NCBI RefSeq assembly: GCF_900188245.1
Contig: NZ_FZOK01000013.1
Coordinates: forward strand, 62,001-126,000
Direction of reading: 5' to 3'
Origin: Belliella buryatensis
Lineage (GTDB): Bacteria; Bacteroidota; Bacteroidia; Cytophagales; Cyclobacteriaceae
DNA: 64,000 nt
Below, piece after piece: positions 1 through 64,000 of the stretch (the first letter of the stretch is position 1; each line of letters starts with the position of its first letter). The notes under the pieces were generated by a model. That model saw nothing but the letters and a program-made list of their open reading frames with translations. It was not told where the DNA came from and did not search any database. A program made the position numbers and the translations under genes.

Positions 1-744
1 CTGTAAAAGATCAAAGCTGTAATTCAATAGTTCCACAGAGCTCATTCCTTTGTGTTTCTCTTCTTTTTCAGCCGCTTCAAAATATTTTGAAAACTTCGAT
101 TTATAATCTTTCATCCACTTTGGAATCTTAATTAAACTCTCAGATTCTCTTTTGTCACTATTTTCAGATTCTACTTTTACAAATGCTTCTTTGGGTCCAT
201 TTAGATCCACAGCTATGATGATATCCCCTTGATGCTTTTTAGAGAGTAGACTTATTGGAATTGGATTCAAAATTCCACCATCGATATATTCTCGATCTTT
301 GATACGAGCAGGGGTAAGGACAGTCGGGATTGAAACAGATGCTCTGATAGCATCGAATAGCATTCCCTTCTCAAAGATTTTTTCTTTTCCATACGGAATT
401 TCCACAGCAGTGCAGTTGAAAGGAATCTTCAACTCCTCAATTTGACAATCTTTAACTAGTTTTTTGAGCTCGTTAAACACCTTGTCTCCTTTGATAAAAC
501 CCTTGCTGGAAAGTGTAAAGTCCATCAATGAAAAAACATCTATTTTATCTAAATTACAGATCCAGTCTTTGAATTTGGGTAGGTTTCCTGTGGCGTGAAT
601 CCCTCCTACCAATGCTCCTGCAGAGCAACCTGAGATGGAAATAATTTCATAGCCCGCTGCTTCCAAAGCTTCTATCACACCAATGTGTGCCATTCCCCTT
701 GCGCCTCCGCTAGACAAGACCAATGAAACAGTTTTCTTACCCAT
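1..744 (-). CDS. patatin-like phospholipase family protein (3' end outside window)
   Basis: The gene starts at ATG 744 and reads leftward without a stop to position 1, so 248 codons are visible and the C-terminus is missing. The protein is a predicted serine lipase/esterase of the patatin family. It shows the glycine-rich oxyanion motif SSGGARG (residues 11-17), the nucleophile elbow GCSAG with Ser41, and the second half of the Ser-Asp dyad in YIDGG (Asp155). No signal peptide is seen, so a cytosolic location is inferred; this matches the short RssA/YlbK-type patatins rather than the T9SS-exported or barrel-fused ones. It diverges from the VOC gene that starts at 807. Substrate unknown. Confidence 0.88.
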   Translation of the reverse strand, partial: MGKKTVSLVLSSGGARGMAHIGVIEALEAAGYEIISISGCSAGALVGGIHATGNLPKFKDWICNLDKIDVFSLMDFTLSSKGFIKGDKVFNELKKLVKDCQIEELKIPFNCTAVEIPYGKEKIFEKGMLFDAIRASVSIPTVLTPARIKDREYIDGGILNPIPISLLSKKHQGDIIIAVDLNGPKEAFVKVESENSDKRESESLIKIPKWMKDYKSKFSKYFEAAEKEEKHKGMSSVELLNYSFDLLQ

Positions 745-806
745 GATTTAAAAGAATTTTGAAAGAATTTGTTATTTCAACAAATTTGAGAAAACAAATA
801 GAAATA

Positions 807-1229
807 ATGGAACAATTTAAGCCTTTTCACCTAGCATTTCCAATTAGAGATATTGAAGAGACTAGGAAGTTTTACGGAGATTTGTTGGGTTGTGATATTG
901 GAAGAAGTACTGAGAAGTGGATTGATTTCAATTTCTTTGGGCATCAATTATCGGCTCACGTGAAGCCAGAGGAGTTAGCCAAAGCTCAGGCCAATGAGGT
1001 AGATGGGAAAAATGTTCCAGTAAGGCATTTTGGAGCAATTTTACCTTGGGATGAGTGGCATCATTTAGCTGACAAGTTGAAGGCTTTTGGAATTGAATTT
1101 ATCATTGAACCTTATATAAGATTTCAAGGAGAGGTTGGAGAGCAGGCTACGATGTTTTTCCTTGATCCAGCGGGCAATGCTTTGGAGTTTAAGTCATTTC
1201 AAGATTCCACTCAGATTTTTGCAAAATAG
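807..1229 (+). CDS. VOC/glyoxalase-fold protein, predicted extradiol dioxygenase-like
   Basis: A 140-residue protein of the vicinal oxygen chelate superfamily, similar in layout to the predicted dioxygenases of COG3565. It opens with [19 protein letters not shown], the usual first beta-alpha-beta module with a metal-ligand His, has a second module around RHFGAILPW, and ends in [15 protein letters not shown], which carries the Glu ligand of this fold. An in-frame TTG at 759 would add 16 residues, but homologues begin close to the HLAFPI strand, so ATG 807 is chosen. The natural substrate cannot be read from the sequence. A strong hairpin follows the stop. Confidence 0.82.
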
Positions 1230-1260
1230 TTAAGGGTTATTTCATTAGATAGGAAATTAG

Positions 1261-1303
1261 TACATGAAAATCAGCAGTTTGTTTCAGCTGATTTTCATGT
1301 ATT
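1261..1303 (+). terminator. hairpin terminator after VOC gene
   Basis: A perfect 15-bp inverted repeat (1261-1275 with 1287-1301) encloses an 11-nt loop. The T-tract behind it is short and broken, so termination efficiency is uncertain, but it sits 31 nt after the stop of the VOC gene. Confidence 0.65.
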
Positions 1304-1394
1304 TTCTAAAAAGTCAAACCACTGATGGCATCAAAATGCCACCTATATCTTATTGATTTTTATTAGGGTTCAATAAAATTAGTTTTGTGCTTGG

Positions 1395-1402
1395 TAACTT
1401 TG
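1395..1402 (+). promoter_or_regulatory. putative -7 element of the hydrolase-RND operon
   Basis: TAACTTTG matches the Bacteroidota -7 consensus TAnnTTTG exactly and lies 28 nt before the ATG at 1431. No clean TTG -33 element is seen at the preferred 19-21 nt distance, so confidence is moderate. Confidence 0.45.
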
Positions 1403-1430
1403 TCCTCCCGATTGGGGTTATACCAAAGTC

Positions 1431-2258
1431 ATGACGAAAAGAGTGCTACTATATTATAAAACTTACGAGCATCCCACAAGTGATGAGTGGGTTGTCTTCA
1501 TCCATGGAGCTGGAGGTTCTTCATCGATTTGGTTCAAGCAAATCAGAGAGTTCAAGGAAGATTTCAATCTTCTTTTGATAGACTTGAGAGGGCATGGGAA
1601 GTCTGCTAGGTCGTTTAAGAATCTGTGGAACGAACGCTATACTTTTCCGAGTGTCACAAAAGACATTATTGAAGTTTTGGATCATTTGAAGCTTCCCCCT
1701 GCCCATATTATGGGTGTGTCTTTGGGGACAATTTTGGCAAGACAACTTGCGGAAATGGAACCTCATCGTGTCAAAACTATGATCATGGCTGGGGCAGTAA
1801 CTAAGTTGAATTTTACTTCTCAGATTCTAGTCACCCTTGGAAATACATTTAAAAGTGTGATTCCTTATATGTGGCTTTACAGCTTATTTGCATTTGTCAT
1901 CATGCCAAGGGGTCATCATGCAGAGTCTAGGAATCTATTTATCAGGGAAGCGAAAAGACTCTGTCAAAAAGAGTTTATCAGATGGTTTAAACTCACCAAA
2001 GACATCAATCCGCTTTTAAGATATTTCAAGCAAAGAGACCTTTCTATCCCTACACTTTATATTATGGGGGAGGAGGATGTGATGTTTTTGGAATCAGTCA
2101 AGAATATAGTAAAAGAGCATAAGCAATCATTTCTCAAAGTAATAGAAGCCTGCGGACACGTCGTGAACGTGGAGCAACCAGAAATTTTCAATCAATTATC
2201 CTTAGAGTGGCTGAAAGGCCAAGAATATTCACTTCAAAATTCTGTGGATCACCCATAA
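1431..2258 (+). CDS. alpha/beta hydrolase
   Basis: A 275-residue alpha/beta-hydrolase-fold enzyme. The oxyanion strand FIHGAGGSSSIW, the strand-loop LLIDLRGHGKS, the nucleophile elbow MGVSLGT, an acidic residue in GEEDVMF and the catalytic His in CGHVVNVEQP complete a canonical Ser-Asp-His triad. No signal peptide is visible, so it is probably cytosolic. Its stop codon TAA (2256-2258) shares a base with the ATG of the efflux adaptor (2258-2260), so the hydrolase is almost certainly the first gene of the efflux operon. The substrate is unknown; a role in modifying a pump substrate is only a contextual guess. Confidence 0.87.
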   Translation: MTKRVLLYYKTYEHPTSDEWVVFIHGAGGSSSIWFKQIREFKEDFNLLLIDLRGHGKSARSFKNLWNERYTFPSVTKDIIEVLDHLKLPPAHIMGVSLGTILARQLAEMEPHRVKTMIMAGAVTKLNFTSQILVTLGNTFKSVIPYMWLYSLFAFVIMPRGHHAESRNLFIREAKRLCQKEFIRWFKLTKDINPLLRYFKQRDLSIPTLYIMGEEDVMFLESVKNIVKEHKQSFLKVIEACGHVVNVEQPEIFNQLSLEWLKGQEYSLQNSVDHP

Positions 2259-3343
2259 TGAAAAAGCAAACCAAAACTATTTTAGTCGTAGCAATCCTAG
2301 TTGTGGTTGCTGGAATTTTTATTTATCCAAGGTTAGATCTCTTTGTTACCAAGGAAGCTTCCAAAGCTCCTGGTACACAAGGCCCGCAAGGTCCAGGTAA
2401 AGCAATTCCTGTCAATGTGGTAGAAGTAAGACCTGAAAGATTAGAAAACAACCTAAACATAACAGGCACTATTATCCCTAACGAAACCGTTAACTTGAGA
2501 TCGGAGATTTCTGGATTGGTTGAGAGAATATCTTTCAAAGAGGGTGAATTTGTGAAAAGAGGAACTCCGCTTCTGTATTTGAATGATGACGAACTCAAAG
2601 CGCAGTATGATAGGTTGGATTATACCAAAAAGCTCTATGAAAGTCAGGAGAATAGACAAAAGCAACTCTTAGAGCGAGAGGCAATCAGTCAAGAAGAATA
2701 TGACATCTCTTTAAATCAATTTAATACCAATTTGGCTGACTTAAGATTGGTAGAGGCTCAATTGAACAAAACAGTTATTAGAGCACCTTTTGACGGGGTT
2801 TTGGGTTTAAGACAGATTTCTGAAGGCTCAGTGATTGGTACTTCAGACGTGATCGCTAGTATAGTGAATATAGATCCTATTAAAATAGAGTTTTCCATCC
2901 CAGAGCGATATGCAAATCAAGTCAAATTGGGGTCAAAGATCATTTTCTCAAATGATGGAAGTAGTAAAGAGCGAGAGGGAACTGTGTATGCCTATGAGCC
3001 GACAATTGATGCTGCCACAAGAACGCTGAGATTAAGAGCCGAAAGTCAAAATAAGGATAGGGCATTCTTACCAGGGATGTTTGTCCGAATTAGATACACT
3101 TTAGGGATAGAGGAAAATGCACTAATGGTGCCAGCAGAATCGGTCATACCGGAACTAAGTGGATATAAAGTATATATTGCCAACTTAGAAAATAAAGCAG
3201 AGGAGAGAATTGTAAGTATTGGCACAAGAACTGAAAGTAGAGTTCAAATATTGGATGGACTAAAAGAAGGTGACTTGGTGTTGTCTACTGGGATTTTACA
3301 AGTAAGAACAGGCTCTCCACTTGAAGTGACTAAAACCAACTAA
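2258..3343 (+). CDS. RND efflux periplasmic adaptor subunit (HlyD/MFP family)
   Basis: A 361-residue membrane fusion protein that bridges the inner-membrane pump and the outer-membrane channel. It begins with a hydrophobic N-terminal anchor (residues 8-22), followed by a Gly/Pro-rich linker, a lipoyl-like half domain (LRSEISGLVERISFKEGEFV), a short alpha-helical hairpin (about residues 115-165), the second lipoyl half (VIRAPFDGVLGLRQ) and beta-barrel/MP domains. The ATG at 2258 overlaps the upstream stop and starts just before the anchor, so it is preferred to a GTG at 2207 that would place 17 odd residues in front. The pump gene begins 2 nt after its stop. Confidence 0.93.
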   Translation: MKKQTKTILVVAILVVVAGIFIYPRLDLFVTKEASKAPGTQGPQGPGKAIPVNVVEVRPERLENNLNITGTIIPNETVNLRSEISGLVERISFKEGEFVKRGTPLLYLNDDELKAQYDRLDYTKKLYESQENRQKQLLEREAISQEEYDISLNQFNTNLADLRLVEAQLNKTVIRAPFDGVLGLRQISEGSVIGTSDVIASIVNIDPIKIEFSIPERYANQVKLGSKIIFSNDGSSKEREGTVYAYEPTIDAATRTLRLRAESQNKDRAFLPGMFVRIRYTLGIEENALMVPAESVIPELSGYKVYIANLENKAEERIVSIGTRTESRVQILDGLKEGDLVLSTGILQVRTGSPLEVTKTN

Positions 3344-3345
3344 TT

Positions 3346-6300
3346 ATGGCGAGTTTATCTACCATAAGTATCAGAAGGCCAGTTTTGGCAATTGTCATGT
3401 CCCTGACGATTTTATTATTTGGGATCATCGGAATTAGCTTTTTGGGAGTAAGGGAGTTTCCGAGTGTGGATCCTCCTGTGATCAATGTAAGAACCACCTA
3501 TGTTGGTGCCAATGCAGATGTCATCGAAGCTCAGATCACAGAACCACTGGAGGAAGCTATCAACGGAATAGCAGGTATCAAATCTTTGACTTCCACATCC
3601 AATGATGGTACGAGTAATATTACCGTAGAATTTGATGTAGGTGGTGATTTGGAAGCTGCAGCCAATGACGTGAGAGACAAGGTTTCTGGAGCGCAAAGAA
3701 ATTTACCACCCGATGCAGATCCACCTGTTGTTTCTAAAGCTGACGCAGATTCTCAGCCGATTGTGTTTTTGAATGTTCAGAGCAATAAGCGAAACCTCCT
3801 AGAACTCTCTGATCTGGCTAATAATATTTTCAAAGAACGACTTCAAACTATACCTGGGGTGAGTACTGTTCAGATTTGGGGGGAGAAGCAGTATGCTATT
3901 AGGCTGAGAATGGATCCGTTGAGAATGGCTTCTTATGGTGTCACTCCTGTGGATGTGTTAAGTAAAGTGCAAAGTGAAAATGTAGAACTTCCATCGGGTA
4001 GAATAGAAGGTTCAGCGATAGAACTATCTGTAAGAACAAAAAGTAGACTAAGCACTCCTCAGGAATTCAATGAATTGATCATCAAAGAAGACCAAAATAA
4101 CATCGTACAGTTTCAAGATATAGGGAAAGCAGAACTTGCTGCGCTCAATGAAAGGACTGTTTTGAAGCGTGATGGTATTCCTATGGTTGGCGTGGTCCTA
4201 GTTCCGTTGCCTGGATCTAATAATATAGAGATTGTCGATGAATTTTATAGAAGATTAGAATTTATCAAAAAAGATCTTCCTGAAGATGTTTTGTTAGGTA
4301 TTGGATTCGACTCTACTCGATTCATTAGGTCTTCTATCTCAGAAGTACAGCAGACGATCATCACAGCATTTATTCTAGTAGTTTTGATTATTTTCCTCTT
4401 TTTGAGGGATTGGCGGACTACATTTATTCCAGTATTGACAATTCCTATATCCTTGATTGGAGTTTTCTTCCTGATGTATGTCATGGACTTCTCAATCAAT
4501 GTATTGACACTACTGGGAATAGTGCTTTCTATTGGCTTAGTGGTCGATGATGCGATTGTAGTTTTGGAAAATATTTATACTCGGATAGAAAAAGGAGAAA
4601 ATCCAGATACCGCCGCTGAAAAAGGTGCAGAGGAGATTTTCTTTGCTGTGATTGCGACTACAGTTGCCTTGGCTGCTGTGTTTTTACCAGTGATTTTCTT
4701 GACAGGTACTACAGGAAGGTTGTTTAGGGAGTTTGGTGTGGTTGTAGCTGGGGCTGTGATTATTTCCTCCTTTGTAGCTTTGACTATGACACCAATGTTG
4801 AGTTCTAGACTTTTGAAAAAAAGAGAAAAACAAAATTGGTTTTACAGTATTTCTGAACCTGTTTTTGTCTGGTTAAATGAAAAATATAATTTTTTGTTGG
4901 AAGCATTTATGAAAGTCCGTTGGATTGCATTTTTGATTGTAATTTTGACGGGGTTTGGAATCTATTCATTGTTCAATATAATCCCGACGGAATTAGCTCC
5001 TATTGAAGATAGAGGAGAAATGAGAGTCAATCTAAGTGGGCCAGAGGGTGCTACTTTTGACTATATGGATAGAGTTTTGGATGAAATGACAAAAGAGTTT
5101 CAGGAAGCTATTCCAGATTCTGAAAGAGCAGGATTGATTTCTGTTACTTCGCCTGGTTTTGGTACTGCAAGTACAAATTCAGGATTTTTAAGATTTATAC
5201 TCACTGATGCTTCTGAAAGAGAAAGAACACAACAAGAAATCTATGAAGAGGTTAATCAGAGACTTCAGAAATTCACCTCAGTAAGGGCTTTTGTTACTCA
5301 GCCACCATCGATAGGGGATAGAAGAGCAGGTCTACCAGTTCAATATGTTCTTCAGGCACCTACTTTAGAAAAACTGAAAGAGGTCATACCGACTTTCATG
5401 GATAGAGTCGGTGAAAGCGAGGTTTTCAGCTTCTCAGATATCAATTTGAAATTTACTAAGCCAGAAATTGAAGTAGAAATCGATAGAGATAAGGCTAGAA
5501 ATATTGGTGTATCTGTCCAAGAGATAGCCCGAACACTTCAACTTTCCTATTCAGGTCAGCGCTTTGCATATTTTATAATGAATGGGAAGCAATATCAAGT
5601 AGTAGGCGAAATGCAGATTCAGGATAGAAATGAACCGATCAACTTGAGGACGCTCTATGTAAGGGCTGAAAATGGGACCTTGGTTCAAATGGACAACCTT
5701 GTCAGGATTAGAGAGAGAAGTACTCCTCCTCAACTTTATCGCTTCAATAGATTTGTAAGTGCTACTGTTTCCGCTAACCTAGCACCAGGGTATACCATTG
5801 GTGCTGGACTAGACGAAATGGATAGAATAGCTGATGAAGTCTTGGACGAATCTTTCAGTACAGATGTGGCAGGTTTATCAAAGGAGTATAGAGAAAGTTC
5901 AAACAGTTTGATTTTCGCATTCATATTTGCATTGGTATTGATTTACCTAGTGCTTTCTGCGCAATTTGAAAGCTTCTTGGATCCTTTGACGATCATGTTT
6001 ACAGTACCTTTGGCTTTGTTTGGCGCCTTGGTATCCTTATGGTTGTTTGACTTCACATTGAACATATTCAGTCAGATTGGGATCATCATGCTTATAGGCT
6101 TGGTGACTAAGAATGGTATTCTTATCGTAGAGTTTGCCAATCAACGTAAAGCACAAGGATTGTCCATCGATGAGTCGATCATAGGTGCTGCTAGTGCTCG
6201 ATTTAGGCCAATTTTGATGACGAGTTTATCCACAATTTTGGGTATTCTTCCGATAGCCCTAGCCTTAGGAGCAGGTTCTGAGGGGAGGGTTCCTATGGGG

Positions 6301-6408
6301 GTTGCGGTGATTGGAGGATTGGCTTTTTCTACAATCTTAACACTCTTTGTGATCCCAGCAATTTATACATATCTCACTTCCAAAAAAGGCAGATTAGCTA
6401 GAGTATAA
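3346..6408 (+). CDS. efflux RND transporter permease subunit (HAE1/AcrB-like)
   Basis: A 1020-residue inner-membrane proton antiporter with the two-fold repeated RND plan: an N-terminal TM helix, periplasmic porter domain, six TM helices, second periplasmic domain and a C-terminal helix bundle. The proton relay is intact: the Asp pair in VVDDAIVVLENIY on TM4 and the Lys in LVTKNGILIVEFANQ on TM10. Length and motifs fit the hydrophobe/amphiphile exporter-1 family (drugs, solvents, bile salts), not the metal HAE or SecDF families. It sits between adaptor and TolC with 2-nt and 1-nt (overlap) junctions. Actual substrates cannot be inferred. Confidence 0.95.
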   Translation: MASLSTISIRRPVLAIVMSLTILLFGIIGISFLGVREFPSVDPPVINVRTTYVGANADVIEAQITEPLEEAINGIAGIKSLTSTSNDGTSNITVEFDVGGDLEAAANDVRDKVSGAQRNLPPDADPPVVSKADADSQPIVFLNVQSNKRNLLELSDLANNIFKERLQTIPGVSTVQIWGEKQYAIRLRMDPLRMASYGVTPVDVLSKVQSENVELPSGRIEGSAIELSVRTKSRLSTPQEFNELIIKEDQNNIVQFQDIGKAELAALNERTVLKRDGIPMVGVVLVPLPGSNNIEIVDEFYRRLEFIKKDLPEDVLLGIGFDSTRFIRSSISEVQQTIITAFILVVLIIFLFLRDWRTTFIPVLTIPISLIGVFFLMYVMDFSINVLTLLGIVLSIGLVVDDAIVVLENIYTRIEKGENPDTAAEKGAEEIFFAVIATTVALAAVFLPVIFLTGTTGRLFREFGVVVAGAVIISSFVALTMTPMLSSRLLKKREKQNWFYSISEPVFVWLNEKYNFLLEAFMKVRWIAFLIVILTGFGIYSLFNIIPTELAPIEDRGEMRVNLSGPEGATFDYMDRVLDEMTKEFQEAIPDSERAGLISVTSPGFGTASTNSGFLRFILTDASERERTQQEIYEEVNQRLQKFTSVRAFVTQPPSIGDRRAGLPVQYVLQAPTLEKLKEVIPTFMDRVGESEVFSFSDINLKFTKPEIEVEIDRDKARNIGVSVQEIARTLQLSYSGQRFAYFIMNGKQYQVVGEMQIQDRNEPINLRTLYVRAENGTLVQMDNLVRIRERSTPPQLYRFNRFVSATVSANLAPGYTIGAGLDEMDRIADEVLDESFSTDVAGLSKEYRESSNSLIFAFIFALVLIYLVLSAQFESFLDPLTIMFTVPLALFGALVSLWLFDFTLNIFSQIGIIMLIGLVTKNGILIVEFANQRKAQGLSIDESIIGAASARFRPILMTSLSTILGILPIALALGAGSEGRVPMGVAVIGGLAFSTILTLFVIPAIYTYLTSKKGRLARV

Positions 6409-7751
6409 TGAAGAAAAGACTATTTATTCTCCTGTTTCTTATTCAAGGAGCTATTATTTCTTATGCGCAAGATGCTGAGCAGCTCAATCTTGAAAAAGCG
6501 ATCATGATTGGTTTGGAGAAGAACTTTGATGTAAAAATCGCAGTCAATAATGTGTTGTTAGCCAATTATGATAAGCAGATTGGTTTCGGGACTTTATTCC
6601 TGCCTCAAGTTAGCGCTGTTTACACCAGGAATTACAGTGTAGAAGATGTTGAACAGCAATTTGTCAATGCGCCAGAACCTAATGAAATCTTAGGTGCCGA
6701 ATCAGATACCGAAAATTTTACTACTACGGCAATTTATGGCTTCAATCCTGAAGCTATTGTCACTATGCGTAGGTTAGGGAAGTTAGCAGAGATAAGTGAA
6801 CTAGATGCTAAGGTATCAGTTGAAAACACTGTTGCAGCGATTTCTTCAGCGTATTATAGGTTAGTTTTGGAGCTACAAAGACAGCAGGTTTTAGAAAAAA
6901 CACTTGAATTTTCAAAAAATAGGCTCGATATAGCTGAAGCAAGGTATGAATTGGGTGGTGCCGGAAGAAGAGATTACCTGACTGCTCAGGTTGATTACAA
7001 CTCCGATTTATCGCTCAAAGTCAATCAAGAACAGGTGATTCAGGTAGCTCGTATCAATCTCAATGAATTACTTGGGATTCTGCCACAGCAAGAATTTTAT
7101 GTAAAAGATACTATCACGATTACAGATGAGTTGAGATTGGACGATTTAGTAGAAAATGCATACTTAAACAACAAGCAGTTTCTGGTAGCGCAAAGACAGG
7201 AGAATGTAGCGTTTTTGCAATTGAGAGAGTTACAGTTGCAGCGTCTTCCATCTATAAATTTAAGTGGAGGGTATTCTAACAATACCTTTAATTCTGACGC
7301 AGGCTTTTTGCTCAAAAACCAACGCGAAGGTTTCAATTATGGAGGGAACATTTCTTTCAATTTGTTCAATGGATTTGCGCTTAATAAAAGAATTCAAAGT
7401 GCCAGAGTTCAAAAATATAATACTGACCTAGCTCTTCAGCAGTTTGAGGTTCAGATGACCTCCGATATCTATCGCGCTTACAATGCTTATCAAATTAGTA
7501 GGAGACTTTTAGAAATTGAACGTAAGAATTATGAAGTGGCCGTTGAAAATGCAGACATTGCATTGGAGAGGTTTAGGTTGGGTATAGCAAATTATCTTGA
7601 GTTTAGAGATGCACAGGTCAACTTATTGACTGCCGAGGATCGACTGATCACGTCTTTATATAATATCAAAGAGAGTGAAATTGAGCTTCTTCGATTGTCT
7701 GGTAAGATATATTTTCAGAATAGTGATGATAGCTTAGATTTACTCGACTAG
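6408..7751 (+). CDS. TolC family outer-membrane efflux protein
   Basis: A 447-residue outer-membrane factor. It has a cleavable signal peptide ending in ISYAQD, then two repeats of long amphipathic helices alternating with short strands, typical of the OEP fold (for example the helix around residues 145-200 and its counterpart at 330-430). The internal repeat includes the conserved motif RFRLGIANYLEFRDAQVN. Its ATG overlaps the TAA of the pump gene by one base, so translation is coupled. It completes the tripartite efflux operon and is followed by a terminator hairpin. Confidence 0.93.
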   Translation: MKKRLFILLFLIQGAIISYAQDAEQLNLEKAIMIGLEKNFDVKIAVNNVLLANYDKQIGFGTLFLPQVSAVYTRNYSVEDVEQQFVNAPEPNEILGAESDTENFTTTAIYGFNPEAIVTMRRLGKLAEISELDAKVSVENTVAAISSAYYRLVLELQRQQVLEKTLEFSKNRLDIAEARYELGGAGRRDYLTAQVDYNSDLSLKVNQEQVIQVARINLNELLGILPQQEFYVKDTITITDELRLDDLVENAYLNNKQFLVAQRQENVAFLQLRELQLQRLPSINLSGGYSNNTFNSDAGFLLKNQREGFNYGGNISFNLFNGFALNKRIQSARVQKYNTDLALQQFEVQMTSDIYRAYNAYQISRRLLEIERKNYEVAVENADIALERFRLGIANYLEFRDAQVNLLTAEDRLITSLYNIKESEIELLRLSGKIYFQNSDDSLDLLD

Positions 7752-7772
7752 GACATTTTACCATATATTATG

Positions 7773-7812
7773 AAAGCCTCTTCTTGATTTGAGAAGGGGC
7801 TTTGGTGTTTTA
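7773..7812 (+). terminator. rho-independent terminator of the RND operon
   Basis: A 12-bp stem, 7773-7784 with 7792-7803 (one G-U pair), with a 7-nt loop and a T-rich tail lies 21 nt after the tolC-like stop. Confidence 0.75.
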
Positions 7813-7918
7813 TTTCATCATTTCGTTATTTTTTGAAATATAATATTGGTATATTATTTGCTAATTGTGGTGCTTGGTGCCCAGTAAGTTTGCACTAATC
7901 ACCAATGAATGCTTGTTC

Positions 7919-9316
7919 ATGAAAAGAATTTTCCAGACAATCATCTTACTAAATATCCTTTTGGTTTTTGGAGTGCAATGCACTTTTTTTCAAAAGGAAA
8001 AGGAAATCCCTTTTTGGGAAAATCCTGTAACTTTAGATTTAGATGACATTGTCAAAAGAGGTTATATCAGGGCAATAGTAGATAATTCATCCACCAGCTA
8101 TTACATTTATAGGGGTAGGAGAATGGGCTACGAGTTTGAACTCCTTAGAAACCTTGCGAGTCACTTAGGTGTTCGCCTACACCTTATAGTCAAGTCTGAC
8201 ATAGAAGATGCATTTATCTTACTCAACAAGGGGCAAGCTGATATCATAGCTATGAACTTGGAGCAGTCTGAGAATAGGAGCCTATACGCTAATTTCACTT
8301 TGCCATTAGGAGAGATGAGTACAGTTTTGGTTCAGCGGAAAACAGGCCCTAAAGTAACCCACATTCAAGAACTTCATGGTAAAACGATACATGTTCCCAG
8401 AGGTGCTATCTATAAATCCCAGCTTTGTGCCCTTCATCAAGATAGTACACTCTATTTCAATGTTGTCGAAATGAGAGAAGGTCGTGAGGAGTTGATTGCC
8501 AAAGTACTCAGTAAGGAGATTGACTACACTGTAGCAGACAAGGATCTCGCCATGGTCAATAATACCTATTATGACGACTTAGATATCAGCGTTGAAATCA
8601 GTGAAAAATCTCCTGTAGGATGGGCAATTAGAACCAACGCACCTCAATTGGAAGTTGCCATCAATGATTGGGTAACCAAAAGAACCAAATCAGGATATTT
8701 GGCGACCCTTTATTCCAAATACTTTCTCAATTCCAAAAATAGTTATTACAGAACCAATAGTGCTTTCTCTTCTTTGGGGGGTAATCTCATATCTGAATAT
8801 GACGAGATCATTAAAAAAGCAGCTGAGACTTTGGGATGGGACTGGAGATTATTGGCTTCTTTGGTTTACAAAGAATCAGCTTTTGATCCAGAAGCCACTT
8901 CTTATGCTGGAGCAAGTGGGCTTTTACAGTTGATGCCAGTGACTTTGGAACGTTTTGGAGTAGAAAACGCCAATGATCCTTACCAAAGTTTGATGGGGGG
9001 AGTAAACTTTCTCAGATATCTAGATAAATTCTGGAGAGAGCGAATCCCTGAGTCAAATGAAAGAATTAAATTCATCTTGGCCTCTTACAATATCGGACAT
9101 GGCCATGTTGAAGATGCTTGGAGATTGACTTTAAAATATGGAAAGAACCCACAATACTGGGAAAATGTATCTCATTTTTTAAAGCTGAAAACTGATCCAG
9201 AATACTACAGAGATCCAGTCGTGAAGAGTGGCTATGCTAAAGGGCACATTGCTGTCAATTATGTAGATGACATATTGATATTGTATAATTCTTATAGAGT
9301 ATTAGTAGAGCCTTAA
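7919..9316 (+). CDS. mltF: membrane-bound lytic murein transglycosylase F-like protein
   Basis: A 465-residue lipoprotein that combines a periplasmic solute-binding domain with a lytic transglycosylase domain, the MltF arrangement. The signal ends at a lipobox-like VFGVQC. Residues about 40-275 form a type 3 binding-protein fold (YEFELLRNLASHLG, GQADIIAMNL). Residues about 295-460 form the SLT lysozyme-like domain, with catalytic Glu near residue 318 in SLVYKESAFDPEA followed by GASGLLQLMP and the ASYNIGHGHVEDA motif. The ATG at 7919 is chosen because it starts the signal peptide; a start at 7865 adds 18 unrelated residues. It cleaves peptidoglycan with formation of 1,6-anhydro-muropeptides. 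Confidence 0.9.
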   Translation: MKRIFQTIILLNILLVFGVQCTFFQKEKEIPFWENPVTLDLDDIVKRGYIRAIVDNSSTSYYIYRGRRMGYEFELLRNLASHLGVRLHLIVKSDIEDAFILLNKGQADIIAMNLEQSENRSLYANFTLPLGEMSTVLVQRKTGPKVTHIQELHGKTIHVPRGAIYKSQLCALHQDSTLYFNVVEMREGREELIAKVLSKEIDYTVADKDLAMVNNTYYDDLDISVEISEKSPVGWAIRTNAPQLEVAINDWVTKRTKSGYLATLYSKYFLNSKNSYYRTNSAFSSLGGNLISEYDEIIKKAAETLGWDWRLLASLVYKESAFDPEATSYAGASGLLQLMPVTLERFGVENANDPYQSLMGGVNFLRYLDKFWRERIPESNERIKFILASYNIGHGHVEDAWRLTLKYGKNPQYWENVSHFLKLKTDPEYYRDPVVKSGYAKGHIAVNYVDDILILYNSYRVLVEP

Positions 9317-9323
9317 AATAGGA

Positions 9324-9360
9324 AGCGGCTAACTTATTGAAGATAGCCGCTCTTTATTTT
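9324..9360. terminator. terminator between convergent mltF-like and PLP-enzyme genes
   Basis: A perfect 8-bp stem (9324-9331 with 9344-9351) with a 12-nt loop, followed by a T-rich stretch on the plus strand. Confidence 0.6.
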
Positions 9361-9376
9361 ATTTATTGGAAGGTAA

Positions 9377-10621
9377 TTAGACCTTCTCCAATGCCTGCTC
9401 AATATCCCAAATGATATCTTTGAAATGCTCCACCCCAATTGATAAGCGGACTAATTTCTCGGAGATGCCTAAAAGCGCACGATCTTCTGCGGAAACATCA
9501 CTGTGAGTCATGGTAGCTGGGTGCTCAGCTAGTGATTCTGTACTTCCAAGTGATACTGCAAGTTTCATTAATTTAAGGCTGTTAAGAAACTTGAAAGCTT
9601 CTTTTTCTCCTCCTTTGATGTCAAAGGAAATCATGGCTCCAGCAGAAGTCAATTGTTTTTTGAATATAGCATGCTGCCTACTACCTTCCTCCAAGTTCCC
9701 CAAGTAATAGACTTTTTCTACTTTAGGGTGAGCCTCTAAATATTTGGCTACTTCCACGGTATTGCTAGCCTGCTGAGTCATTCTAACTTTAAGTGTTTCA
9801 AGACTTCTCATTAGCAACCAACCCGTCCATGGCCCTGCCATATTTCCTAAGAATGTTCTCAAAGTCCTCACTCTGACCATATGCTTAGACTTACCCAACA
9901 CAGCTCCAGCTATCAAATCAGAATGTCCACCAATATATTTGGTTGCAGAATAGACCACTAAGTCAGCCCCATGTTTTAGAGGGTGCTGCCATAAGGGTCC
10001 CATATATGTATTGTCTACACATACTACGACTTCTTTCTCGGCTTCGCTTAATTTGTCCGCTACTGCTCTGCAAACCTCAAGATCGAAAAGTGCATTGGTA
10101 GGGTTGGCAGGAGTCTCTACATAGACCATTTTGACTTTCTCCTCTTGACCTTTTACTAAGCTAAGAATTTCATCTTTTTCTTGAGTACTTGTAAAGCCAA
10201 TGCCTTTGATGCCATATTGAGGTAAGACTTTGTTGACAAAGTGGTCGGTGCCACCGTAGACCGGCTTGCTGTAGAGCATGATATCTCCTGGCCTTAGAAA
10301 TTCCAACATCACCGTGGAGATAGCCGACATCCCACTTTCGAATACAGCACATTCATCTGCACCATCCCAAAGACACAATCTTTCTTCCAAGATCTGTAAA
10401 TCTGGATTGTTGAGCCTGCTGTATATTAAGCCTAGTTCTTCATTTGGTTCTTTTTCTCTTTGGCCATAGGCTACTTCAAAAAATGCTTTTCCTTCTTCTG
10501 CTGATTTGAATACAAAAGTAGAGGTTTGAAAAATTGGACATTTGATTGCGCCTTCTGATAACTCTGGCTTATATCCATGAGTCATCATCAAACTCTCTGG
10601 ATGAAATTCTCTATTCGTCAT
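9377..10621 (-). CDS. cystathionine gamma-synthase/methionine gamma-lyase family PLP enzyme
   Basis: A 414-residue fold-type I PLP enzyme of the Cys/Met metabolism family. The PLP lysine is in VVYSATKYIGGHSDLIAG, the phosphate-binding region in FESGMSAISTVML, and the cofactor-stacking Tyr in VYGGTDHF. The C-terminus carries SLGSTESLAEHPATMTHS, including the Ser/Glu-rich loop common to the family. Cystathionine gamma-synthase, cystathionine gamma-lyase, methionine gamma-lyase and O-acylhomoserine sulfhydrylase share these motifs, so the exact reaction is not assigned. It is a single gene, convergent with the transglycosylase. Confidence 0.9.
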   Translation of the reverse strand: MTNREFHPESLMMTHGYKPELSEGAIKCPIFQTSTFVFKSAEEGKAFFEVAYGQREKEPNEELGLIYSRLNNPDLQILEERLCLWDGADECAVFESGMSAISTVMLEFLRPGDIMLYSKPVYGGTDHFVNKVLPQYGIKGIGFTSTQEKDEILSLVKGQEEKVKMVYVETPANPTNALFDLEVCRAVADKLSEAEKEVVVCVDNTYMGPLWQHPLKHGADLVVYSATKYIGGHSDLIAGAVLGKSKHMVRVRTLRTFLGNMAGPWTGWLLMRSLETLKVRMTQQASNTVEVAKYLEAHPKVEKVYYLGNLEEGSRQHAIFKKQLTSAGAMISFDIKGGEKEAFKFLNSLKLMKLAVSLGSTESLAEHPATMTHSDVSAEDRALLGISEKLVRLSIGVEHFKDIIWDIEQALEKV

Positions 10622-10817
10622 ATTGATGTGGGTTTATGAATACAAAACAGCAAAAATCCTCAAGTAAAATCAAGAAAGATTTCAAAATAATATTTTGATT
10701 GATACTGATAAAAATTGTAATAATTCTGAATTTAAGTATGATTATTATTTTTAAATCAAAAAACAGAATAATATTTCGCAAAGGAATTTGATTGACTATG
10801 CAGAGGTCTAAAAAATA

Positions 10818-10840
10818 TGGGGCATGAATTTCATGCCCCA
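10818..10840 (-). terminator. terminator of the Ycf48/T9SS protein gene
   Basis: A perfect 10-bp stem (10818-10827 with 10831-10840) with a 3-nt loop. Reading leftward it is followed by TATTTTTTAG, so it terminates the minus-strand gene ending at 10847. Confidence 0.8.
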
Positions 10841-10846
10841 TTTATG

Positions 10847-13657
10847 TTAATGAATGATTACCTTATTATAATATTCTTTTTCCCTTGTTCTGATGATCAA
10901 AGTATGAACTCCACGTGGTAAGTTTTTGATTTGATACTCGAAAATACCTTGAGAAGGACGAACATCATTCAGTACTTGTCCTTGGCTATTGATGATTTGA
11001 ATAGACCTGATATCGGACAGACCTGATGTTTTCAAATTGATATCTCCTCTGGATGGATTAGGGAATACATTGATAAATTTGTCTACGATTCTTTCTTCCT
11101 CTATGCTAGTGATCAGATTTACATTCACTTTGATTGTGCTTGCAGCTCCAGTATTACAGCTATTCATTGGGGTAACTGCAAGGTCAAAATCCCCCTCTCT
11201 TTCCCATCTTACAGTGACACGATTCGTTCCTTGACCAGCAATGACTCTACCACCATTTCCACTTACTGTCCAGATATAGTTGGTGTTAGCTACATGAATG
11301 ATTTCGTACTCCTCTTCTAATAATCCCACAAACTTAGGCCCTTCTATTTCTGAAGGTTTTTCTGGTGGGCTTTGTACCACAATTGGTTTAGTGAATGTTG
11401 TACCATTACCACAAGGATTTCTTGGTGTTACTGTCAAATTTCTCTCACCTAGCCCAGTCCATTCTACATTTACCTGGGCGGTGCCTTGACCTTCACGGAT
11501 AAGTCCACCTGTGGCCACCCATACGAATTCAGTTCCTGGTACGTCAGTCACTTCATAAGGCACTACATTGCCAAGGCAAACTACCCCATCTCCAAATATT
11601 TCAGGAATGGCCTGAGGCTCTACAGATACGAGAACTTCTAGTCCTCTTGTTCCTCCATTTCCACATTCGTTTTGACCACGGACAAGTACTGCATTTCTAC
11701 CAGGTGTATCCCACCTCACCACGATTCTATTGCTACCTTGTCCTTCGAGGATGGTTCCCCCGTCCACTCTCCACTCAAATACTTCCCCAGGCTCGCCAGA
11801 GCTCTGTACATTATAGATTTGCTGACTGATACAAATGTTACTTTCTCCGAATATCACGGTTGGTGTCTCAGGAACTGCACAGCTGTACTGGAAAAGCGTA
11901 CCTTGATTACCCACGGCATACCCTATACTCAGTGAACCAAAACTCAAGTCCGTGAAGTTTTGAAATGTTCCAGTAGGCATTTGAATCCATGTTTCGCCAC
12001 CATCCATTGTCCTTAGGATCAGTCCTTTTGCACCTGAGATAAATCCTACTGACTCGTCAAGAAAATCCACACCTGTAAAATCCCCATTGAATGCCGTAGT
12101 AATCCTAGTCCAAGTAAGTCCTTTATCGGTGGTTTTAATAATTGTGCCAGCATTACCTACAGCGACTGCTGTACTGTCATCCAATATGGTTACATCTATC
12201 AAGTTGGAGCTGGGGGGACTTGTTATTTGGTTCCATACTTGGCCGCCCTCAGTTCTACTGATGAATCCATTGTCACCAACGACAATCCCGAAGGCATTGT
12301 CAAAAAACAAGATTTCATTCAAGTTGGTAGTAGTATTACTAGCTTGAACTGTGACCCAATTGATACCACCATTCTCGGTTTTGGTAATGAATCCTCCATC
12401 ACCCACCACATAGCCAATATTATTGTTGAAAAAATAAATCCCTTTCAAATCTGCAGTAGTGTTTAAATTGAGTGAAGTCCAGTTACCACCTGAGTTACTT
12501 GTTCGTAGGGCAGTTCCATCATTACCAATAATGTAACCGAAGGCATTGGTGGTGAAGAAGAGGTTATTGAAATCTATGGAAAGCGGTCTAGATCGATCGA
12601 CTAAACTATTACCACCATTGCTTGTGGAAAATACCCTTCCATCAGGCCCGGTGATGTATCCTAGATTTTCGGTTCTGAATTGTGTTGCGAGATAATCCAC
12701 ATTATTACCTGATAATCTCAAAGTCCATGAGCCACCAGAATTGATAGAAGAGATCACAAATCCACTTGTACCTACTGCGAAAACTACATTAGACGTGGCT
12801 CGAAAGCTAGCATCTAAGTAATCTTGGGTATTGTTGACGTTGATTCCATCAAAGGTAGTACCTGCATTGGTAGTCCTTAGTAAGGTGGCTGTTTGGCCAG
12901 TGATGACTCCAAGATTAACATTACTTTTATTGAAAGTAACGGCTAATAGGTTTCGTTCTGTCCCTGAATTGACCTGATTCCAATTAGAGCCAGCATCAGT
13001 TGTTTTGAGGATTACCCCCCTATTGCCAACAGCGTACCCAACCATACCAGAAGTGAAATATACATCATTGAGTGGGTTAGTATTTTGTGTATTGAGTTGT
13101 GTCCAGTTATTTCCTTGATTGACCGTACGAAGAATCCTCCCATTAGCCATAGACACATAGCCCGTATCTAGATTAGGAAAATAGATTGCAGACAGATTGA
13201 CATTGGTTCCTATGTCTTGTCTTGCCCATGATTCTCCGCTGTTGGTTGATCTATAAAAAAAACCATTATCACCAATTGCAAAGACTCTGGTTTGGGTGAG
13301 AAACTGAACCTTTCTCAAAGTAACGTCCGTATTGATTTTGATTCTTTGCCAAGTTTCACCAGAGTTAGTTGTTCTGAAAACTGTTCCATTTTCTCCTACC
13401 ATAAGCCCAATGTTTTGATTGAAAAAATCTACACCGTGCATTTTGGTATCATCAGGAGTTTGCTGTTCAGTCCAGCTGAGTCCCCCATCTATTGTTTTTA
13501 GGATGATTCTGTCACCAGCCATAAACCCAACTTCATCATTGACCCAAGAGATGCCAGTGAATTCATTGCCCCAGCCCCCTACTCTCCTCCAAGTTTGGGC
13601 GTTGAGTTGGATTTCTGCCAAAAAAACAATTAAAATCAAAAGTAAAAGCTTCTTCAT
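10847..13657 (-). CDS. secreted Ycf48/BNR-repeat protein with PKD-like domains and T9SS sorting domain
   Basis: A 936-residue exported protein. A signal peptide (residues 1-20, cut after NA) is followed by about a dozen repeats of 40-45 residues with the signature GYAVGNxGxILKTTDxGxxW, typical of Ycf48-like/BNR beta-propellers (about residues 25-595). Three Ig/PKD-like domains follow, each ending in a variant of GQGTNRVTVRWxxxG. The last 75 residues form a type IX secretion sorting domain (VFPNPSRGDINLK, LPRGVHTLIIRT). It is therefore expected to cross the outer membrane and be displayed or released. Function unknown. A shorter Ycf48-like lipoprotein is encoded at 14491. Confidence 0.88.
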   Translation of the reverse strand: MKKLLLLILIVFLAEIQLNAQTWRRVGGWGNEFTGISWVNDEVGFMAGDRIILKTIDGGLSWTEQQTPDDTKMHGVDFFNQNIGLMVGENGTVFRTTNSGETWQRIKINTDVTLRKVQFLTQTRVFAIGDNGFFYRSTNSGESWARQDIGTNVNLSAIYFPNLDTGYVSMANGRILRTVNQGNNWTQLNTQNTNPLNDVYFTSGMVGYAVGNRGVILKTTDAGSNWNQVNSGTERNLLAVTFNKSNVNLGVITGQTATLLRTTNAGTTFDGINVNNTQDYLDASFRATSNVVFAVGTSGFVISSINSGGSWTLRLSGNNVDYLATQFRTENLGYITGPDGRVFSTSNGGNSLVDRSRPLSIDFNNLFFTTNAFGYIIGNDGTALRTSNSGGNWTSLNLNTTADLKGIYFFNNNIGYVVGDGGFITKTENGGINWVTVQASNTTTNLNEILFFDNAFGIVVGDNGFISRTEGGQVWNQITSPPSSNLIDVTILDDSTAVAVGNAGTIIKTTDKGLTWTRITTAFNGDFTGVDFLDESVGFISGAKGLILRTMDGGETWIQMPTGTFQNFTDLSFGSLSIGYAVGNQGTLFQYSCAVPETPTVIFGESNICISQQIYNVQSSGEPGEVFEWRVDGGTILEGQGSNRIVVRWDTPGRNAVLVRGQNECGNGGTRGLEVLVSVEPQAIPEIFGDGVVCLGNVVPYEVTDVPGTEFVWVATGGLIREGQGTAQVNVEWTGLGERNLTVTPRNPCGNGTTFTKPIVVQSPPEKPSEIEGPKFVGLLEEEYEIIHVANTNYIWTVSGNGGRVIAGQGTNRVTVRWEREGDFDLAVTPMNSCNTGAASTIKVNVNLITSIEEERIVDKFINVFPNPSRGDINLKTSGLSDIRSIQIINSQGQVLNDVRPSQGIFEYQIKNLPRGVHTLIIRTREKEYYNKVIIH

Positions 13658-13835
13658 ATCACGTGGATTAAGGAGTATTATACTACAAAATTAAGATTAT
13701 TGCTAACAAATTAAAGTTATTTTATTCTGATTACATGGAGCTTAGCTTGCTTATTTTCATACCTTTAGACAAACAGCATTAAAGGTTTTAAGAAACGGTT
13801 TTTTCGTTCTATTTTTATAAAAAGAAAATCACACT

Positions 13836-14489
13836 ATGAAAAAAATATTTTATCTTCTTTTATTTTCGACCACAGTTTGGGCTTGTAATTCTAATGAAAG
13901 AATCAGCAAAGAGGTCTTTGATGATGTCAATAGAAGTATGGAGGTCAAAAAACTAAGTGAGTCTCAAATTATTGAAGAAGCAATGAATTGGGGTGAGGAG
14001 ATCAGTTCTGAAGCGCAAACACAATTGATAGGAGCTTTACAAAATGCAATAGCGGAAAATGGGGTGCAAGAAGCTATCCGCTTTTGTCATGTAGAAGCAC
14101 TTCCAATTTTATCAGAAGTAAGCGAAAAATATAACGTCGCCATTCGTAGAGCCTCAAGTGATTACAGAAATCCAGAAGACCAAGTTAGAGATTACGAGGA
14201 GGTGATATTAGACGCTTATGCTTACAACGCCGAGAATGGAATCAAAAATGAACCCAATATACAGAAACTGGATAATGGTGACGTTTTACTTTTTACCAAA
14301 GCAATTCAAATCCCTAACAGTCTATGTCTAAATTGCCATGGAGAGCCAGGTAAGGATATCACAGATGAAACATTGAAAGTTATCAATGAATTATATCCAG
14401 AAGACAAAGCTAAGGGGCATAAAATAGGTGACCTTAGGGGAATGTGGAGCATCAGGCTTCCAAGAGCAGAAGTGATCAAAAGACTTTAA
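13836..14489 (+). CDS. Tll0287-like (DUF3365) haem-binding lipoprotein
   Basis: A 217-residue exported protein with a lipoprotein signal (TTVWAC, Cys17). The body resembles the DUF3365/Tll0287-like domain, a sensor-like fold that binds c-type haem. One CxxCH site is present (residues 164-168, CLNCH), and FCHVEALPILSEVSEKY upstream is the family's conserved helix with a further His. It ends in LRGMWSIRLPR, a typical domain terminus. The next gene starts 1 nt after its stop, so the two form an operon. A periplasmic redox or gas-sensing role is inferred only from the family. Confidence 0.82.
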   Translation: MKKIFYLLLFSTTVWACNSNERISKEVFDDVNRSMEVKKLSESQIIEEAMNWGEEISSEAQTQLIGALQNAIAENGVQEAIRFCHVEALPILSEVSEKYNVAIRRASSDYRNPEDQVRDYEEVILDAYAYNAENGIKNEPNIQKLDNGDVLLFTKAIQIPNSLCLNCHGEPGKDITDETLKVINELYPEDKAKGHKIGDLRGMWSIRLPRAEVIKRL

Positions 14490-14490
14490 G

Positions 14491-15534
14491 ATGAATGCGC
14501 AAAAAATAATTTCTCTTTTTCTAACACTTACCATGCTTTGGGGGTGTAATTTTAATAAGGTATCTAATTCCATAGAGATTCCAGCTGGCTGGGAGTTGTT
14601 TAATGTCCCAAGTAATGCTTCGCTAAGAGGACTTTCTCCGCTGACCTCAGAGATCATTTGGGCTAGTGGGAGTAAGGGAACTTGGCTGCTCACCACTGAT
14701 GGAGGAAATTCGTGGAGTTCAGGAGTGATTGATGGCTTAGATACTGTTGACTTCAGAGATATAGAAGGACTGAGTGCAAGTACAGCGATAGCTATTTCTG
14801 CAGGACAGCCCGCTGTAATTTATAAGACCATAGATTCAGGTAAAACATGGGTAAAAAAATATGAAGGGCCGACCGAAGCATTTCTGGATGGGATAGCATT
14901 CTTTAAGGATCAAAAAGGCTATGTAATAGGAGATCCTGTAGGAGGAAAATGGATGGTATTAGAAACTTTGGATCAAGGAGAAGTATGGAAATGGCTTGAT
15001 TCCAGTCCGAAGGCAGAAGTAGGAGAAGGTTCTTTTGCAGCAAGTGGTTCCACCATTTTAGTAGATAGAGACTATGTTTTATTTTCCAGTGGCGGATTGA
15101 AAAGCCGAATATTTTATTCTTCTGACGATGGCCATCAATGGGAAATCTATGATACGCCGATTTTACAGGGCGAACCATCCCAAGGCATTTTCTCTCTTTC
15201 CAAATTAGACAACCAAAATTTGATTGCGGTTGGGGGTGATTATATAAAGCCAGACCTAGCAGATAGAAACGTCATACTTTCTGATCAAATAAATGGTAGT
15301 TGGAAAATGAAGAGCGACCGTTTGCCTAGTGGCTATAGGTCTGGAGTGGCTTATTTCCCGCGATATCATTGGGTTATAGCGGTTGGTCCTAATGGCTCTG
15401 ATTATTCAAAAGATGGAGGATTGACATGGGATAGGTTTTCTGATGAAGGGTTTCATGCGGTATTTATGGATAAAGCCCAAGGCTCTGTTTGGGCATCAGG
15501 AGCCAATGGAAAGATCGCACGATTGGTCTATTGA
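14491..15534 (+). CDS. Ycf48/BNR-repeat lipoprotein
   Basis: A 347-residue predicted lipoprotein (lipobox LTMLWGC) folding as a beta-propeller of Ycf48-like/BNR repeats, with blade signatures LLTTDGGNSW, IYKTIDSGKTWVKKY, FYSSDDGHQWEIYD and DYSKDGGLTWDRF. It carries no T9SS tail, unlike the large relative at 10847, so it should stay anchored in the periplasm or outer membrane. It follows the haem protein gene by 1 nt. In photosynthetic bacteria Ycf48 proteins assist photosystem assembly; here the function is unknown and that role does not apply. Confidence 0.8.
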   Translation: MNAQKIISLFLTLTMLWGCNFNKVSNSIEIPAGWELFNVPSNASLRGLSPLTSEIIWASGSKGTWLLTTDGGNSWSSGVIDGLDTVDFRDIEGLSASTAIAISAGQPAVIYKTIDSGKTWVKKYEGPTEAFLDGIAFFKDQKGYVIGDPVGGKWMVLETLDQGEVWKWLDSSPKAEVGEGSFAASGSTILVDRDYVLFSSGGLKSRIFYSSDDGHQWEIYDTPILQGEPSQGIFSLSKLDNQNLIAVGGDYIKPDLADRNVILSDQINGSWKMKSDRLPSGYRSGVAYFPRYHWVIAVGPNGSDYSKDGGLTWDRFSDEGFHAVFMDKAQGSVWASGANGKIARLVY

Positions 15535-15596
15535 GTTTATAAACCACAAAAACTGGGGGTTAATTGGTAATTTACTGTAAACATTTTGAGTTTTCA

Positions 15597-15628
15597 TTGC
15601 TAAATAATCCGTTCTTCTATTATCTTTA
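15597..15628 (+). promoter_or_regulatory. putative promoter of the hisA-like gene
   Basis: TTG at 15597-15599, a 21-nt spacer and TATCTTTA at 15621-15628 match the Bacteroidota TTG-N19-21-TAnnTTTG pattern with one mismatch. The 5' UTR would be about 85 nt. Confidence 0.4.
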
Positions 15629-15718
15629 GAATTTCAAAATCTAGGCTAATCATCTATGCTTTTTTACCGAGGAAGGGCCTAAATTTTACCAAATCATTAA
15701 TTTAAAGCCATAAAAGTT

Positions 15719-16459
15719 ATGTTTGATATCATACCATCTATTTATCTCATCAATGGAAAATGTGTTCGTCTCAAAAGAGGTGATTTTTCTACAGAAGAGG
15801 TGATTTCCAATAATCCTCTAGAAATAGCTCAGGCCTTTGAAGATCATGGGATTCGTTGGTTGCACTTGGTAGATTTGGATGGTGCTCGTAGAGGAGAGCC
15901 TAAAAACTATCATATTTTAGAAGCTATCGCTGGTTATACCAATCTAAAGGTGGACTTCACGGGTGGTGTTTCTACTGATGGAGATGTGATCAAATCATTC
16001 GAGCATGGTGCAGCAGCGATCACGGCAGCCTCTGTTTCTGTAACGTATCCGGAGCGTTTTGCTCAATGGATCATGTCTTATGGTAGAGAGAAAATATTTT
16101 TGGCAGCTGATACCAATCCAGCAGATCATAAAATAAAAACAAGAGGCTGGACCAAGAAAACTGAAGTTGATTTGTTTGACCACATAGAGGAGTTTTATAG
16201 TAAGGGGCTGAAATACCTTAAATGTTCTGACGTGACCAGAGATGGAGTCATGGAAGGCCCTAATTTTGAGCTATACAAAGAAATTGTCGAAAAATTCCCC
16301 ACAATCCACCTCGCTGCCAATGGAGGTGTACGCAATATCGATGATTTCAAGCAATTGAAAGATATTGGTGTGACTGCGGTTGTATTTGGCAGGGCTTACT
16401 ACGAAGGTAAGATTTCACTTCAAGACTTAGATAAATTTATGGCTGAGCACGGCAATTAA
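15719..16459 (+). CDS. hisA: HisA/HisF-type TIM barrel protein, HisA-like, with altered active site
   Basis: A 246-residue barrel closely following HisA (ProFAR isomerase, histidine biosynthesis) over its whole length: LVDLDGARRGEP, LAADTNPADHK, CSDVTRDGVMEGP, NGGVRNIDDF and VVFGRAYYEG match canonical blocks. However, the beta-1 motif that is PAIDLIDGKCVRL in true HisA reads PSIYLINGKCVRL here, so the catalytic Asp (Asp7 in E. coli) is Tyr9. The phosphate-site GGG motif has become TGG and the usual GGSVAVK block reads AASVSVT. No other his gene is in the window. It may be a paralogue with another role; family membership is certain, isomerase activity is not. Confidence 0.75.
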   Translation: MFDIIPSIYLINGKCVRLKRGDFSTEEVISNNPLEIAQAFEDHGIRWLHLVDLDGARRGEPKNYHILEAIAGYTNLKVDFTGGVSTDGDVIKSFEHGAAAITAASVSVTYPERFAQWIMSYGREKIFLAADTNPADHKIKTRGWTKKTEVDLFDHIEEFYSKGLKYLKCSDVTRDGVMEGPNFELYKEIVEKFPTIHLAANGGVRNIDDFKQLKDIGVTAVVFGRAYYEGKISLQDLDKFMAEHGN

Positions 16460-16479
16460 GTATTATCCCATCTAAAGTT

Positions 16480-16515
16480 AAGGCCTGCTGACAATCTGCA
16501 GGCCTTTGTTATTTT
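16480..16515. terminator. terminator after hisA-like gene
   Basis: A perfect 9-bp GC-rich stem (16480-16488 with 16498-16506), a 9-nt loop, then TGTTATTTT. It lies between convergent genes; the tail overlaps the end of the minus-strand hydrolase gene. Confidence 0.7.
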
Positions 16516-17696
16516 CTCCTTTTTATCTCAAGATCATAAAGATAGTTTCCCAACTCTTCATAAAAAGGGAATCCAATTTCTTCGTATTCGTATTGATTGT
16601 CGTTTAAAGTCTGATTCTCGTTGACATAAATGATTGCAGAGACAAAAAATTCCACCCCATTTTTCTTGTCTGTAAAATAGCTTCCATCCAAAAGATGTCC
16701 ATAAGCTTGCCCTGTTTTATTGAAGATTTTGAAATTGGAGGGGATAGGGTCTTGGCTTGTTCCGAATTTGTAGAATTTGGAGAAGCTGTCATAGTATTCA
16801 GTTATTTCATATTTGGGATAATCACTTTCTTTAGGAAGCATAGACATGTAGGCTAGAATGAATTCTCTGTCAGTTTCAGATATATGAAACCTTTGCTCTT
16901 CTTTGAAAAGCTCAGGAAAGACGATTCTCTGAATGACTCCATGAAAATCACTGATAGAAAAGCGATTCTTATAGGTAAAGTCCATTGCTTCCATAATCAA
17001 TTCACCATTGGAGTAATAGGCTCCGCCTAGGTGGGGAGCGTCTTGATTATAATAAACGTTCTCCGTAAACCTAGCTGGCAAATCCAACAATACTTTCCCT
17101 GCTATATCATGAAAATGAATTGGGTTAAAGTGCCGATTTTCCTCAGGACTCATGGCAATGCTAAGCCGATGGTTGATGATGGTATTTGACAGCCCTTTGG
17201 ACAGCAACTTAGTATTGATGTAGTCTTGCCCAAGTAATTCGTAAAGGCGATTGTAAGCATCATTATCGCTCACGAGAAGAATCTTTTTGATATAATGGGC
17301 TATGTTTGGAAGGAAGTTATGGGCTGTACTGTCATACTTTACTGCTGATTGTAAGATTCTGATTGAGTCCGTCAGCATAATGGATTCAGCGGTCAACCCA
17401 TCTATATTTTGTTCCCTTAGCCACTCCAAGGCTAATATTGCTACTGGAAGCTTGATTGTGCTGGCGGGGTAGAAATATTTCTGATCATCTAATCCAAGGT
17501 CATAATTTGTCAATTGAATCTTATTTTCTTCATCTCTGTCTATTTGGGTGTAAAGGATCTGGACTTGATATTTTTCTCTGTTGGCCAACACTTTTCTCAA
17601 AGTCTTATACTCTTTTCCAATTTGTTGGAAAGGTATGGGCTCCTTTTGCCCACAAGAAAATATAAACAGCAGTAAAATGATAGTAGCATTTTTCAT
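16509..17696 (-). CDS. class A beta-lactamase-related serine hydrolase lipoprotein
   Basis: A 395-residue exported protein with a lipobox (LLFIFSC, Cys15). It carries the three penicillin-recognition motifs in order: SxxK as STIK (Ser79-Lys82), SDN (143-145) and KTG (327-329). No ExxLN omega-loop with the deacylating Glu of true class A beta-lactamases is apparent between SDN and KTG, and the protein is about 100 residues longer than a resistance enzyme. It is therefore more likely a periplasmic carboxypeptidase/esterase-type hydrolase than a drug-resistance enzyme. Substrate unknown. Confidence 0.82.
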   Translation of the reverse strand: MKNATIILLLFIFSCGQKEPIPFQQIGKEYKTLRKVLANREKYQVQILYTQIDRDEENKIQLTNYDLGLDDQKYFYPASTIKLPVAILALEWLREQNIDGLTAESIMLTDSIRILQSAVKYDSTAHNFLPNIAHYIKKILLVSDNDAYNRLYELLGQDYINTKLLSKGLSNTIINHRLSIAMSPEENRHFNPIHFHDIAGKVLLDLPARFTENVYYNQDAPHLGGAYYSNGELIMEAMDFTYKNRFSISDFHGVIQRIVFPELFKEEQRFHISETDREFILAYMSMLPKESDYPKYEITEYYDSFSKFYKFGTSQDPIPSNFKIFNKTGQAYGHLLDGSYFTDKKNGVEFFVSAIIYVNENQTLNDNQYEYEEIGFPFYEELGNYLYDLEIKRRK

Positions 17697-17781
17697 AGCT
17701 AAATGTTTAAGGCATTTAATTTAATGAAATAGGATGAATTTTAATAAGCTTGATCATGGAACTTTTAATCCTGCTGCTATT

Positions 17782-17812
17782 TTCGGGAGGCTTGTTTATT
17801 TCCTTAACTTTG
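17782..17812 (+). promoter_or_regulatory. putative promoter of the UPF0316 gene
   Basis: TAACTTTG (17805-17812) is an exact TAnnTTTG -7 element, and TTC at 17782-17784 stands 20 nt upstream in place of TTG. The start codon follows 27 nt downstream. Confidence 0.5.
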
Positions 17813-17839
17813 TAGCATCATTGAACAAAACCAAGCATT

Positions 17840-18445
17840 ATGCAAGAATATCTGGAATCATTTGGCATTTCTCAAGAAGTTTTCAATTATGTTATTATGC
17901 CTCTCTTGATTTTTATGGCAAGAGTTTCTGATGTGTCTATCAATACCCTCAGAATTATGTTCATGCTCAATGGGAAAAAGAAAGTTGCTCCAGTACTTGG
18001 GTTCTTTGAAGCGATGATTTGGTTGTTAGCCATAGGGCAGATCTTTCAGAATATTAATAATCCCATGTCATATTTCGCCTATGCGGGAGGGTTTGCCATG
18101 GGGACTTACGTTGGGATGACGATTGAAGAAAAATTAGCCTTAGGTAGAGTATTGGTAAGGGTAATCACTCCTGAAGCCATGCCTGAGTTGATTGATTATA
18201 TGAAAGATAGGAACTTTAGATTTACCAATGTGGGAGCAGAAGGGCGCTACGGAAAGGTCAATTTACTTTTTACAGTGATGAAAAGAGACGCTCTTACGGA
18301 GTTTATCCAACGTGTCAAGGGGTTAAATGAAAATGCCTTTTATACCATAGAAAGTGTCAAAAGGGTCAGTGAAGATGATCATCTAAATGTGATGGAAGAC
18401 AGGCCAAAATTTACAACCAAACTTTGGAGCAGAATTAGGAAATAG
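17840..18445 (+). CDS. UPF0316 family membrane protein (DUF5698 + DUF2179)
   Basis: A 201-residue protein with three predicted TM helices in its first half (about residues 18-35, 50-68 and 72-92; RVSDVSINTLRIMFMLNGKK is the family's conserved loop). A soluble C-terminal DUF2179-like domain (about 105-185) contains ITPEAMPELIDYMKDR and GRYGKVNLLFTVMKRD. DUF2179 is a small domain also found at the end of YitT-type membrane proteins and is thought to bind ligand. No function is established for the family. Confidence 0.85.
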   Translation: MQEYLESFGISQEVFNYVIMPLLIFMARVSDVSINTLRIMFMLNGKKKVAPVLGFFEAMIWLLAIGQIFQNINNPMSYFAYAGGFAMGTYVGMTIEEKLALGRVLVRVITPEAMPELIDYMKDRNFRFTNVGAEGRYGKVNLLFTVMKRDALTEFIQRVKGLNENAFYTIESVKRVSEDDHLNVMEDRPKFTTKLWSRIRK

Positions 18446-18530
18446 GATAATTTCCAAGGGTGGTTTGAATCCTTTAGCCAAAGAGAGTAACTTACAAGTC
18501 AAAACTTAATAACCTGCATAAATATCGTTT

Positions 18531-21050
18531 ATGAGAAAAATCTATACCCTTGTTCTTGCAATGCTCATTGTAGGGACTGCATTAGCGCAAAAAAGTCCCG
18601 ATGAATTTTTGGGATACAAAGCTGGAGAGAGGTTTACCCCGCATCATAGGGTAGTAGACTACTTCGAACACCTAGCGAGCACCCTTCCCAATGTAAAGTT
18701 GGTTTATTATGGAGAGTCAGTAGAGAAAAGGCCTTTGTTTGTGGCTATAGCTACTTCGCCTGAAAACATGCAGAATCTTGACCAAATCCGCATGGATAAT
18801 TTGAGGAGAACAGGCATGGTCGAAGGTAACCCAAGTACTAAAGTAGCTATCAATTGGATGCAATATAACGTCCACGGGAATGAAGCGGTGGCGACAGAAG
18901 CTGCAATGATGACTTTCTGGGAAGTGGTCAACCCAAATAATGCTCAAGGTAAGGAATGGTTGCAGAGTCAGGTTTTGATTGTAGATCCTTGTGCCAATCC
19001 AGATGGGAAAGATCGCTATACTGTATGGTATAATCAGAAGGTCAACTCAAGGCTTCAGCCAGACCCACAATCTACAGAGCATTTTGAACCATGGCCTGGA
19101 GGTCGTCCAAATCATTACTTAATGGACCTCAATAGAGATTGGGCGTGGCAGACACAAGCAGAGACAAAGCAAAGAATTGAACTTTATCATCAGTGGATGC
19201 CCCACTTGTTTGTTGATTATCATGAACAAGGCATCAACGACCCATTTTATTTTGCTCCAGCAGCGAAGCCAATTCACGAGCAAGTTTCTCCGTTTCAGCA
19301 CGAATTTCAGGATATATATGGTAGAAATACTGCTGCTAAATTTGATGCTAATAATTGGCAATACTTCACCAAAGAAAGATTTGATTTGCTGTATCCATCT
19401 TATGGAGATACTTACCCTATGTATAATGGCGCTATTGGGATGACTATAGAAAAAGGAGGTTCTGGAAGAGCTGGTCTTGGAATGCTCAATGCACTTGGAG
19501 ATACAGTGACATTAGAGGAGAGAATCATTCATCAGCATGCAGCTGGTATTTCCGCCGTAGAAGTGACTGCTCAGCATGCAGAAAGACTTGCAGATGAATT
19601 TGCTAAGTTTTTCAAGGATAATAGCACCAGTCCTAAAGCAAAATATAAAAGCTTTGTTATCAAAGCGGATCAGAATCCAGCCAGAGTGGAGGCCCTTTTG
19701 GCTTTGTTAGACAAGAATAAAATCAGCTATGGATTTGCAGGGAATAGGTCAGGCTTGAGAGGTTTGGATTATTTTACAGGAAAGTCAACATCTTTCTCTA
19801 CCACAGATAAGGATATCATTGTGAATGCTTATCAGCCTAAATCTGTCTTGACTCAAGTTTTATTTGAACCAGAAGCAGTGCTCCAAGATAGTATTACTTA
19901 TGATATCACTAGTTGGGCTTTACCTTTCGCCTATGGTGTACAAGCTTATGCTTTGGAAACAAAGTTAGATGCAGCAAAAGCTTATGTAAAGCCATCTTTT
20001 GAAAAGAATACTGTAAATGGTAAGCCGCTAACTTACCTAGCGCCTTGGAACGCCACAAAACATGCGAAATATTTGGCGGCTTTATTGAATGAAGGTATTA
20101 GAGTAAGAGTAGCAGATGCAGCATTTGAGATCAATGGAGAGTCATACCCTGCTGGAACTATGCTTATCATGCGCAATGGCAACCAATATGTAGCGGATTA
20201 CGATCAGAAAGTGGTGAATCTAGCCAATATATTTGAAATCAAACTTGCTACTTCCTCTTCATCTTATGTAGACAAGGGCAAAGACTTTGGTTCTTCTGAC
20301 GTGGCTATTATAAAAGCACCTAGAATTGCAATGATAGGTGGTTCAGGTACTTCTTCTCTCAACTTTGGTGAGGTTTGGTATTTCTTCGAGCAGGAGCTTG
20401 ATTACCCTATTTCTATCTTGGAAGCTGATATGCTTGGTAGATTTGATTTAGGTAAATATGATGTATTGATCTTGCCATCTGGAAATTATCTCAATGGTGC
20501 TAATTTCAACAAAGTAATGGATTGGGTTAGAGCAGGAGGCAAAGCCATTGCGATTGAGGCGGCTGTAGGTATGTTTGCCGACAAGGAAGGATTTAGCCTA
20601 AGTAGGTTTGATACTGATGAGGAGAAAAAAGCACAGCAAAAAACCGAAACGGAGCTGGTTAAGGTAGAACGATTGGAGCCTTATCAAGACCGCTCAAGAA
20701 TGGGGATATCGACCACAGCTGCTGGAGCAATCTTTGAAGTTAAGTTAGACACTACTTACTCGCTCAATTTTGGAATGGGAGATAAATACTATACCTTAAA
20801 AAATAATGGGCGAAGATATGCATACCTCAATAGAGGGGTTAATGCAGGGATCATACCTTCTTTGGATGCATACAGATTTGGATTTATTGGCAACAAACTT
20901 AAGCCTCAGATGAAAGAATCTATGGTTTATGGAGTTGAAAATCAAGGAAGAGGTCAGATAGTCTATTTAGTAGATAACCCGATGTTTAGAAGTTTTTGGG
21001 AGTCAGGTAAATTGATCATGGCTAATTCTATCTTTTTGGTAGGTCAATAA
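18531..21050 (+). CDS. M14 family zinc carboxypeptidase, secreted
   Basis: An 839-residue exported metallopeptidase. Signal peptide MRKIYTLVLAMLIVGTALAQ. The M14 domain covers about residues 30-370: zinc ligands HxxE in YNVHGNEAVATEA and the third ligand His in VDYHEQG, with the Asp/Arg-rich substrate loop LMDLNRDWAWQTQ and a candidate catalytic Glu in GMTIEKGGSGRAG. The C-terminal half includes a class I glutamine amidotransferase-like Rossmann domain (PRIAMIGGSG, YDVLILPSGNYL, WVRAGGKAIAIE) with no obvious catalytic Cys, a combination seen in long Bacteroidota M14 peptidases. It probably degrades peptides in the periplasm. A strong terminator follows. Confidence 0.9.
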   Translation: MRKIYTLVLAMLIVGTALAQKSPDEFLGYKAGERFTPHHRVVDYFEHLASTLPNVKLVYYGESVEKRPLFVAIATSPENMQNLDQIRMDNLRRTGMVEGNPSTKVAINWMQYNVHGNEAVATEAAMMTFWEVVNPNNAQGKEWLQSQVLIVDPCANPDGKDRYTVWYNQKVNSRLQPDPQSTEHFEPWPGGRPNHYLMDLNRDWAWQTQAETKQRIELYHQWMPHLFVDYHEQGINDPFYFAPAAKPIHEQVSPFQHEFQDIYGRNTAAKFDANNWQYFTKERFDLLYPSYGDTYPMYNGAIGMTIEKGGSGRAGLGMLNALGDTVTLEERIIHQHAAGISAVEVTAQHAERLADEFAKFFKDNSTSPKAKYKSFVIKADQNPARVEALLALLDKNKISYGFAGNRSGLRGLDYFTGKSTSFSTTDKDIIVNAYQPKSVLTQVLFEPEAVLQDSITYDITSWALPFAYGVQAYALETKLDAAKAYVKPSFEKNTVNGKPLTYLAPWNATKHAKYLAALLNEGIRVRVADAAFEINGESYPAGTMLIMRNGNQYVADYDQKVVNLANIFEIKLATSSSSYVDKGKDFGSSDVAIIKAPRIAMIGGSGTSSLNFGEVWYFFEQELDYPISILEADMLGRFDLGKYDVLILPSGNYLNGANFNKVMDWVRAGGKAIAIEAAVGMFADKEGFSLSRFDTDEEKKAQQKTETELVKVERLEPYQDRSRMGISTTAAGAIFEVKLDTTYSLNFGMGDKYYTLKNNGRRYAYLNRGVNAGIIPSLDAYRFGFIGNKLKPQMKESMVYGVENQGRGQIVYLVDNPMFRSFWESGKLIMANSIFLVGQ

Positions 21051-21070
21051 ATAGTCAATTTCTCTAGGAG

Positions 21071-21108
21071 ACAGGCTTATTTCACTAGAAATAAGCCTGT
21101 TCTTTTTT
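21071..21108 (+). terminator. rho-independent terminator after M14 gene
   Basis: A perfect 13-bp stem (21071-21083 with 21088-21100), a 4-nt loop and a TCTTTTTT tail. Confidence 0.85.
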
Positions 21109-21253
21109 GTTGGATTTTCATTTCAAGGTTACTTTTTTTGAGTTTTTAATATAAAAAGCACCCCTTTGGGGCACAGTTATTGATATTTTGTCAAAAAAGT
21201 TCACATTCTTAAAAATTAATTAATTAAATTAATCACATAATACCTATTGCCTC

Positions 21254-21853
21254 ATGAACAAAACCACATTCCTTTCCCTGATTACCAGTCTATTTTTTGT
21301 TGTAGCTAGCTACGCTCAAGATGTCTCCGAAGAAACAGGCTCATTAAATAGTGGGACGATCTCTAGTCAGTTTGATTATTTAAACAGAGTTTCAAACAAT
21401 TATCAAGAATATAAGGTGGTAAAAAAAGCCAATTTGGATAAAATAAAATCCAATGTGCTTGATTCACTTAGTGTCTTTGAAAAGGAACTGGCAACTGTGC
21501 AACAAACTGTGGTCAATCAGCAAACCAAAATCGGTGAATTGGAAGCGCAAATGGAAAGTATTCAAAGAGATTTGCAAACTGCGGAGCAGGCACGAGATAG
21601 CTTTTTCTTCTTAGGAATACCGATTCACAAGAGCTCCTACAATGCCATCATGTGGACGATCGTTGCGGGACTATTGGCAGCATTCTTATTTTTTTTATAT
21701 AAGTTTAGCAGGAGTCACAAAGTGATTTCTATTGCAAGGCAGAATTTAGCAGAAACAGTGGAAGAGTTTGAGCAACATCGAAAAAACACGCTCGATAGAG
21801 AAAGAAAGTTGAAAAGAGAATTGGTGGATGCGCTAAATGGTAAGACATCTTAA
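21254..21853 (+). CDS. signal-peptide, coiled-coil and single-TM protein of unknown function
   Basis: A 199-residue protein. The signal peptide ends in ASYAQD; a charged coiled coil (about residues 60-115, with repeats such as QQTKIGELEAQMESIQRDL) leads into one strong TM helix (about 130-150, WTIVAGLLAAFLFFLY) and a basic cytoplasmic tail with another helix. Proteins of this build occur widely in Bacteroidota and, as far as I recall, some database entries name them tRNA (guanine-N1)-methyltransferase; nothing here resembles TrmD. The likely topology is periplasmic coiled coil and cytoplasmic tail. Function unknown. Confidence 0.7.
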   Translation: MNKTTFLSLITSLFFVVASYAQDVSEETGSLNSGTISSQFDYLNRVSNNYQEYKVVKKANLDKIKSNVLDSLSVFEKELATVQQTVVNQQTKIGELEAQMESIQRDLQTAEQARDSFFFLGIPIHKSSYNAIMWTIVAGLLAAFLFFLYKFSRSHKVISIARQNLAETVEEFEQHRKNTLDRERKLKRELVDALNGKTS

Positions 21854-21862
21854 TTAAGATTT

Positions 21863-22040
21863 ATGATTATCCTAAATGACAACAGTATACATATTTAACA
21901 CGAATTTTCTTCTGGCTAATGGCTAACCGTAATCTTCGCCATGGCTAAGAGTTATTAGTCAATTAGTTGTCAGTGAGTCAATTGCTTTAAAATACACGAT
22001 TTCATTTAACTACTGGTGTGAATTCGGATATACATATAAA
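21863..22040 (+). repeat. intergenic conserved element, copy A (candidate ncRNA or dispersed repeat)
   Basis: This non-coding stretch is homologous to 27208-27380. By hand count, a 64-nt core (21954-22017) matches 27293-27356 at 51 of 64 positions without gaps, and an upstream 37-nt block matches at about 30 of 37; the 40 nt between them are not conserved. It lies between two convergent genes and ends 12 nt before a bidirectional terminator. The variable centre holds three GGCTAA words and a possible ATGGC/GCCAT stem. No ORF is conserved between the copies. Orientation is arbitrary. Confidence 0.7.
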
Positions 22041-22052
22041 GATTTGAAAAAT

Positions 22053-22084
22053 AAAAAGCCTCACGTTTTTCGTGAGGCTTTTTT
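22053..22084. terminator. bidirectional terminator
   Basis: A perfect 13-bp stem (22053-22065 with 22071-22083) with a 5-nt T loop, A-run on one side and T-run on the other. It can stop transcription from both directions and lies 15 nt beyond the end of the minus-strand gene at 22099. Confidence 0.85.
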
Positions 22085-22098
22085 AACTTATAGATATA

Positions 22099-22410
22099 CT
22101 ATGTGAGAAGTATCAAAATCAATAAGATGATGATGATAGCTCCTACAGATAAGTAGACTCCATTACCCATGGCCTTGGCTTCTGCTCTCATCTCTTTCAA
22201 CTCGCTTTTCACTTCTCTTCTCTCTGCCTTAGTCATATCGGCAAAGTCCAAAGCCTTGATCTCTTCAACTCTATTGTTGATTTCTTCAAGTCTCAACTGC
22301 TCTTCAGCCGTCAATTCCGACTTTTCTTTTTTTACATCCTTAGCCATTGCAGCAGGTGCAAATGCTGTAAACAAAAACATTACTGATAAAAAGTACGCGA
22401 TCTTTTTCAT
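22099..22410 (-). CDS. small exported protein with C-terminal TM helix
   Basis: A 103-residue protein. An N-terminal signal peptide (MKKIAYFLSVMFLFTAF, cleavage after AMA) is followed by a very charged helical region (about residues 28-80, rich in Glu, Lys and Arg) and a C-terminal hydrophobic helix VGAIIIILLILILLT. This is a tail-anchored small periplasmic protein of a type common in Bacteroidota but without known function. A short inverted repeat (22447-22462, 6-bp stem) lies in its upstream region. It ends at a bidirectional terminator. Confidence 0.72.
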   Translation of the reverse strand: MKKIAYFLSVMFLFTAFAPAAMAKDVKKEKSELTAEEQLRLEEINNRVEEIKALDFADMTKAERREVKSELKEMRAEAKAMGNGVYLSVGAIIIILLILILLT

Positions 22411-22648
22411 GTCATTGAATTTTAGTGAATAAATAAATTTAAAACAGGAGTGCTTTCACTCCGATCAATATAATAAACCAAGAATCAGACCAGAGTTTGT
22501 TTCGAGCATTGGTAATTTAGTGTTTTTATTCTTCATTTGTTAGAAGTCAGCTCGATTCCTTTACATTATTATTTGTAATTTAGCCTTTCATATAGTAGCC
22601 AATTCGCTGCACGCTTAATAGATATTCTCATTCAAAAAATCACACCTC

Positions 22649-25468
22649 ATGTCCTCTAAAGGAGATAAAAAACTTTTTTTGTTAGATGCAATGGCTTTGA
22701 TTTACAGAGCTCATTTTGCCTTTAGCAAAAACCCAAGAATCAATTCCAAAGGCCTGAATACTGGTATTATGCTAGGGTTTACCAATACACTTTTGGAGGT
22801 ATTGGAAAAAGAAAAGCCCACTCATATTGCCGTGGCTTTTGACACCAAAGCGCCTACGTTTAGACATGTGCAATTTGAGGCTTACAAAGCCAATAGACAA
22901 GAGCAGCCAGAAGATATTGAGATAGGGATTCCTTGGGTGAAGAAAATCGTGGAGGCGTTTGATATTCCTATTTTAGAATTGGATGGTTTTGAAGCGGATG
23001 ATATCATCGGTACGATTGCCAAGAAAGCTGAACGCACCAGTTTTCAGGTATTTATGATGACTCCTGATAAAGACTATGGGCAATTGGTTGAGGATCATAT
23101 TTTCCTTTATAAGCCTGCTTTTATGGGAAATGGTGTAGATATAATGGGTCCCAAGGAAGTATGTGCCAAATGGGATATTGAGCATGTGGATCAAGTCAGA
23201 GATATTTTAGGGTTGATGGGGGATGCAGTCGATAATATTCCCGGGATCCCTGGGATAGGAGAGAAGACAGCCGTTAAACTTCTAAAAGAATATGGGACCA
23301 TAGAAGAGTTGCTCAAAAACACGGACAAGCTCAAAGGTAAGCAAAAAGAAAATGTGGAAAACTTTGGCCAACAAGGGTTGCTTTCGAAGGAATTAGCAAC
23401 AATCAGTTTAGAAGTACCAGTTGATTTTGACGAGCCAGCTTTGAAATACAATGGCCCAAAAGAAGATCAATTAAAAGCGCTTTTTGCTGAACTTGAGTTC
23501 AGAGCCTTGACCCAAAGGGTGTTTGGAGAAGCTATTAAAAAGCCGAAAATCAATGTTTCCGATCAATTGGGTCTATTTACAGGACCAGCAGATCAGGCTG
23601 AGGAAAATATAGAAGTGGTAGAGGAAGAAAATCCACTTCCAGTAGTTCAGTTGCATGACAACATACTGACTACTGCCCATGATTATCATAAGGTCGATGG
23701 AGATGAGGGGATTCTAGAATTAATCAGTTATTTGGAAAAGCAAGAAGAATTCTGTTTTGATACTGAGACTACAGCATTGAATCCCAATGAAGCTGAGTTA
23801 GTTGGCTTATCATTCGCGTATGTGCCTGGAGAAGCATTTTATATTCCTTTTCCAGCTGATCAAGAAGCTGCAAAAAATAAATTAGATCTATTCAAAGGGA
23901 TATTTGGGAATGAGCAGATTACCAAAATTGGCCAAAATGTGAAATATGATCTCTTAGTACTGCGGAATTATGGAATAAGAGTGAAAGGGAAGCTTTATGA
24001 TACTATGCTGGCACACTATCTGATTGAGCCAGAAGGGAAGCATTCTATGGATTGGCTTGCACAGCAGTATTTGAATTATAAGCCTGTTTCTATTGAAGCT
24101 TTGATTGGTAAAAAAGGGAAGAATCAGGGTAATATGCGTGATGTCGATGTCGATGAAGTGACCGCTTATGCCGCAGAAGATGCTGATATCACCCTTAAAC
24201 TAAAGCAAACATTTGATCCCATCATCAAGGGAAATGGCTTGGAGAAGCTTTTGCATGAAGTTGAGAATCCTTTGATCAGGGTATTGACAGCAATGGAGTT
24301 TGAGGGTGTTAAAATAGATACCGAGAGTTTAGCTGAAATGTCTCAAGTCTTGGATGAAGAAAGTAAGACTATAGAAAAGCGGGTCTACCAACTAGCAGGA
24401 GAAGAGTTCAATTTAGCTTCACCAAAGCAGCTAGGCGAAATTCTTTTCGTGAAGCTAGCATTAGATCCTAAAGCCAAGAAGACTAAAACTGGTCAGTATG
24501 CTACAGGGGAGGAAATTTTGAGTAAGATGGCTGGAGAGCATGAGATCGCTGCTGCGATATTGGAATACCGTCAAGTAGTTAAGCTGAAGTCTACTTATGT
24601 AGATGCACTCCCTACCATGATCAATCCTAAAACTGGAAGGGTTCATACTACCTACAATCAATTTGTAGCAGCTACAGGGAGACTATCTTCTATCAATCCC
24701 AACCTCCAGAATATTCCTATCAGGACAGAAAGAGGTAGAGAAATCAGAAAAGCTTTTGTGCCTAGGAATGATGATTATGTAATCCTTGCAGCGGATTATT
24801 CTCAGATCGAATTGAGAATCATGGCAGCTTTTGCCAAAGACGATTCTATGATGGAGGCATTCAAAAACGGCAGAGATATCCATGCCACTACAGCGGCTAA
24901 AATTTTTCAAGTTCCCTTAGAAGAAGTGACTTCAGATATGCGTAGAAAAGCAAAGACTGCCAATTTTGGGATAATTTATGGCATCTCAGTTTTTGGGCTT
25001 TCGCAGCGCTTGAGTATCCCAAGGTCTGAGGCCAAGGAAATCATTGACTCTTATTTCAAGGAGTTTCCAGCTGTAAAATCATATATGGATGGTGCCATTG
25101 AAAAGGCTAGAAAACAAGAATATGTTGAGACAATATTAGGCAGAAGAAGATACCTCCGTGACATCAATAGTCGTAACATGACTATGCGTGGATTTGCTGA
25201 GCGCAACGCCATCAATGCCCCGATTCAAGGCTCTGCTGCAGACATGATTAAAGTAGCCATGATTCAAGTGTATGATTGGATGGTAAAAGAACAACTCAAG
25301 TCCAAGATGATTTTGCAAGTTCATGATGAATTGGTTTTTGATGCCCATAAAGATGAAGTAGAGCTTCTTAAGAAGGAGATACCTAATATTATGATCAATG
25401 CTGTAAAGATAGCTGTGCCACTTGAAGTTGAAGTTGGGATAGGCAAGGATTGGTTAGAAGCACATTAA
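22649..25468 (+). CDS. polA: DNA polymerase I
   Basis: A 939-residue three-domain repair and replication polymerase. The 5'-3' flap nuclease occupies about residues 1-300 (VAFDTKAPTFRH, DNIPGIPGIGEKTA). The 3'-5' exonuclease spans about 350-530 and keeps its catalytic acidic residues (FDTETTAL, YDTMLAHYL, AAEDADITLKL), so proofreading is likely active. The family A polymerase domain spans about 560-939, with DYSQIELRIMAAF (motif A), RRKAKTANFGIIYG (motif B, O helix) and VHDELVFDA (motif C). Length is normal. It is a single gene with about 240 nt of upstream non-coding DNA. Confidence 0.97.
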   Translation: MSSKGDKKLFLLDAMALIYRAHFAFSKNPRINSKGLNTGIMLGFTNTLLEVLEKEKPTHIAVAFDTKAPTFRHVQFEAYKANRQEQPEDIEIGIPWVKKIVEAFDIPILELDGFEADDIIGTIAKKAERTSFQVFMMTPDKDYGQLVEDHIFLYKPAFMGNGVDIMGPKEVCAKWDIEHVDQVRDILGLMGDAVDNIPGIPGIGEKTAVKLLKEYGTIEELLKNTDKLKGKQKENVENFGQQGLLSKELATISLEVPVDFDEPALKYNGPKEDQLKALFAELEFRALTQRVFGEAIKKPKINVSDQLGLFTGPADQAEENIEVVEEENPLPVVQLHDNILTTAHDYHKVDGDEGILELISYLEKQEEFCFDTETTALNPNEAELVGLSFAYVPGEAFYIPFPADQEAAKNKLDLFKGIFGNEQITKIGQNVKYDLLVLRNYGIRVKGKLYDTMLAHYLIEPEGKHSMDWLAQQYLNYKPVSIEALIGKKGKNQGNMRDVDVDEVTAYAAEDADITLKLKQTFDPIIKGNGLEKLLHEVENPLIRVLTAMEFEGVKIDTESLAEMSQVLDEESKTIEKRVYQLAGEEFNLASPKQLGEILFVKLALDPKAKKTKTGQYATGEEILSKMAGEHEIAAAILEYRQVVKLKSTYVDALPTMINPKTGRVHTTYNQFVAATGRLSSINPNLQNIPIRTERGREIRKAFVPRNDDYVILAADYSQIELRIMAAFAKDDSMMEAFKNGRDIHATTAAKIFQVPLEEVTSDMRRKAKTANFGIIYGISVFGLSQRLSIPRSEAKEIIDSYFKEFPAVKSYMDGAIEKARKQEYVETILGRRRYLRDINSRNMTMRGFAERNAINAPIQGSAADMIKVAMIQVYDWMVKEQLKSKMILQVHDELVFDAHKDEVELLKKEIPNIMINAVKIAVPLEVEVGIGKDWLEAH

Positions 25469-25595
25469 GTGTGTTGGAGAATTAAGACGGCAAATTTCAT
25501 GTCATGATATCAAAGGGCTCGGTAATTTCATATAAAAGTGTATGCTTCTGACTAAATAGAATGATGTTGGGCTTCAGAAATAGTAATCAAATCAA

Positions 25596-26972
25596 ATGGC
25601 AAAAACAAAAACCACCTTTTTCTGTCAAAATTGCGGTGCTCAGAGCCCCAAATGGCTAGGAAAATGCTCCTCTTGTGGTGAGTGGAATACTTTTGTAGAA
25701 GAAATCGTCCAAAAAGAAGATTCTGGAAGAGGAACTTGGAAACAGGCTACCACAAAGGAAAAGCGAGCCTCAGCTCCGAGACGACTGAAAGAGATTAATT
25801 TTGAAGAGCAACCAAGGTTGGTTACGCACGACATGGAGTTAGATCGTGTTTTGGGAGGAGGGATAGTGCCAGGATCTTTGGTACTGATAGGCGGAGAGCC
25901 TGGGATCGGTAAGTCCACGCTGATGCTTCAGATCGCCTTGATGCTCAATCAGACCAAGGTACTCTATGTCTCTGGTGAAGAAAGCGAATCACAGATCAAG
26001 ATGCGGGCAGGACGGATGCCCCTTGATTCTGACAACTGTTTTGTGCTCTCGGAGACCAATACCCAAGCTATTTTTCAACAAATCGAGCAACTCAATCCAG
26101 ATATTTTGGTCATTGATTCTATTCAAACCTTGCATAGCAAGCATGTGGAATCTGCGGCTGGATCGGTAAGTCAGGTGAGAGAATGCACGGCTGAGCTGAT
26201 GAAGTTTGCTAAAGAGACTGGAACGCCAGTTTTTCTAGTAGGACATATTACCAAGGACGGAGCCATAGCAGGCCCTAAGGTGCTTGAGCATATGGTAGAC
26301 ACAGTTTTACAGTTTGAAGGTGATCGGCATCTTTCTTATCGTATTCTTAGAACATCTAAGAATAGATTTGGCTCTACGCACGAACTTGGGATCTACGAGA
26401 TGAGAACTGAGGGTTTGAGACCAGTTGCGAATCCTTCCGAAATTCTTTTGACCCAAAGGGAAGAGTTGCTCAATGGAGTTGCTATCGGAGCGATGATGGA
26501 AGGGAATCGTCCACTTCTGATCGAAATCCAATCTCTGGTAAGCCCCGCGACCTATGGCACTCCCCAACGAAGCAGTACTGGACATGATGCTAAGCGACTT
26601 AATATGCTTTTGGCAGTACTAGAAAAACGTGGAGGTATGCGTCTTGGGCAGCAAGATGTATTTTTAAATGTAGCTGGCGGGCTTAGAGTGGATGATCCAG
26701 CATTGGATTTGGCAGTTTGTGCATCTTTGATTTCATCTTATGAAGATACTCCCGTACCTGCGGATTTGTGTTTTGCGGGTGAGGTAGGTCTTGGAGGTGA
26801 AGTGAGAGCTGTTCATCGAATAGAAAATAGGATCGCTGAAGCTGAGAAGCTCGGCTTCAAGCGGATCATGGTTTCCAAATATGCAGTAAAAGGTCTCGAC
26901 GTAAATAAATACAAAATTAAAGTGATTCAAGTGAGTAAGCTGGAAGAAATGTACCAAGGCTTATTCACTTGA
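25596..26972 (+). CDS. radA: DNA repair protein RadA
   Basis: A 458-residue RecA-superfamily ATPase that promotes branch migration and processing of recombination intermediates. In order: an N-terminal C4 zinc finger (Cys10, 13, 24, 27), the Walker A motif GGEPGIGKST (99-108), the RadA-specific KNRFGSTHELG motif and a C-terminal Lon-protease-like domain (about 290-455, DPALDLAVCASLISS, GEVGLGGEVRAV) lacking the proteolytic Ser context. It is a single gene downstream of polA with a 127-nt gap. Confidence 0.97.
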   Translation: MAKTKTTFFCQNCGAQSPKWLGKCSSCGEWNTFVEEIVQKEDSGRGTWKQATTKEKRASAPRRLKEINFEEQPRLVTHDMELDRVLGGGIVPGSLVLIGGEPGIGKSTLMLQIALMLNQTKVLYVSGEESESQIKMRAGRMPLDSDNCFVLSETNTQAIFQQIEQLNPDILVIDSIQTLHSKHVESAAGSVSQVRECTAELMKFAKETGTPVFLVGHITKDGAIAGPKVLEHMVDTVLQFEGDRHLSYRILRTSKNRFGSTHELGIYEMRTEGLRPVANPSEILLTQREELLNGVAIGAMMEGNRPLLIEIQSLVSPATYGTPQRSSTGHDAKRLNMLLAVLEKRGGMRLGQQDVFLNVAGGLRVDDPALDLAVCASLISSYEDTPVPADLCFAGEVGLGGEVRAVHRIENRIAEAEKLGFKRIMVSKYAVKGLDVNKYKIKVIQVSKLEEMYQGLFT

Positions 26973-27048
26973 TTTGTTGGTTTTATTTAATCTTTTGTGA
27001 GTTAAGTAACTTTAGATGATTATTTTTTTTTTGCGCACATAGAGACTT

Positions 27049-27062
27049 TGCCAGTACTGGCA
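27049..27062. promoter_or_regulatory. 14-bp perfect palindrome, possible protein-binding site
   Basis: TGCCAGTACTGGCA is a perfect palindrome in the 469-nt non-coding gap after radA, flanked by AT-rich sequence and a GAAAAAAC tail. It could be a transcription factor site or a very tight hairpin. No function can be assigned. Confidence 0.3.
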
Positions 27063-27207
27063 GAAAAAACCGATTTAGTTTAGCTTTGATATTCATTCTA
27101 TATTAGATTCGACACGGACAAGTTACTATTTGATATTTCCCAATATCAACTGATGAATCCAATGAATTGGACTTTCTAGCAAAGAAGCGTACAATCAGAT
27201 TATTTTT

Positions 27208-27380
27208 ATGATTATTAGAATGATATCAGTATGCATATATGACACAAATATTCTTGCGAATAATCGTTATCTACACCACGGCCACAAGGGATATTAGTCG
27301 ATTAGTTATCAGAGCATCAACTGCTTTAAACTCCACCTTTTCCTATAGCTACTGGTAAGAGTACGAATATACTTTTGTAT
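27208..27380 (+). repeat. intergenic conserved element, copy B (candidate ncRNA or dispersed repeat)
   Basis: This is the second copy of the element at 21863-22040, in the same orientation. The distance from the ATTAGTC word to the CTACTGGT word is 56 nt in both copies. The copy again sits between convergent genes (radA and the Omp85-like gene) and is the main content of the 26973-27441 gap. The centre (27255-27290) differs from copy A. No protein-coding frame is shared. Confidence 0.7.
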
Positions 27381-27401
27381 TAAATTAGCTTCCAAATTAC
27401 A

Positions 27402-27440
27402 ATCCTATGTATCTAGCTTTACTTTTGGATGACATAGGAT
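27402..27440 (-). terminator. 3' hairpin after Omp85-like gene
   Basis: A perfect 9-bp stem (27402-27410 with 27432-27440) with a 21-nt loop starts directly beyond the stop of the minus-strand gene. There is no strong T-run, so it may be an RNA-stabilising hairpin rather than a true terminator. Confidence 0.4.
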
Positions 27441-27441
27441 A

Positions 27442-28575
27442 CTAGAAAGCCTCCCCAATAAATAGGTAAAAACCGGATCCTTCAGCAGTAAGTGCATAGT
27501 CAAGTCTGGTGTAAATATCTTTTTTAGGAAAGAGTAAAAATCTCAAACCACCACCAGCAGACCAGACGATGTTTTTTAGGTTAAGATTAGAAAAATCAGG
27601 GAATACAGTTGCTGCTCCTCCAAAGATTGCTGCTCCTATTCGCTCAGTAAAACCTAATGGTAGTGGAAGAAAGCGCATCTCTACCTGTGAAGCTATTTGA
27701 TTTTTGTCACGAAATCTACCGGTGTAGTATCCTCGCATCATAGATTCGCCCCCCATCAGAGCCAATTGATTGAAGGGAACATCTCCAGAATTGAATTGCC
27801 CGAGGAGTTGTGCGGCGAATACATTATTTTTCCCTACTGGTCTAAATATTCTAGTATCTGAAATGACGGCATTGAACCCAAAAGTACTCAATGCAGGAGA
27901 ATACCTGAGATAAGCCAATTCTGTAAACAATCCCTCTCTTACATTGAGTACATTATGCCTATTATCATAGACAATACCAGCCCCGATTCCGAAGTTAGTT
28001 GATCCATTATTGCCTCTTGGTAGGTCAAAAGTTGAGGCTTCAGGTGCCGGCTTGAAATCTACCGAAGCAAGTCTCTGAAAATCCATTTCTATTCCTATAA
28101 ATAGATTCTTCTGGACTCTTTTCAGCACTCTTTCTTTGATCATGATCTGATTAGCATCCACGAGAGCTAGGTAATTAGGGTCTGTATTCATACCTATACC
28201 ATAATATTTCAAAGGGAAGCTCTGAACCCTGATTCTACCTAAGAAAAACCAATCATTTTGATCCGAATAGATTGCATGATCAAACCAAAGACCATATTGA
28301 TTTTCAAGAGTGAAGAAAGTGAAACCATTGATTTCGCTTAACCTGTTTGCTGTGTCGCGTTTGGCGTAATATACATAAAGAGAAGAAAGCCCAATTTCCC
28401 AGCTAGTTTCTGGAGCATAAGCAAGTGTGGGATAAACCAAAAATTGTGGTTTGCTTATTTCGGATGTGTCATTAAATACATTATTGAAATATTTCTTCAC
28501 CAGCGATTGAGCGTTGGTTTCTCCTAGATGGAAGAAAGTGCATAAGAAGAAAATAGCGAAGAGAATATTTTTCAT
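27442..28575 (-). CDS. BamA/TamA-type (Omp85, D15-like) outer-membrane barrel protein
   Basis: A 377-residue outer-membrane protein. The ATG at 28575 gives a clear signal peptide (MKNILFAIFFLCTFFHLGE, cut after TNA); the upstream in-frame start at 28626 adds 17 unlikely residues. The mature part consists of alternating beta strands and contains GGESMMRGYYTGRFRDKN, matching the (V/M)RGY loop-6 motif of Omp85 barrels, and ends in a beta strand with a terminal Phe (FYLFIGEAF). No POTRA domains are present, so it resembles the short D15-barrel proteins of Bacteroidota, not BamA itself. Function unknown; located next to oxyR on the same strand. Confidence 0.83.
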   Translation of the reverse strand: MKNILFAIFFLCTFFHLGETNAQSLVKKYFNNVFNDTSEISKPQFLVYPTLAYAPETSWEIGLSSLYVYYAKRDTANRLSEINGFTFFTLENQYGLWFDHAIYSDQNDWFFLGRIRVQSFPLKYYGIGMNTDPNYLALVDANQIMIKERVLKRVQKNLFIGIEMDFQRLASVDFKPAPEASTFDLPRGNNGSTNFGIGAGIVYDNRHNVLNVREGLFTELAYLRYSPALSTFGFNAVISDTRIFRPVGKNNVFAAQLLGQFNSGDVPFNQLALMGGESMMRGYYTGRFRDKNQIASQVEMRFLPLPLGFTERIGAAIFGGAATVFPDFSNLNLKNIVWSAGGGLRFLLFPKKDIYTRLDYALTAEGSGFYLFIGEAF

Positions 28576-28640
28576 CAAACCTAAAAACAAGATAAGGGGA
28601 TTTGTATCCCCTCGTATAACTATCAAAAATAGTAATTTCT

Positions 28641-29573
28641 TTATTTAAATCTGATAATTTTTCCATGAGCCTTTGAAGTCATCTCTTGAGGGATGGAGGC
28701 TGTGATTTCATTGTAGAGTAACTCCACTAGTTTTTGTTTGAGAAAACTTCTTGTGAGGACAATACTTACCTCTCGAATCGGTTCCTCTCCTTCAAAAGTT
28801 CTCAGTCTTGTTTTTTCTTTTTCATTCATAGAGAAAGTAGCCAATTCAGGTAGTAAAGTGACTCCTTGATATTCATTGACCATGTTTTTCAAACCTTCTA
28901 AAGATCCACTTTCGTAGTGGAAATTCATTTTCTGAAACTTGGCTTGATTACAGAGATTGAGAACTTGGTCTCTGAAGCAATGCCCTTGTTGAAGCATCCA
29001 CAGATCCGTAGATTCCAAATCCTCCACCGATATTTTGTCTTTTCTTAATAAGGGATGCCCATCGGACAAATAAGCGAAGAACTTCTCGTAGAACATTGGC
29101 TTTTCTAAAAGCCCACTTTCATTAAGAGGCGTAACCACAATGCCAAGATCTATTTCGTCATTTTTGAGTTTTTTGATCACGTCTTCAGTGACCATCTCTT
29201 CCACTTGAAGTTGGACCTTTGGAAATTTATCAATGAAATTTTTGATGAATCTGTGCAGCAGATAAGGTGCTAAGGTAGGGATAATCCCAAGCTTGATCAC
29301 ACCGCTAATATCGCCCTTGAGTTGAGCGACAAGTTCGAAAATACCTTTGCTGTGGGAGACGACTTTTTTTGCCTGGTCAATAATTTGAGAACCAGTTTCT
29401 GTGGGGATGACAGGCATTTTGGATCGATCAAAAATGATGACATTGAGTTCTTTTTCGAGTTTACTGATCTGTGCACTCAGCGTGGGCTGTGTTACAAAAC
29501 AAGATTCTGCAGCTTGGCCAAAATGTCTGAACTTATCTACAGCTAAGATGTATTCCAATTGTTGGATTGTCAT
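28641..29573 (-). CDS. oxyR: peroxide-sensing LysR-type regulator OxyR
   Basis: A 310-residue LysR-family regulator. The winged helix-turn-helix is at the N-terminus (GQAAESCFVTQPTLSAQISKLE). The effector domain carries the two redox cysteines of OxyR at exactly the E. coli positions, Cys199 and Cys208, in GHCFRDQVLNLC, where E. coli has GHCLRDQAMGFC. It should therefore sense hydrogen peroxide through disulfide formation. It is transcribed divergently from the ferric iron transporter operon starting at 29714 and may control it; this is inferred from position only. Confidence 0.93.
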   Translation of the reverse strand: MTIQQLEYILAVDKFRHFGQAAESCFVTQPTLSAQISKLEKELNVIIFDRSKMPVIPTETGSQIIDQAKKVVSHSKGIFELVAQLKGDISGVIKLGIIPTLAPYLLHRFIKNFIDKFPKVQLQVEEMVTEDVIKKLKNDEIDLGIVVTPLNESGLLEKPMFYEKFFAYLSDGHPLLRKDKISVEDLESTDLWMLQQGHCFRDQVLNLCNQAKFQKMNFHYESGSLEGLKNMVNEYQGVTLLPELATFSMNEKEKTRLRTFEGEEPIREVSIVLTRSFLKQKLVELLYNEITASIPQEMTSKAHGKIIRFK

Positions 29574-29684
29574 AGTTTTTTCCCTGTCTACTACCTGATA
29601 AATCTACTCAAAACCTCCCATCATAGGAGAAGCACAAATATAAAAATCTTTTTCTCTTTATTTAGATTTGATTTAAATAATGAT

Positions 29685-29692
29685 TAATTTTG
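29685..29692 (+). promoter_or_regulatory. putative -7 element of the iron transporter operon
   Basis: TAATTTTG is an exact TAnnTTTG match 22 nt before the ATG at 29714. The expected -33 TTG is replaced by T-rich sequence, suggesting a weak or activator-dependent promoter. Confidence 0.45.
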
Positions 29693-29713
29693 CATCCATA
29701 AATCAAGAAATCT

Positions 29714-30748
29714 ATGTTAAAGAATATTCTAAAATCGACAATTTTAGGTCTTGCAGCAATTTCATTATACGCCTGTGGAGGTGCTTCAGATCAAGAGGAA
29801 GTAGTCAATGTATATACCCACAGGCACTACGAGGCCGATCAGCAATTATTTGATCAGTTTACAGAAAAAACAGGAATCAAAGTAAATGTAGTCAGTGCAA
29901 GTGCTGATGAATTGATTCAAAAGTTAGAACTTGAAGGTGCTAACTCCCCTGCAGATATCTTGATTACAGTGGATGCAGGTAGATTGCATAGAGCTGTTGA
30001 GAAGGACCTTGTCCAAGCAGTAGAGTCTGAAATTTTGAATAACAATATTCCTTCAAAATTTCGAGAGCCTAGTAATAAATGGTTTGGTTTGACTTTCAGA
30101 GCTAGAATATTGGCATATAGCAAAGAGCGAGTTGATCCGAGTGAATTGTCAACTTATGAAGCTTTGACAGAAGAAAATTGGAAAGGGAGAGTGCTGACTC
30201 GTTCGTCAGAGAACATATACAACCAATCACTTTTGGCTTCTATCATTGCGAATAATGGTGAGGAAGCCGCTGAAGAATGGGCGAGTAAATTGTTGGCCAA
30301 TATGGCAAGAACACCCAAAGGAAGCGATAGAGATCAGGTGAAAGCCGTGGCATCAGGAGAAGGAGATGTGGCCATCGTAAATACCTACTACATTGGAATC
30401 ATGCTCAATGATGCTAATGAAGAGGAAAGAAAGGCTGCTGAGAAAATCGCTATATTCTTCCCAAATCAAGACGATAGAGGAACACATATTAATGTTTCTG
30501 GGGCAGCTGTTACTAAGTATGCGCCAAACAAAGACAATGCAATTAAATTGATAGAATTCTTGTCAGAAGTAGAGGCTCAGAATTTCCTTGCAAGTATCAA
30601 TTTTGAATATCCAGTAAACCCTAAAGCTGAATACTCTGATTTATTGAAAGAATGGGGAGCATTTAAAGCAGATGAAATCAATTTGTCTGAGTTAGGAAAA
30701 AGGAACAAAGATGCAGTGATTATCTTTGACCGTGTTGGATGGAAATAA
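29714..30748 (+). CDS. ferric iron ABC transporter, substrate-binding lipoprotein
   Basis: A 344-residue binding protein of the FbpA/FutA class, anchored by a lipobox (LYAC, Cys21). The mature start VVNVYTHRHYEADQQLF is the family's first strand with potential iron ligands, and the tandem tyrosines in IVNTYYIGIML match the ferric-ion-binding Tyr pair. It delivers Fe3+ to the permease encoded 9 nt downstream. It is the first gene of a three-gene operon divergent from oxyR. Confidence 0.9.
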   Translation: MLKNILKSTILGLAAISLYACGGASDQEEVVNVYTHRHYEADQQLFDQFTEKTGIKVNVVSASADELIQKLELEGANSPADILITVDAGRLHRAVEKDLVQAVESEILNNNIPSKFREPSNKWFGLTFRARILAYSKERVDPSELSTYEALTEENWKGRVLTRSSENIYNQSLLASIIANNGEEAAEEWASKLLANMARTPKGSDRDQVKAVASGEGDVAIVNTYYIGIMLNDANEEERKAAEKIAIFFPNQDDRGTHINVSGAAVTKYAPNKDNAIKLIEFLSEVEAQNFLASINFEYPVNPKAEYSDLLKEWGAFKADEINLSELGKRNKDAVIIFDRVGWK

Positions 30749-30757
30749 GCCAAAGTT

Positions 30758-32395
30758 TTGGATATAATTAGGAAGAAGTACTATTGGTGGAATAAGTGGA
30801 CTGGCTATGCGCTAATCATCCTATTATTTGTCGCAACTCCACTCGTCACTATCTTATTTAAGTTATTTGCTAGCCCAGGAGGTAGTTGGTCACATATTGC
30901 CAATAATCTCCTATACGGCTATTTTCAAAATACGCTGCTACTCCTGTTAGGGGTAGCGGCTTTGACGTTTTTGTTAGGAGTGAGTACTGCTTGGTTGGTT
31001 TCCAATTATGAGTTTCCGGGGAGGAAGTATTTCGAGTGGCTATTGATTTTGCCATTGGGGTTTCCAGGCTATATCATGGCTTACACTTATGTGGGGATTT
31101 TAGACTATACAGGTCCTATACAGACCTTTTTCAGAAATACTTTTGAAGTCAGCTTCAAGGGTAGCTTGATTGATATTATGAATTTGCCTGGCGCAATTTT
31201 CATCCTATCAATTACTCTATTTCCTTACGTATTTTTAATTGCAAGGTCTTCATTTCTCCAACAATCAAAAACAATGCAGGAGGCATCATTTCTTCTGGGA
31301 GCGAATAGGACAAAGACATTTTTCAAAATTGCCCTTCCAATGGCAAGGCCAGCAATCGTAGCGGGTATCGCATTGGCAAGTATGGAAGTGCTCAACGATT
31401 ATGGGACAGTCAAGTATTTTGGTGTCAATACATTTACTACAGGTATTTTCAGAGCTTGGTTTTCTATGGGGGATGCTACCACAGCCATTTACCTTGCAGC
31501 TATTTTAATGGTTTTTGTTTTCGTGATTCTTTATTTAGAATCATTTCAAAGGGGGAATAGGCAATATTCATCGGTTAATGGACTCAATAAGCCTACTGCA
31601 AGAAATGAGGTGTCGATCAAAAAGAAATTTCTTTACACTAGTATTTGTACAATCATTTTTTTGATTAGTTTTCTAATTCCATTCTTACAATTATTGAAGT
31701 GGGCTTGGTTGACTTATGAAAAAGTTGTCAATCAAGAATTTTTCTTATTGATTTATCGCAGCTTCGGGTTGGCAGCGATTGCAGGGATCATGGTGGTTGT
31801 TCTTTCTGTTGTGTTACTCTATGCGCTTCGTTTGAGCCCATTCAAATGGGTCAAAAGCATTACTAAAGTAGCAACCCTAGGTTATGCCATTCCAGGAGCA
31901 GTGATTGCAGTTGGTGTTATGATACCACTATTGGCATTTGATAAATGGGTTTATGACACTTTGTTATCCGCTAGGGTGGCAGGCTTGTTTCTTTCGGGAA
32001 CTTTATTTGCCCTTATCTTTGCTTATATAGTCAGGTTTATGGCTGTGGGGTATAATCCTGTCGAAGCAGGCTTCCAGAAAATCGGTATACATGTGAATGA
32101 AGCTAGTAGATTGTTGGGAATTAGAAGTACCAAAACATTGTGGAAGATTGATCTGCCACTAATCAAAACGACCTTGTTTTCAGGGATTTTGTTGGTCTTC
32201 GTAGATGTTCTTAAAGAGCTTCCTTTGACTTTGATTTTGAGACCTTTCAACTATCAGACTTTGGCAACCAAGGCATTTGATATGGCTACCAATGAAATGA
32301 TTGCAGAGTCGGCAAATGCTGCTGTTATCATCATCTTGACGGGAATTATTCCGATAATTTTCCTCAATCAGATGATCAAGAAAAGAGAACTATAA
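30758..32395 (+). CDS. ferric iron ABC transporter, fused permease
   Basis: A 545-residue inner-membrane permease with two complete binding-protein-dependent transport modules of about six TM helices each, as in FbpB/FutB. EAA-type loops that contact the ATPase are visible in both halves (EASFLLGANRTKTFFKIALP and EASRLLGIRSTKTLWKIDLP). Translation must begin at TTG 30758: the stop of the preceding gene is in the same frame at 30746-30748, and no ATG occurs before the second TM helices. It is flanked by the binding protein (9-nt gap) and the ATPase (18-nt gap). Confidence 0.92.
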   Translation: MDIIRKKYYWWNKWTGYALIILLFVATPLVTILFKLFASPGGSWSHIANNLLYGYFQNTLLLLLGVAALTFLLGVSTAWLVSNYEFPGRKYFEWLLILPLGFPGYIMAYTYVGILDYTGPIQTFFRNTFEVSFKGSLIDIMNLPGAIFILSITLFPYVFLIARSSFLQQSKTMQEASFLLGANRTKTFFKIALPMARPAIVAGIALASMEVLNDYGTVKYFGVNTFTTGIFRAWFSMGDATTAIYLAAILMVFVFVILYLESFQRGNRQYSSVNGLNKPTARNEVSIKKKFLYTSICTIIFLISFLIPFLQLLKWAWLTYEKVVNQEFFLLIYRSFGLAAIAGIMVVVLSVVLLYALRLSPFKWVKSITKVATLGYAIPGAVIAVGVMIPLLAFDKWVYDTLLSARVAGLFLSGTLFALIFAYIVRFMAVGYNPVEAGFQKIGIHVNEASRLLGIRSTKTLWKIDLPLIKTTLFSGILLVFVDVLKELPLTLILRPFNYQTLATKAFDMATNEMIAESANAAVIIILTGIIPIIFLNQMIKKREL

Positions 32396-32413
32396 GTATT
32401 TAGATATATCAAG

Positions 32414-33451
32414 ATGAGCATATTATCACTCCGTCGGATCAATAAAAAGTATGGACAAGCAAAGGTTTTTGCTGTCAATGAAGTTTCCTTCGATGTGGAA
32501 GAGGGGGAAATATTGGCCTTGGTCGGGGAAAGTGGCTCTGGTAAGACAACATTACTGAGATTGATCGCTGGATTAGAGCATCCTGATGGAGGTACAATCT
32601 CCTTGGCAGGTCAAGTTATTGTGCGAGGCAAAGAGTCTGTCCCTGCGCATGATCGCAAAGTGGGGATGGTTTTTCAGGATTATGCTTTATTTCCACACTT
32701 GACCATTTTAGAAAATGTCACTTTTGGAATTTCTAAATCAAAAGGTAACCCTGTGCAAATCGCAAAGGATACGCTCAAGTTGGTTGGATTGACAGAGGAT
32801 TTCAATAAGTATCCGCACCAGCTTTCAGGTGGACAGCAGCAACGCGTTGCTTTGGCAAGAGCCATTGCGCCAAACCCTAGGATTCTTCTGATGGATGAAC
32901 CATTCAGTAATCTGGATGCCATGCTTAAAGATCAAGTTAGAGAAGAAATTCGTCAGATTATCAAAAAGACAGGAATTACCGCGATTTTTGTTACCCATGA
33001 CACTAAGGACGCTTTGTCCACAGCTGATAGAATCGCCATTCTCCATAAAGGTTACTTACAACAGATAGATATTCCTAAGAATCTCTACGAAACTCCTGTC
33101 AATCCTTATGTGGCAAATTTTTTTGGCAAAAGGAATGAATTGCTTGCAACTCCAAGCGAAGATGGGTTCTACACTTCTTTTGGTTTCATTGCTGATTTGG
33201 AGGCTAGAAAGTATAAGACAAAGGTGAAGTTAATGTTCCGCCCAGAGCATGGTGAAGTGGTACAGAGAGAGGGACAGCAGTTGAGTGGTAAAATTGTCAA
33301 AGTATCTTACTTTGGGAGCCATCAATTGGTCAAGATTTCTGATGATGAGGGTTTTAGAGTGACTATCAGAACCAATCCGGGCAGGATTTTTGAAAATGTA
33401 GAAAGAACCTTCTTTTATCTTTGGAAATACGATATAGAGGAAGCTTTTTGA
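32414..33451 (+). CDS. ferric iron ABC transporter, ATP-binding protein
   Basis: A 345-residue ABC ATPase of the FbpC type. It has Walker A GESGSGKTT, the signature LSGGQQQRVALARA, Walker B ILLMDEPFSNLD and the H-loop FVTHDTKDAL, then a C-terminal regulatory domain (about residues 240-345) of the TOBE/FbpC kind starting at FFGKRNELLA. It powers uptake of Fe3+ through the permease encoded just upstream. Confidence 0.92.
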   Translation: MSILSLRRINKKYGQAKVFAVNEVSFDVEEGEILALVGESGSGKTTLLRLIAGLEHPDGGTISLAGQVIVRGKESVPAHDRKVGMVFQDYALFPHLTILENVTFGISKSKGNPVQIAKDTLKLVGLTEDFNKYPHQLSGGQQQRVALARAIAPNPRILLMDEPFSNLDAMLKDQVREEIRQIIKKTGITAIFVTHDTKDALSTADRIAILHKGYLQQIDIPKNLYETPVNPYVANFFGKRNELLATPSEDGFYTSFGFIADLEARKYKTKVKLMFRPEHGEVVQREGQQLSGKIVKVSYFGSHQLVKISDDEGFRVTIRTNPGRIFENVERTFFYLWKYDIEEAF

Positions 33452-33522
33452 TTAAATTTCAGTAGATTGAGGTGATTGAATTTTGGGGCAAGTTGGTTAA
33501 ACTTGCTTTCTGAAAAAAATTG

Positions 33523-33551
33523 TTTTAGATTTAATTGTTATCAATCTAAAA
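33523..33551. promoter_or_regulatory. inverted repeat, candidate OhrR operator
   Basis: TTTTAGATT (33523-33531) and AATCTAAAA (33543-33551) form a perfect 9-bp inverted repeat around an 11-nt AT-rich spacer, ending 9 nt before the ohrR start. MarR-type regulators bind such AT-rich palindromes and usually repress their own operon, so autoregulation by OhrR is the natural reading. Confidence 0.6.
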
Positions 33552-33560
33552 GCAAATGTT

Positions 33561-34004
33561 ATGTCTCAAGTTCTAGCTACCCTTCGCTTGGAAGACCAAT
33601 TGTGCTTCCCTTTGTATGCAGCCTCTAGAATGATTATACAGGCTTACCGTGATCCATTGGAGTCATTGGGGCTGACTTACCCACAGTATTTGGTGATGAT
33701 GACACTTTGGGAAAGAGACGGACAAGCAGTCAATGAAATCGGGAAAAAACTGTTTTTAGACTCTGGGACTTTGACCCCTTTGCTCAAAAGGTTGGAAGCA
33801 AATAGCCTGATCAAAAGGGTTAGAAGTGAAGCCGATGAAAGGAGAGTGGAAATTGAATTGACCTTTCAAGGAAAATCCCTAAAGAGCAAAGCAGAGGGGA
33901 TTCCAGGAAAGATTCTAGAAACTTTGAACAGCTGGGAGTCTCAGGAGTTAGATAGCTTGAAAGTCGAACTAGATAAATTAATAGCAACTTTAAACCAAAC
34001 CTAA
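33561..34004 (+). CDS. ohrR: organic hydroperoxide-sensing repressor OhrR (MarR family)
   Basis: A 147-residue MarR-type winged-helix repressor. The peroxidatic cysteine is Cys15 in [14 protein letters not shown], the same residue number as in Bacillus OhrR, and the conserved tyrosine downstream (LTYPQYLVM) is present. The wHTH region is [22 protein letters not shown] with the wing [14 protein letters not shown]. Only one conserved Cys is seen, so it is a 1-Cys type sensor unless a further thiol takes part. It is followed 5 nt later by ohr, and a likely operator overlaps its leader. Confidence 0.93.
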
Positions 34005-34009
34005 ACGAA

Positions 34010-34432
34010 ATGGAAAAAATAACAATTGATTACACCGCGACAGCTGTAAATACTGGCGGTAGAAAAGGACATGTAAAAACAGATGATGGCCAATTGGATT
34101 TTGATGTGGCGATGCCTAAGGAAATTGGCGGGCCAGGAGGAAAGACCAACCCTGAGCAATTATTCGCTGCAGGCTATGCCGCATGCTTTGGCGGCGCGCT
34201 AGGAGCAGTTGCCAAAGGAATAAAGCTAGATGATGCAGAAATCACCGTAAAGGCTCATTTGGGTAAAACAGATAATGGCGGCTTTGGATTGGCAGTGGAT
34301 ATTCATTGTAAAATCCCTGGAGCAGGCTCTTTGGAGGCGGCTCAAAAGTTAGTAGATGAAGCTCACCAGGTTTGTCCTTACTCCAAAGCCACTAGAGGAA
34401 ATATAGAAGTGAACGTGAAGGCTGTTGAATAA
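34010..34432 (+). CDS. ohr: organic hydroperoxide resistance protein Ohr
   Basis: A 140-residue OsmC-superfamily thiol peroxidase that reduces organic hydroperoxides. The two catalytic cysteines are Cys59 in AAGYAACFGGAL and Cys122 in HQVCPYSKATRGN, the Ohr pattern (rather than OsmC), and the Arg/Glu residues of the active site occur in GGPGGKTNPEQLFA. It forms an operon with ohrR and is followed by a terminator. Confidence 0.95.
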   Translation: MEKITIDYTATAVNTGGRKGHVKTDDGQLDFDVAMPKEIGGPGGKTNPEQLFAAGYAACFGGALGAVAKGIKLDDAEITVKAHLGKTDNGGFGLAVDIHCKIPGAGSLEAAQKLVDEAHQVCPYSKATRGNIEVNVKAVE

Positions 34433-34462
34433 ATCATTGTATTGAATTAACTTCATAAAATG

Positions 34463-34502
34463 AATCCCCATTTTGTCCTGTGATGAGATGGGGATTTTTT
34501 TT
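34463..34502 (+). terminator. terminator of ohrR-ohr
   Basis: A perfect 9-bp stem (34463-34471 with 34488-34496), a 16-nt loop and an eight-T tail. Confidence 0.75.
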
Positions 34503-34509
34503 AATTATA

Positions 34510-35652
34510 TTAATTTTTCTGATTTATTGACATTTGAACTATTCCGAATTCATCTTCCACATTGATATCCATCCAAATTTTAGAATCTTTAACTAAGGCA
34601 AACTCAGGCATTTTTTTTAGGTTTTCGATTTCTTGAACATCTAATACTTGGAAGTTTTCAGACAAAATGGTGAAGTAAACTTGATAAGAATCAACTTTCT
34701 CTTTTCCAAGTTCATCAAAACTTGATTTTCCAATTTGAGAAAATCGATAGAAATTTTTCCTTTGATCATCCCAATAGAGTTGACCAAAGGTGATTTCCTT
34801 TTCTAGCTTCATGACTTCGTCCTGATATCCTTGAAAGGAGCCTTGTTCAGTTTTATACTTCGCTGTTTTCCTGTCTGCTGTCAATATTGGGTCATAAGTA
34901 TACATAATCAAGGTGTCAGCCTTTGTATCGTATTTTGCAATTGAGTTCATATACCTACTTGTCAAATATACATCATCATCAATCAATTGCATTTTTGATC
35001 GCGTATCATGAATAGCGCCTGACCGGTCAACGATAAATGAAATCCTGAAATTCTTGTTATAGTCAAATCCAGGGATAAGAAGTTTTTCCAATGTATCATT
35101 CTCGAGATCAACTTTTCCTAAAAAAGTATCGCCAGATGCGTTGGAATTAATTTGTAGATAAAGCGTATTATTCTTATCAGAAATGATTGCCAAAGGGTCT
35201 ATTTGTTCTCTTTTATCTAGGTTTTCAAATTCTAGTAGCAAAGGGCGAATATTAAAGTCTCTGTCTCCATTCTTATTGAATACTCCTAGTTGTTGATAGC
35301 TTAACAAGACTAAGTCCTCGTTTGATTTAGATTTGATATCTATGATATAGGATCCAATACCGTTTGGCCCTTCTTGGTCAAATTCAATAACTTCTTCTAA
35401 TTTGAAGGTGTTGGTATTTATTTTCTCAATTCTTGGAGTATTTCCTCCAAGCTTGAAGAAATAGTTTTTGTCATTATCGAATGTTGCGCCCATAAAGCCT
35501 ACACCCATAAAAATCAAATCTTCTCCTGGGTCTACCATCAAAGTGTCAAATGAAAAGGTATATCTGCTATCCAATAGTATATTAGACTTTTTTTGATCAG
35601 AGCAGGAATAAAATAATATAACTACCAAAAACGCACAGTATAGATTTTTCAT
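34510..35652 (-). CDS. DUF4221-like beta-propeller lipoprotein
   Basis: A 380-residue lipoprotein (lipobox ILFYSC, Cys17) with a mature part made of repeating beta-strand segments, consistent with a six-bladed propeller. It resembles the DUF4221-type lipoproteins of Bacteroidota (FDTLMVDPGEDLIF near the start, IWMDINVEDEFG near the end). No catalytic motif is visible. It is a single gene, unlinked by strand to ohr. It is similar in architecture, but not obviously in sequence, to the propeller lipoprotein at 54763. Function unknown. Confidence 0.7.
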   Translation of the reverse strand: MKNLYCAFLVVILFYSCSDQKKSNILLDSRYTFSFDTLMVDPGEDLIFMGVGFMGATFDNDKNYFFKLGGNTPRIEKINTNTFKLEEVIEFDQEGPNGIGSYIIDIKSKSNEDLVLLSYQQLGVFNKNGDRDFNIRPLLLEFENLDKREQIDPLAIISDKNNTLYLQINSNASGDTFLGKVDLENDTLEKLLIPGFDYNKNFRISFIVDRSGAIHDTRSKMQLIDDDVYLTSRYMNSIAKYDTKADTLIMYTYDPILTADRKTAKYKTEQGSFQGYQDEVMKLEKEITFGQLYWDDQRKNFYRFSQIGKSSFDELGKEKVDSYQVYFTILSENFQVLDVQEIENLKKMPEFALVKDSKIWMDINVEDEFGIVQMSINQKN

Positions 35653-35746
35653 ATTTCCAAAATTTAGTATAAGCTAAAAATAGGAATCACTTTTAGAAAA
35701 TCAGAAAGAAACGCTGTTAAAGAAACTTAAAATGAAATCACAAATT

Positions 35747-36286
35747 CTATTGACTCTTCTCCACCTCTGACCTGATAATTACGTATTGAAATAGATCTCC
35801 CACTTTTCCATCTTTGATATAGGCATCTTTTAAAATGGCTTCTGGTACATAGCCTGCATTTTCCAATACTTTCATGCTCGCTGTATTATAATCAAATACT
35901 TGCGAATAGATGCGCTTGATTTCTGGAAACTTGTCCAAAAGGTATTCTGTGTAGAGCATCAAGGCTTCGGTTGCGATTCCTTTGCCCCAATAGGGTTCTG
36001 CTATCCAAAAACCTATTTCCATATTAGTACGCAGTTCTTCCTTGCCGATTTCTCCTCCTATAGATCCCACCAAATGATCATCTTGCTCTATGGCGAAATT
36101 TTGAGGAGGGGTGAATTTGATGTTATGTTCTATCCAGTGCCTCGCGTCGTGAATGGTGTAAGGCTGAGGAAAAGCATCCCTGAGATTTGCGGCAATTTTA
36201 GGATTGTTGGCAATGGGGTAAAGCTGATGGAAATGACCTTCATGCCAGCGAACTAGTGAAATGTTGTTTTTGCCGCAGATCTTCAT
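35747..36286 (-). CDS. GNAT family N-acetyltransferase (RimJ/RimL type)
   Basis: A 179-residue acetyltransferase. It begins with LVRWHEGHFHQLYPIANNP, the usual RimJ/RimL opening, and carries the acetyl-CoA pyrophosphate-binding loop in PYWGKGIATEALMLY and the motif B region SQVFDYNTASMKVLENAGY. Proteins of this type acetylate ribosomal proteins, amino acids or antibiotics; the substrate here cannot be told. It ends 94 nt before the start of the propeller lipoprotein gene on the same strand. Confidence 0.88.
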   Translation of the reverse strand: MKICGKNNISLVRWHEGHFHQLYPIANNPKIAANLRDAFPQPYTIHDARHWIEHNIKFTPPQNFAIEQDDHLVGSIGGEIGKEELRTNMEIGFWIAEPYWGKGIATEALMLYTEYLLDKFPEIKRIYSQVFDYNTASMKVLENAGYVPEAILKDAYIKDGKVGDLFQYVIIRSEVEKSQ

Positions 36287-36456
36287 ATTTTGATAGGATT
36301 ATTTGTAAAAGATAAGTTCCTTTTATGAAGATGACAAATCTTGTTCTGAAGGACACTTAAATAAGTTGAATCAACCGAACATTTTCAGATTTATCTCTAT
36401 AATTTTAATCCTTCTAAAATCCTTCCTTCGAGACGGAAATGCCCTTCATCCTTATC

Positions 36457-37533
36457 CTACTCATCCATCCCAGAAGCCTTCATTTTCTCTACATTTTCGG
36501 CAAACCTTAGCGCAGATATAAACTCTTCAATATTGCCTTCCATCACATCTGGGAGGTTGTAGACAGTCTTGTTGATCCTATGGTCTGTTACACGGCTTTG
36601 AGGGTAATTGTAGGTTCTGATCTTATCTGAGCGATCTCCACTTCCTACCATGGATTTACGTTGGGCGCCTACGGCATCATTGTGCTTGGCAAGTTCGATT
36701 TCATAAAGTCTAGAGCGAAGAACCTTGAGCGCTTTTTCGAAGTTTTTGATCTGAGACTTTTCATCTTGACAAGTGACTACCAACCCTGAAGGAAGGTGAG
36801 TCAATCTGACAGCAGAGTAGGTAGTATTCACCGACTGTCCTCCAGGGCCAGAAGAGCAATATGTGTCTTTTCTGATTTCATTCATATTGATATTCACCTC
36901 TACCTCGTCCATCTCTGGCAGTACAGCAACTGAAGCAGCAGAAGTATGTACCCTTCCTTGTGTCTCAGTACTAGGGACACGCTGTACCCTGTGTACACCT
37001 GATTCATACTTCATCATGCCATACACGTCAGCTCCAGTGATGGTGCTGATAATCTCTTTGTAACCACCAGAAGAGCCAAAGGTCAAATCCAAAACTGTCA
37101 ATTTCCAGCCCTGCTTATCACAAAATCTCTGATACATACGAAATAGGTCTCCAGCAAAAATAGCCGCTTCGTCTCCGCCTGTACCTCCTCTGATCTCGAG
37201 AATACAATCTTTGGAGTCATTAGGATCTTTTGGAATTAACTGCTGCTTGAGATCCTCTTCGAGCTGAATCTGACGATCTTTGAGTTCATCTAATTCGGCC
37301 TTGGCCATATCTCTGAAGTCCTGATCTTTTTCCTTCTCGAGGATTTCTTTTGAGCTTTTGATATTATCCAACACCAATGTGTATTCATCTAGCAAGTCTA
37401 CCACTTTTTCCAAATCCTTATATTCTTTGGTCAATTTGGTGTATTTGCTCATGTCAGACATGGCATCTGGCTGAATGATCAGCTGGCCGACTTCTATAAA
37501 TCTATCTTTAAGCGCTTGTAATTTTTCAAGCAT
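36457..37533 (-). CDS. prfA: peptide chain release factor 1
   Basis: A 358-residue class I release factor. The catalytic GGQ sits in [18 protein letters not shown]. The anticodon-like tripeptide position reads PST in [14 protein letters not shown], matching the PxT of RF1 (UAA/UAG reading) and not the SPF of RF2. The N-terminal coiled coil and full length are normal. It is a single gene between the GNAT gene and uvrA, with 100-170 nt gaps on each side in which I see nothing recognisable. Confidence 0.96.
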
Positions 37534-37636
37534 AGTTTCTTAACTTTTTGGAAGGGCAAAGATAACTTCTCTCCCTTTAGGATGAAAATAATTCTAATTA
37601 CTTAAGGGTTGATAGCTTCAGGGCGACGAATCAAGG

Positions 37637-40459
37637 CTAAATCCCATCAAAAGATTCTCTCAAATATTTTGCTGTATGGTTATTCTGAAGGTCTTTCATG
37701 TCTTCAGGTGTGCCTTGAAAGGTTAGATTCCCTCCTTTTTCCCCTCCTTCTGGCCCTAGGTCTATCACCCAGTCTGCAGATTTGATGACCTCAGTATTAT
37801 GTTCTATGATGATTACTGAGTGGCCTTGCTCAATCAAGGCATTGATAGAATGTAGGAGTTTCTTGATGTCGTGAAAATGAAGTCCAGTGGTAGGTTCATC
37901 AAATATAAAAAGAATATGATCACCAGATTTATTCCCTCCTTTGCCAAGAAAAGAGGCGAGCTTTACCCGCTGCGCTTCACCTCCAGAGAGGGTGTTAGAT
38001 GACTGTCCCATACCGATATAACCAAGTCCTACTTCTTGAAGGGGATGTAGCTTGTTGATGATTTGATTCTTCCCCGCAAAAAATTCCATCGCTTCATCAA
38101 TAGTCATATCCAAGATATCTGAGATGTCCTTGTCCTTATACTTGGCATCAAGGATTTCAGCTTTGAATCGCTTCCCTTTGCAGGCTTCACAAGTCAAATG
38201 GATGTCTGCCATGAACTGCATTTCTACGGTGACAGTACCTTCTCCTTGACAAGCTTCACACCTACCTCCATCAACATTGAAAGAAAAGAATGCAGGCTTA
38301 TAGCCCCGTTGCTTTGATGTGGGTAATTCGGAAAATAGTGTTCTGATGGCATCATAAGCTTTGACATAAGTGACCGGATTGGATCTTGATGACTTACCAA
38401 TTGGGTTTTGATCTACGAATTCTATTTGGGAGATTTTTTTATAGTCTCCTTCTACTTTGTCAAACTTTCCTGATTCATCGATGACAGTGCCTAATATCTT
38501 ACCCAAAGCTGGATACAATACCTTCTTGACCAAAGTTGATTTACCAGAACCACTTACTCCTGTGACTACGGTGAGGGTATTTAGAGGGAACTGTACAGTA
38601 AGGTTTTTCAGATTATTTTCTTTGGCTCCCTTTACCGTAATACTGTCTTTCCATTTTCTATTCCGCTCCTTGATATTGATTTTTTCTTCTCCACGAAGAT
38701 ATTGGGCTGTGTGGGTATGGGAGGAAGCTAAGAGTGCTTGGAGGTCACCTTGGAACATCAGCTGACCTCCATTGACACCAGCATCAGGGCCAATATCGAT
38801 GATTTCGTCTGCAGCCTTCATGATTTTCTCTTCGTGTTCTACGACAATTACAGTATTGCCTAGATCTCGGAGGGTTTTGAGTACCTCGATTAGCCTGTCT
38901 GTATCTCTTGGATGAAGTCCTATGCTTGGTTCGTCCAAGATATACATGGATCCTACCAAAGCTGAGCCTAAAGAAGTCGCTAACTTGATTCTTTGGAATT
39001 CGCCTCCAGAAAGACTCGAAGTAAGCCTATTCAAAGTCAGGTAGCCAAGACCTACTTTGTCAATATATTCTAATCTGTTCAGGATTTCTTTGAGTAGTCT
39101 ATTGGCTACTTTTTGTTCAGATGCTGAAAGCTGTAGGTTTTGGAAAAAATCCAAGGCCTTGTCAATTGGCATCAAAACTATGTCTGTGATGGAATGTGCT
39201 GCTATTTTGACATAAGAGGCATCTTTTCTCAATCTTGTACCCCTACAATCGGGACAGGTGGTTCTTCCCCTGAATCGAGAAAGCATCACTCGGTATTGGA
39301 TTTTGTGTGTTTTGCTTTCTAAGTCTTTGAAGAATGCATTGAGACCTTTGAAGTGGGAGTTGCCCGTCCAGAGTAGTTCTTGCTCAGCTTCTGTCAGGTC
39401 TTCGTATGCCCTATGAATGGGAAAGTCAAAATAAATCCCTTTTTTAAGCAAAGGTTCTAGCCACTTGCTCGTAGTCTCCCCTCTCCAAGGCGCAATAGCC
39501 CCTTCAAATACCGAGAGGGTTTTGTCAGGGATGACCAAGTCAGCGTCGATCCCTAACACTGAGCCAAAACCTTCACAAGTTTTGCATGCTCCGTAGGGAT
39601 TATTGAATGAAAAGAAGTTCACAGAAGGCAACTCAAAGCTGATGTCATCTAGCTCAAACTTGTCTGAGAAGGTCTTTTTGGTTTTTTCGGGGATCAAAAT
39701 GGTACATTCTCCATGACCTTCGTAGAAAGCTGTCTGTACTGAGTCAGCAATTCTGAATTGGTTGTCTTCATCTTCCTTTTGGACTGTAGCCCGGTCTATA
39801 AGAATTTCGTAATGACCTTTGGGAAGCTGTTTTTCTACTACCAAGTCTTCCACGAAGTGTGCTTCACCGTCTATCAGTATGCGAGTGAAGCCTTTTTGAA
39901 GTAGTAATTCTAATTCCTTGGCTTTGGATCTATCATTGAGGATTTGAAGTGGGCAGGAAATCATGACCCGATCCCCTTCCTCAAATGAATGAATATAGTC
40001 TACAACGTCTGTAACTGTGTGGTGCTTAACTTCTTCGCCACTGACAGGAGAATAGGTCCTTCCGATTCTACTGAAGAGTAGCTTGAGGTAGTCATAGATC
40101 TCCGTGGTAGTTCCTACGGTCGAGCGGGGGTTTTTTGTGCTAACTTTTTGCTGAATCGCAATAGCAGGGGAAACACCCTTGATGTACTCTACATCGGGTT
40201 TTCCCATCCTTCCAAGAAACTGTCTGGCATAAGAACTCAAACTCTCCACGTACATTCGCTGTCCCTCAGCAAAAAGTGTATCGAAAGCTAAAGAGGACTT
40301 TCCTGAACCTGATAGGCCTGTAACTACTACAAGTCTATTTCTAGGAATCGCTACACTGAGGCTTTTGAGGTTATTTACCTTAGCATTTTTGATGATAATG
40401 TATTCCTTGGGATCAAGGTCGTCTACTGATGTATGTCGTACAGTGGTGCTTAAATTCAT
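37637..40459 (-). CDS. uvrA: excinuclease ABC subunit A
   Basis: A 940-residue damage-recognition ATPase of nucleotide excision repair. It contains two ABC ATPase modules: Walker [10 protein letters not shown] and GVSGSGKST, signatures [12 protein letters not shown] and [12 protein letters not shown], and Walker [12 protein letters not shown] and [10 protein letters not shown]. Zinc-binding cysteine clusters are at CKTC/CPDC and CEAC/CEAC. Length is that of the main UvrA. The ATG at 40459 is preferred to an in-frame TTG at 40468, which would add three residues. uvrB and uvrC are not in the window. Confidence 0.96.
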
Positions 40460-40510
40460 AACGCGCAAAGTTACCCAAACAACAGCTGAAAAGATAATTT
40501 GTTGGAAATT

Positions 40511-41095
40511 TTAGCCTTCAACTAACCATAAAACATAGGCATACGCAAAATACCTAAGAATCCTCAAAAGACTGTAAAGCGTATACTTCATTCTCGACAT
40601 TCCTCCTGCCCCAGCCATCAATGCAATAGCAGAAAACGGTAGTGGACTGATTGATGCAACAATAACTAAATATGCTCCGAACTTTTGCAATAATAAGAGG
40701 TATTTTTGAACATACTTGTTTTTGACTTTCTCCAGATTGAGTTTTTCTTTCAATAGTGAACCTAGAGAAAAATTAAAATATCCAGCTGCATAAGAAATAG
40801 TCGCTAGCATACCAATGCTCAAAAAATAGGGCCCAATATGACCAGTCTCTAATGACCATAGCATAAATACTTCTGGTGGGATGATGCCGAAAAGTATTTC
40901 TGAACCAATATATATCAACAATACAAGCGGTGTATTATTGTAGATAGGTCCAAACCTAGAAAGACGCTCTGATTCATCCATGCTTTCCCTGAGCAAATAA
41001 AAAAGCAAGATCAGGATAGCGAGGAGAATAAAACCCCGGAACATATTTCGAATTAAGAATTTTGATTTTTCAGTTTTGATGAAATTAGGAGCCAT
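40511..41095 (-). CDS. VTT/DedA-like inner-membrane protein
   Basis: A 194-residue protein with about five hydrophobic helices. The glycine-rich segment [21 protein letters not shown] resembles the conserved re-entrant loop of VTT (SNARE-associated/DedA/YqaA) proteins, and the N-terminal region [17 protein letters not shown] could be the paired loop. Members are thought to act in lipid scrambling or polyprenyl-phosphate recycling; for this short divergent member the assignment is tentative. It ends 52 nt upstream of uvrA on the same strand and diverges from slyD. Confidence 0.65.
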
Positions 41096-41198
41096 AGAAA
41101 TGCTTCGGATTTCCTGTGTTGAATTGAAATCTAAAATAGAGGACTTTTCGATCTATTTTGATTTCTTTTGTGTTCAATATTGTCAATCAAAATGAATT

Positions 41199-41711
41199 AT
41201 GAAAATAGAGAAGCATAAAGTTGTAGCTGTCAGCTACGAGCTCCATGTGGATGATGGGGAGAATGGAAAAACCTTTTTTGAAAAAGTAGAAAGAGATAAG
41301 CCTTTTTATTTTTTATTTGGAGCGGGCAATACGCTTCCAGCATTGGAAGATGCGCTTCAGAGTAAGGTTGTCGGTGACACTTTCGAGGTTTTTATTGATT
41401 TTGAAAATGCTTATGGTGACTATGACGAAAGTAAGACGGCCATTATTCCCAAGGCAAACTTCAAGGAAAACGGGAAGAAGAACCCTCAAATGTTGAAAGT
41501 AGGGAAGGTCATACCCATGCAAGACGATCAAGGCAATCAATTGAGAGGGGAGATCACCAAGATAGACTATAAGGGAGTTCATATGGATTTCAATTCGCCC
41601 TTAGCGGGCTTAGATTTATATTTTCAGGGTGAAGTAATTTCAATCCGAGATGCAGAGCAAGAAGAGATAGATCATGGTCATGTGCATGGTCCAGGAGGAC
41701 ACCATCATTAA
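41199..41711 (+). CDS. slyD: FKBP-type peptidyl-prolyl isomerase, SlyD family
   Basis: A 170-residue cytosolic prolyl isomerase and chaperone. It shows the split FKBP domain with an inserted flap (IF) domain: FLFGAGNTLPALEDAL, then VFIDFENAYGDYDESK, the insert around residues 75-120, and the return strand GLDLYFQGEVISIRDA. The C-terminus is a short His-rich tail (HGHVHGPGGHHH), shorter than E. coli SlyD but of the nickel-binding type. It is convergent with the helicase gene, and its terminator overlaps that gene's last codons. Confidence 0.93.
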   Translation: MKIEKHKVVAVSYELHVDDGENGKTFFEKVERDKPFYFLFGAGNTLPALEDALQSKVVGDTFEVFIDFENAYGDYDESKTAIIPKANFKENGKKNPQMLKVGKVIPMQDDQGNQLRGEITKIDYKGVHMDFNSPLAGLDLYFQGEVISIRDAEQEEIDHGHVHGPGGHHH

Positions 41712-41718
41712 GAATCAA

Positions 41719-41755
41719 AAAAAGGAGGTTAAGCTACTGCTTAACCTCCTTTTTT
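41719..41755. terminator. bidirectional terminator overlapping helicase 3' end
   Basis: A perfect 16-bp stem (41719-41734 with 41739-41754) with a 4-nt loop and flanking A- and T-runs. The right arm contains the stop codon and last codons (Lys-Lys-Gly-Gly) of the minus-strand helicase gene. Confidence 0.85.
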
Positions 41756-43105
41756 CTTCCATTTCCCTTGGGTTTTCATCTGATTTCTATTACGCTTGGC
41801 TTTTGAGTTTTTGTTGCCTCGTTTTTCTTTTGCTTTGTTAGGGTTAGCTGTTGGTCGGGCTTTTTTCTCGTGAAAACCACCCTTGAAGTCTGGGTTGTCT
41901 TTTCGTTTTTGATTGTCTATTTCTCTTTCATAGCCTTGTTTTTCTATGAAAGGTGTAGGTGCAACACTGACTTCTGTTGGTATTTGACTTTCGGGAACTG
42001 ATATCCTGATGATTTCTTCAATTTTCTCAAAATGCCAAACCTCGGCTGGGTTGATAAAGGTAAAGGCCTTACCTTCATTTTCAGCTCTGCCTGTTCTGCC
42101 TATTCTGTGTACATAATCTTCATAGATCAGGGGAACATCAAAATTGATCACGTGGCTAACCATGGAAATATCTAATCCACGAGCCGCCACATCAGTAGCT
42201 ACCAAAATCCTTACACTTCCTGCTTTGAAGTCTTCCATGGAGTTGATTCTCGTGTTTTGACCTTTGTTGGCATGGATCACACGTATTTCTCCTAGTTGCT
42301 TTCGTTGCAAATAACTAAAAACTGACTCTGCGTTTTTTCTTGATTTGGTAAAAATGATCACCCGATTTACAGACTCGTCCTGCAGTAGGTATTCAAGCAG
42401 ATTGATTTTAGTCTTGATGTTTGGTACGTAATACTTGGTCTGTTGTATAGTTTCTGCGGTGGTAGCTTGAGCAGTGACTTCTATTCGCTCTGGAAACTCG
42501 AGGAATTCAGCAGAAAGGTTCTCCACTCTTGATCCGAAGGTAGCTGAAAAGAGTAGGTTCTGTCGTTTGCTCGGGATTACTTCTAGGATTCCCCTAATTT
42601 GAGGCATAAAGCCCATGTCTAGCATCTTGTCTGCTTCATCCATGACCATCGTTTTGAGGTCTCTGACGTAGATTTCCCCTTTTTTGTAGAGATCTAGGAA
42701 TCTTCCCGGGGTAGAGATGATAATATCTACACCTGCTTGGAGTTTTTCAATCTGAGTTTTAGGGCCAATGCCACCATATAGACATACATATCTCAAATCA
42801 GTGTATTTCCCAAATTGAATCACAGCTTCTTCTATCTGCATGCAAAGTTCTCTAGTAGGAGCTAAAATCAATGCTCTAGGATGTTGACCTTGTGCATACT
42901 TGATTTTGAATAGTACAGGAAGGACATAGGCGGCTGTCTTTCCAGTACCTGTCTGTGCGATACCCAACACATCATGTCCAGCCAATGCCAATGGAATGGC
43001 TTTTTCTTGAATAGGTGTGGGCTTGGTATAGCCCGCCTCCTTGACAGCTTCCATTAGCTGTTTATTCAATTTAAAATTCTCAAAAGATAGAAGGCTATCA
43101 GACAT
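41741..43105 (-). CDS. DEAD-box ATP-dependent RNA helicase (RhlE-like)
   Basis: A 454-residue helicase. In order: Q motif (YTKPTPIQEKAIP), Walker A AQTGTGKT, PTRELCMQ, TPGRFLD, DEAD (VMDEADKMLDMG), SAT, and in domain 2 ARGLDI and HRIGRTGRAENEG. After residue 375 comes a basic, low-complexity tail rich in Lys, Asn and Arg, typical of RhlE-type proteins that act on ribosome assembly or cold-structured RNA. The final codons form part of the shared terminator stem. Confidence 0.94.
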   Translation of the reverse strand: MSDSLLSFENFKLNKQLMEAVKEAGYTKPTPIQEKAIPLALAGHDVLGIAQTGTGKTAAYVLPVLFKIKYAQGQHPRALILAPTRELCMQIEEAVIQFGKYTDLRYVCLYGGIGPKTQIEKLQAGVDIIISTPGRFLDLYKKGEIYVRDLKTMVMDEADKMLDMGFMPQIRGILEVIPSKRQNLLFSATFGSRVENLSAEFLEFPERIEVTAQATTAETIQQTKYYVPNIKTKINLLEYLLQDESVNRVIIFTKSRKNAESVFSYLQRKQLGEIRVIHANKGQNTRINSMEDFKAGSVRILVATDVAARGLDISMVSHVINFDVPLIYEDYVHRIGRTGRAENEGKAFTFINPAEVWHFEKIEEIIRISVPESQIPTEVSVAPTPFIEKQGYEREIDNQKRKDNPDFKGGFHEKKARPTANPNKAKEKRGNKNSKAKRNRNQMKTQGKWKKKGG

Positions 43106-43241
43106 GTTTGTTTAATTTTACAGGATAAGGGAAAAAGAAAAAGAAAAACTCAAAATTGATTTTTCTAGTTAATTACGACTATATGCTTTTTCCATTTAGG
43201 ATAAATTGAATCAAAAACCTTTCATCAAATCTTAACAACCC

Positions 43242-44591
43242 ATGAAAAGTATTTTAATAACAGGTGCAAATATAGTAAATGAAGGTAAGATTACCCCGAT
43301 GGATATTTTGATCCAGGATGGGGTGTTCTATAATATAGGAAAAGATTTGTCTGAGTTTGAGGCTGACATCCATATTGATGCTAGTGGAAAATACATTTTC
43401 CCTGGGCTAATCGATGATCAGGTACATTTCAGAGAGCCGGGGCTGACTCATAAGGCTGATATCTATACAGAGAGTAAGTCTGCGGTAGCGGGTGGAATTA
43501 CTTCTTACATGGAGATGCCTAATACCGTGCCTCAGGCGACGACCATTGAACTTCTTGAAGATAAATACAAAATAGCTGCCGAAAAATCCCTTGCGAACTA
43601 TTCTTTTTTCTTTGGTGCTACCAATGATAACATTGAAGAGATCCTAAGAGTAGATCCTCAAAATGTCTGTGGAATCAAGGTTTTTCAAGGTTCTTCTACT
43701 GGCAACATGCTGGTAGATAATCAAGAAAGCCTCAGGAGAATATTTGCAGAATGCAAGCTCCTGATCGCAACGCACAGTGAAAATGACAATATCATCAAGG
43801 AAAACTTGGAGAAGTACAAGGATGAATTTGGAGATGATATTCCACCTAGCTACCATCCAAAAATCAGGTCAGAAGAAGCCTGCTATGACGCCTCCAAGAG
43901 GGTAGTAGATCTTGCTAGACAATATGGTACCAAGCTCCATGTGTTGCACATTAGTACAGGTAGAGAAGTGGAATTGTTTGATGATAGACTTCCGCTAGAA
44001 GAAAAACGCATCACTGCCGAGGCATGTATCCATCACCTGTGGTTCTCAGATGAAGACTATGAAGAGAAAGGAAATTTCATCAAATGGAATCCTGCTGTCA
44101 AAACTGCTGTGGACAGAGATAAAATCCTAGAAGGTGTTCTCAAAGGAAATATTGATGTGATCGCTACTGACCATGCACCACATACCCTGGAGGAAAAAGG
44201 AGAGAAATACCTCAAAGCTCCTTCAGGAGGGCCCCTTGCACAGCATAGTTTGGTTGCCATGTTGGACTTGTATCATGCTGGAAAAATCAGATTGGATCAG
44301 ATTGCGCAAAAAATGTGTCACAATGTTGCCATCTTATTTGAGATTGAAAAAAGGGGGTATATCAGACCAGGCTATCATGCTGACTTGGTGATCGTAGATC
44401 TAGATAATCCATGGACTGTGTCGCGAGACAATGTACTTTCCAAATGTGGTTGGTCTCCATTTGAAGGACATACTTTCAAATCAAAAGTAACCCATACGAT
44501 CGTTTCTGGACATTTGGCGTACGAGAATGGTACATTCCACGAAGAGAAAAAAGGAGCGCGCTTGAAATTTTCCAGAAAAATAATTGACTAG
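43242..44591 (+). CDS. pyrC: dihydroorotase
   Basis: A 449-residue amidohydrolase that forms dihydroorotate in pyrimidine synthesis. The sequence follows class I dihydroorotase: FREPGLTHKADI, the likely carboxylated Lys in GIKVFQGSSTGNM, His ligands in ATHSEND and LHVLHIST, and Asp in ATDHAPHT with PSGGPLAQHS. The first metal-binding motif, usually HxH, reads QVH (Gln60, His62). From memory this variant is widespread in Bacteroidota dihydroorotases, so it is probably a phylum feature and not decay. Allantoinase or hydantoinase are less likely. No neighbouring pyr genes. Confidence 0.88.
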   Translation: MKSILITGANIVNEGKITPMDILIQDGVFYNIGKDLSEFEADIHIDASGKYIFPGLIDDQVHFREPGLTHKADIYTESKSAVAGGITSYMEMPNTVPQATTIELLEDKYKIAAEKSLANYSFFFGATNDNIEEILRVDPQNVCGIKVFQGSSTGNMLVDNQESLRRIFAECKLLIATHSENDNIIKENLEKYKDEFGDDIPPSYHPKIRSEEACYDASKRVVDLARQYGTKLHVLHISTGREVELFDDRLPLEEKRITAEACIHHLWFSDEDYEEKGNFIKWNPAVKTAVDRDKILEGVLKGNIDVIATDHAPHTLEEKGEKYLKAPSGGPLAQHSLVAMLDLYHAGKIRLDQIAQKMCHNVAILFEIEKRGYIRPGYHADLVIVDLDNPWTVSRDNVLSKCGWSPFEGHTFKSKVTHTIVSGHLAYENGTFHEEKKGARLKFSRKIID

Positions 44592-44595
44592 GGTA

Positions 44596-44626
44596 TTGTT
44601 TACCAAAAAACCGGATATTACCTTTG
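44596..44626 (+). promoter_or_regulatory. Bacteroidota sigma70-type promoter of tRNA-His
   Basis: TTG (44596-44598), a 20-nt spacer and TACCTTTG (44619-44626) are a full match to TTG-N19-21-TAnnTTTG, 41 nt before the tRNA. Confidence 0.75.
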
Positions 44627-44667
44627 CAGTCCAATCAGGCATCAGGCTTGATTCGAAGCGTTAAAAT

Positions 44668-44742
44668 GGTGGTTGTAGCTCAGCTGGTTAGAGCGCTGGT
44701 TTGTGGATCCAGAGGTCGCCGGTTCGAACCCGGTCTTCCACC
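44668..44742 (+). tRNA. tRNA-His (anticodon GTG)
   Basis: The cloverleaf can be drawn completely. The extra G at -1 typical of tRNA-His is at 44668; acceptor strand 44669-44675; D arm with GCTC/GAGC; anticodon stem CTGGT/TCCAG with anticodon GTG at 44703-44705; T arm with TTCGAAC loop at 44723-44729; acceptor return 44735-44741; discriminator C at 44742. The 3' CCA is not encoded (CAA follows). The acceptor stem has T-T oppositions at pairs 5:68 and 6:67, and the last anticodon-stem pair is also T-T. A promoter and a terminator flank the gene. Confidence 0.95.
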
Positions 44743-44747
44743 CAAAG

Positions 44748-44771
44748 CCCCTCTTTTTAGAGGGGTTTTTT
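44748..44771 (+). terminator. terminator of tRNA-His
   Basis: A perfect 7-bp GC-rich stem (44748-44754 with 44759-44765), a 4-nt loop and a six-T tail. Confidence 0.85.
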
Positions 44772-44800
44772 CATTTTTAACAAATAAAATTGAACTATTG

Positions 44801-44815
44801 TGGCATAAATTTTGT
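44801..44815 (+). promoter_or_regulatory. sigma54-like (-24/-12) promoter candidate
   Basis: TGGCATAAATTTTGT fits the sigma54 consensus TGGCAC-N5-TTGC with GG and TG at the right spacing; the final C of TTGC is T, and the sixth base is T instead of C. It would place the transcript start about 30 nt before the ATG at 44858. Confidence 0.4.
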
Positions 44816-44857
44816 CTCAAAAAATATAAAATTTTAAAAATCAAAAGAAATACGGCA

Positions 44858-44998
44858 ATGTTTACATTATTCAAAGCTTCGCCAAAATTCCCAAAAATAC
44901 AGCCTGTGAACTTAAAGTTCATTCAGTGCTATTTTGAAAAGTTTGAGGAGTCTCTCCGCAACTTTGAAGAATTACAAAAAGAAAGTATGGGCTCTTAA
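44858..44998 (+). CDS. small protein of 46 residues, unknown function
   Basis: A 46-residue ORF beginning MFTLFKASPKFPKIQPVN and ending in a helical, Glu-rich stretch (YFEKFEESLRNFEELQKE). There is no signal peptide or TM helix. The case for a real gene is its context: a sigma54-like promoter 43 nt upstream, the upstream tRNA sealed off by its own terminator, and a perfect terminator hairpin 15 nt after the stop. A longer reading frame entering from the tRNA region exists but runs through the tRNA and its terminator, so ATG 44858 is chosen. I do not recognise the family. Confidence 0.55.
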   Translation: MFTLFKASPKFPKIQPVNLKFIQCYFEKFEESLRNFEELQKESMGS

Positions 44999-45012
44999 GT
45001 CGAGATATTATT

Positions 45013-45043
45013 AAAGGTTATGGAAACATAACCTTTATTTTTT
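45013..45043 (+). terminator. terminator of the 46-residue protein gene
   Basis: A perfect 10-bp stem (45013-45022 with 45027-45036) with a GAAA tetraloop, followed by ATTTTTTG. Confidence 0.85.
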
Positions 45044-45108
45044 GCTAGAATATTTTTCTTTCGGGATGGAAAAACTATTTTTATGGAAATCTCCAAACTT
45101 TTGACCAA

Positions 45109-47025
45109 ATGAGTTATATCCATTTTGATAAAACACAGTTAATCAACCTGAATTATTCCCTAGATCGCGAAATCATCAGAACTAATCGTGGAGGGTCTTA
45201 TACAAGTACTACAATTATAGGATGTAATACCAGAAAATACCATGGTTTATTGGTTTCTCCACAGCCCCAAATTGACAGCCAATTACATGTTTTGTTGTCT
45301 ACTGTTCATGAAACTGTAATTCAGAGAGGAGCCAGCTTCAATTTAGGGATCAATAAGTATCCTGGTAATTATTCGCCAAGAGGGCATAAGTATTTGGAAG
45401 ATTTTGACTCAGAGCCCATTCCAAAGCTGACTTACCGAGTTGGAGGAGTATTGCTTCAGAAGGAATTGATTCTTGATACTAATAGAGATAGGGTGATGAT
45501 TAGGTACACCTTACTAGATGCGCATTCCCCAACCAAAATTAGAATTAGCCCTTTTTTGGCTTTCAGAGGATATCATGAATTATCCAAGGCCAATGATCGT
45601 ATAGATCAAAGTTTTAAAAAAGCCCCGAATGGAGCCGTTTTTCAACTATATCCGGAGTACAGCCCTTTGTATTTGCAACTCTCCAAAAAGAATGACTTTC
45701 AGAGTATTCCCAACTGGTATCATAATATAGAGTACATCCAAGAGCGAGAAAGAGGCTATGCTTATCAAGAAGATCTATTTGTGCCTGGATATTTTGAGTT
45801 TGACATAGAAAAGGGAGAGTCCGTGATTTTCTCAGCTGGCCTTACGGAAGCAGATCCGGCTACCCGACAGCGTGCATTTGAAAAGGAATTAGCAAGGAGG
45901 ATTCCTAGAAATAATTTCGAAAATTGTCTGCTAAACTCAGCTGGTCAATTTATTCAGAAAAGAGATGGGAAAACCCACGTGATTGCAGGATACCCTTGGT
46001 TTGGTTGGTGGGGCAGGGATACTTTTATAGCCAGTCCAGGGTTGACTTTGACCCATGGAAATAAGGATATATTTCTAGAGATCATGGATACCATGGTTGC
46101 TGACTTGAGCGGGCCACTTTTTCCGAATGTGGGAAGTGGCGTCATGCGCAATATGAACTCCATGGATGCGCCACTATGGTTCTTCTGGTCACTTCAGCAG
46201 TATATCGCTTTCACTGGAGATGAGAAGACAGTCAAGAAAAAATATTTAGAAAAGCTCAAGGGGATCATTGAGGGATTCAAAAATAGTACAGATTTCAACA
46301 TTCATATGCAAGAATCAGGTTTGATCTATGGAGGTCAAGAAGGGATTGCATTGACGTGGATGGATGCGGTAAATTCAGATGGTCCTGTGACGCCAAGAAT
46401 AGGTTGCCCAGTTGAAATCAATGCCTTGTGGTATAATGCGCTTTGTTTTTATCATGAGCTTTCTGGTGATCAAGAGATTGCTACTCTAGCAGAGCAGGTA
46501 AAATCAAGTTTTGTGTCTACTTACTGGGACGAGAAGAAAGGGTACTTGGCAGATGTGGTAGATGGAAATCACAAAGATTGGTCTATTAGGCCAAATATGC
46601 TTTTTGCGGTTTCGTTACCACATTCTCCTTTGGAAGAAAGTCAAATGGATCGAGTATTAGAGGTCATCAAATCCAAGCTTTTGACTCCTAGAGGGCTTAG
46701 AACATTATCCCCCGATGACCCTGGCTATAAGGGTTACTATTTTGGAGATCAATATGTCCGTGATAGAGCATATCACAACGGTACCGTTTGGGCATGGCTC
46801 TTGGGGCATTTTGCAGAAGGTTATTTGAAGCTACATGGAAAATCAGGAAAGCACTTTATTGAGAAAATCATTCAATCATTTGATGGAGTGATGACTCAAT
46901 ATGGTATAGGTACAGTGGCTGAAATATATGATGGAGACCCACCACATCGCCCTAAAGGAGCTATTTCACAGGCCTGGAGTGTGGGTGAGTTGTTGCGAAT
47001 GATGCATTTAGTGAAAAAAGTTTAA
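45109..47025 (+). CDS. glycogen debranching enzyme (amylo-alpha-1,6-glucosidase, GH133)
   Basis: A 638-residue cytosolic enzyme of the archaeal/bacterial GDE type. The N-terminal domain (about residues 1-230, TSTTIIGCNTRKYHGLLVS) is the bacterial GDE N-domain. The C-terminal (alpha/alpha)6 catalytic barrel has AGYPWFGWWGRDTFIASPGL, ALTWMDAVNSDGPVTPRIG with candidate catalytic acids, and GDQYVRDRAYHNGTVWAW near the end. It hydrolyses alpha-1,6 branch points of glycogen-like polymers. It heads a three-gene operon with 10-nt and 2-nt gaps to the next genes. Confidence 0.92.
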   Translation: MSYIHFDKTQLINLNYSLDREIIRTNRGGSYTSTTIIGCNTRKYHGLLVSPQPQIDSQLHVLLSTVHETVIQRGASFNLGINKYPGNYSPRGHKYLEDFDSEPIPKLTYRVGGVLLQKELILDTNRDRVMIRYTLLDAHSPTKIRISPFLAFRGYHELSKANDRIDQSFKKAPNGAVFQLYPEYSPLYLQLSKKNDFQSIPNWYHNIEYIQERERGYAYQEDLFVPGYFEFDIEKGESVIFSAGLTEADPATRQRAFEKELARRIPRNNFENCLLNSAGQFIQKRDGKTHVIAGYPWFGWWGRDTFIASPGLTLTHGNKDIFLEIMDTMVADLSGPLFPNVGSGVMRNMNSMDAPLWFFWSLQQYIAFTGDEKTVKKKYLEKLKGIIEGFKNSTDFNIHMQESGLIYGGQEGIALTWMDAVNSDGPVTPRIGCPVEINALWYNALCFYHELSGDQEIATLAEQVKSSFVSTYWDEKKGYLADVVDGNHKDWSIRPNMLFAVSLPHSPLEESQMDRVLEVIKSKLLTPRGLRTLSPDDPGYKGYYFGDQYVRDRAYHNGTVWAWLLGHFAEGYLKLHGKSGKHFIEKIIQSFDGVMTQYGIGTVAEIYDGDPPHRPKGAISQAWSVGELLRMMHLVKKV

Positions 47026-47035
47026 GCAGATTTTT

Positions 47036-48316
47036 ATGAAGGTTTTAATGTTTGGGTGGGAGTTCCCACCACATATTTCTGGAGGATTGGGTACAGCTTG
47101 CTATGGCTTGGTCAAAGGTTTGGTTCATCATAAGCAAGACATCATCTTTGTCGTTCCCAAATTGTGGGGTGATGAAGAACCTCTTGCTGATTTTGTCAAT
47201 GCCAGTGATGTGACGGTAGATTACAGAGAGAAGAAATTCAGAGAAATTTGGAAGAATCTTACCTATTTAGAGGTGAGTAGTTTTTTGGTGCCATACCTCA
47301 GTCCAGAAGAGTTTAAGAAATATTCGGACTACGCGCTACATGATCGCACTGATGTAGATGAAAGTATTTTTAGCAATAAGTTTGAGTTTAGCGGTAAGTA
47401 TGGTAAGGATCTCCTTCAGGAGGTTTCTCGTTATGCATTGGTCGCCGCGCAGATAGCTAAGTCAAAGGATCATGATGTCATTCATGCGCATGATTGGTTA
47501 GCTTATCCTGCTGGTATCGCAGCTAAGCAAATGAGTGGTAAGCCTCTAGTGGCACATATTCACGCAACAGAATTTGACCGGTCTGGAGAGTCTGTGAATA
47601 AGCCGGTTTTTGATATAGAATATGCAGGTCTTCATGCTGCTGATCATGTGGTGGCTGTAAGTCACCTTACTAGAAATATTGTCATTAATAAGTATGGTGT
47701 TCATCCTGACAAAGTAAGCGTACTTCATAACGCTGTGCTAGATGCCAGTATCATAGAAAGTAAGGTGAAGAAGAAAGTGCCAGAGAAAATCGTCACTTTC
47801 CTAGGTCGGATTACCTTCCAAAAAGGCCCTGAATATTTTGTAGAGGCCGCCAAAAAAGTACTCGAAAGAGATCCTAACGTGCGATTTGTGATGGCAGGCA
47901 GCGGAGACTTACTCAATGCCATGATCAAAAGGGTGGCTGAATTGAGGATTGGGACGAAGTTTCATTTTACGGGCTTCCTGAAGGGGCAGGATGTGGATGA
48001 TATGTATGCCATGTCTGATGTGTATGTCATGCCTTCGGTATCGGAGCCTTTTGGAATTGCGCCCTTAGAAGCAGTGAGGCATAATACACCCGTAATTATA
48101 TCCAAGCAATCGGGTGTAGCGGAGGTGTTACAAAATGCAATCAAAATTGATTTTTGGGATGTGGATGCTATGGCTGATGCCATTTTTGCCCTTTTACATT
48201 ATCAGAGTATTTCCAAGATGTTCAAAGAACTTGGAAGCGAGGAGTTGAAAAACCTCAAGTGGGAGCATGTAGCTGCCAAATTAGTAACCGTGTATGAAAA
48301 AATAACAGAAGAATAG
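47036..48316 (+). CDS. glycosyltransferase family 4 protein (glycogen/glucan-synthase-like)
   Basis: A 426-residue GT-B enzyme. The opening MFGWEFPPHISGGLGTACYG is the glycogen synthase-like acceptor domain with its GGLG motif, HAHDWLAYPAG follows, and the donor domain has FLGRITFQKGPEYFVEAA and the EPFGIAPLEA motif that binds the nucleotide sugar. Members in this gene context are annotated as glycosyltransferases or glycogen synthases. The operon of debranching enzyme, this transferase and a GH57 enzyme points to synthesis or remodelling of an alpha-glucan. Donor (ADP-glucose, UDP-glucose or maltose-1-phosphate) unknown. Confidence 0.88.
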   Translation: MKVLMFGWEFPPHISGGLGTACYGLVKGLVHHKQDIIFVVPKLWGDEEPLADFVNASDVTVDYREKKFREIWKNLTYLEVSSFLVPYLSPEEFKKYSDYALHDRTDVDESIFSNKFEFSGKYGKDLLQEVSRYALVAAQIAKSKDHDVIHAHDWLAYPAGIAAKQMSGKPLVAHIHATEFDRSGESVNKPVFDIEYAGLHAADHVVAVSHLTRNIVINKYGVHPDKVSVLHNAVLDASIIESKVKKKVPEKIVTFLGRITFQKGPEYFVEAAKKVLERDPNVRFVMAGSGDLLNAMIKRVAELRIGTKFHFTGFLKGQDVDDMYAMSDVYVMPSVSEPFGIAPLEAVRHNTPVIISKQSGVAEVLQNAIKIDFWDVDAMADAIFALLHYQSISKMFKELGSEELKNLKWEHVAAKLVTVYEKITEE

Positions 48317-48318
48317 CC

Positions 48319-49524
48319 ATGAGAACCATTTGTTTTTACTTTCAAGTTCATCAGCCATTGAGGATTAAGCCTTATAGGTTTTTTGATATAGGAGACGATC
48401 ATTACTATTGGGATGATTATAGTAATAAAAGTATCATGAGGAAGGTCGCACAAAAATGCTACCTACCTATGAATGCTTTACTGTTGGATTTGATCAATCA
48501 TTACAATGGGGCTTTCAAAGTAAGCTTTTCAATCTCTGGTGTCTGTTTGGATCAATTCGAGCTATATGCGCCAGATGTATTGGAGAGTTTCCAAAAACTA
48601 GTGGCCACGGGTCATGTGGAGTTGCTCAGTGAAACAGACGCCCATGCCTTGTGCTCATTGAAAAGTAATGATGAATTTGCTCGCATGGTGAAGAATCACA
48701 AAGAAAAAATCAAGAAGCATTTCAATGGATATGAGCCGAAGGTTTTCAGAAATACTGAGTTGATCTATTCTGATAGCATTGGTGCGATGGTCTATGAAAT
48801 GGGTTACAGAGGAATATTGACGGAAGGTGCCAAACATATCTTGGGATGGAAAAGTCCCAATTATGTCTATCAAAATGCCATCAAGCCGGAGCTCAAGGTA
48901 TTGCTAAAAAATTTCCAACTCAGTGACGATATTGCTTTTAGATTTAGCAATAAAACTTGGCCAGATTATCCATTGACTACCGATAAGTTTGTCAACTGGA
49001 TCAATATGATTCCAAAAGAAGAAGAAACGCTCAACTTATTTATGGATTATGAAACTTTTGGAGAGCATCAATGGGCTGATTCAGGGATTTTTGATTTTAT
49101 GAAAGCCCTTCCAGAGGCAGTGTTTCAAGGAAGTGACTTTGGATTTTCTACTCCTTCAGAAGTATTGGAGCGTGCAAAAAATATTGCTCCTATTCATGTG
49201 CCCACTCCGATTTCATGGGCAGATGAAGAGCGGGATTTGACCGCTTGGCTTGGTAATGATTTGCAGGATGAAGCTTTTGAGAAATTGTATCAACTTGAGC
49301 ATTTGGTCAAGCTAATCGAAGATGAAGAGATTCAGCGGGACTGGACTTACCTACAGACCTCTGATCATTTCTATTACATGTGTACCAAGTTTTTCTCCGA
49401 TGGAGATATTCACGCGTATTTCAGCCCTTATGATTCGCCCTATGATGCCTTCATCAATTACATGAATGCCTTGAGTGATTTCATTCTCAGAGTGGAGCAG
49501 CATCTCAAAAAGCAGATTACATAA
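48319..49524 (+). CDS. glycoside hydrolase family 57 alpha-glucan enzyme
   Basis: A 401-residue GH57 protein. Family motifs are present in order: FYFQVHQPLR (motif 1), GHVELLSETDAHAL (motif 2), KVFRNTELIYSD with the likely nucleophile Glu (motif 3), LFMDYETFGEH with the likely acid/base Asp (motif 4) and a C-terminal helical part. It is expected to act on alpha-1,4-glucan as alpha-amylase or 4-alpha-glucanotransferase. It starts 2 nt after the glycosyltransferase stop and completes the glucan operon. No signal peptide, so cytosolic. Confidence 0.91.
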   Translation: MRTICFYFQVHQPLRIKPYRFFDIGDDHYYWDDYSNKSIMRKVAQKCYLPMNALLLDLINHYNGAFKVSFSISGVCLDQFELYAPDVLESFQKLVATGHVELLSETDAHALCSLKSNDEFARMVKNHKEKIKKHFNGYEPKVFRNTELIYSDSIGAMVYEMGYRGILTEGAKHILGWKSPNYVYQNAIKPELKVLLKNFQLSDDIAFRFSNKTWPDYPLTTDKFVNWINMIPKEEETLNLFMDYETFGEHQWADSGIFDFMKALPEAVFQGSDFGFSTPSEVLERAKNIAPIHVPTPISWADEERDLTAWLGNDLQDEAFEKLYQLEHLVKLIEDEEIQRDWTYLQTSDHFYYMCTKFFSDGDIHAYFSPYDSPYDAFINYMNALSDFILRVEQHLKKQIT

Positions 49525-49543
49525 ACCCAAACTACCATTCCCC

Positions 49544-50056
49544 ATGAGCAGAAATATCTTTATTGTATCATTATTAGCTTTTATGCTTGGTTTTTCTTGT
49601 CAGGTGAAAGTAGAGGAAAAAGGCAAGGATCCTGTGGAAACTATCATCACGAGATTCGATCGGCCTGATGCCAGTATACTCAAAGGAGTATATATTCCAG
49701 AAGACAAGGAATATTTTTACACTTCTGGCTTGGTAGCTGATGTTGTAGATGTGGACGCAGAGCCGGGAACTTACAAGCGATATGGAGATACATATCAGCA
49801 AAGCAAAAGCACCCTAGAAAAAATCAAGGCGACGCTTGCAGAAGCGGATTTTACCATGGAGGATGTATTTTTCTTAAGAGTTTATCTAGCACCTGATCAG
49901 GAGGGGAATATAGATTGGCAGGCTTGGTTCAAGGCTTATGGAGAATATTTCAACAATGATGCAAATCCAAATAAGGTAGCCAGAAGTACCATAGCTGTCT
50001 TCGCCTTAGCCAATCCAGATTTGCTTATTGAAATAGAAGCTGTTGCGGCGAAGTAG
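49544..50056 (+). CDS. RidA/YjgF-family lipoprotein
   Basis: A 170-residue protein. ATG 49544 starts a lipoprotein signal (MSRNIFIVSLLAFMLGFSC, Cys19); an upstream start at 49475 would overlap the GH57 gene and destroy the signal. The remainder is a RidA fold with the active-site Arg in ARSTIAVFAL and Glu in IEIEAVAAK. Cytosolic RidA deaminates reactive enamines and imines; an exported lipidated version is likely to do something else or serve the periplasm. It begins 19 nt after the glucan operon and may be co-transcribed. Confidence 0.82.
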   Translation: MSRNIFIVSLLAFMLGFSCQVKVEEKGKDPVETIITRFDRPDASILKGVYIPEDKEYFYTSGLVADVVDVDAEPGTYKRYGDTYQQSKSTLEKIKATLAEADFTMEDVFFLRVYLAPDQEGNIDWQAWFKAYGEYFNNDANPNKVARSTIAVFALANPDLLIEIEAVAAK

Positions 50057-50070
50057 AATCATTATTGCTA

Positions 50071-50649
50071 TCAAAAACTTTTCCCCAAACTGATTCCTCC
50101 CCATAGAGGATGGAATTTTGGACTATCTTCTGAACTCAGAAAAAGATTGAATCCAGGAGTGTAACCAACTCTGAAGAAGAAACCTCCTTCTGGTTTTTGA
50201 TACCTGTAGCCTATTCTCAGGGGCAGGATTGCTTCTAGAGATTTGTCTTGTTGAAAATTATTGGCTGCATCTGGATTGAATACTAATGCACGAGAAGCAT
50301 AAAAAGTAAGACCGGTGCCAATTTCCAAATGATGATTTGATTTTCCCCAGAAAGTGGAAATTTCAAGTGGTAACATAGGTGACCAAAAGGGAGAAATGTT
50401 TGAAGACTGACTCCCTCCACTTTGTTTGAATACTGAAAACCCAGCACTTCCCGAGATTTTTAATTTATCCTTCTGAAGTAGGATTCTATTGTAATTCACT
50501 GAATAATAAATTGAATTTCCCCCTAGCTCAACAAATATCGAGTTTTTGGCAGTGAAAATTTCAGCCTCTTCTTGGGCAATCGCATCGAAATGTGAACAAA
50601 AAAAAGTGAGCATAGAAACTAAGAACAATATATGGAAGCGTGATCTCAT
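50071..50649 (-). CDS. predicted outer-membrane beta-barrel protein, unknown function
   Basis: A 192-residue exported protein with signal peptide (cut after AIA). The mature sequence consists of alternating hydrophobic strands (IFVELGGNSIYYSVNYNRIL, LKISGSAGFSVFK, GYRYQKPEGGFFFRVGYTPG) and ends with a terminal Phe, which suggests a small eight-stranded outer-membrane barrel. It converges with the RidA gene, 14 nt apart, with no clear terminator between. No family could be recognised. Confidence 0.7.
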   Translation of the reverse strand: MRSRFHILFLVSMLTFFCSHFDAIAQEEAEIFTAKNSIFVELGGNSIYYSVNYNRILLQKDKLKISGSAGFSVFKQSGGSQSSNISPFWSPMLPLEISTFWGKSNHHLEIGTGLTFYASRALVFNPDAANNFQQDKSLEAILPLRIGYRYQKPEGGFFFRVGYTPGFNLFLSSEDSPKFHPLWGGISLGKSF

Positions 50650-50799
50650 AGCCTTGTCTATAATTAAAAATCAGACAAATAGATGCTCAATTCAAATTAA
50701 TTTCATTTTACAACTAAAAACTCAATAAAGCAATTTATTTTAGATAATTCTAAAAATATTTACATCATGAATATGAAATTATTTAGTCCAGAAAGAATT

Positions 50800-51402
50800 T
50801 CAATCTAAACTCGGCAAACTCAACTTATACTTGACTGCAATCAGTCTAATCGTAATGACCACTGACATGGAGATCAACAAGTTGTAGTCTCTTTCTAAGC
50901 CAAAATAGTTTAAAATCAAATATAAAATTGCTCCAGCCAAACAAGCGGATGCATAAATTTCCTTCCGGAATAAAATCGGGATTTCGTTGGTGAGTGTATC
51001 ACGCAGCACGCCACCCATGACGGCTGAAAACATCCCCATGATAGCGGCGATTTCCACACTGACACCAAGGTTCAATGCTTTTTCCACACCCAATACAGTG
51101 AAAAATCCTATTCCTAGTGTGTCAAATAGAAACATGGTTTTGCGAAGTTTCAAAAGGAATCTTTGAAATAGAAAAGCTGATAGGATACCTGCGAAGATGG
51201 AATAGAGGAAATAGACGTCTCCAATCCAGACTAAAGGATAGCTTCCTAATAGCATATCTCTCAAACTTCCCCCTCCTATAGCTGTAATGAATCCTGTAAA
51301 ACCTGCACCAAATAGGTCATGCTCCCGATCTTTGACAGCCAATGCACCAGAAATTGCAAAGACAAATGTGCCTGCTAGCTCAAGGGGGTATTGTAAGTCC
51401 AA
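50800..51402 (-). CDS. TRIC (trimeric intracellular cation channel) family protein
   Basis: A 200-residue inner-membrane protein with two repeats of three TM helices plus a seventh, the prokaryotic TRIC/UPF0126 plan. The glycine-rich pore motifs are present in both repeats: TAIGGGSLRDMLLG and SAVMGGVLRDTLTNEIP. Prokaryotic TRIC proteins form homotrimeric potassium/sodium-permeable channels. It is a single gene; its physiological role is unknown. Confidence 0.93.
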   Translation of the reverse strand: MDLQYPLELAGTFVFAISGALAVKDREHDLFGAGFTGFITAIGGGSLRDMLLGSYPLVWIGDVYFLYSIFAGILSAFLFQRFLLKLRKTMFLFDTLGIGFFTVLGVEKALNLGVSVEIAAIMGMFSAVMGGVLRDTLTNEIPILFRKEIYASACLAGAILYLILNYFGLERDYNLLISMSVVITIRLIAVKYKLSLPSLD

Positions 51403-51549
51403 TGGATTAATAATTAGGTTTTATAATGTAGCTAAGGTAAGTAAAATGATTGCTAAAAGTACGAGCTGCATGATTTATATAAAAAATCAAATACTTCTGT
51501 AGCACTTTTGGTATGACTTTCGTCAGGAGAATATCAAACACGCACGGTT

Positions 51550-51789
51550 ATGAAAAATTGGATTATAATTTTGATGTTATGTGGGGCAGCTATCTTGGTT
51601 GCGTTTCAGTGTGAGGATTTAAGTCCATTGGAATCCTCTAATTTCATAGATCCTTCAAAAATCAACAAAGACGCAGCATGTTACATGATTTACGCACCTG
51701 TTTGCGGGTGTGACAACAAGACCTATGGCAATGACTGTATCGCAATCAACGCTGGCGTTACATCCTATACCAAGGGTGCCTGTAAGTGA
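51550..51789 (+). CDS. Kazal-type protease inhibitor domain lipoprotein
   Basis: A 79-residue protein with lipobox LVAFQC (Cys21) and a single Kazal-like domain: PVCGCDNKTYGNDCIAINAG with cysteines at 44, 52, 54, 63 and 78. Bacterial one-domain Kazal lipoproteins are common in Bacteroidota. They are thought to inhibit serine proteases at the cell surface, but few have been tested. The P1 region lies before YAPVCG. The gene stands alone, convergent with a small membrane protein gene 10 nt away. Confidence 0.88.
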   Translation: MKNWIIILMLCGAAILVAFQCEDLSPLESSNFIDPSKINKDAACYMIYAPVCGCDNKTYGNDCIAINAGVTSYTKGACK

Positions 51790-51799
51790 GTTTTATCTT

Positions 51800-52018
51800 T
51801 TACTGAACATCCTCGTACCACTTTTCTTCAAAAGTTGAGTTGACTTCAACATCTGCTGTAAGTACCTTGTAAACCATCCAGATCACTAGTGCCGGAGAGA
51901 TGGAAAAGGCGAAGAGAATAATAGCTGTGTTGAGGTTGGCAAGTATAGCCGTCACGTAAACCAAGAGCAAGGCAGTGACTAGATAGATGGGGAAGAGGTA
52001 ATTTTTCATCTTTTTCAA
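51800..52018 (-). CDS. small two-TM membrane protein
   Basis: A 72-residue protein (70 if translation begins at the second Met, 52012-52010) with two hydrophobic helices (about residues 8-27 and 30-50) and an acidic C-terminal tail (FEEKWYEDVQ). It has no recognised family. It diverges from the VWA gene, sharing a 55-nt intergenic region. The regular hydrophobic pattern and spacing to its neighbours support a real gene. Confidence 0.55.
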   Translation of the reverse strand: MKKMKNYLFPIYLVTALLLVYVTAILANLNTAIILFAFSISPALVIWMVYKVLTADVEVNSTFEEKWYEDVQ

Positions 52019-52073
52019 ATTAATCCGACACTATTGTAAACTAGCCTAGGGACTATCTTGTTATAAGCCCAAG

Positions 52074-53174
52074 ATGAAAGGATTCAGATTTACACAATAC
52101 ATACCCCCACAAGATCCAGAAAAAAACAATTTCGAAAACCTTTTAAATATCTTCTTGCAATTGGTCACCATGACAGGAGGAGATGTCGCAGAGGCTTTGA
52201 GTTGGTTGACCAATTTGGATAAGCAATACAACCTCACTACACCACAATATGGAATTGGAGACTTCATTGAAGACCTGAAATCCAAGGGCTATTTGACTGA
52301 AGAAAATCAAAAAGGGGAATTCAAAATCACTGGCAAAGCGGAGCAATCAATCAGAAAATCAGCTTTAGAAGAAATTTTTGGGAAATTAAAGAAATCCAAA
52401 GGCGGACAGCATAAAACTACCCACTCGGGAGCAGGCGATGAAAAAGGGACTGATAGAAGACCTTATTCTTTTGGTGACAATCTTGATCAGATTGCTTTGA
52501 CGGATTCATTGAGAAATGCTCAAGTCAATCATGGTTTTTCTGGAGATTACCTGCTGACTGAAGATGATTTGGAAGTTGTCGAAAATGAAGTCAGAACGCA
52601 GACTTCTACTGTTTTGATGATCGACATTTCCCATTCTATGATTCTCTATGGAGAAGACAGAATCACGCCTGCGAAAAAAGTGGCCATGGCCCTTGCTGAA
52701 TTAATCAAAACAAGATACCCTAAAGACACACTAGATATCATTGTGTTTGGGAATGATGCCTGGCAAATAGAAATCAAGGATTTGCCTTATTTGCAAGTTG
52801 GTCCATATCATACCAATACCGTCGCAGGATTAGAATTAGCCATGGATTTGCTTCGCAGGAGAAAGAATCCCAATAAGCAAATATTCATGATCACAGATGG
52901 TAAACCCACCTGTCTAAAAGTTGGGATCAAATATTATAAAAATAGCTTTGGGATCGACAGCAAGATATTGAGTGAAACGCTCAAGTTGGCTGCGCAATGC
53001 AGAAAGCTAAAAATCCCCGTGACAACATTTATGATTGCTTCAGATCCTTATCTGAAGGAGTTTGTCAAAGAATTCACCAAAGTTAACAATGGAAATGCCT
53101 ATTACAGTAGCTTGAAAGGGCTCGGAGATTTGATTTTTGAAGATTATAAGCGTAACAGAACTAAAAGATTTTAA
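52074..53174 (+). CDS. VWA domain-containing protein, MoxR partner
   Basis: A 366-residue protein without signal peptide. The N-terminal half (about residues 1-175) is helical and charged. The C-terminal half is a von Willebrand A domain with an intact MIDAS site: DISHSM (residues 182-187), a downstream Thr in HTNTVAG and Asp in MITDGKP. It precedes the AAA+ ATPase gene by 3 nt. VWA/MoxR pairs act as chaperone systems that insert metals or remodel partner complexes; the client here is unknown. Confidence 0.87.
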   Translation: MKGFRFTQYIPPQDPEKNNFENLLNIFLQLVTMTGGDVAEALSWLTNLDKQYNLTTPQYGIGDFIEDLKSKGYLTEENQKGEFKITGKAEQSIRKSALEEIFGKLKKSKGGQHKTTHSGAGDEKGTDRRPYSFGDNLDQIALTDSLRNAQVNHGFSGDYLLTEDDLEVVENEVRTQTSTVLMIDISHSMILYGEDRITPAKKVAMALAELIKTRYPKDTLDIIVFGNDAWQIEIKDLPYLQVGPYHTNTVAGLELAMDLLRRRKNPNKQIFMITDGKPTCLKVGIKYYKNSFGIDSKILSETLKLAAQCRKLKIPVTTFMIASDPYLKEFVKEFTKVNNGNAYYSSLKGLGDLIFEDYKRNRTKRF

Positions 53175-53177
53175 AAA

Positions 53178-54701
53178 ATGGAGTACAATAAATTGACTGC
53201 TAAAGAATTACTGAAAATAAAAACCTTGGGAGAATTGAAAGCCGCCGGCTACGAACCCAAGTCTATCAAAGAAGAACTCAGACAAAACTTGATCTCAAAA
53301 ATCCAGAAGGGCGAAAATGTCTTTGAGGGGATTTGGGGATACGAGGATACGGTAATTCCTGATATTGAAAGAGCCATTCTCTCCAGACACAACATCAATT
53401 TGCTTGGCTTGAGAGGTCAGGCAAAAACTAGAATCGCTCGAATGATGACTTTTTTATTGGACGAATTTGTGCCCGTGATAGAAGGATCCGAATTGAATGA
53501 CGATCCGCTTGCACCTCTTTCTGCCTCGTCCTTGGCATTGATAGAAGCCAAAGGAGACCACACGCCAATCAAGTGGTGGCACAGAGCAGACCGCTACACT
53601 GAAAAATTGGCCACGCCAGATGTTTCAGTTGCCGATTTGATCGGGGATGTAGATCCCATCAAGGCTGCGACCATGAAGCTTTCATACAATGACGAACGGG
53701 TAATTCATTATGGATTGGTACCGCGTTCGCACAGATCGATTTTTGTAATCAACGAACTTCCAGATTTACAAGCGAGAATTCAGGTTGCACTCTTTAATAT
53801 TTTGCAAGAAGGAGATATTCAGATCAGAGGATTTAAATTGAGGCTGCCATTGGATATTCAGTTTGTCTTCACGGCGAATCCGGAGGATTATACCAATAGA
53901 GGATCTATCGTGACGCCATTGAAGGATAGGATTGAAAGTCAGATTATCACCCATTATCCGAAGACTATTGAAATCGGGAAACAAATCACTGCACAGGAAG
54001 CCAAATTGGATGGAAAGCCTTTGGACAAAATCCATGTGCCTGAGTTGATGAAGGATTTGATTGAGCAGATTGCGATAGAGGCGAGACACAGCGAGTATGT
54101 GGATGAGAAAAGTGGGGTTTCGGCAAGGTTGACGATCTCGGCTTATGAAAACTTGATTTCAGCTGCTGAAAGAAGACTCTATAAAAATAAGGAAGAAAAT
54201 ACGGTTGTTCGAATTTCAGATTTGATTGGTGTTATTCCTGCCATTACCGGAAAAGTAGAATTGGTTTATGAAGGAGAGCAGGAAGGCGCAGGCTTGGTTG
54301 CTTACAACTTGATAGGAAAAGCCATCAGAACCTTATTTGTGGATTATTTCCCTTCACCTGAGCAAAAGAAAAAGGATAAAGAAGGCAATCCTTATGTGTT
54401 GCCATTATCTTGGTTTGGCGAAGGAAATTCCTTGGATGTCTTGGCATCACAATCAGACAAGGAATATAAATCAGAATTGCATCAAGTGCCAGGCTTAGAG
54501 GACATCATCACGGCCACCATCAAAGGACTTCCTGAAAAAGAGAAAGAATTCTTTATGGAATTTGCACTTCATGGATTGGCAGAATACAGTCAGTTGAGCA
54601 AGAAGCTTCTGGATACAGGCATGCAATTTAAAGACCTTTTCAGCTCCATGTTTGACATGGGCGCCCCCGATGAAGATGACTTTGATGAGGATGATAATTG
54701 A
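53178..54701 (+). CDS. MoxR/ChlI-type AAA+ ATPase
   Basis: A 507-residue AAA+ protein. Walker A reads GLRGQAKT (about residue 81), and the Walker B position reads FVINELPDL, with Asn in place of the usual Asp, followed by ALFNILQEGDIQIRGF, the ChlI/MoxR helix-2 insert, and FTANPEDYTNRG (sensor 1 region). It resembles magnesium chelatase I-like proteins paired with VWA partners. The Asn in Walker B appears, from memory, to be a trait of this subfamily. The C-terminus is very acidic. It forms an operon with the VWA gene and ends at a strong terminator. Confidence 0.87.
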   Translation: MEYNKLTAKELLKIKTLGELKAAGYEPKSIKEELRQNLISKIQKGENVFEGIWGYEDTVIPDIERAILSRHNINLLGLRGQAKTRIARMMTFLLDEFVPVIEGSELNDDPLAPLSASSLALIEAKGDHTPIKWWHRADRYTEKLATPDVSVADLIGDVDPIKAATMKLSYNDERVIHYGLVPRSHRSIFVINELPDLQARIQVALFNILQEGDIQIRGFKLRLPLDIQFVFTANPEDYTNRGSIVTPLKDRIESQIITHYPKTIEIGKQITAQEAKLDGKPLDKIHVPELMKDLIEQIAIEARHSEYVDEKSGVSARLTISAYENLISAAERRLYKNKEENTVVRISDLIGVIPAITGKVELVYEGEQEGAGLVAYNLIGKAIRTLFVDYFPSPEQKKKDKEGNPYVLPLSWFGEGNSLDVLASQSDKEYKSELHQVPGLEDIITATIKGLPEKEKEFFMEFALHGLAEYSQLSKKLLDTGMQFKDLFSSMFDMGAPDEDDFDEDDN

Positions 54702-54706
54702 TTTAT

Positions 54707-54752
54707 AAAAGAAAATAGCCCAGATCATTTTGGATATGGGCTATTTTCTTTT
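54707..54752. terminator. bidirectional terminator
   Basis: A perfect 16-bp stem (54707-54722 with 54737-54752), a 14-nt loop and A/T runs on the two flanks; it can serve the ATPase operon and the convergent propeller gene. Confidence 0.8.
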
Positions 54753-54762
54753 ACTATTCTCT

Positions 54763-56007
54763 TTATTTCAAGAATAGTAGAGAAAATGGTGGTTCATCAT
54801 ATTTATTAGTGAAATGTTTAGAGGCAGTCTGCTTAACCGCTCCAAGTAAGTTGTCTATACGATCATCATATTTTAGGTTATTTAAAGCGTAAAATTTTTG
54901 GAAATTACTTTTTCTAATTTCCAAACTAGTACTATTTATGGTATGAAAATGATCAGGTTTCAATACAGAAACTAAGTAACCATCAGTTGTGGTGATTGGT
55001 TTAATATCTGCGTTAGAAGAAACTATGTCATCTAAAATCCCATAAGAAGTTAAATTCATATTGTTTTTCACTCCCTTGTAAAATAACTTATTGGCAAAAT
55101 TAAAGACTGCTAGTTCTTTGTTATTAAAATAGAACAAGCTCATTAATCCACTTGATTTTTGAATTTCACCATTTATGAACTGACCTGACTGACTTGGCTC
55201 TCTTTTTAAAACCAAATCCACGTATTTTATTCTCTCTTCCAAAGTGGGAAAGATTGGGCTTTCAATATTTTCTATATGTTTTACGATTTTGTTATTCTTT
55301 AAGTAAATCAATTCAAAAGAGCTAGGAGGATGAATTATCAATGTATCTCCCTTTTCTGAAAATACATTGTACTCAGCTACTGAATTCAAATTATGAAGTT
55401 CGATTTCTAAATCAGAATAAATAAGTTCATTCAATTGATAATCATACACTTCGACTCTATTTTTTTCTAGCCGACCTTTCTCATTTGCATTTGCAGGATT
55501 TTGTACATATAAATACTCTCCTTTTGCATAAATATTCCCAAGCCTAATTATTTTTTCAAATTGAAATTCACCATTAAGGTTAAATACTAATAATTTTGAT
55601 AACCATTGATCATAAATATAAATTAGCTTTTTTTCTTTGTTTATTGTAAAGCTAGTAATCTCTGAATATTCTTCAGGCCCTTGACCAATTTTACCAATTT
55701 CAGAGATAAATTTTCCGCTTTTATCAAATTTTGATAATGGAAATTGTCCTACTCCTTGTAGGTAAATCTTTTCTTCAAATTGAACAACATTTTTAATTTC
55801 TGAAATTCTTGTTTTTGCGGCAGGATTTTCTTCAAGTATTACTAAGTAACCTGAATCGAAAAAATCTGATGCCAGAGAAAAGGATGCAGCCTTTAAATCA
55901 GAAATAGAAGTTGCTTTTAATGAAGCAATTATATCTTCGTTTTGTGGTTTAGTCCTATTACAACTCAGTAGGACTAAACAAAATAGTATTTGAATAAATA
56001 GCTTCAT
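54763..56007 (-). CDS. 6-bladed beta-propeller lipoprotein
   Basis: A 414-residue lipoprotein (lipobox LVLLSC, Cys16). The blades contain recognisable propeller repeats such as FPLSKFDKSGKFISEIGKIG, IYIYDQWLSKLLVFNLNGEF and YLYVQNP, as in the 6-bladed beta-propeller (BF3164-like) lipoproteins of Bacteroidota. No enzymatic motif is seen. The local base composition is clearly more AT-rich than neighbouring core genes, as in the gene at 34510. The 294-nt gap upstream (56008-56301) holds only AT-rich DNA and the ndk terminator. Confidence 0.72.
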   Translation of the reverse strand: MKLFIQILFCLVLLSCNRTKPQNEDIIASLKATSISDLKAASFSLASDFFDSGYLVILEENPAAKTRISEIKNVVQFEEKIYLQGVGQFPLSKFDKSGKFISEIGKIGQGPEEYSEITSFTINKEKKLIYIYDQWLSKLLVFNLNGEFQFEKIIRLGNIYAKGEYLYVQNPANANEKGRLEKNRVEVYDYQLNELIYSDLEIELHNLNSVAEYNVFSEKGDTLIIHPPSSFELIYLKNNKIVKHIENIESPIFPTLEERIKYVDLVLKREPSQSGQFINGEIQKSSGLMSLFYFNNKELAVFNFANKLFYKGVKNNMNLTSYGILDDIVSSNADIKPITTTDGYLVSVLKPDHFHTINSTSLEIRKSNFQKFYALNNLKYDDRIDNLLGAVKQTASKHFTNKYDEPPFSLLFLK

Positions 56008-56242
56008 AAGTTAAATTTAAAATCTCTCTAAACTAGTTTTTTTTGGTAAAAAAAACAATTTAGTGATTTTCATCATTTAGTATCAATTATGATTTTATTG
56101 AAAACACCTCAAAATACCTGTCTCTTGAAGATAATTTACCAAAGAAGATTTTGTGATTGCCGACATAGACTTATGAGTAATGAAAAAATGTAAATTTTTA
56201 ACCTTCAAGAAATATTTAAAAATACTAACTCATATATAAAAC

Positions 56243-56279
56243 AAAAAACCCAGCTTCTGATTCAGAAACTGGGCTTTTT
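56243..56279 (-). terminator. terminator of ndk
   Basis: An interrupted long stem (A-run, CCCAG, then TTCTG pairing with CAGAA, CTGGG and a T-run) lies just beyond the ndk stop; reading leftward it ends in TTTTTTG. Confidence 0.75.
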
Positions 56280-56301
56280 GATTTATACAGAATTATATTG
56301 A

Positions 56302-56724
56302 TTAAAGCACTCTCTCCGCCTGATTGAAGAAGAAGTTTCCTTCGATTGTTGCGTTTTCGTCAGAGTCAGAACCGTGAACCGCATTTGCTTCGATAGATTT
56401 AGCGAAGATTTTTCTGATCGTTCCTTCCGCTGCATCAGCAGGGTTGGTAGCGCCGATCAATTTGCGGAAGTCTTCCACTGCATTGTCTTTTTCAAGGATA
56501 GCAGCGAAAATAGGTCCTGAAGACATGTATGCACAAAGGTCAGCGTAGAAAGGTCTCTCTTTGTGTACCTCGTAGAATTTGCCTGCCAATTCAGGAGTCA
56601 ATTTTGTAGCTTTCATTGCTACTACCTTGAAACCTGCATCTTCGATCATTTTTAAAATTGCACCTGAATTACCTGCGCCAAAAGCATCAGGCTTGATCAT
56701 TGTGAAAGTTCTGTTAGTTGCCAT
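56302..56724 (-). CDS. ndk: nucleoside diphosphate kinase
   Basis: A 140-residue enzyme that balances NTP pools via a phospho-His intermediate. The sequence starts [21 protein letters not shown]; the active-site His is in [18 protein letters not shown] 56724 is chosen because homologues begin a few residues before TFTMIKPD; an in-frame start at 56856 adds 44 unrelated residues that run into the promoter region of the divergent DHH gene. Confidence 0.96.
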
Positions 56725-56842
56725 ATGGATAGATTTATATCGTTTTTTGAATAAGGGTGCAAAAATACGGGAAATAAATGAAGTTCCGAATGTTGGATGT
56801 GAAATCTCTGTTATCTCTTTAATTTCTAGTCTCTTACCTGTA

Positions 56843-56874
56843 TTGGGAATTTTCAAAAATTATCCTGACCTTTG
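56843..56874 (+). promoter_or_regulatory. putative promoter of the DHH-FKBP operon
   Basis: TTG (56843-56845), a 21-nt spacer and GACCTTTG (56867-56874; one mismatch to TAnnTTTG) lie 40 nt before the ATG at 56915. Confidence 0.45.
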
Positions 56875-56914
56875 CAGACTGTGTTCTCCAAAGAGAATCG
56901 ACAAAAGCTTAAAA

Positions 56915-57958
56915 ATGCAAGCATTAGAGTTATTCAAAAATAAAATCGCCTCCCCAGCCAAGATTGTAATTACCACCCACCACAAGCCTGATGCAGATGC
57001 ACTGGGTTCTTCATTGGGTTTGAAAAATTACCTGATCAAAAAAGGCCATGAGGTAACAGTTATCACTCCTTCTGATTATCCCTCATTCCTACATTGGATG
57101 AAAGGAAACGAAGAGGTCATTAACTTCGAGGATAAATCCCATCAAAAGGAGGCTATCCAAAAAATCGAAGCAGCAGAAATCATTTTTTGTCTTGATTTTT
57201 CTTGCCTGAGCAGGCTACAGTCCATGCAAGACCATGTCAAAAATTCTTCTGCTTATATCGTCAACATCGACCATCACCAAGACCCCAAAGATTTCAGTCA
57301 ATTTAGCTATTGGAGTACAGATGCAGCAGCTACCTGTGAGTTGGTTTATGAATTGATCGTAGATGAACTTGGAGATAAGGATCTGCTTGATGCTGATATT
57401 GCAGATTGTCTTTATGCGGGGATCATGACTGATACGGGAGGTTTTAGACATCCCAATACAACCAAGAATGTTCACCTTATCACCGCTGAACTGATTGAGT
57501 TAGGTGCTGACAATACCAAAATATCTAAGTTGATTTATGACACCAATAGTGTGAATAGACTGAAGTTTATCGGTTTTGCCATTTCACGTAGGTTGGTCAT
57601 CAATCAAGATTTAAGGATAGCGTATTTTGCGATTTCAAAAAAGGATTTGAAGAAATATGCCTCTCAGACAGGAGATACAGAAGGCTTGGTGAATTATGCC
57701 CTATCTATAGATGGGATCAAGATTGCAGCCTTATTTACAGAGCGTGAGGATGGGATCAAGATTTCCTTCAGGTCTGTTGAAGAAGTTGCGGTCAATAAGT
57801 TTGCTCAAGAACACTTCAATGGTGGAGGCCATAAAAATGCATCCGGAGGAAAATCAGACTTGACATTGAGCGAGACAACAGAGAAATTTGAGCAATTAAT
57901 CAAAGATAATACAAACACTTTATACAATCAATTAGAACTCATCCATGAAAAAAATTAA
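56915..57958 (+). CDS. DHH family phosphoesterase (NrnA-like oligoribonuclease/pAp phosphatase)
   Basis: A 347-residue phosphoesterase. The DHH domain motifs are ITTHHKPDADALGSSLGL, CLDFSCLSRL, VNIDHHQDP and IMTDTGGFRH; the DHHA1 domain ends in HFNGGGHKNASGGKS. NrnA enzymes degrade short RNA (nano-RNA) and dephosphorylate pAp. ATG 56915 is used; a longer frame from 56579 overlaps ndk and is not supported. The next gene overlaps by 14 nt. A DHH protein next to ndk and FKBP lipoproteins recalls the gldI neighbourhood of gliding Bacteroidota. Confidence 0.92.
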   Translation: MQALELFKNKIASPAKIVITTHHKPDADALGSSLGLKNYLIKKGHEVTVITPSDYPSFLHWMKGNEEVINFEDKSHQKEAIQKIEAAEIIFCLDFSCLSRLQSMQDHVKNSSAYIVNIDHHQDPKDFSQFSYWSTDAAATCELVYELIVDELGDKDLLDADIADCLYAGIMTDTGGFRHPNTTKNVHLITAELIELGADNTKISKLIYDTNSVNRLKFIGFAISRRLVINQDLRIAYFAISKKDLKKYASQTGDTEGLVNYALSIDGIKIAALFTEREDGIKISFRSVEEVAVNKFAQEHFNGGGHKNASGGKSDLTLSETTEKFEQLIKDNTNTLYNQLELIHEKN

Positions 57959-58874
57959 AAGCCTTTTATTGTCAGCCGCAGTAGTAGCGTCGGCAGTATC
58001 CATGTCAGCATGTACCAAAACTAAAAAAACAACATCTGACGGCATAGAGTACACTTACATCAAGGAGGGAAAAGAAGATCCTAAAAACGGTGAATATGTG
58101 CTCTATAACTTAATCGTGGCTACCGAAAATGATTCCACCTTTATTTCTACTTATGATCAAATGCAGCCTGGGTACATGCTTTATAATGACTCTGCAGTTG
58201 CTACGAATGGTATGGATGAAATCTTCTTAGGCTTGAGAAAAGGAGATAGTATTTCCTTCGAGGCACCAGCTGTAAAAGTATTTGGAGAGTTTAATATTCC
58301 ACCATTTATTCAAGAAAATGCCAAAGTGAAGATTCAAATTGGCGTATTTGATGTATTGGACGAGGAAGGCGTTAAAGCTTATTTCACTGCTTTGCAAGAT
58401 GCTCAAATGAAAAAGCAAGCTGAGAAATCAGCAGAGCAGCTTGAAATTGATGTAAAATTGATCGAGGACTATATTGCGCAAAATAATTTGAAAGCGAACA
58501 GGACAGAATCAGGCCTTTTTTACGTCATAGAGAATGAAGGAACCGGATCTCAGATTGAAGCAGGACAAGTTGCTGCGGTAGATTATGCTGGATACCTTTT
58601 AGATGGTACACTATTCGATACCAGTAATGAAAAAATTGCCCAAGATAATGGTATCTACAACGAGCAAAGAGGTGGATATGAGCCTATAGATGTTCAAGTA
58701 GGTATGGGTAGAGTGATTCCAGGATGGGACGAGGGTTTAGCCTTGCTGAAAAATGGGTCCAAAGCTAAGTTCTTGATCCCTTCCACCTTAGCGTATGGTG
58801 ACAGACAGTCAGGTCCTATCATTAAGCCAAACTCTGTTTTGATCTTCGACGTAGAAGTGAAGGATGTTAAATAA
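57945..58874 (+). CDS. FKBP-type peptidyl-prolyl isomerase lipoprotein (GldI-like), first of three
   Basis: A 309-residue lipoprotein (lipobox SMSAC, Cys23). Its first half (about residues 30-150) looks like a degenerate FKBP-like domain (GEYVLYNLIV, FLGLRKGDSISFEAPA). After a helix (about 150-185) a second FKBP domain follows with FDTSNEKIAQDNGI, GRVIPGWDEGLALL and IPSTLAYGDRQSG. A roughly 20-residue insertion between FDTS and the VIPGW motif is shared with the two genes downstream. It overlaps the DHH gene by 14 nt. Likely an outer-membrane or periplasmic folding factor. Confidence 0.85.
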   Translation: MKKIKSLLLSAAVVASAVSMSACTKTKKTTSDGIEYTYIKEGKEDPKNGEYVLYNLIVATENDSTFISTYDQMQPGYMLYNDSAVATNGMDEIFLGLRKGDSISFEAPAVKVFGEFNIPPFIQENAKVKIQIGVFDVLDEEGVKAYFTALQDAQMKKQAEKSAEQLEIDVKLIEDYIAQNNLKANRTESGLFYVIENEGTGSQIEAGQVAAVDYAGYLLDGTLFDTSNEKIAQDNGIYNEQRGGYEPIDVQVGMGRVIPGWDEGLALLKNGSKAKFLIPSTLAYGDRQSGPIIKPNSVLIFDVEVKDVK

Positions 58875-58883
58875 TTGAAATTT

Positions 58884-59441
58884 ATGAAAAAGTTAAGCGT
58901 TGTAGTTTTATCATTTTTCCTGTTAGCAACAGGTTGTATTTCTGATCAGGAAAATGCAGATGTGATTCTTCAAAGAGAGATACAAGCATTTGAAAAATAC
59001 ATCGCAGATAATAACGTAACTGGAGTCAAAGAAGAGCGAGATCCTGGTCTGGGTTTTATATTCATTTGGAAGGAAACTTCTGAAAGCGGTGTAAAGCCAG
59101 TCCCCGGGCAGCGTGTCACCGTTGATTATGTTGGGAAATTTCTTGAGAACGTTGTCTTCGATACTTCTAAAGAAGCTGTCGCAAAAGCAAATAATATTTT
59201 CAATGCCAATAGAATCTATGAACCGTTGACATACACCTTCAATGCAGGTTCAGTAATCCCAGGTTTTGATTTTGCTGTATCCAAAATGGATATTGGAGAT
59301 AAGATTCTTGCCTTTATTCCATCACTTTATGCTTATGGAAGAGCGGGAAGCCCTCCTGTAATCGGTGGCAATACTCCATTAATCTTTGAACTTGAATTAT
59401 TGCCTACTATCCTTGAAGAAGAAGACGAATCTGATGATTAG
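58884..59441 (+). CDS. FKBP-type peptidyl-prolyl isomerase-like lipoprotein, second of three
   Basis: A 185-residue lipoprotein (lipobox ATGC). A single FKBP domain shows RVTVDYVGKFLENVVFDTS, the lineage-specific insert KEAVAKANNIFNANR, SVIPGFDFAVSKM and FIPSLYAYGRAGSPP. ATG 58884 is preferred to a TTG at 58875. It starts 9 nt after the first FKBP gene and ends 1 nt before the third. Some aromatic residues of the canonical FKBP pocket appear replaced, so enzymatic activity is uncertain. It has an acidic C-terminus. Confidence 0.82.
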   Translation: MKKLSVVVLSFFLLATGCISDQENADVILQREIQAFEKYIADNNVTGVKEERDPGLGFIFIWKETSESGVKPVPGQRVTVDYVGKFLENVVFDTSKEAVAKANNIFNANRIYEPLTYTFNAGSVIPGFDFAVSKMDIGDKILAFIPSLYAYGRAGSPPVIGGNTPLIFELELLPTILEEEDESDD

Positions 59442-59442
59442 A

Positions 59443-60000
59443 ATGATGAATAAATACAGTTTGATTTTTGTATTAACCTTATTGGTTTTAGCTTCCTGCG
59501 ATCAACAAAATCCTTTTGGCGGTCCAACGTATGATTTTGATGGGAATCTAGCAGCTGATAGAGTTAAAATAGATGAATATCTATTGTCTACTCCTATTGA
59601 TAGCCTTTACAGGATCCACGATCCTTCTGGGGTAGTGATCATTGTACAAGAAGAAGGTGAAGGATCAAGGCCTGGATCCAATAGTGTTGTTTACACGAAT
59701 TACATTGGTAGCTTATTGGATGGATCAGTTTTCGACACAAGTATTGAAGATGTAGCTAGAGCCAATGATATCTTCGATGATAATAGAAGCTACACTGTGT
59801 TTCTTTTCACCATTCCTGGGCCAAATAGTACTGGGTCAGCTATACCTGGATTCAATTTTGGGTTTAGAAGATTGAGATCTGGTTCCAAAGCCGTGCTTTT
59901 GATTCCTTCCCCTCTGGGTTATAGGGACTCTGATACCAATGAAAGGATACCTCCAAACTCAGTTCTCAGGTTTGATGTGGATTTTCTAGGAATAGATTAA
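59443..60000 (+). CDS. FKBP-type peptidyl-prolyl isomerase-like lipoprotein, third of three
   Basis: A 185-residue lipoprotein (lipobox VLASC). Single FKBP domain: YTNYIGSLLDGSVFDTS, insert IEDVARANDIFDDNR, SAIPGFNFGFRRLRSG, LIPSPLGYRDSD and NSVLRFDVDFLGID. An extra loop (IPGPNSTG) precedes the AIPGF motif. The start could be any of ATG 59434, 59443 or 59446; 59443 lies 1 nt after the previous stop and gives a normal signal peptide. It closes the operon and a strong terminator follows. Confidence 0.82.
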   Translation: MMNKYSLIFVLTLLVLASCDQQNPFGGPTYDFDGNLAADRVKIDEYLLSTPIDSLYRIHDPSGVVIIVQEEGEGSRPGSNSVVYTNYIGSLLDGSVFDTSIEDVARANDIFDDNRSYTVFLFTIPGPNSTGSAIPGFNFGFRRLRSGSKAVLLIPSPLGYRDSDTNERIPPNSVLRFDVDFLGID

Positions 60001-60007
60001 ACAATTC

Positions 60008-60040
60008 AAAAAGCAGCTGATTTAGCTGCTTTTTTTGTTT
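60008..60040 (+). terminator. terminator of the DHH-FKBP operon
   Basis: A perfect 11-bp stem (60008-60018 with 60024-60034), a 5-nt loop and a T-run of at least seven. Confidence 0.85.
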
Positions 60041-60279
60041 TTGAAGATTAAGATACCTTGATATTTTTACCTTCCTTGCTTTTTTATTTCTATCTTCAAG
60101 CTGGAAGGAGCCAAATGATCATTGGAACACCTGCCTTACTTTTAAACCAAAAACCCAAATACGATGACCTTGAATTTAATAGTGAATCTACAGATAATTA
60201 CGCCAGCGCTTAACCATGAGAGAAGCTATTTTTATTGGCGATCTAAAACAGTTATTTCGGAACTCAAAATTCTTTCATT

Positions 60280-61503
60280 ATGAAAATCGCATTGATCAAG
60301 GAAGGGAAAATTCCAGCCGATAAGCGAGTGGCCTTTACGCCAGAACAGATTTTGGAGTTGCATCGCGTCTATCCCCAGCTCGAAGTAGTAGTGGAGAACT
60401 CCGATGTCAGGTCATTTGAAGATATAGAATATATGTCAAGGGGGATTACGGTCACCGATGATATTGAAGATTGTGATGTGTTTATGGGGATCAAAGAAGT
60501 TCCCATAGTCCAATTGAAAGATGAGAAGACGTATGTGTTTTTTTCTCATACCATCAAGAAACAACCATACAATAGGGCACTGCTTCAGGCTATCATCCAA
60601 AAGCAAATCAAGTTGATTGATTATGAAGTGATCAAGAATCCTCAAGGAGAAAGAGTTGTAGCTTTTGGGCGCTGGGCGGGAATAGTTGGTGCTTACAATG
60701 GACTTTGGACCTATGGGAAGAAATCGGGTCTATATGATATCAAGAGAGCATATGATTGCTTCGATCGAGAAGAGTTGGATAGGGAACTTCATAAAGTACA
60801 GCTACCACCTATCAAAATTGTTGTAACTGGCACAGGTCGTGTTGGGAAAGGTGTGGTTGAGGTGCTTCTAGAAGCTGGAATGAGGCAAGTGGATTCGCAT
60901 GATTTTTTGAATGCTTATTTTGAAGAACCAGTTTTCACAGTCCTTTCATCCTCGCATTTTAATAGAAGGAAAACAGATGGAGGATTTGATAGGATTGAAT
61001 TTTATAAAGAACCAGAGAAGTACGAAAGCCATTTCTTGAAATATGCGGAAGTCAGTGATATTCTGATGGCTGCTGCCTATTGGGACAATCGGGCACCTAG
61101 ACTTTTTAGTCCTGAAGATATCAAGTCTGATGATTTCAATATTTCCGTAATAGCGGACATTACCTGTGATATTCATGGTTCCGTGCCGACTACAATTCGT
61201 GCATCTAAAGTGCTAGATCCAGTGTATGATATCGATAGGGAACATTTCGAAGAGTTGCCACCATTTGGTAAACAAACAAGTATCTCTGTGATGGCCATCG
61301 ATAATTTGCCTACTGAGTTGCCCCGGGATGCCTCCAAAGATTTTGGGGAACAGTTGATGAAGTATTTCATTCCAGAGCTGATGAAGCCAAGGTCGGAAAT
61401 GATAGAGAAAGCTACGGTAGCCAAAGAAGGGGATTTGACATTAGAGTTTATATATTTGAAGGAATTTGTAGCTGAAAATAGCCAAGAAAATGAAAAATAT
61501 TGA
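60280..61503 (+). CDS. NAD(P)-dependent oxidoreductase, lysine-ketoglutarate reductase/saccharopine dehydrogenase-like
   Basis: A 407-residue protein of the alanine dehydrogenase/transhydrogenase N-terminal fold. It starts MKIALIKEGKIPADKRVAFTP, the LYS1/AlaDH N-terminal signature, has a nucleotide-binding loop VTGTGRVGKGVVEVLLEAG, a DITCDIHGSVPTTIRAS block and AIDNLPTELPRDASKDFG, which is highly characteristic of lysine-ketoglutarate reductase and LYS1-type saccharopine dehydrogenases. It probably acts in lysine or a related amino-acid route, but other members are uncharacterised. deoC overlaps its 3' end by 14 nt. No partner saccharopine dehydrogenase gene is in the window. Confidence 0.83.
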   Translation: MKIALIKEGKIPADKRVAFTPEQILELHRVYPQLEVVVENSDVRSFEDIEYMSRGITVTDDIEDCDVFMGIKEVPIVQLKDEKTYVFFSHTIKKQPYNRALLQAIIQKQIKLIDYEVIKNPQGERVVAFGRWAGIVGAYNGLWTYGKKSGLYDIKRAYDCFDREELDRELHKVQLPPIKIVVTGTGRVGKGVVEVLLEAGMRQVDSHDFLNAYFEEPVFTVLSSSHFNRRKTDGGFDRIEFYKEPEKYESHFLKYAEVSDILMAAAYWDNRAPRLFSPEDIKSDDFNISVIADITCDIHGSVPTTIRASKVLDPVYDIDREHFEELPPFGKQTSISVMAIDNLPTELPRDASKDFGEQLMKYFIPELMKPRSEMIEKATVAKEGDLTLEFIYLKEFVAENSQENEKY

Positions 61504-62155
61504 GCGATATATTGAGCAGACAGTCTTGAAGCCCTTGACCACAGATACAGACATCGAAAATCTTGTGCAAGAAGCAAAGGATTATGGTTTTATCGGCATC
61601 TGCGTACCCCCATTTTGGGTAAAGAAAGCCAAGAGAGAAATAGGAGATGCGCCTATCCAACTGGTTACGGTAGTGGGTTTTCCTCTAGGTTATAATATGA
61701 GCGAGGCCAAAGCACACGAGACAGAGCTAGCTATTAGGGACGGCGCTGATGAGATAGATGTAGTCTGGTCTCTTACTGCCTTCAAAGCGGGAATGAACTG
61801 GCCAAAAATAGAACTGGCCAAGCTAGCCAATATTTGTCATCAACATGAGCGTATACTCAAAGTGATTATTGAGACCGCTTACCTGAATGATGCTGAAATC
61901 ATCCAAGCCTGTGAGATTTGTAGAGACGCAGGAGTTGATTATGTCAAAACCTCAACAGGCTTTGCTCCTGAGGGAGCTAAGGTAGAACATATCGCCTTGA
62001 TGCGTGCCAATCTACCTAGCAATGTGGGAATCAAAGCTAGTGGAGGTATTAAGAATTATGCACAAGCCAAAGCACTGATCGAAGCAGGAGCAGATCGAAT
62101 TGGAACAAGTTCTGGTGTGGAGATCGTGAAAGAACAAAAAGCCCAGCAGGATTAA
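61490..62155 (+). CDS. deoC: deoxyribose-phosphate aldolase
   Basis: A 221-residue TIM-barrel class I aldolase that cleaves 2-deoxyribose 5-phosphate to acetaldehyde and glyceraldehyde 3-phosphate. The Schiff-base Lys is in VDYVKTSTGFAPEGA, with the supporting motifs ADEIDVVWSL, LKVIIETAYL and IKASGGIKNYAQA. It overlaps the preceding oxidoreductase gene by 14 nt, so translation is probably coupled. Its stop codon overlaps the stop of the convergent transporter gene. Confidence 0.96.
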   Translation: MKNIERYIEQTVLKPLTTDTDIENLVQEAKDYGFIGICVPPFWVKKAKREIGDAPIQLVTVVGFPLGYNMSEAKAHETELAIRDGADEIDVVWSLTAFKAGMNWPKIELAKLANICHQHERILKVIIETAYLNDAEIIQACEICRDAGVDYVKTSTGFAPEGAKVEHIALMRANLPSNVGIKASGGIKNYAQAKALIEAGADRIGTSSGVEIVKEQKAQQD

Positions 62156-63330
62156 TTTTCTGTTGGGGTTTCTGTTTGATTGATTTTTTTCTGGTTGGCC
62201 TGTGAAGTAGCCATATCCTCATTTTTATTGAAATAGATCAGCAAAAAAGGAATGATAAAAAAGGTGAGCAATATATATGCAAACCCAACTACCCTTGTTT
62301 TGACGGACTCTTTACCCAAGAATGTGGCAATTTTTACTGGGATGTTCCTTACTGAAGAAATGGGCATAAACACCAAGGCCCCGATGAAATTGAAAAGCAC
62401 GTGCACAATGGCAATGCTGATGGCTGCCTCAGTCTTGTAGATTGCAGCAATGACTGCGGTAATGGTGGTTCCAATATTGGCGCCAATAATAAAGGGGAAA
62501 ACCTTGATTAAAGAGATTTTTCTATTGGCTACCGCGGGTACGATTAAGGAAGTGGTGACGGTGCTAGACTGAACCGCAGCCGTGAAAAACACACCATAAA
62601 TGAATGCAACAAAAGGGGATTTGAAAATATGTTTGCTGACTTTCTTATAGTTATCAGAGACGAAAGAGCGAAAGACAGTCACAGATAGTAACTTAATGGC
62701 TCCAAATACGAGCAATACACTAAAAATCAATGCGACTATCGGTAGCCTTAGAAAATCTACCACCCACAGTGATAGGGGTCTTGTAAAAAGGACATTGTAC
62801 TTATACTGACCTTCAAAATCATTATTAGAGTCAAAAAAAGTGTTGGTGATGTACATAGCTGAGCTGCTCAAAAATCCAAAGTAGAATTCTAAAGGAAATA
62901 GAATTATTACAGTGATGATATTGAATACATCATGTAACACGCCAGCAGAAAGTGCTTTTTTGAATTCTCCCTTTTTCATAATGAATGAAAAAGAAACTAA
63001 GGTACTGGTAATGGTGGTCCCTATATTGGCTCCCATGACTAATGGTACTGCCTGCATCAATGAAAGATTGCCGGAAGCTACTACTGCTACAATCATAGCA
63101 GTCACTGTGGAACTGCTTTGAATCAGGGCAGTCATCAGCAAACCAATGAAAAGACCTACGAAAGGATTGTTAGTGGCTTGAAAAATCTCCTTTGCCAACT
63201 CATTGTTAAGCTGAAGCATAGACACTGTCAACAAGTCTATGGCAAACATGAACAGCAACAAGGCAAGGAGCATTTTCAAAAAGAAAAGTGCCTTATTGGG
63301 CTGTTGTGTAGATACTTTGTTGGTTGTCAT
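62152..63330 (-). CDS. Na/Pi cotransporter family protein
   Basis: A 392-residue inner-membrane protein with two inverted-repeat Na/Pi-cotransporter modules. Each has a QSSSTVT-type motif: LIQSSSTVTAMIVA and AVQSSTVTTSLIVPA, followed by MGANIGTTITSTL and GANIGTTITAVIA. It lacks the PhoU-like C-terminal domain found in longer members. It is predicted to move phosphate with sodium. It diverges from the PiT-like gene that starts at 63658. Its stop shares bases with the deoC stop. Confidence 0.92.
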   Translation of the reverse strand: MTTNKVSTQQPNKALFFLKMLLALLLFMFAIDLLTVSMLQLNNELAKEIFQATNNPFVGLFIGLLMTALIQSSSTVTAMIVAVVASGNLSLMQAVPLVMGANIGTTITSTLVSFSFIMKKGEFKKALSAGVLHDVFNIITVIILFPLEFYFGFLSSSAMYITNTFFDSNNDFEGQYKYNVLFTRPLSLWVVDFLRLPIVALIFSVLLVFGAIKLLSVTVFRSFVSDNYKKVSKHIFKSPFVAFIYGVFFTAAVQSSTVTTSLIVPAVANRKISLIKVFPFIIGANIGTTITAVIAAIYKTEAAISIAIVHVLFNFIGALVFMPISSVRNIPVKIATFLGKESVKTRVVGFAYILLTFFIIPFLLIYFNKNEDMATSQANQKKINQTETPTEN

Positions 63331-63524
63331 TGATTGATTATGCTCCTGATGGCTTCACCTATCCTAAATTATGCTACAAAGTAAGGGGAGATTATGGAAA
63401 TAAGAGGTGAATCAATATGAAGATATTGTTAATATTAATTTGGAATCTAAGCGGTTCTAAAATTAAAAATTAGAATTATATTTTTTGATTCTAAAGAAAG
63501 GGTGATTAAAATTTTGCTTTGTAC

Positions 63525-63554
63525 TTGACTTTGGAGTGCGACTCAATAACTTTG
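63525..63554 (+). promoter_or_regulatory. consensus Bacteroidota promoter
   Basis: TTG (63525-63527), a 19-nt spacer and TAACTTTG (63547-63554) match TTG-N19-TAnnTTTG perfectly, in the 327-nt gap between the Na/Pi gene and the gene at 63658. Confidence 0.7.
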
Positions 63555-63618
63555 CAGTATTAAGAAATGGTATCATTGTCTTAACAATTTGTTAACATTC
63601 ATGCCAAATAATCTTCTT

Positions 63619-63626
63619 TAACTTTG
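63619..63626 (+). promoter_or_regulatory. second -7 element before the PiT-like gene
   Basis: TAACTTTG again, 32 nt before ATG 63658, with only ATT at the -33 position. Together with the upstream promoter this suggests two start sites. Confidence 0.5.
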
Positions 63627-63657
63627 CACTTGAAAATTTCAACGCCAAAACCTAACT

Positions 63658-64000
63658 ATGGCTAAGCTCAAAGATCAAAACATTAATCAGGACGCACTCT
63701 CAAAAGCATCCTACGCACTTTTTGATTTTACAAAGAAAGAAAAATCCTTTTTGGTCATTATTCTTATTTTGGTGTCAGTTGCCGGAATCCTGACACCATA
63801 TACATATGCCGCTATGTGGTTTGGTTTTGCATTGGCAGCCTACTCGGCCATTGCCAATGATAGTATTCAGACCATAGGTACCTTTATTGCTTCCAATCAG
63901 AATAGGAAGTGGTATTGGTTATGGTTGTTTATGGGGGTTATTTTTGTTGGTACGGTAACATATAGCTGGATTACATTCAATGGCGATGTCAGCTATGAAA
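63658..64000 (+). CDS. PiT-like (inorganic phosphate transporter-related) membrane protein, 5' part
   Basis: The gene starts at ATG 63658 and runs off the right edge; 114 codons are visible. A hydrophilic N-terminus of about 30 residues precedes TM helices (KSFLVIILILVSVAGIL, MWFGFALAAYSAIAN, WLWLFMGVIFVGTVTY). The segment AIANDSIQTIGTFIASN resembles the conserved N-terminal repeat motif of PiT phosphate permeases (GANDxxNxxGT). Together with the divergent Na/Pi cotransporter this suggests a phosphate-related role, but too little of the protein is visible to be sure. Confidence 0.6.
   Translation, partial: MAKLKDQNINQDALSKASYALFDFTKKEKSFLVIILILVSVAGILTPYTYAAMWFGFALAAYSAIANDSIQTIGTFIASNQNRKWYWLWLFMGVIFVGTVTYSWITFNGDVSYE

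Follow-up and report, generated by a model that had tools for sequence, protein, structure and literature searches.

Two related intergenic sequences in Belliella buryatensis are probably old copies of a MITE family with IS1595-type ends

Two homologous non-coding sequences (copies A and B) in a 64,000-nucleotide stretch of the Belliella buryatensis genome (hereafter the window) are explained, with a probability that we place at about 94%, as old copies of one MITE family moved in trans by a transposase of the IS1595 family. A MITE is a non-autonomous DNA transposon that retains nothing of an insertion sequence but its ends. An IS1595-family DDE transposase, acting in trans, would recognize the paired ends (a tip and an inner block), an element of ~130-190 bp would enter A/T-rich DNA with duplication of 8 bp, and point changes and small indels would afterwards wear the copies down. 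Copy A landed just 3' of a stop codon, before a terminator-like hairpin, and copy B stands beside another MITE. A host function is not needed to account for either copy.

Results

Two degenerate copies in the window

An earlier note on this DNA had described two conserved arms around a center that does not align. On recalculation, the 64-nt block is identical at 51 of 64 positions without a gap (21954-22017 versus 27293-27356), the best match of the 37-nt upstream block (starting at 21875 and 27219) at 30 of 37, and the 16-nt tail at 11 of 16, all as first reported. The local alignment score of the two sequences is 115, whereas none of 2,000 dinucleotide shuffles scored as high (maximum 32), which rules out chance similarity as the cause of their likeness; the best score among the 360 other 173-nt tiles of the window was 27. 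Both copies are non-coding, as had been proposed, in that no ORF of at least 80 aa (the size class considered) overlaps either of them. The non-aligning center holds for A and B compared alone, but becomes alignable with indels once further copies are added. The appearance of conserved arms and a variable center would be due to decay of the copies by point changes and small indels. The two copies and the ends of the better preserved one are as follows:

21863..22035, plus strand: MITE copy A, 173 bp, ATG...CAT (21862-22036 including the terminal T and A)
27208..27374, plus strand: MITE copy B, about 167 bp, degenerate, from ATG to a CAT-like end
21863..21887, plus strand: left terminal inverted repeat of copy A, with 3/22 mismatches to the family left end (match at G000:C13:83863-83884)
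22011..22035, plus strand: right terminal inverted repeat of copy A, with 2/25 mismatches to the family right end (match at G000:C13:84011-84035)

The start given in the earlier note, 21863, is the first base of the terminal ATG of the element. The family profile described below placed the two copies at 21863-22035 and 27208-27373, and these were its only matches inside the window at E ≤ 0.01. Copy A is a degenerate member of the long subfamily, and in copy B the terminal inverted repeats are degenerate. A blastn search of a phage collection at E ≤ 1e-5 returned no match, and a phage origin of the copies was rejected on this basis.

Family size and distribution

When copy A was used as a BLAST query against its own genome (G000; 3.88 Mb in 52 contigs), 50 matches were obtained at E ≤ 10, many of them covering one end of the query only. 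Thirty loci from this search fell into two groups, near-alike copies of ~149 bp and more degenerate ones of up to ~173 bp. In this genome, the left end was found 36 times when up to 3 mismatches were allowed, and the right end 23 times, versus 0 occurrences for the reversed control pattern in both cases. The earlier note had asked whether further copies exist in the genome and its relatives, and they do. A sequence-only profile built from 20 copies gave at least 78 matches in the own genome at E ≤ 0.01 (150 of 1,818 candidates scored), or at least 66 distinct places once both-strand readings of one element were merged, and it matched all eight genomes of the genus. The uncollapsed counts per genome are 78 (own), 147, 140, 61, 148, 2, 3, and 45, and the element is thus numerous in six of the eight (45 to 148 uncollapsed matches).

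In a wider set of 59 genomes (own included), 11 contain the left end when up to 2 mismatches are allowed; all 8 members of the genus are among them, together with 3 further genomes of the family. Some loci of the genus genomes agree in element length and flanks with loci from named Belliella (L111, L199), and the genus is therefore probably Belliella. In a named collection, the end pattern was detected in 51 stretches, 37 of which belong to Cyclobacteriaceae (Belliella 26, Algoriphagus 6, other Cyclobacteriaceae 5); the remainder come from Prevotella-type bacteria (9), Spirosoma (2) and other Bacteroidota assemblies (3). Five loci in Prevotellaceae metagenome assemblies (L189, L191, L203, L205, L222) carry different short elements with the tip ATGATTATCCGCAATGATACCA and the other end GCGGATAATCAT. 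The occurrence of this tip on differing elements indicates that it is common to distant Bacteroidota. Among the matches listed in a search of open papers, no title or abstract opening pointed to the present MITE family.

Anatomy of the element

The sequence quoted with the family description is TACTGGTGTGAAAGCGGATATACAT. The element is bounded by imperfect inverted repeats, each about 25 bp long, in which the tips ATGATTATCCGC / GCGGATATACAT and the inner blocks CACCAGTA / TACTGGTG form the paired motifs. Across 20 copies, the end-to-end pairing comprises 19 pairs, with 87.1% of 349 cells paired. The family has the terminal inverted repeats of MITEs (the same 87.1% of cells), is short and non-coding (173 and 167 bp for the window copies, with ORFs of at least 80 aa absent), and is dispersed in many copies whose insertions differ among relatives (the 66 places, with copy A missing from 7/7 relatives).

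In most copies, the left tip recurs in inverted orientation, as GCGGATAATCGT, near nt 50-61. The motif GCGGATAATC is present within 2 mismatches at nt 31-90 in 55 of 69 copies, versus 75 of 3,450 single-base-shuffled interiors. The columns of this internal motif carry 1.41 bits, against 1.08 and 0.98 on either side and 1.65 and 1.50 at the ends; since the copies share ancestry, this conservation is suggestive only.

Several variants of the element were observed. L117 and the 149-bp copies (e.g., L013) contain short direct repeats with GTCGAC-type motifs, the interior of L117 showing the 10-mers GACAGCAGCT, and such internal repeats may be a source of length variation. In L087 (2850-2909; G000:C9:29849), the left end is joined to a right end in a 60-bp derivative, with flanks matching at 6/8, as would be expected if the DNA from the internal GCGGATA motif to its terminal counterpart had been deleted. 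A separate class of 60-bp left-end elements was considered and dropped, as L087 was the only one of 9 fragments that resembled a closed short element. Likewise, a seemingly longer, gene-carrying version in the own genome (L088, 2920-5822) was rejected, since ends belonging to two separate small copies had been paired across a stretch of unrelated genes.

Target-site duplications

The flanks of the family carry a direct repeat. In a set of 69 copies with paired ends, which includes a few low-scoring readings and leaves out copy B as too changed at its ends, positions -9 to -2 on the left and +2 to +9 on the right agree at seven or eight of 8 bases in 41 copies and at all eight in 34; the other 28 copies have fewer than seven matching bases, which counts against the proposed origin. 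In control pairs, made of flanks from different copies, seven or eight bases agree in 61 of 4,692. Among duplication lengths of 6-13, a single register stands out, that of 10, made up of 8 core bases and the terminal A and T, with a mean identity of 0.75 as against 0.37-0.45 for the other lengths; by this register analysis, the family has an 8-bp duplication. According to excerpts of PMC8101967, duplications in the IS1595 family are usually of 8 bp, and the part of PMC12561309 that concerns ISApl4, an IS1016-type member, gives A/T-rich 8-bp repeats; the MITE duplications thus fit this family. Copy A retains a recognizable duplication:

21854..21861, no strand: left target-site duplication of copy A, TTAAGATT, directly 3' of the stop codon at 21851-21853 (ORF 21254-21853)
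22037..22044, no strand: right target-site duplication of copy A, TAAAGATT, a 7/8 match to the left one

Copy B alone has no recognizable target duplication, its flanks ATTATTTT / TGTATTAA agreeing at 4/8 positions, which is a point against the proposed origin of this copy; its right tip is also altered.

Insertion sites and orthologous gaps

Both copies lie between convergent ORFs. Copy A is located between a stop codon and a terminator-like hairpin, ahead of the convergent ORF:

22053..22083, no strand: terminator-like hairpin between the convergent ORFs around copy A

All seven other genomes of the genus contain the gene pair that flanks copy A, and in none of them does the orthologous gap hold this copy. 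These gaps also carry terminator-like hairpins, as judged by eye, and the hairpin at 22053-22083 therefore probably predates the insertion. The space from stop codon to hairpin is a few tens of bases in six of the relatives; in the seventh (G005) it is longer and without a match to the MITE family. Such short or element-free gaps indicate that copy A was inserted directly after the stop codon, upstream of the hairpin. A base-perfect empty site is not seen, owing to the divergence of the relatives (71-83% identity in the gene). The G005 gap holds ~100 nt bounded by inverted GTAATAC / GTATTAC (L154, 2091-2188), perhaps another small element.

Copy B has no match between its flanks in the six relatives in which these lie near each other, G005 falling outside this count with its flanks on different contigs. 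In the nearest relative (G004), homology breaks off at 27031 and begins again at 27376. These positions are where copy B, taken together with a second element described below (rep2), has its outer borders, and 1.3 kb of other DNA lies between them. The matches surrounding a young copy (L035) gave no clean empty-site reading.

An insertion sequence with the same ends

The own genome contains a 1,038-bp element with MITE-type ends (G000:C19:231286-232323) that is flanked on both sides by the identical 10-bp sequence ATTGATTAAT. Its minus strand carries two ORFs (225 and 100 aa) that occupy different frames, so that the transposase is interrupted. Both ORFs match PF12762 (DDE_Tnp_IS1595) and NF033547 (IS1595 family transposase), the 100-aa part falling under the cut-off of the latter model, and the 225-aa ORF also matches PF12760 (Zn_ribbon_IS1595). 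A relative of 1,040 bp in G002 (C11) has an uninterrupted frame of 310 aa (89% identity over 219 residues). The ends of this element differ from those of the family by no more than 3 mismatches; its flanks match at 6/8 only. G003 and G001 also contain relatives whose frames are uninterrupted, and these too have related ends and flanking repeats. The MITE ends are thus common to autonomous-type IS1595-family elements, interrupted in G000:C19 and uninterrupted in G002:C11.

In the own genome, all seven matches to the transposase are interrupted or partial and no working source was seen; one may sit in an assembly gap. A heavily decayed IS1595 transposase relic (G000:C19:230117-230761) lies ~0.5 kb from the 1,038-bp insertion sequence. 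The MITE and the insertion sequence have only their ends in common, and we therefore infer, from these ends, which transposase would have moved A and B.

A second element beside copy B and head-to-tail tandems

Copy B is directly preceded by a member of a second dispersed MITE family, rep2:

27032..27199, plus strand: rep2, ~168 bp, with the left border set by alignment
27200..27207, no strand: spacer from rep2 to the ATG of copy B, 8 bases, TTATTTTT (7 if the terminal T at 27207 is assigned to B)

Its ends, TATGGATATACGG... and ...GCGTATAATCAGA, resemble those of the G003/G001-type IS1595 elements, another subgroup of the IS1595 family. Flanking 8-mers are identical at 7 or 8 of 8 positions in seven of nine rep2 copies versus none of 72 mismatched pairs, and rep2 accounts for 38 of the 40 matches counted for G005. 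The spacer matches the left flank of rep2 (27024-27031) at 7/8 positions, but this flank is all T.

Across 59 genomes, a right end followed by a left end within 0-30 nt was found five times, and in four of the five the spacer is exactly 10 nt, corresponding to 8 bp plus the terminal A and T. Counted in this way, the spacing of rep2 and copy B is 9, one short of 10. Head-to-tail elements with a 10-nt CAT-to-ATG spacer were noted in L123 (1233-2431, reverse strand), L213, L254, L255, L256, and L258. In L123, where a MITE and an insertion sequence are neighbors, the identical 10 bases occur three times, once on the outer side of each element and once in the space separating them. In L254, L258, and L213, the spacer core is identical to an outer flank (the other flank of L213 disagrees, at 5/8), and the agreement is lower in L255 (6/8, 4/8) and L256 (7/8, 6/8). 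The simplest reading of these few cases is that a resident target duplication is re-used in tandems. Tentatively, and with considerable doubt, we suggest that an IS1595-type transposase might tend to insert exactly one target duplication away from a resident end, building head-to-tail tandems that perhaps include rep2 and copy B, and that the internal GCGGATAATCGT could be a third transposase site that aids tandem formation and yields shorter derivatives such as the 60-bp L087.

Discussion

Alternative explanations

The earlier note had left the choice between a structured RNA family and a dispersed short repeat. The evidence favors the repeat, given the inverted ends, the duplications and the absence of copy A from relatives, and goes against the RNA on Rfam, RNAalifold, and folding. 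A structured non-coding RNA family occurring many times, such as a cis-regulatory element or small RNA, is in our estimate very unlikely. Some less decayed copies do fold better than shuffles, both whole (L013, z -3.66; L019, z -3.01) and in 139-nt parts (L106 and L005, z -2.72 and -2.76), and in most copies the left tip can form a left-arm hairpin with its inverted counterpart inside the element; better folding of such copies is, however, expected from their inverted ends. The window copies themselves fold like shuffles, whole (z -0.39 and 0.18) and in parts. In two pairings named by hand on 20 copies, at least one two-sided change occurs in 5 of 16 and 5 of 19 pairs, equaled by 7 and 8 of 500 shuffles, and the covariation scores are equaled by 27 and 25 of 500, all of these figures ignoring kinship of the copies. 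Yet such changes are seen in 10 of 302 and 5 of 349 cells, and sliding the pairing by +3 gives equally many pairs with such changes in both counts. Because these pairings consist for the most part of the repeated transposon end, conservation at the DNA level explains them. The search for covarying base pairs that the earlier note called for thus speaks against an RNA structure: RNAalifold predicted 0 pairs from the 20 aligned copies, and the weak signal falls on the hand-named end-repeat pairings. At Rfam gathering thresholds the sole match in the window is a tRNA, no curated covariance model matching either copy, and the absence of copy A from 7/7 orthologous gaps further counts against an RNA.

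The elements are also short, partly palindromic and numerous, as REP/BIME-like repeats spread by a RAYT (Y1 transposase) instead of a DDE transposase would be. To our knowledge, REP elements leave no target duplications of the kind seen here, and both the 8-bp flanking duplications and the paired inverted ends common to an IS1595-type insertion sequence argue against this origin, which we regard as the least probable of all. A MITE origin with later co-option by the host, for instance as 3' end extensions of transcripts between convergent genes, could be suggested by the position of copy A between stop codon and terminator-like hairpin and by that of both copies between convergent ORFs. The degenerate state of both copies, and the lack of an orthologous copy of A in seven relatives and of B in six, make such co-option improbable. 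We therefore retain decayed IS1595-type MITEs as the explanation for A and B.

Relation to known elements

The earlier statement that no named element matches is borne out for this particular element, but its kind, the IS1595-derived MITE, is already known. In line with what excerpts of PMC8101967 and PMC12561309 give for the IS1595 family, the insertion sequence with MITE ends encodes both transposase domains and the duplications are A/T-rich and of 8 bp; unlike it, the window copies carry no transposase. A point against this assignment is that the MITE ends, TATG..., lack the terminal GG that the same excerpts report for Merlin relatives of the IS1595 family (PMC8101967) and for ISApl4, whose ends are GG... 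(PMC12561309). BrickBuilt and other MITEs of Porphyromonas gingivalis, as far as portions of PMC4596501 describe them, are likewise non-autonomous Bacteroidota repeats whose ends tie them to insertion sequences. By that description, BrickBuilt differs in its IS5-family-like ends, irregular duplications and internal 23-nt minisatellite. The Correia, ERIC, Chunjie, and QMITE elements, as reviewed in PMC10969869, are similar in size range, intergenic spread and variation in copy number among relatives; the terms IS1595, Bacteroid-, and Cytophag- are absent from the main text of that review.

Implications

Overall, these sequences most likely represent a newly delimited MITE family of an ordinary kind in Belliella-type bacteria, with IS1595-type transposases as its movers. 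A candidate structured RNA is thereby replaced by a mobile element with defined ends, a target duplication and a named transposase family. With many copies in six of the eight genomes of the genus, the family is one to mask in this genus ahead of any RNA-motif discovery or repeat-based comparison, and the tandems with fixed spacing offer a measurable handle on the target choice of IS1595-type transposases.
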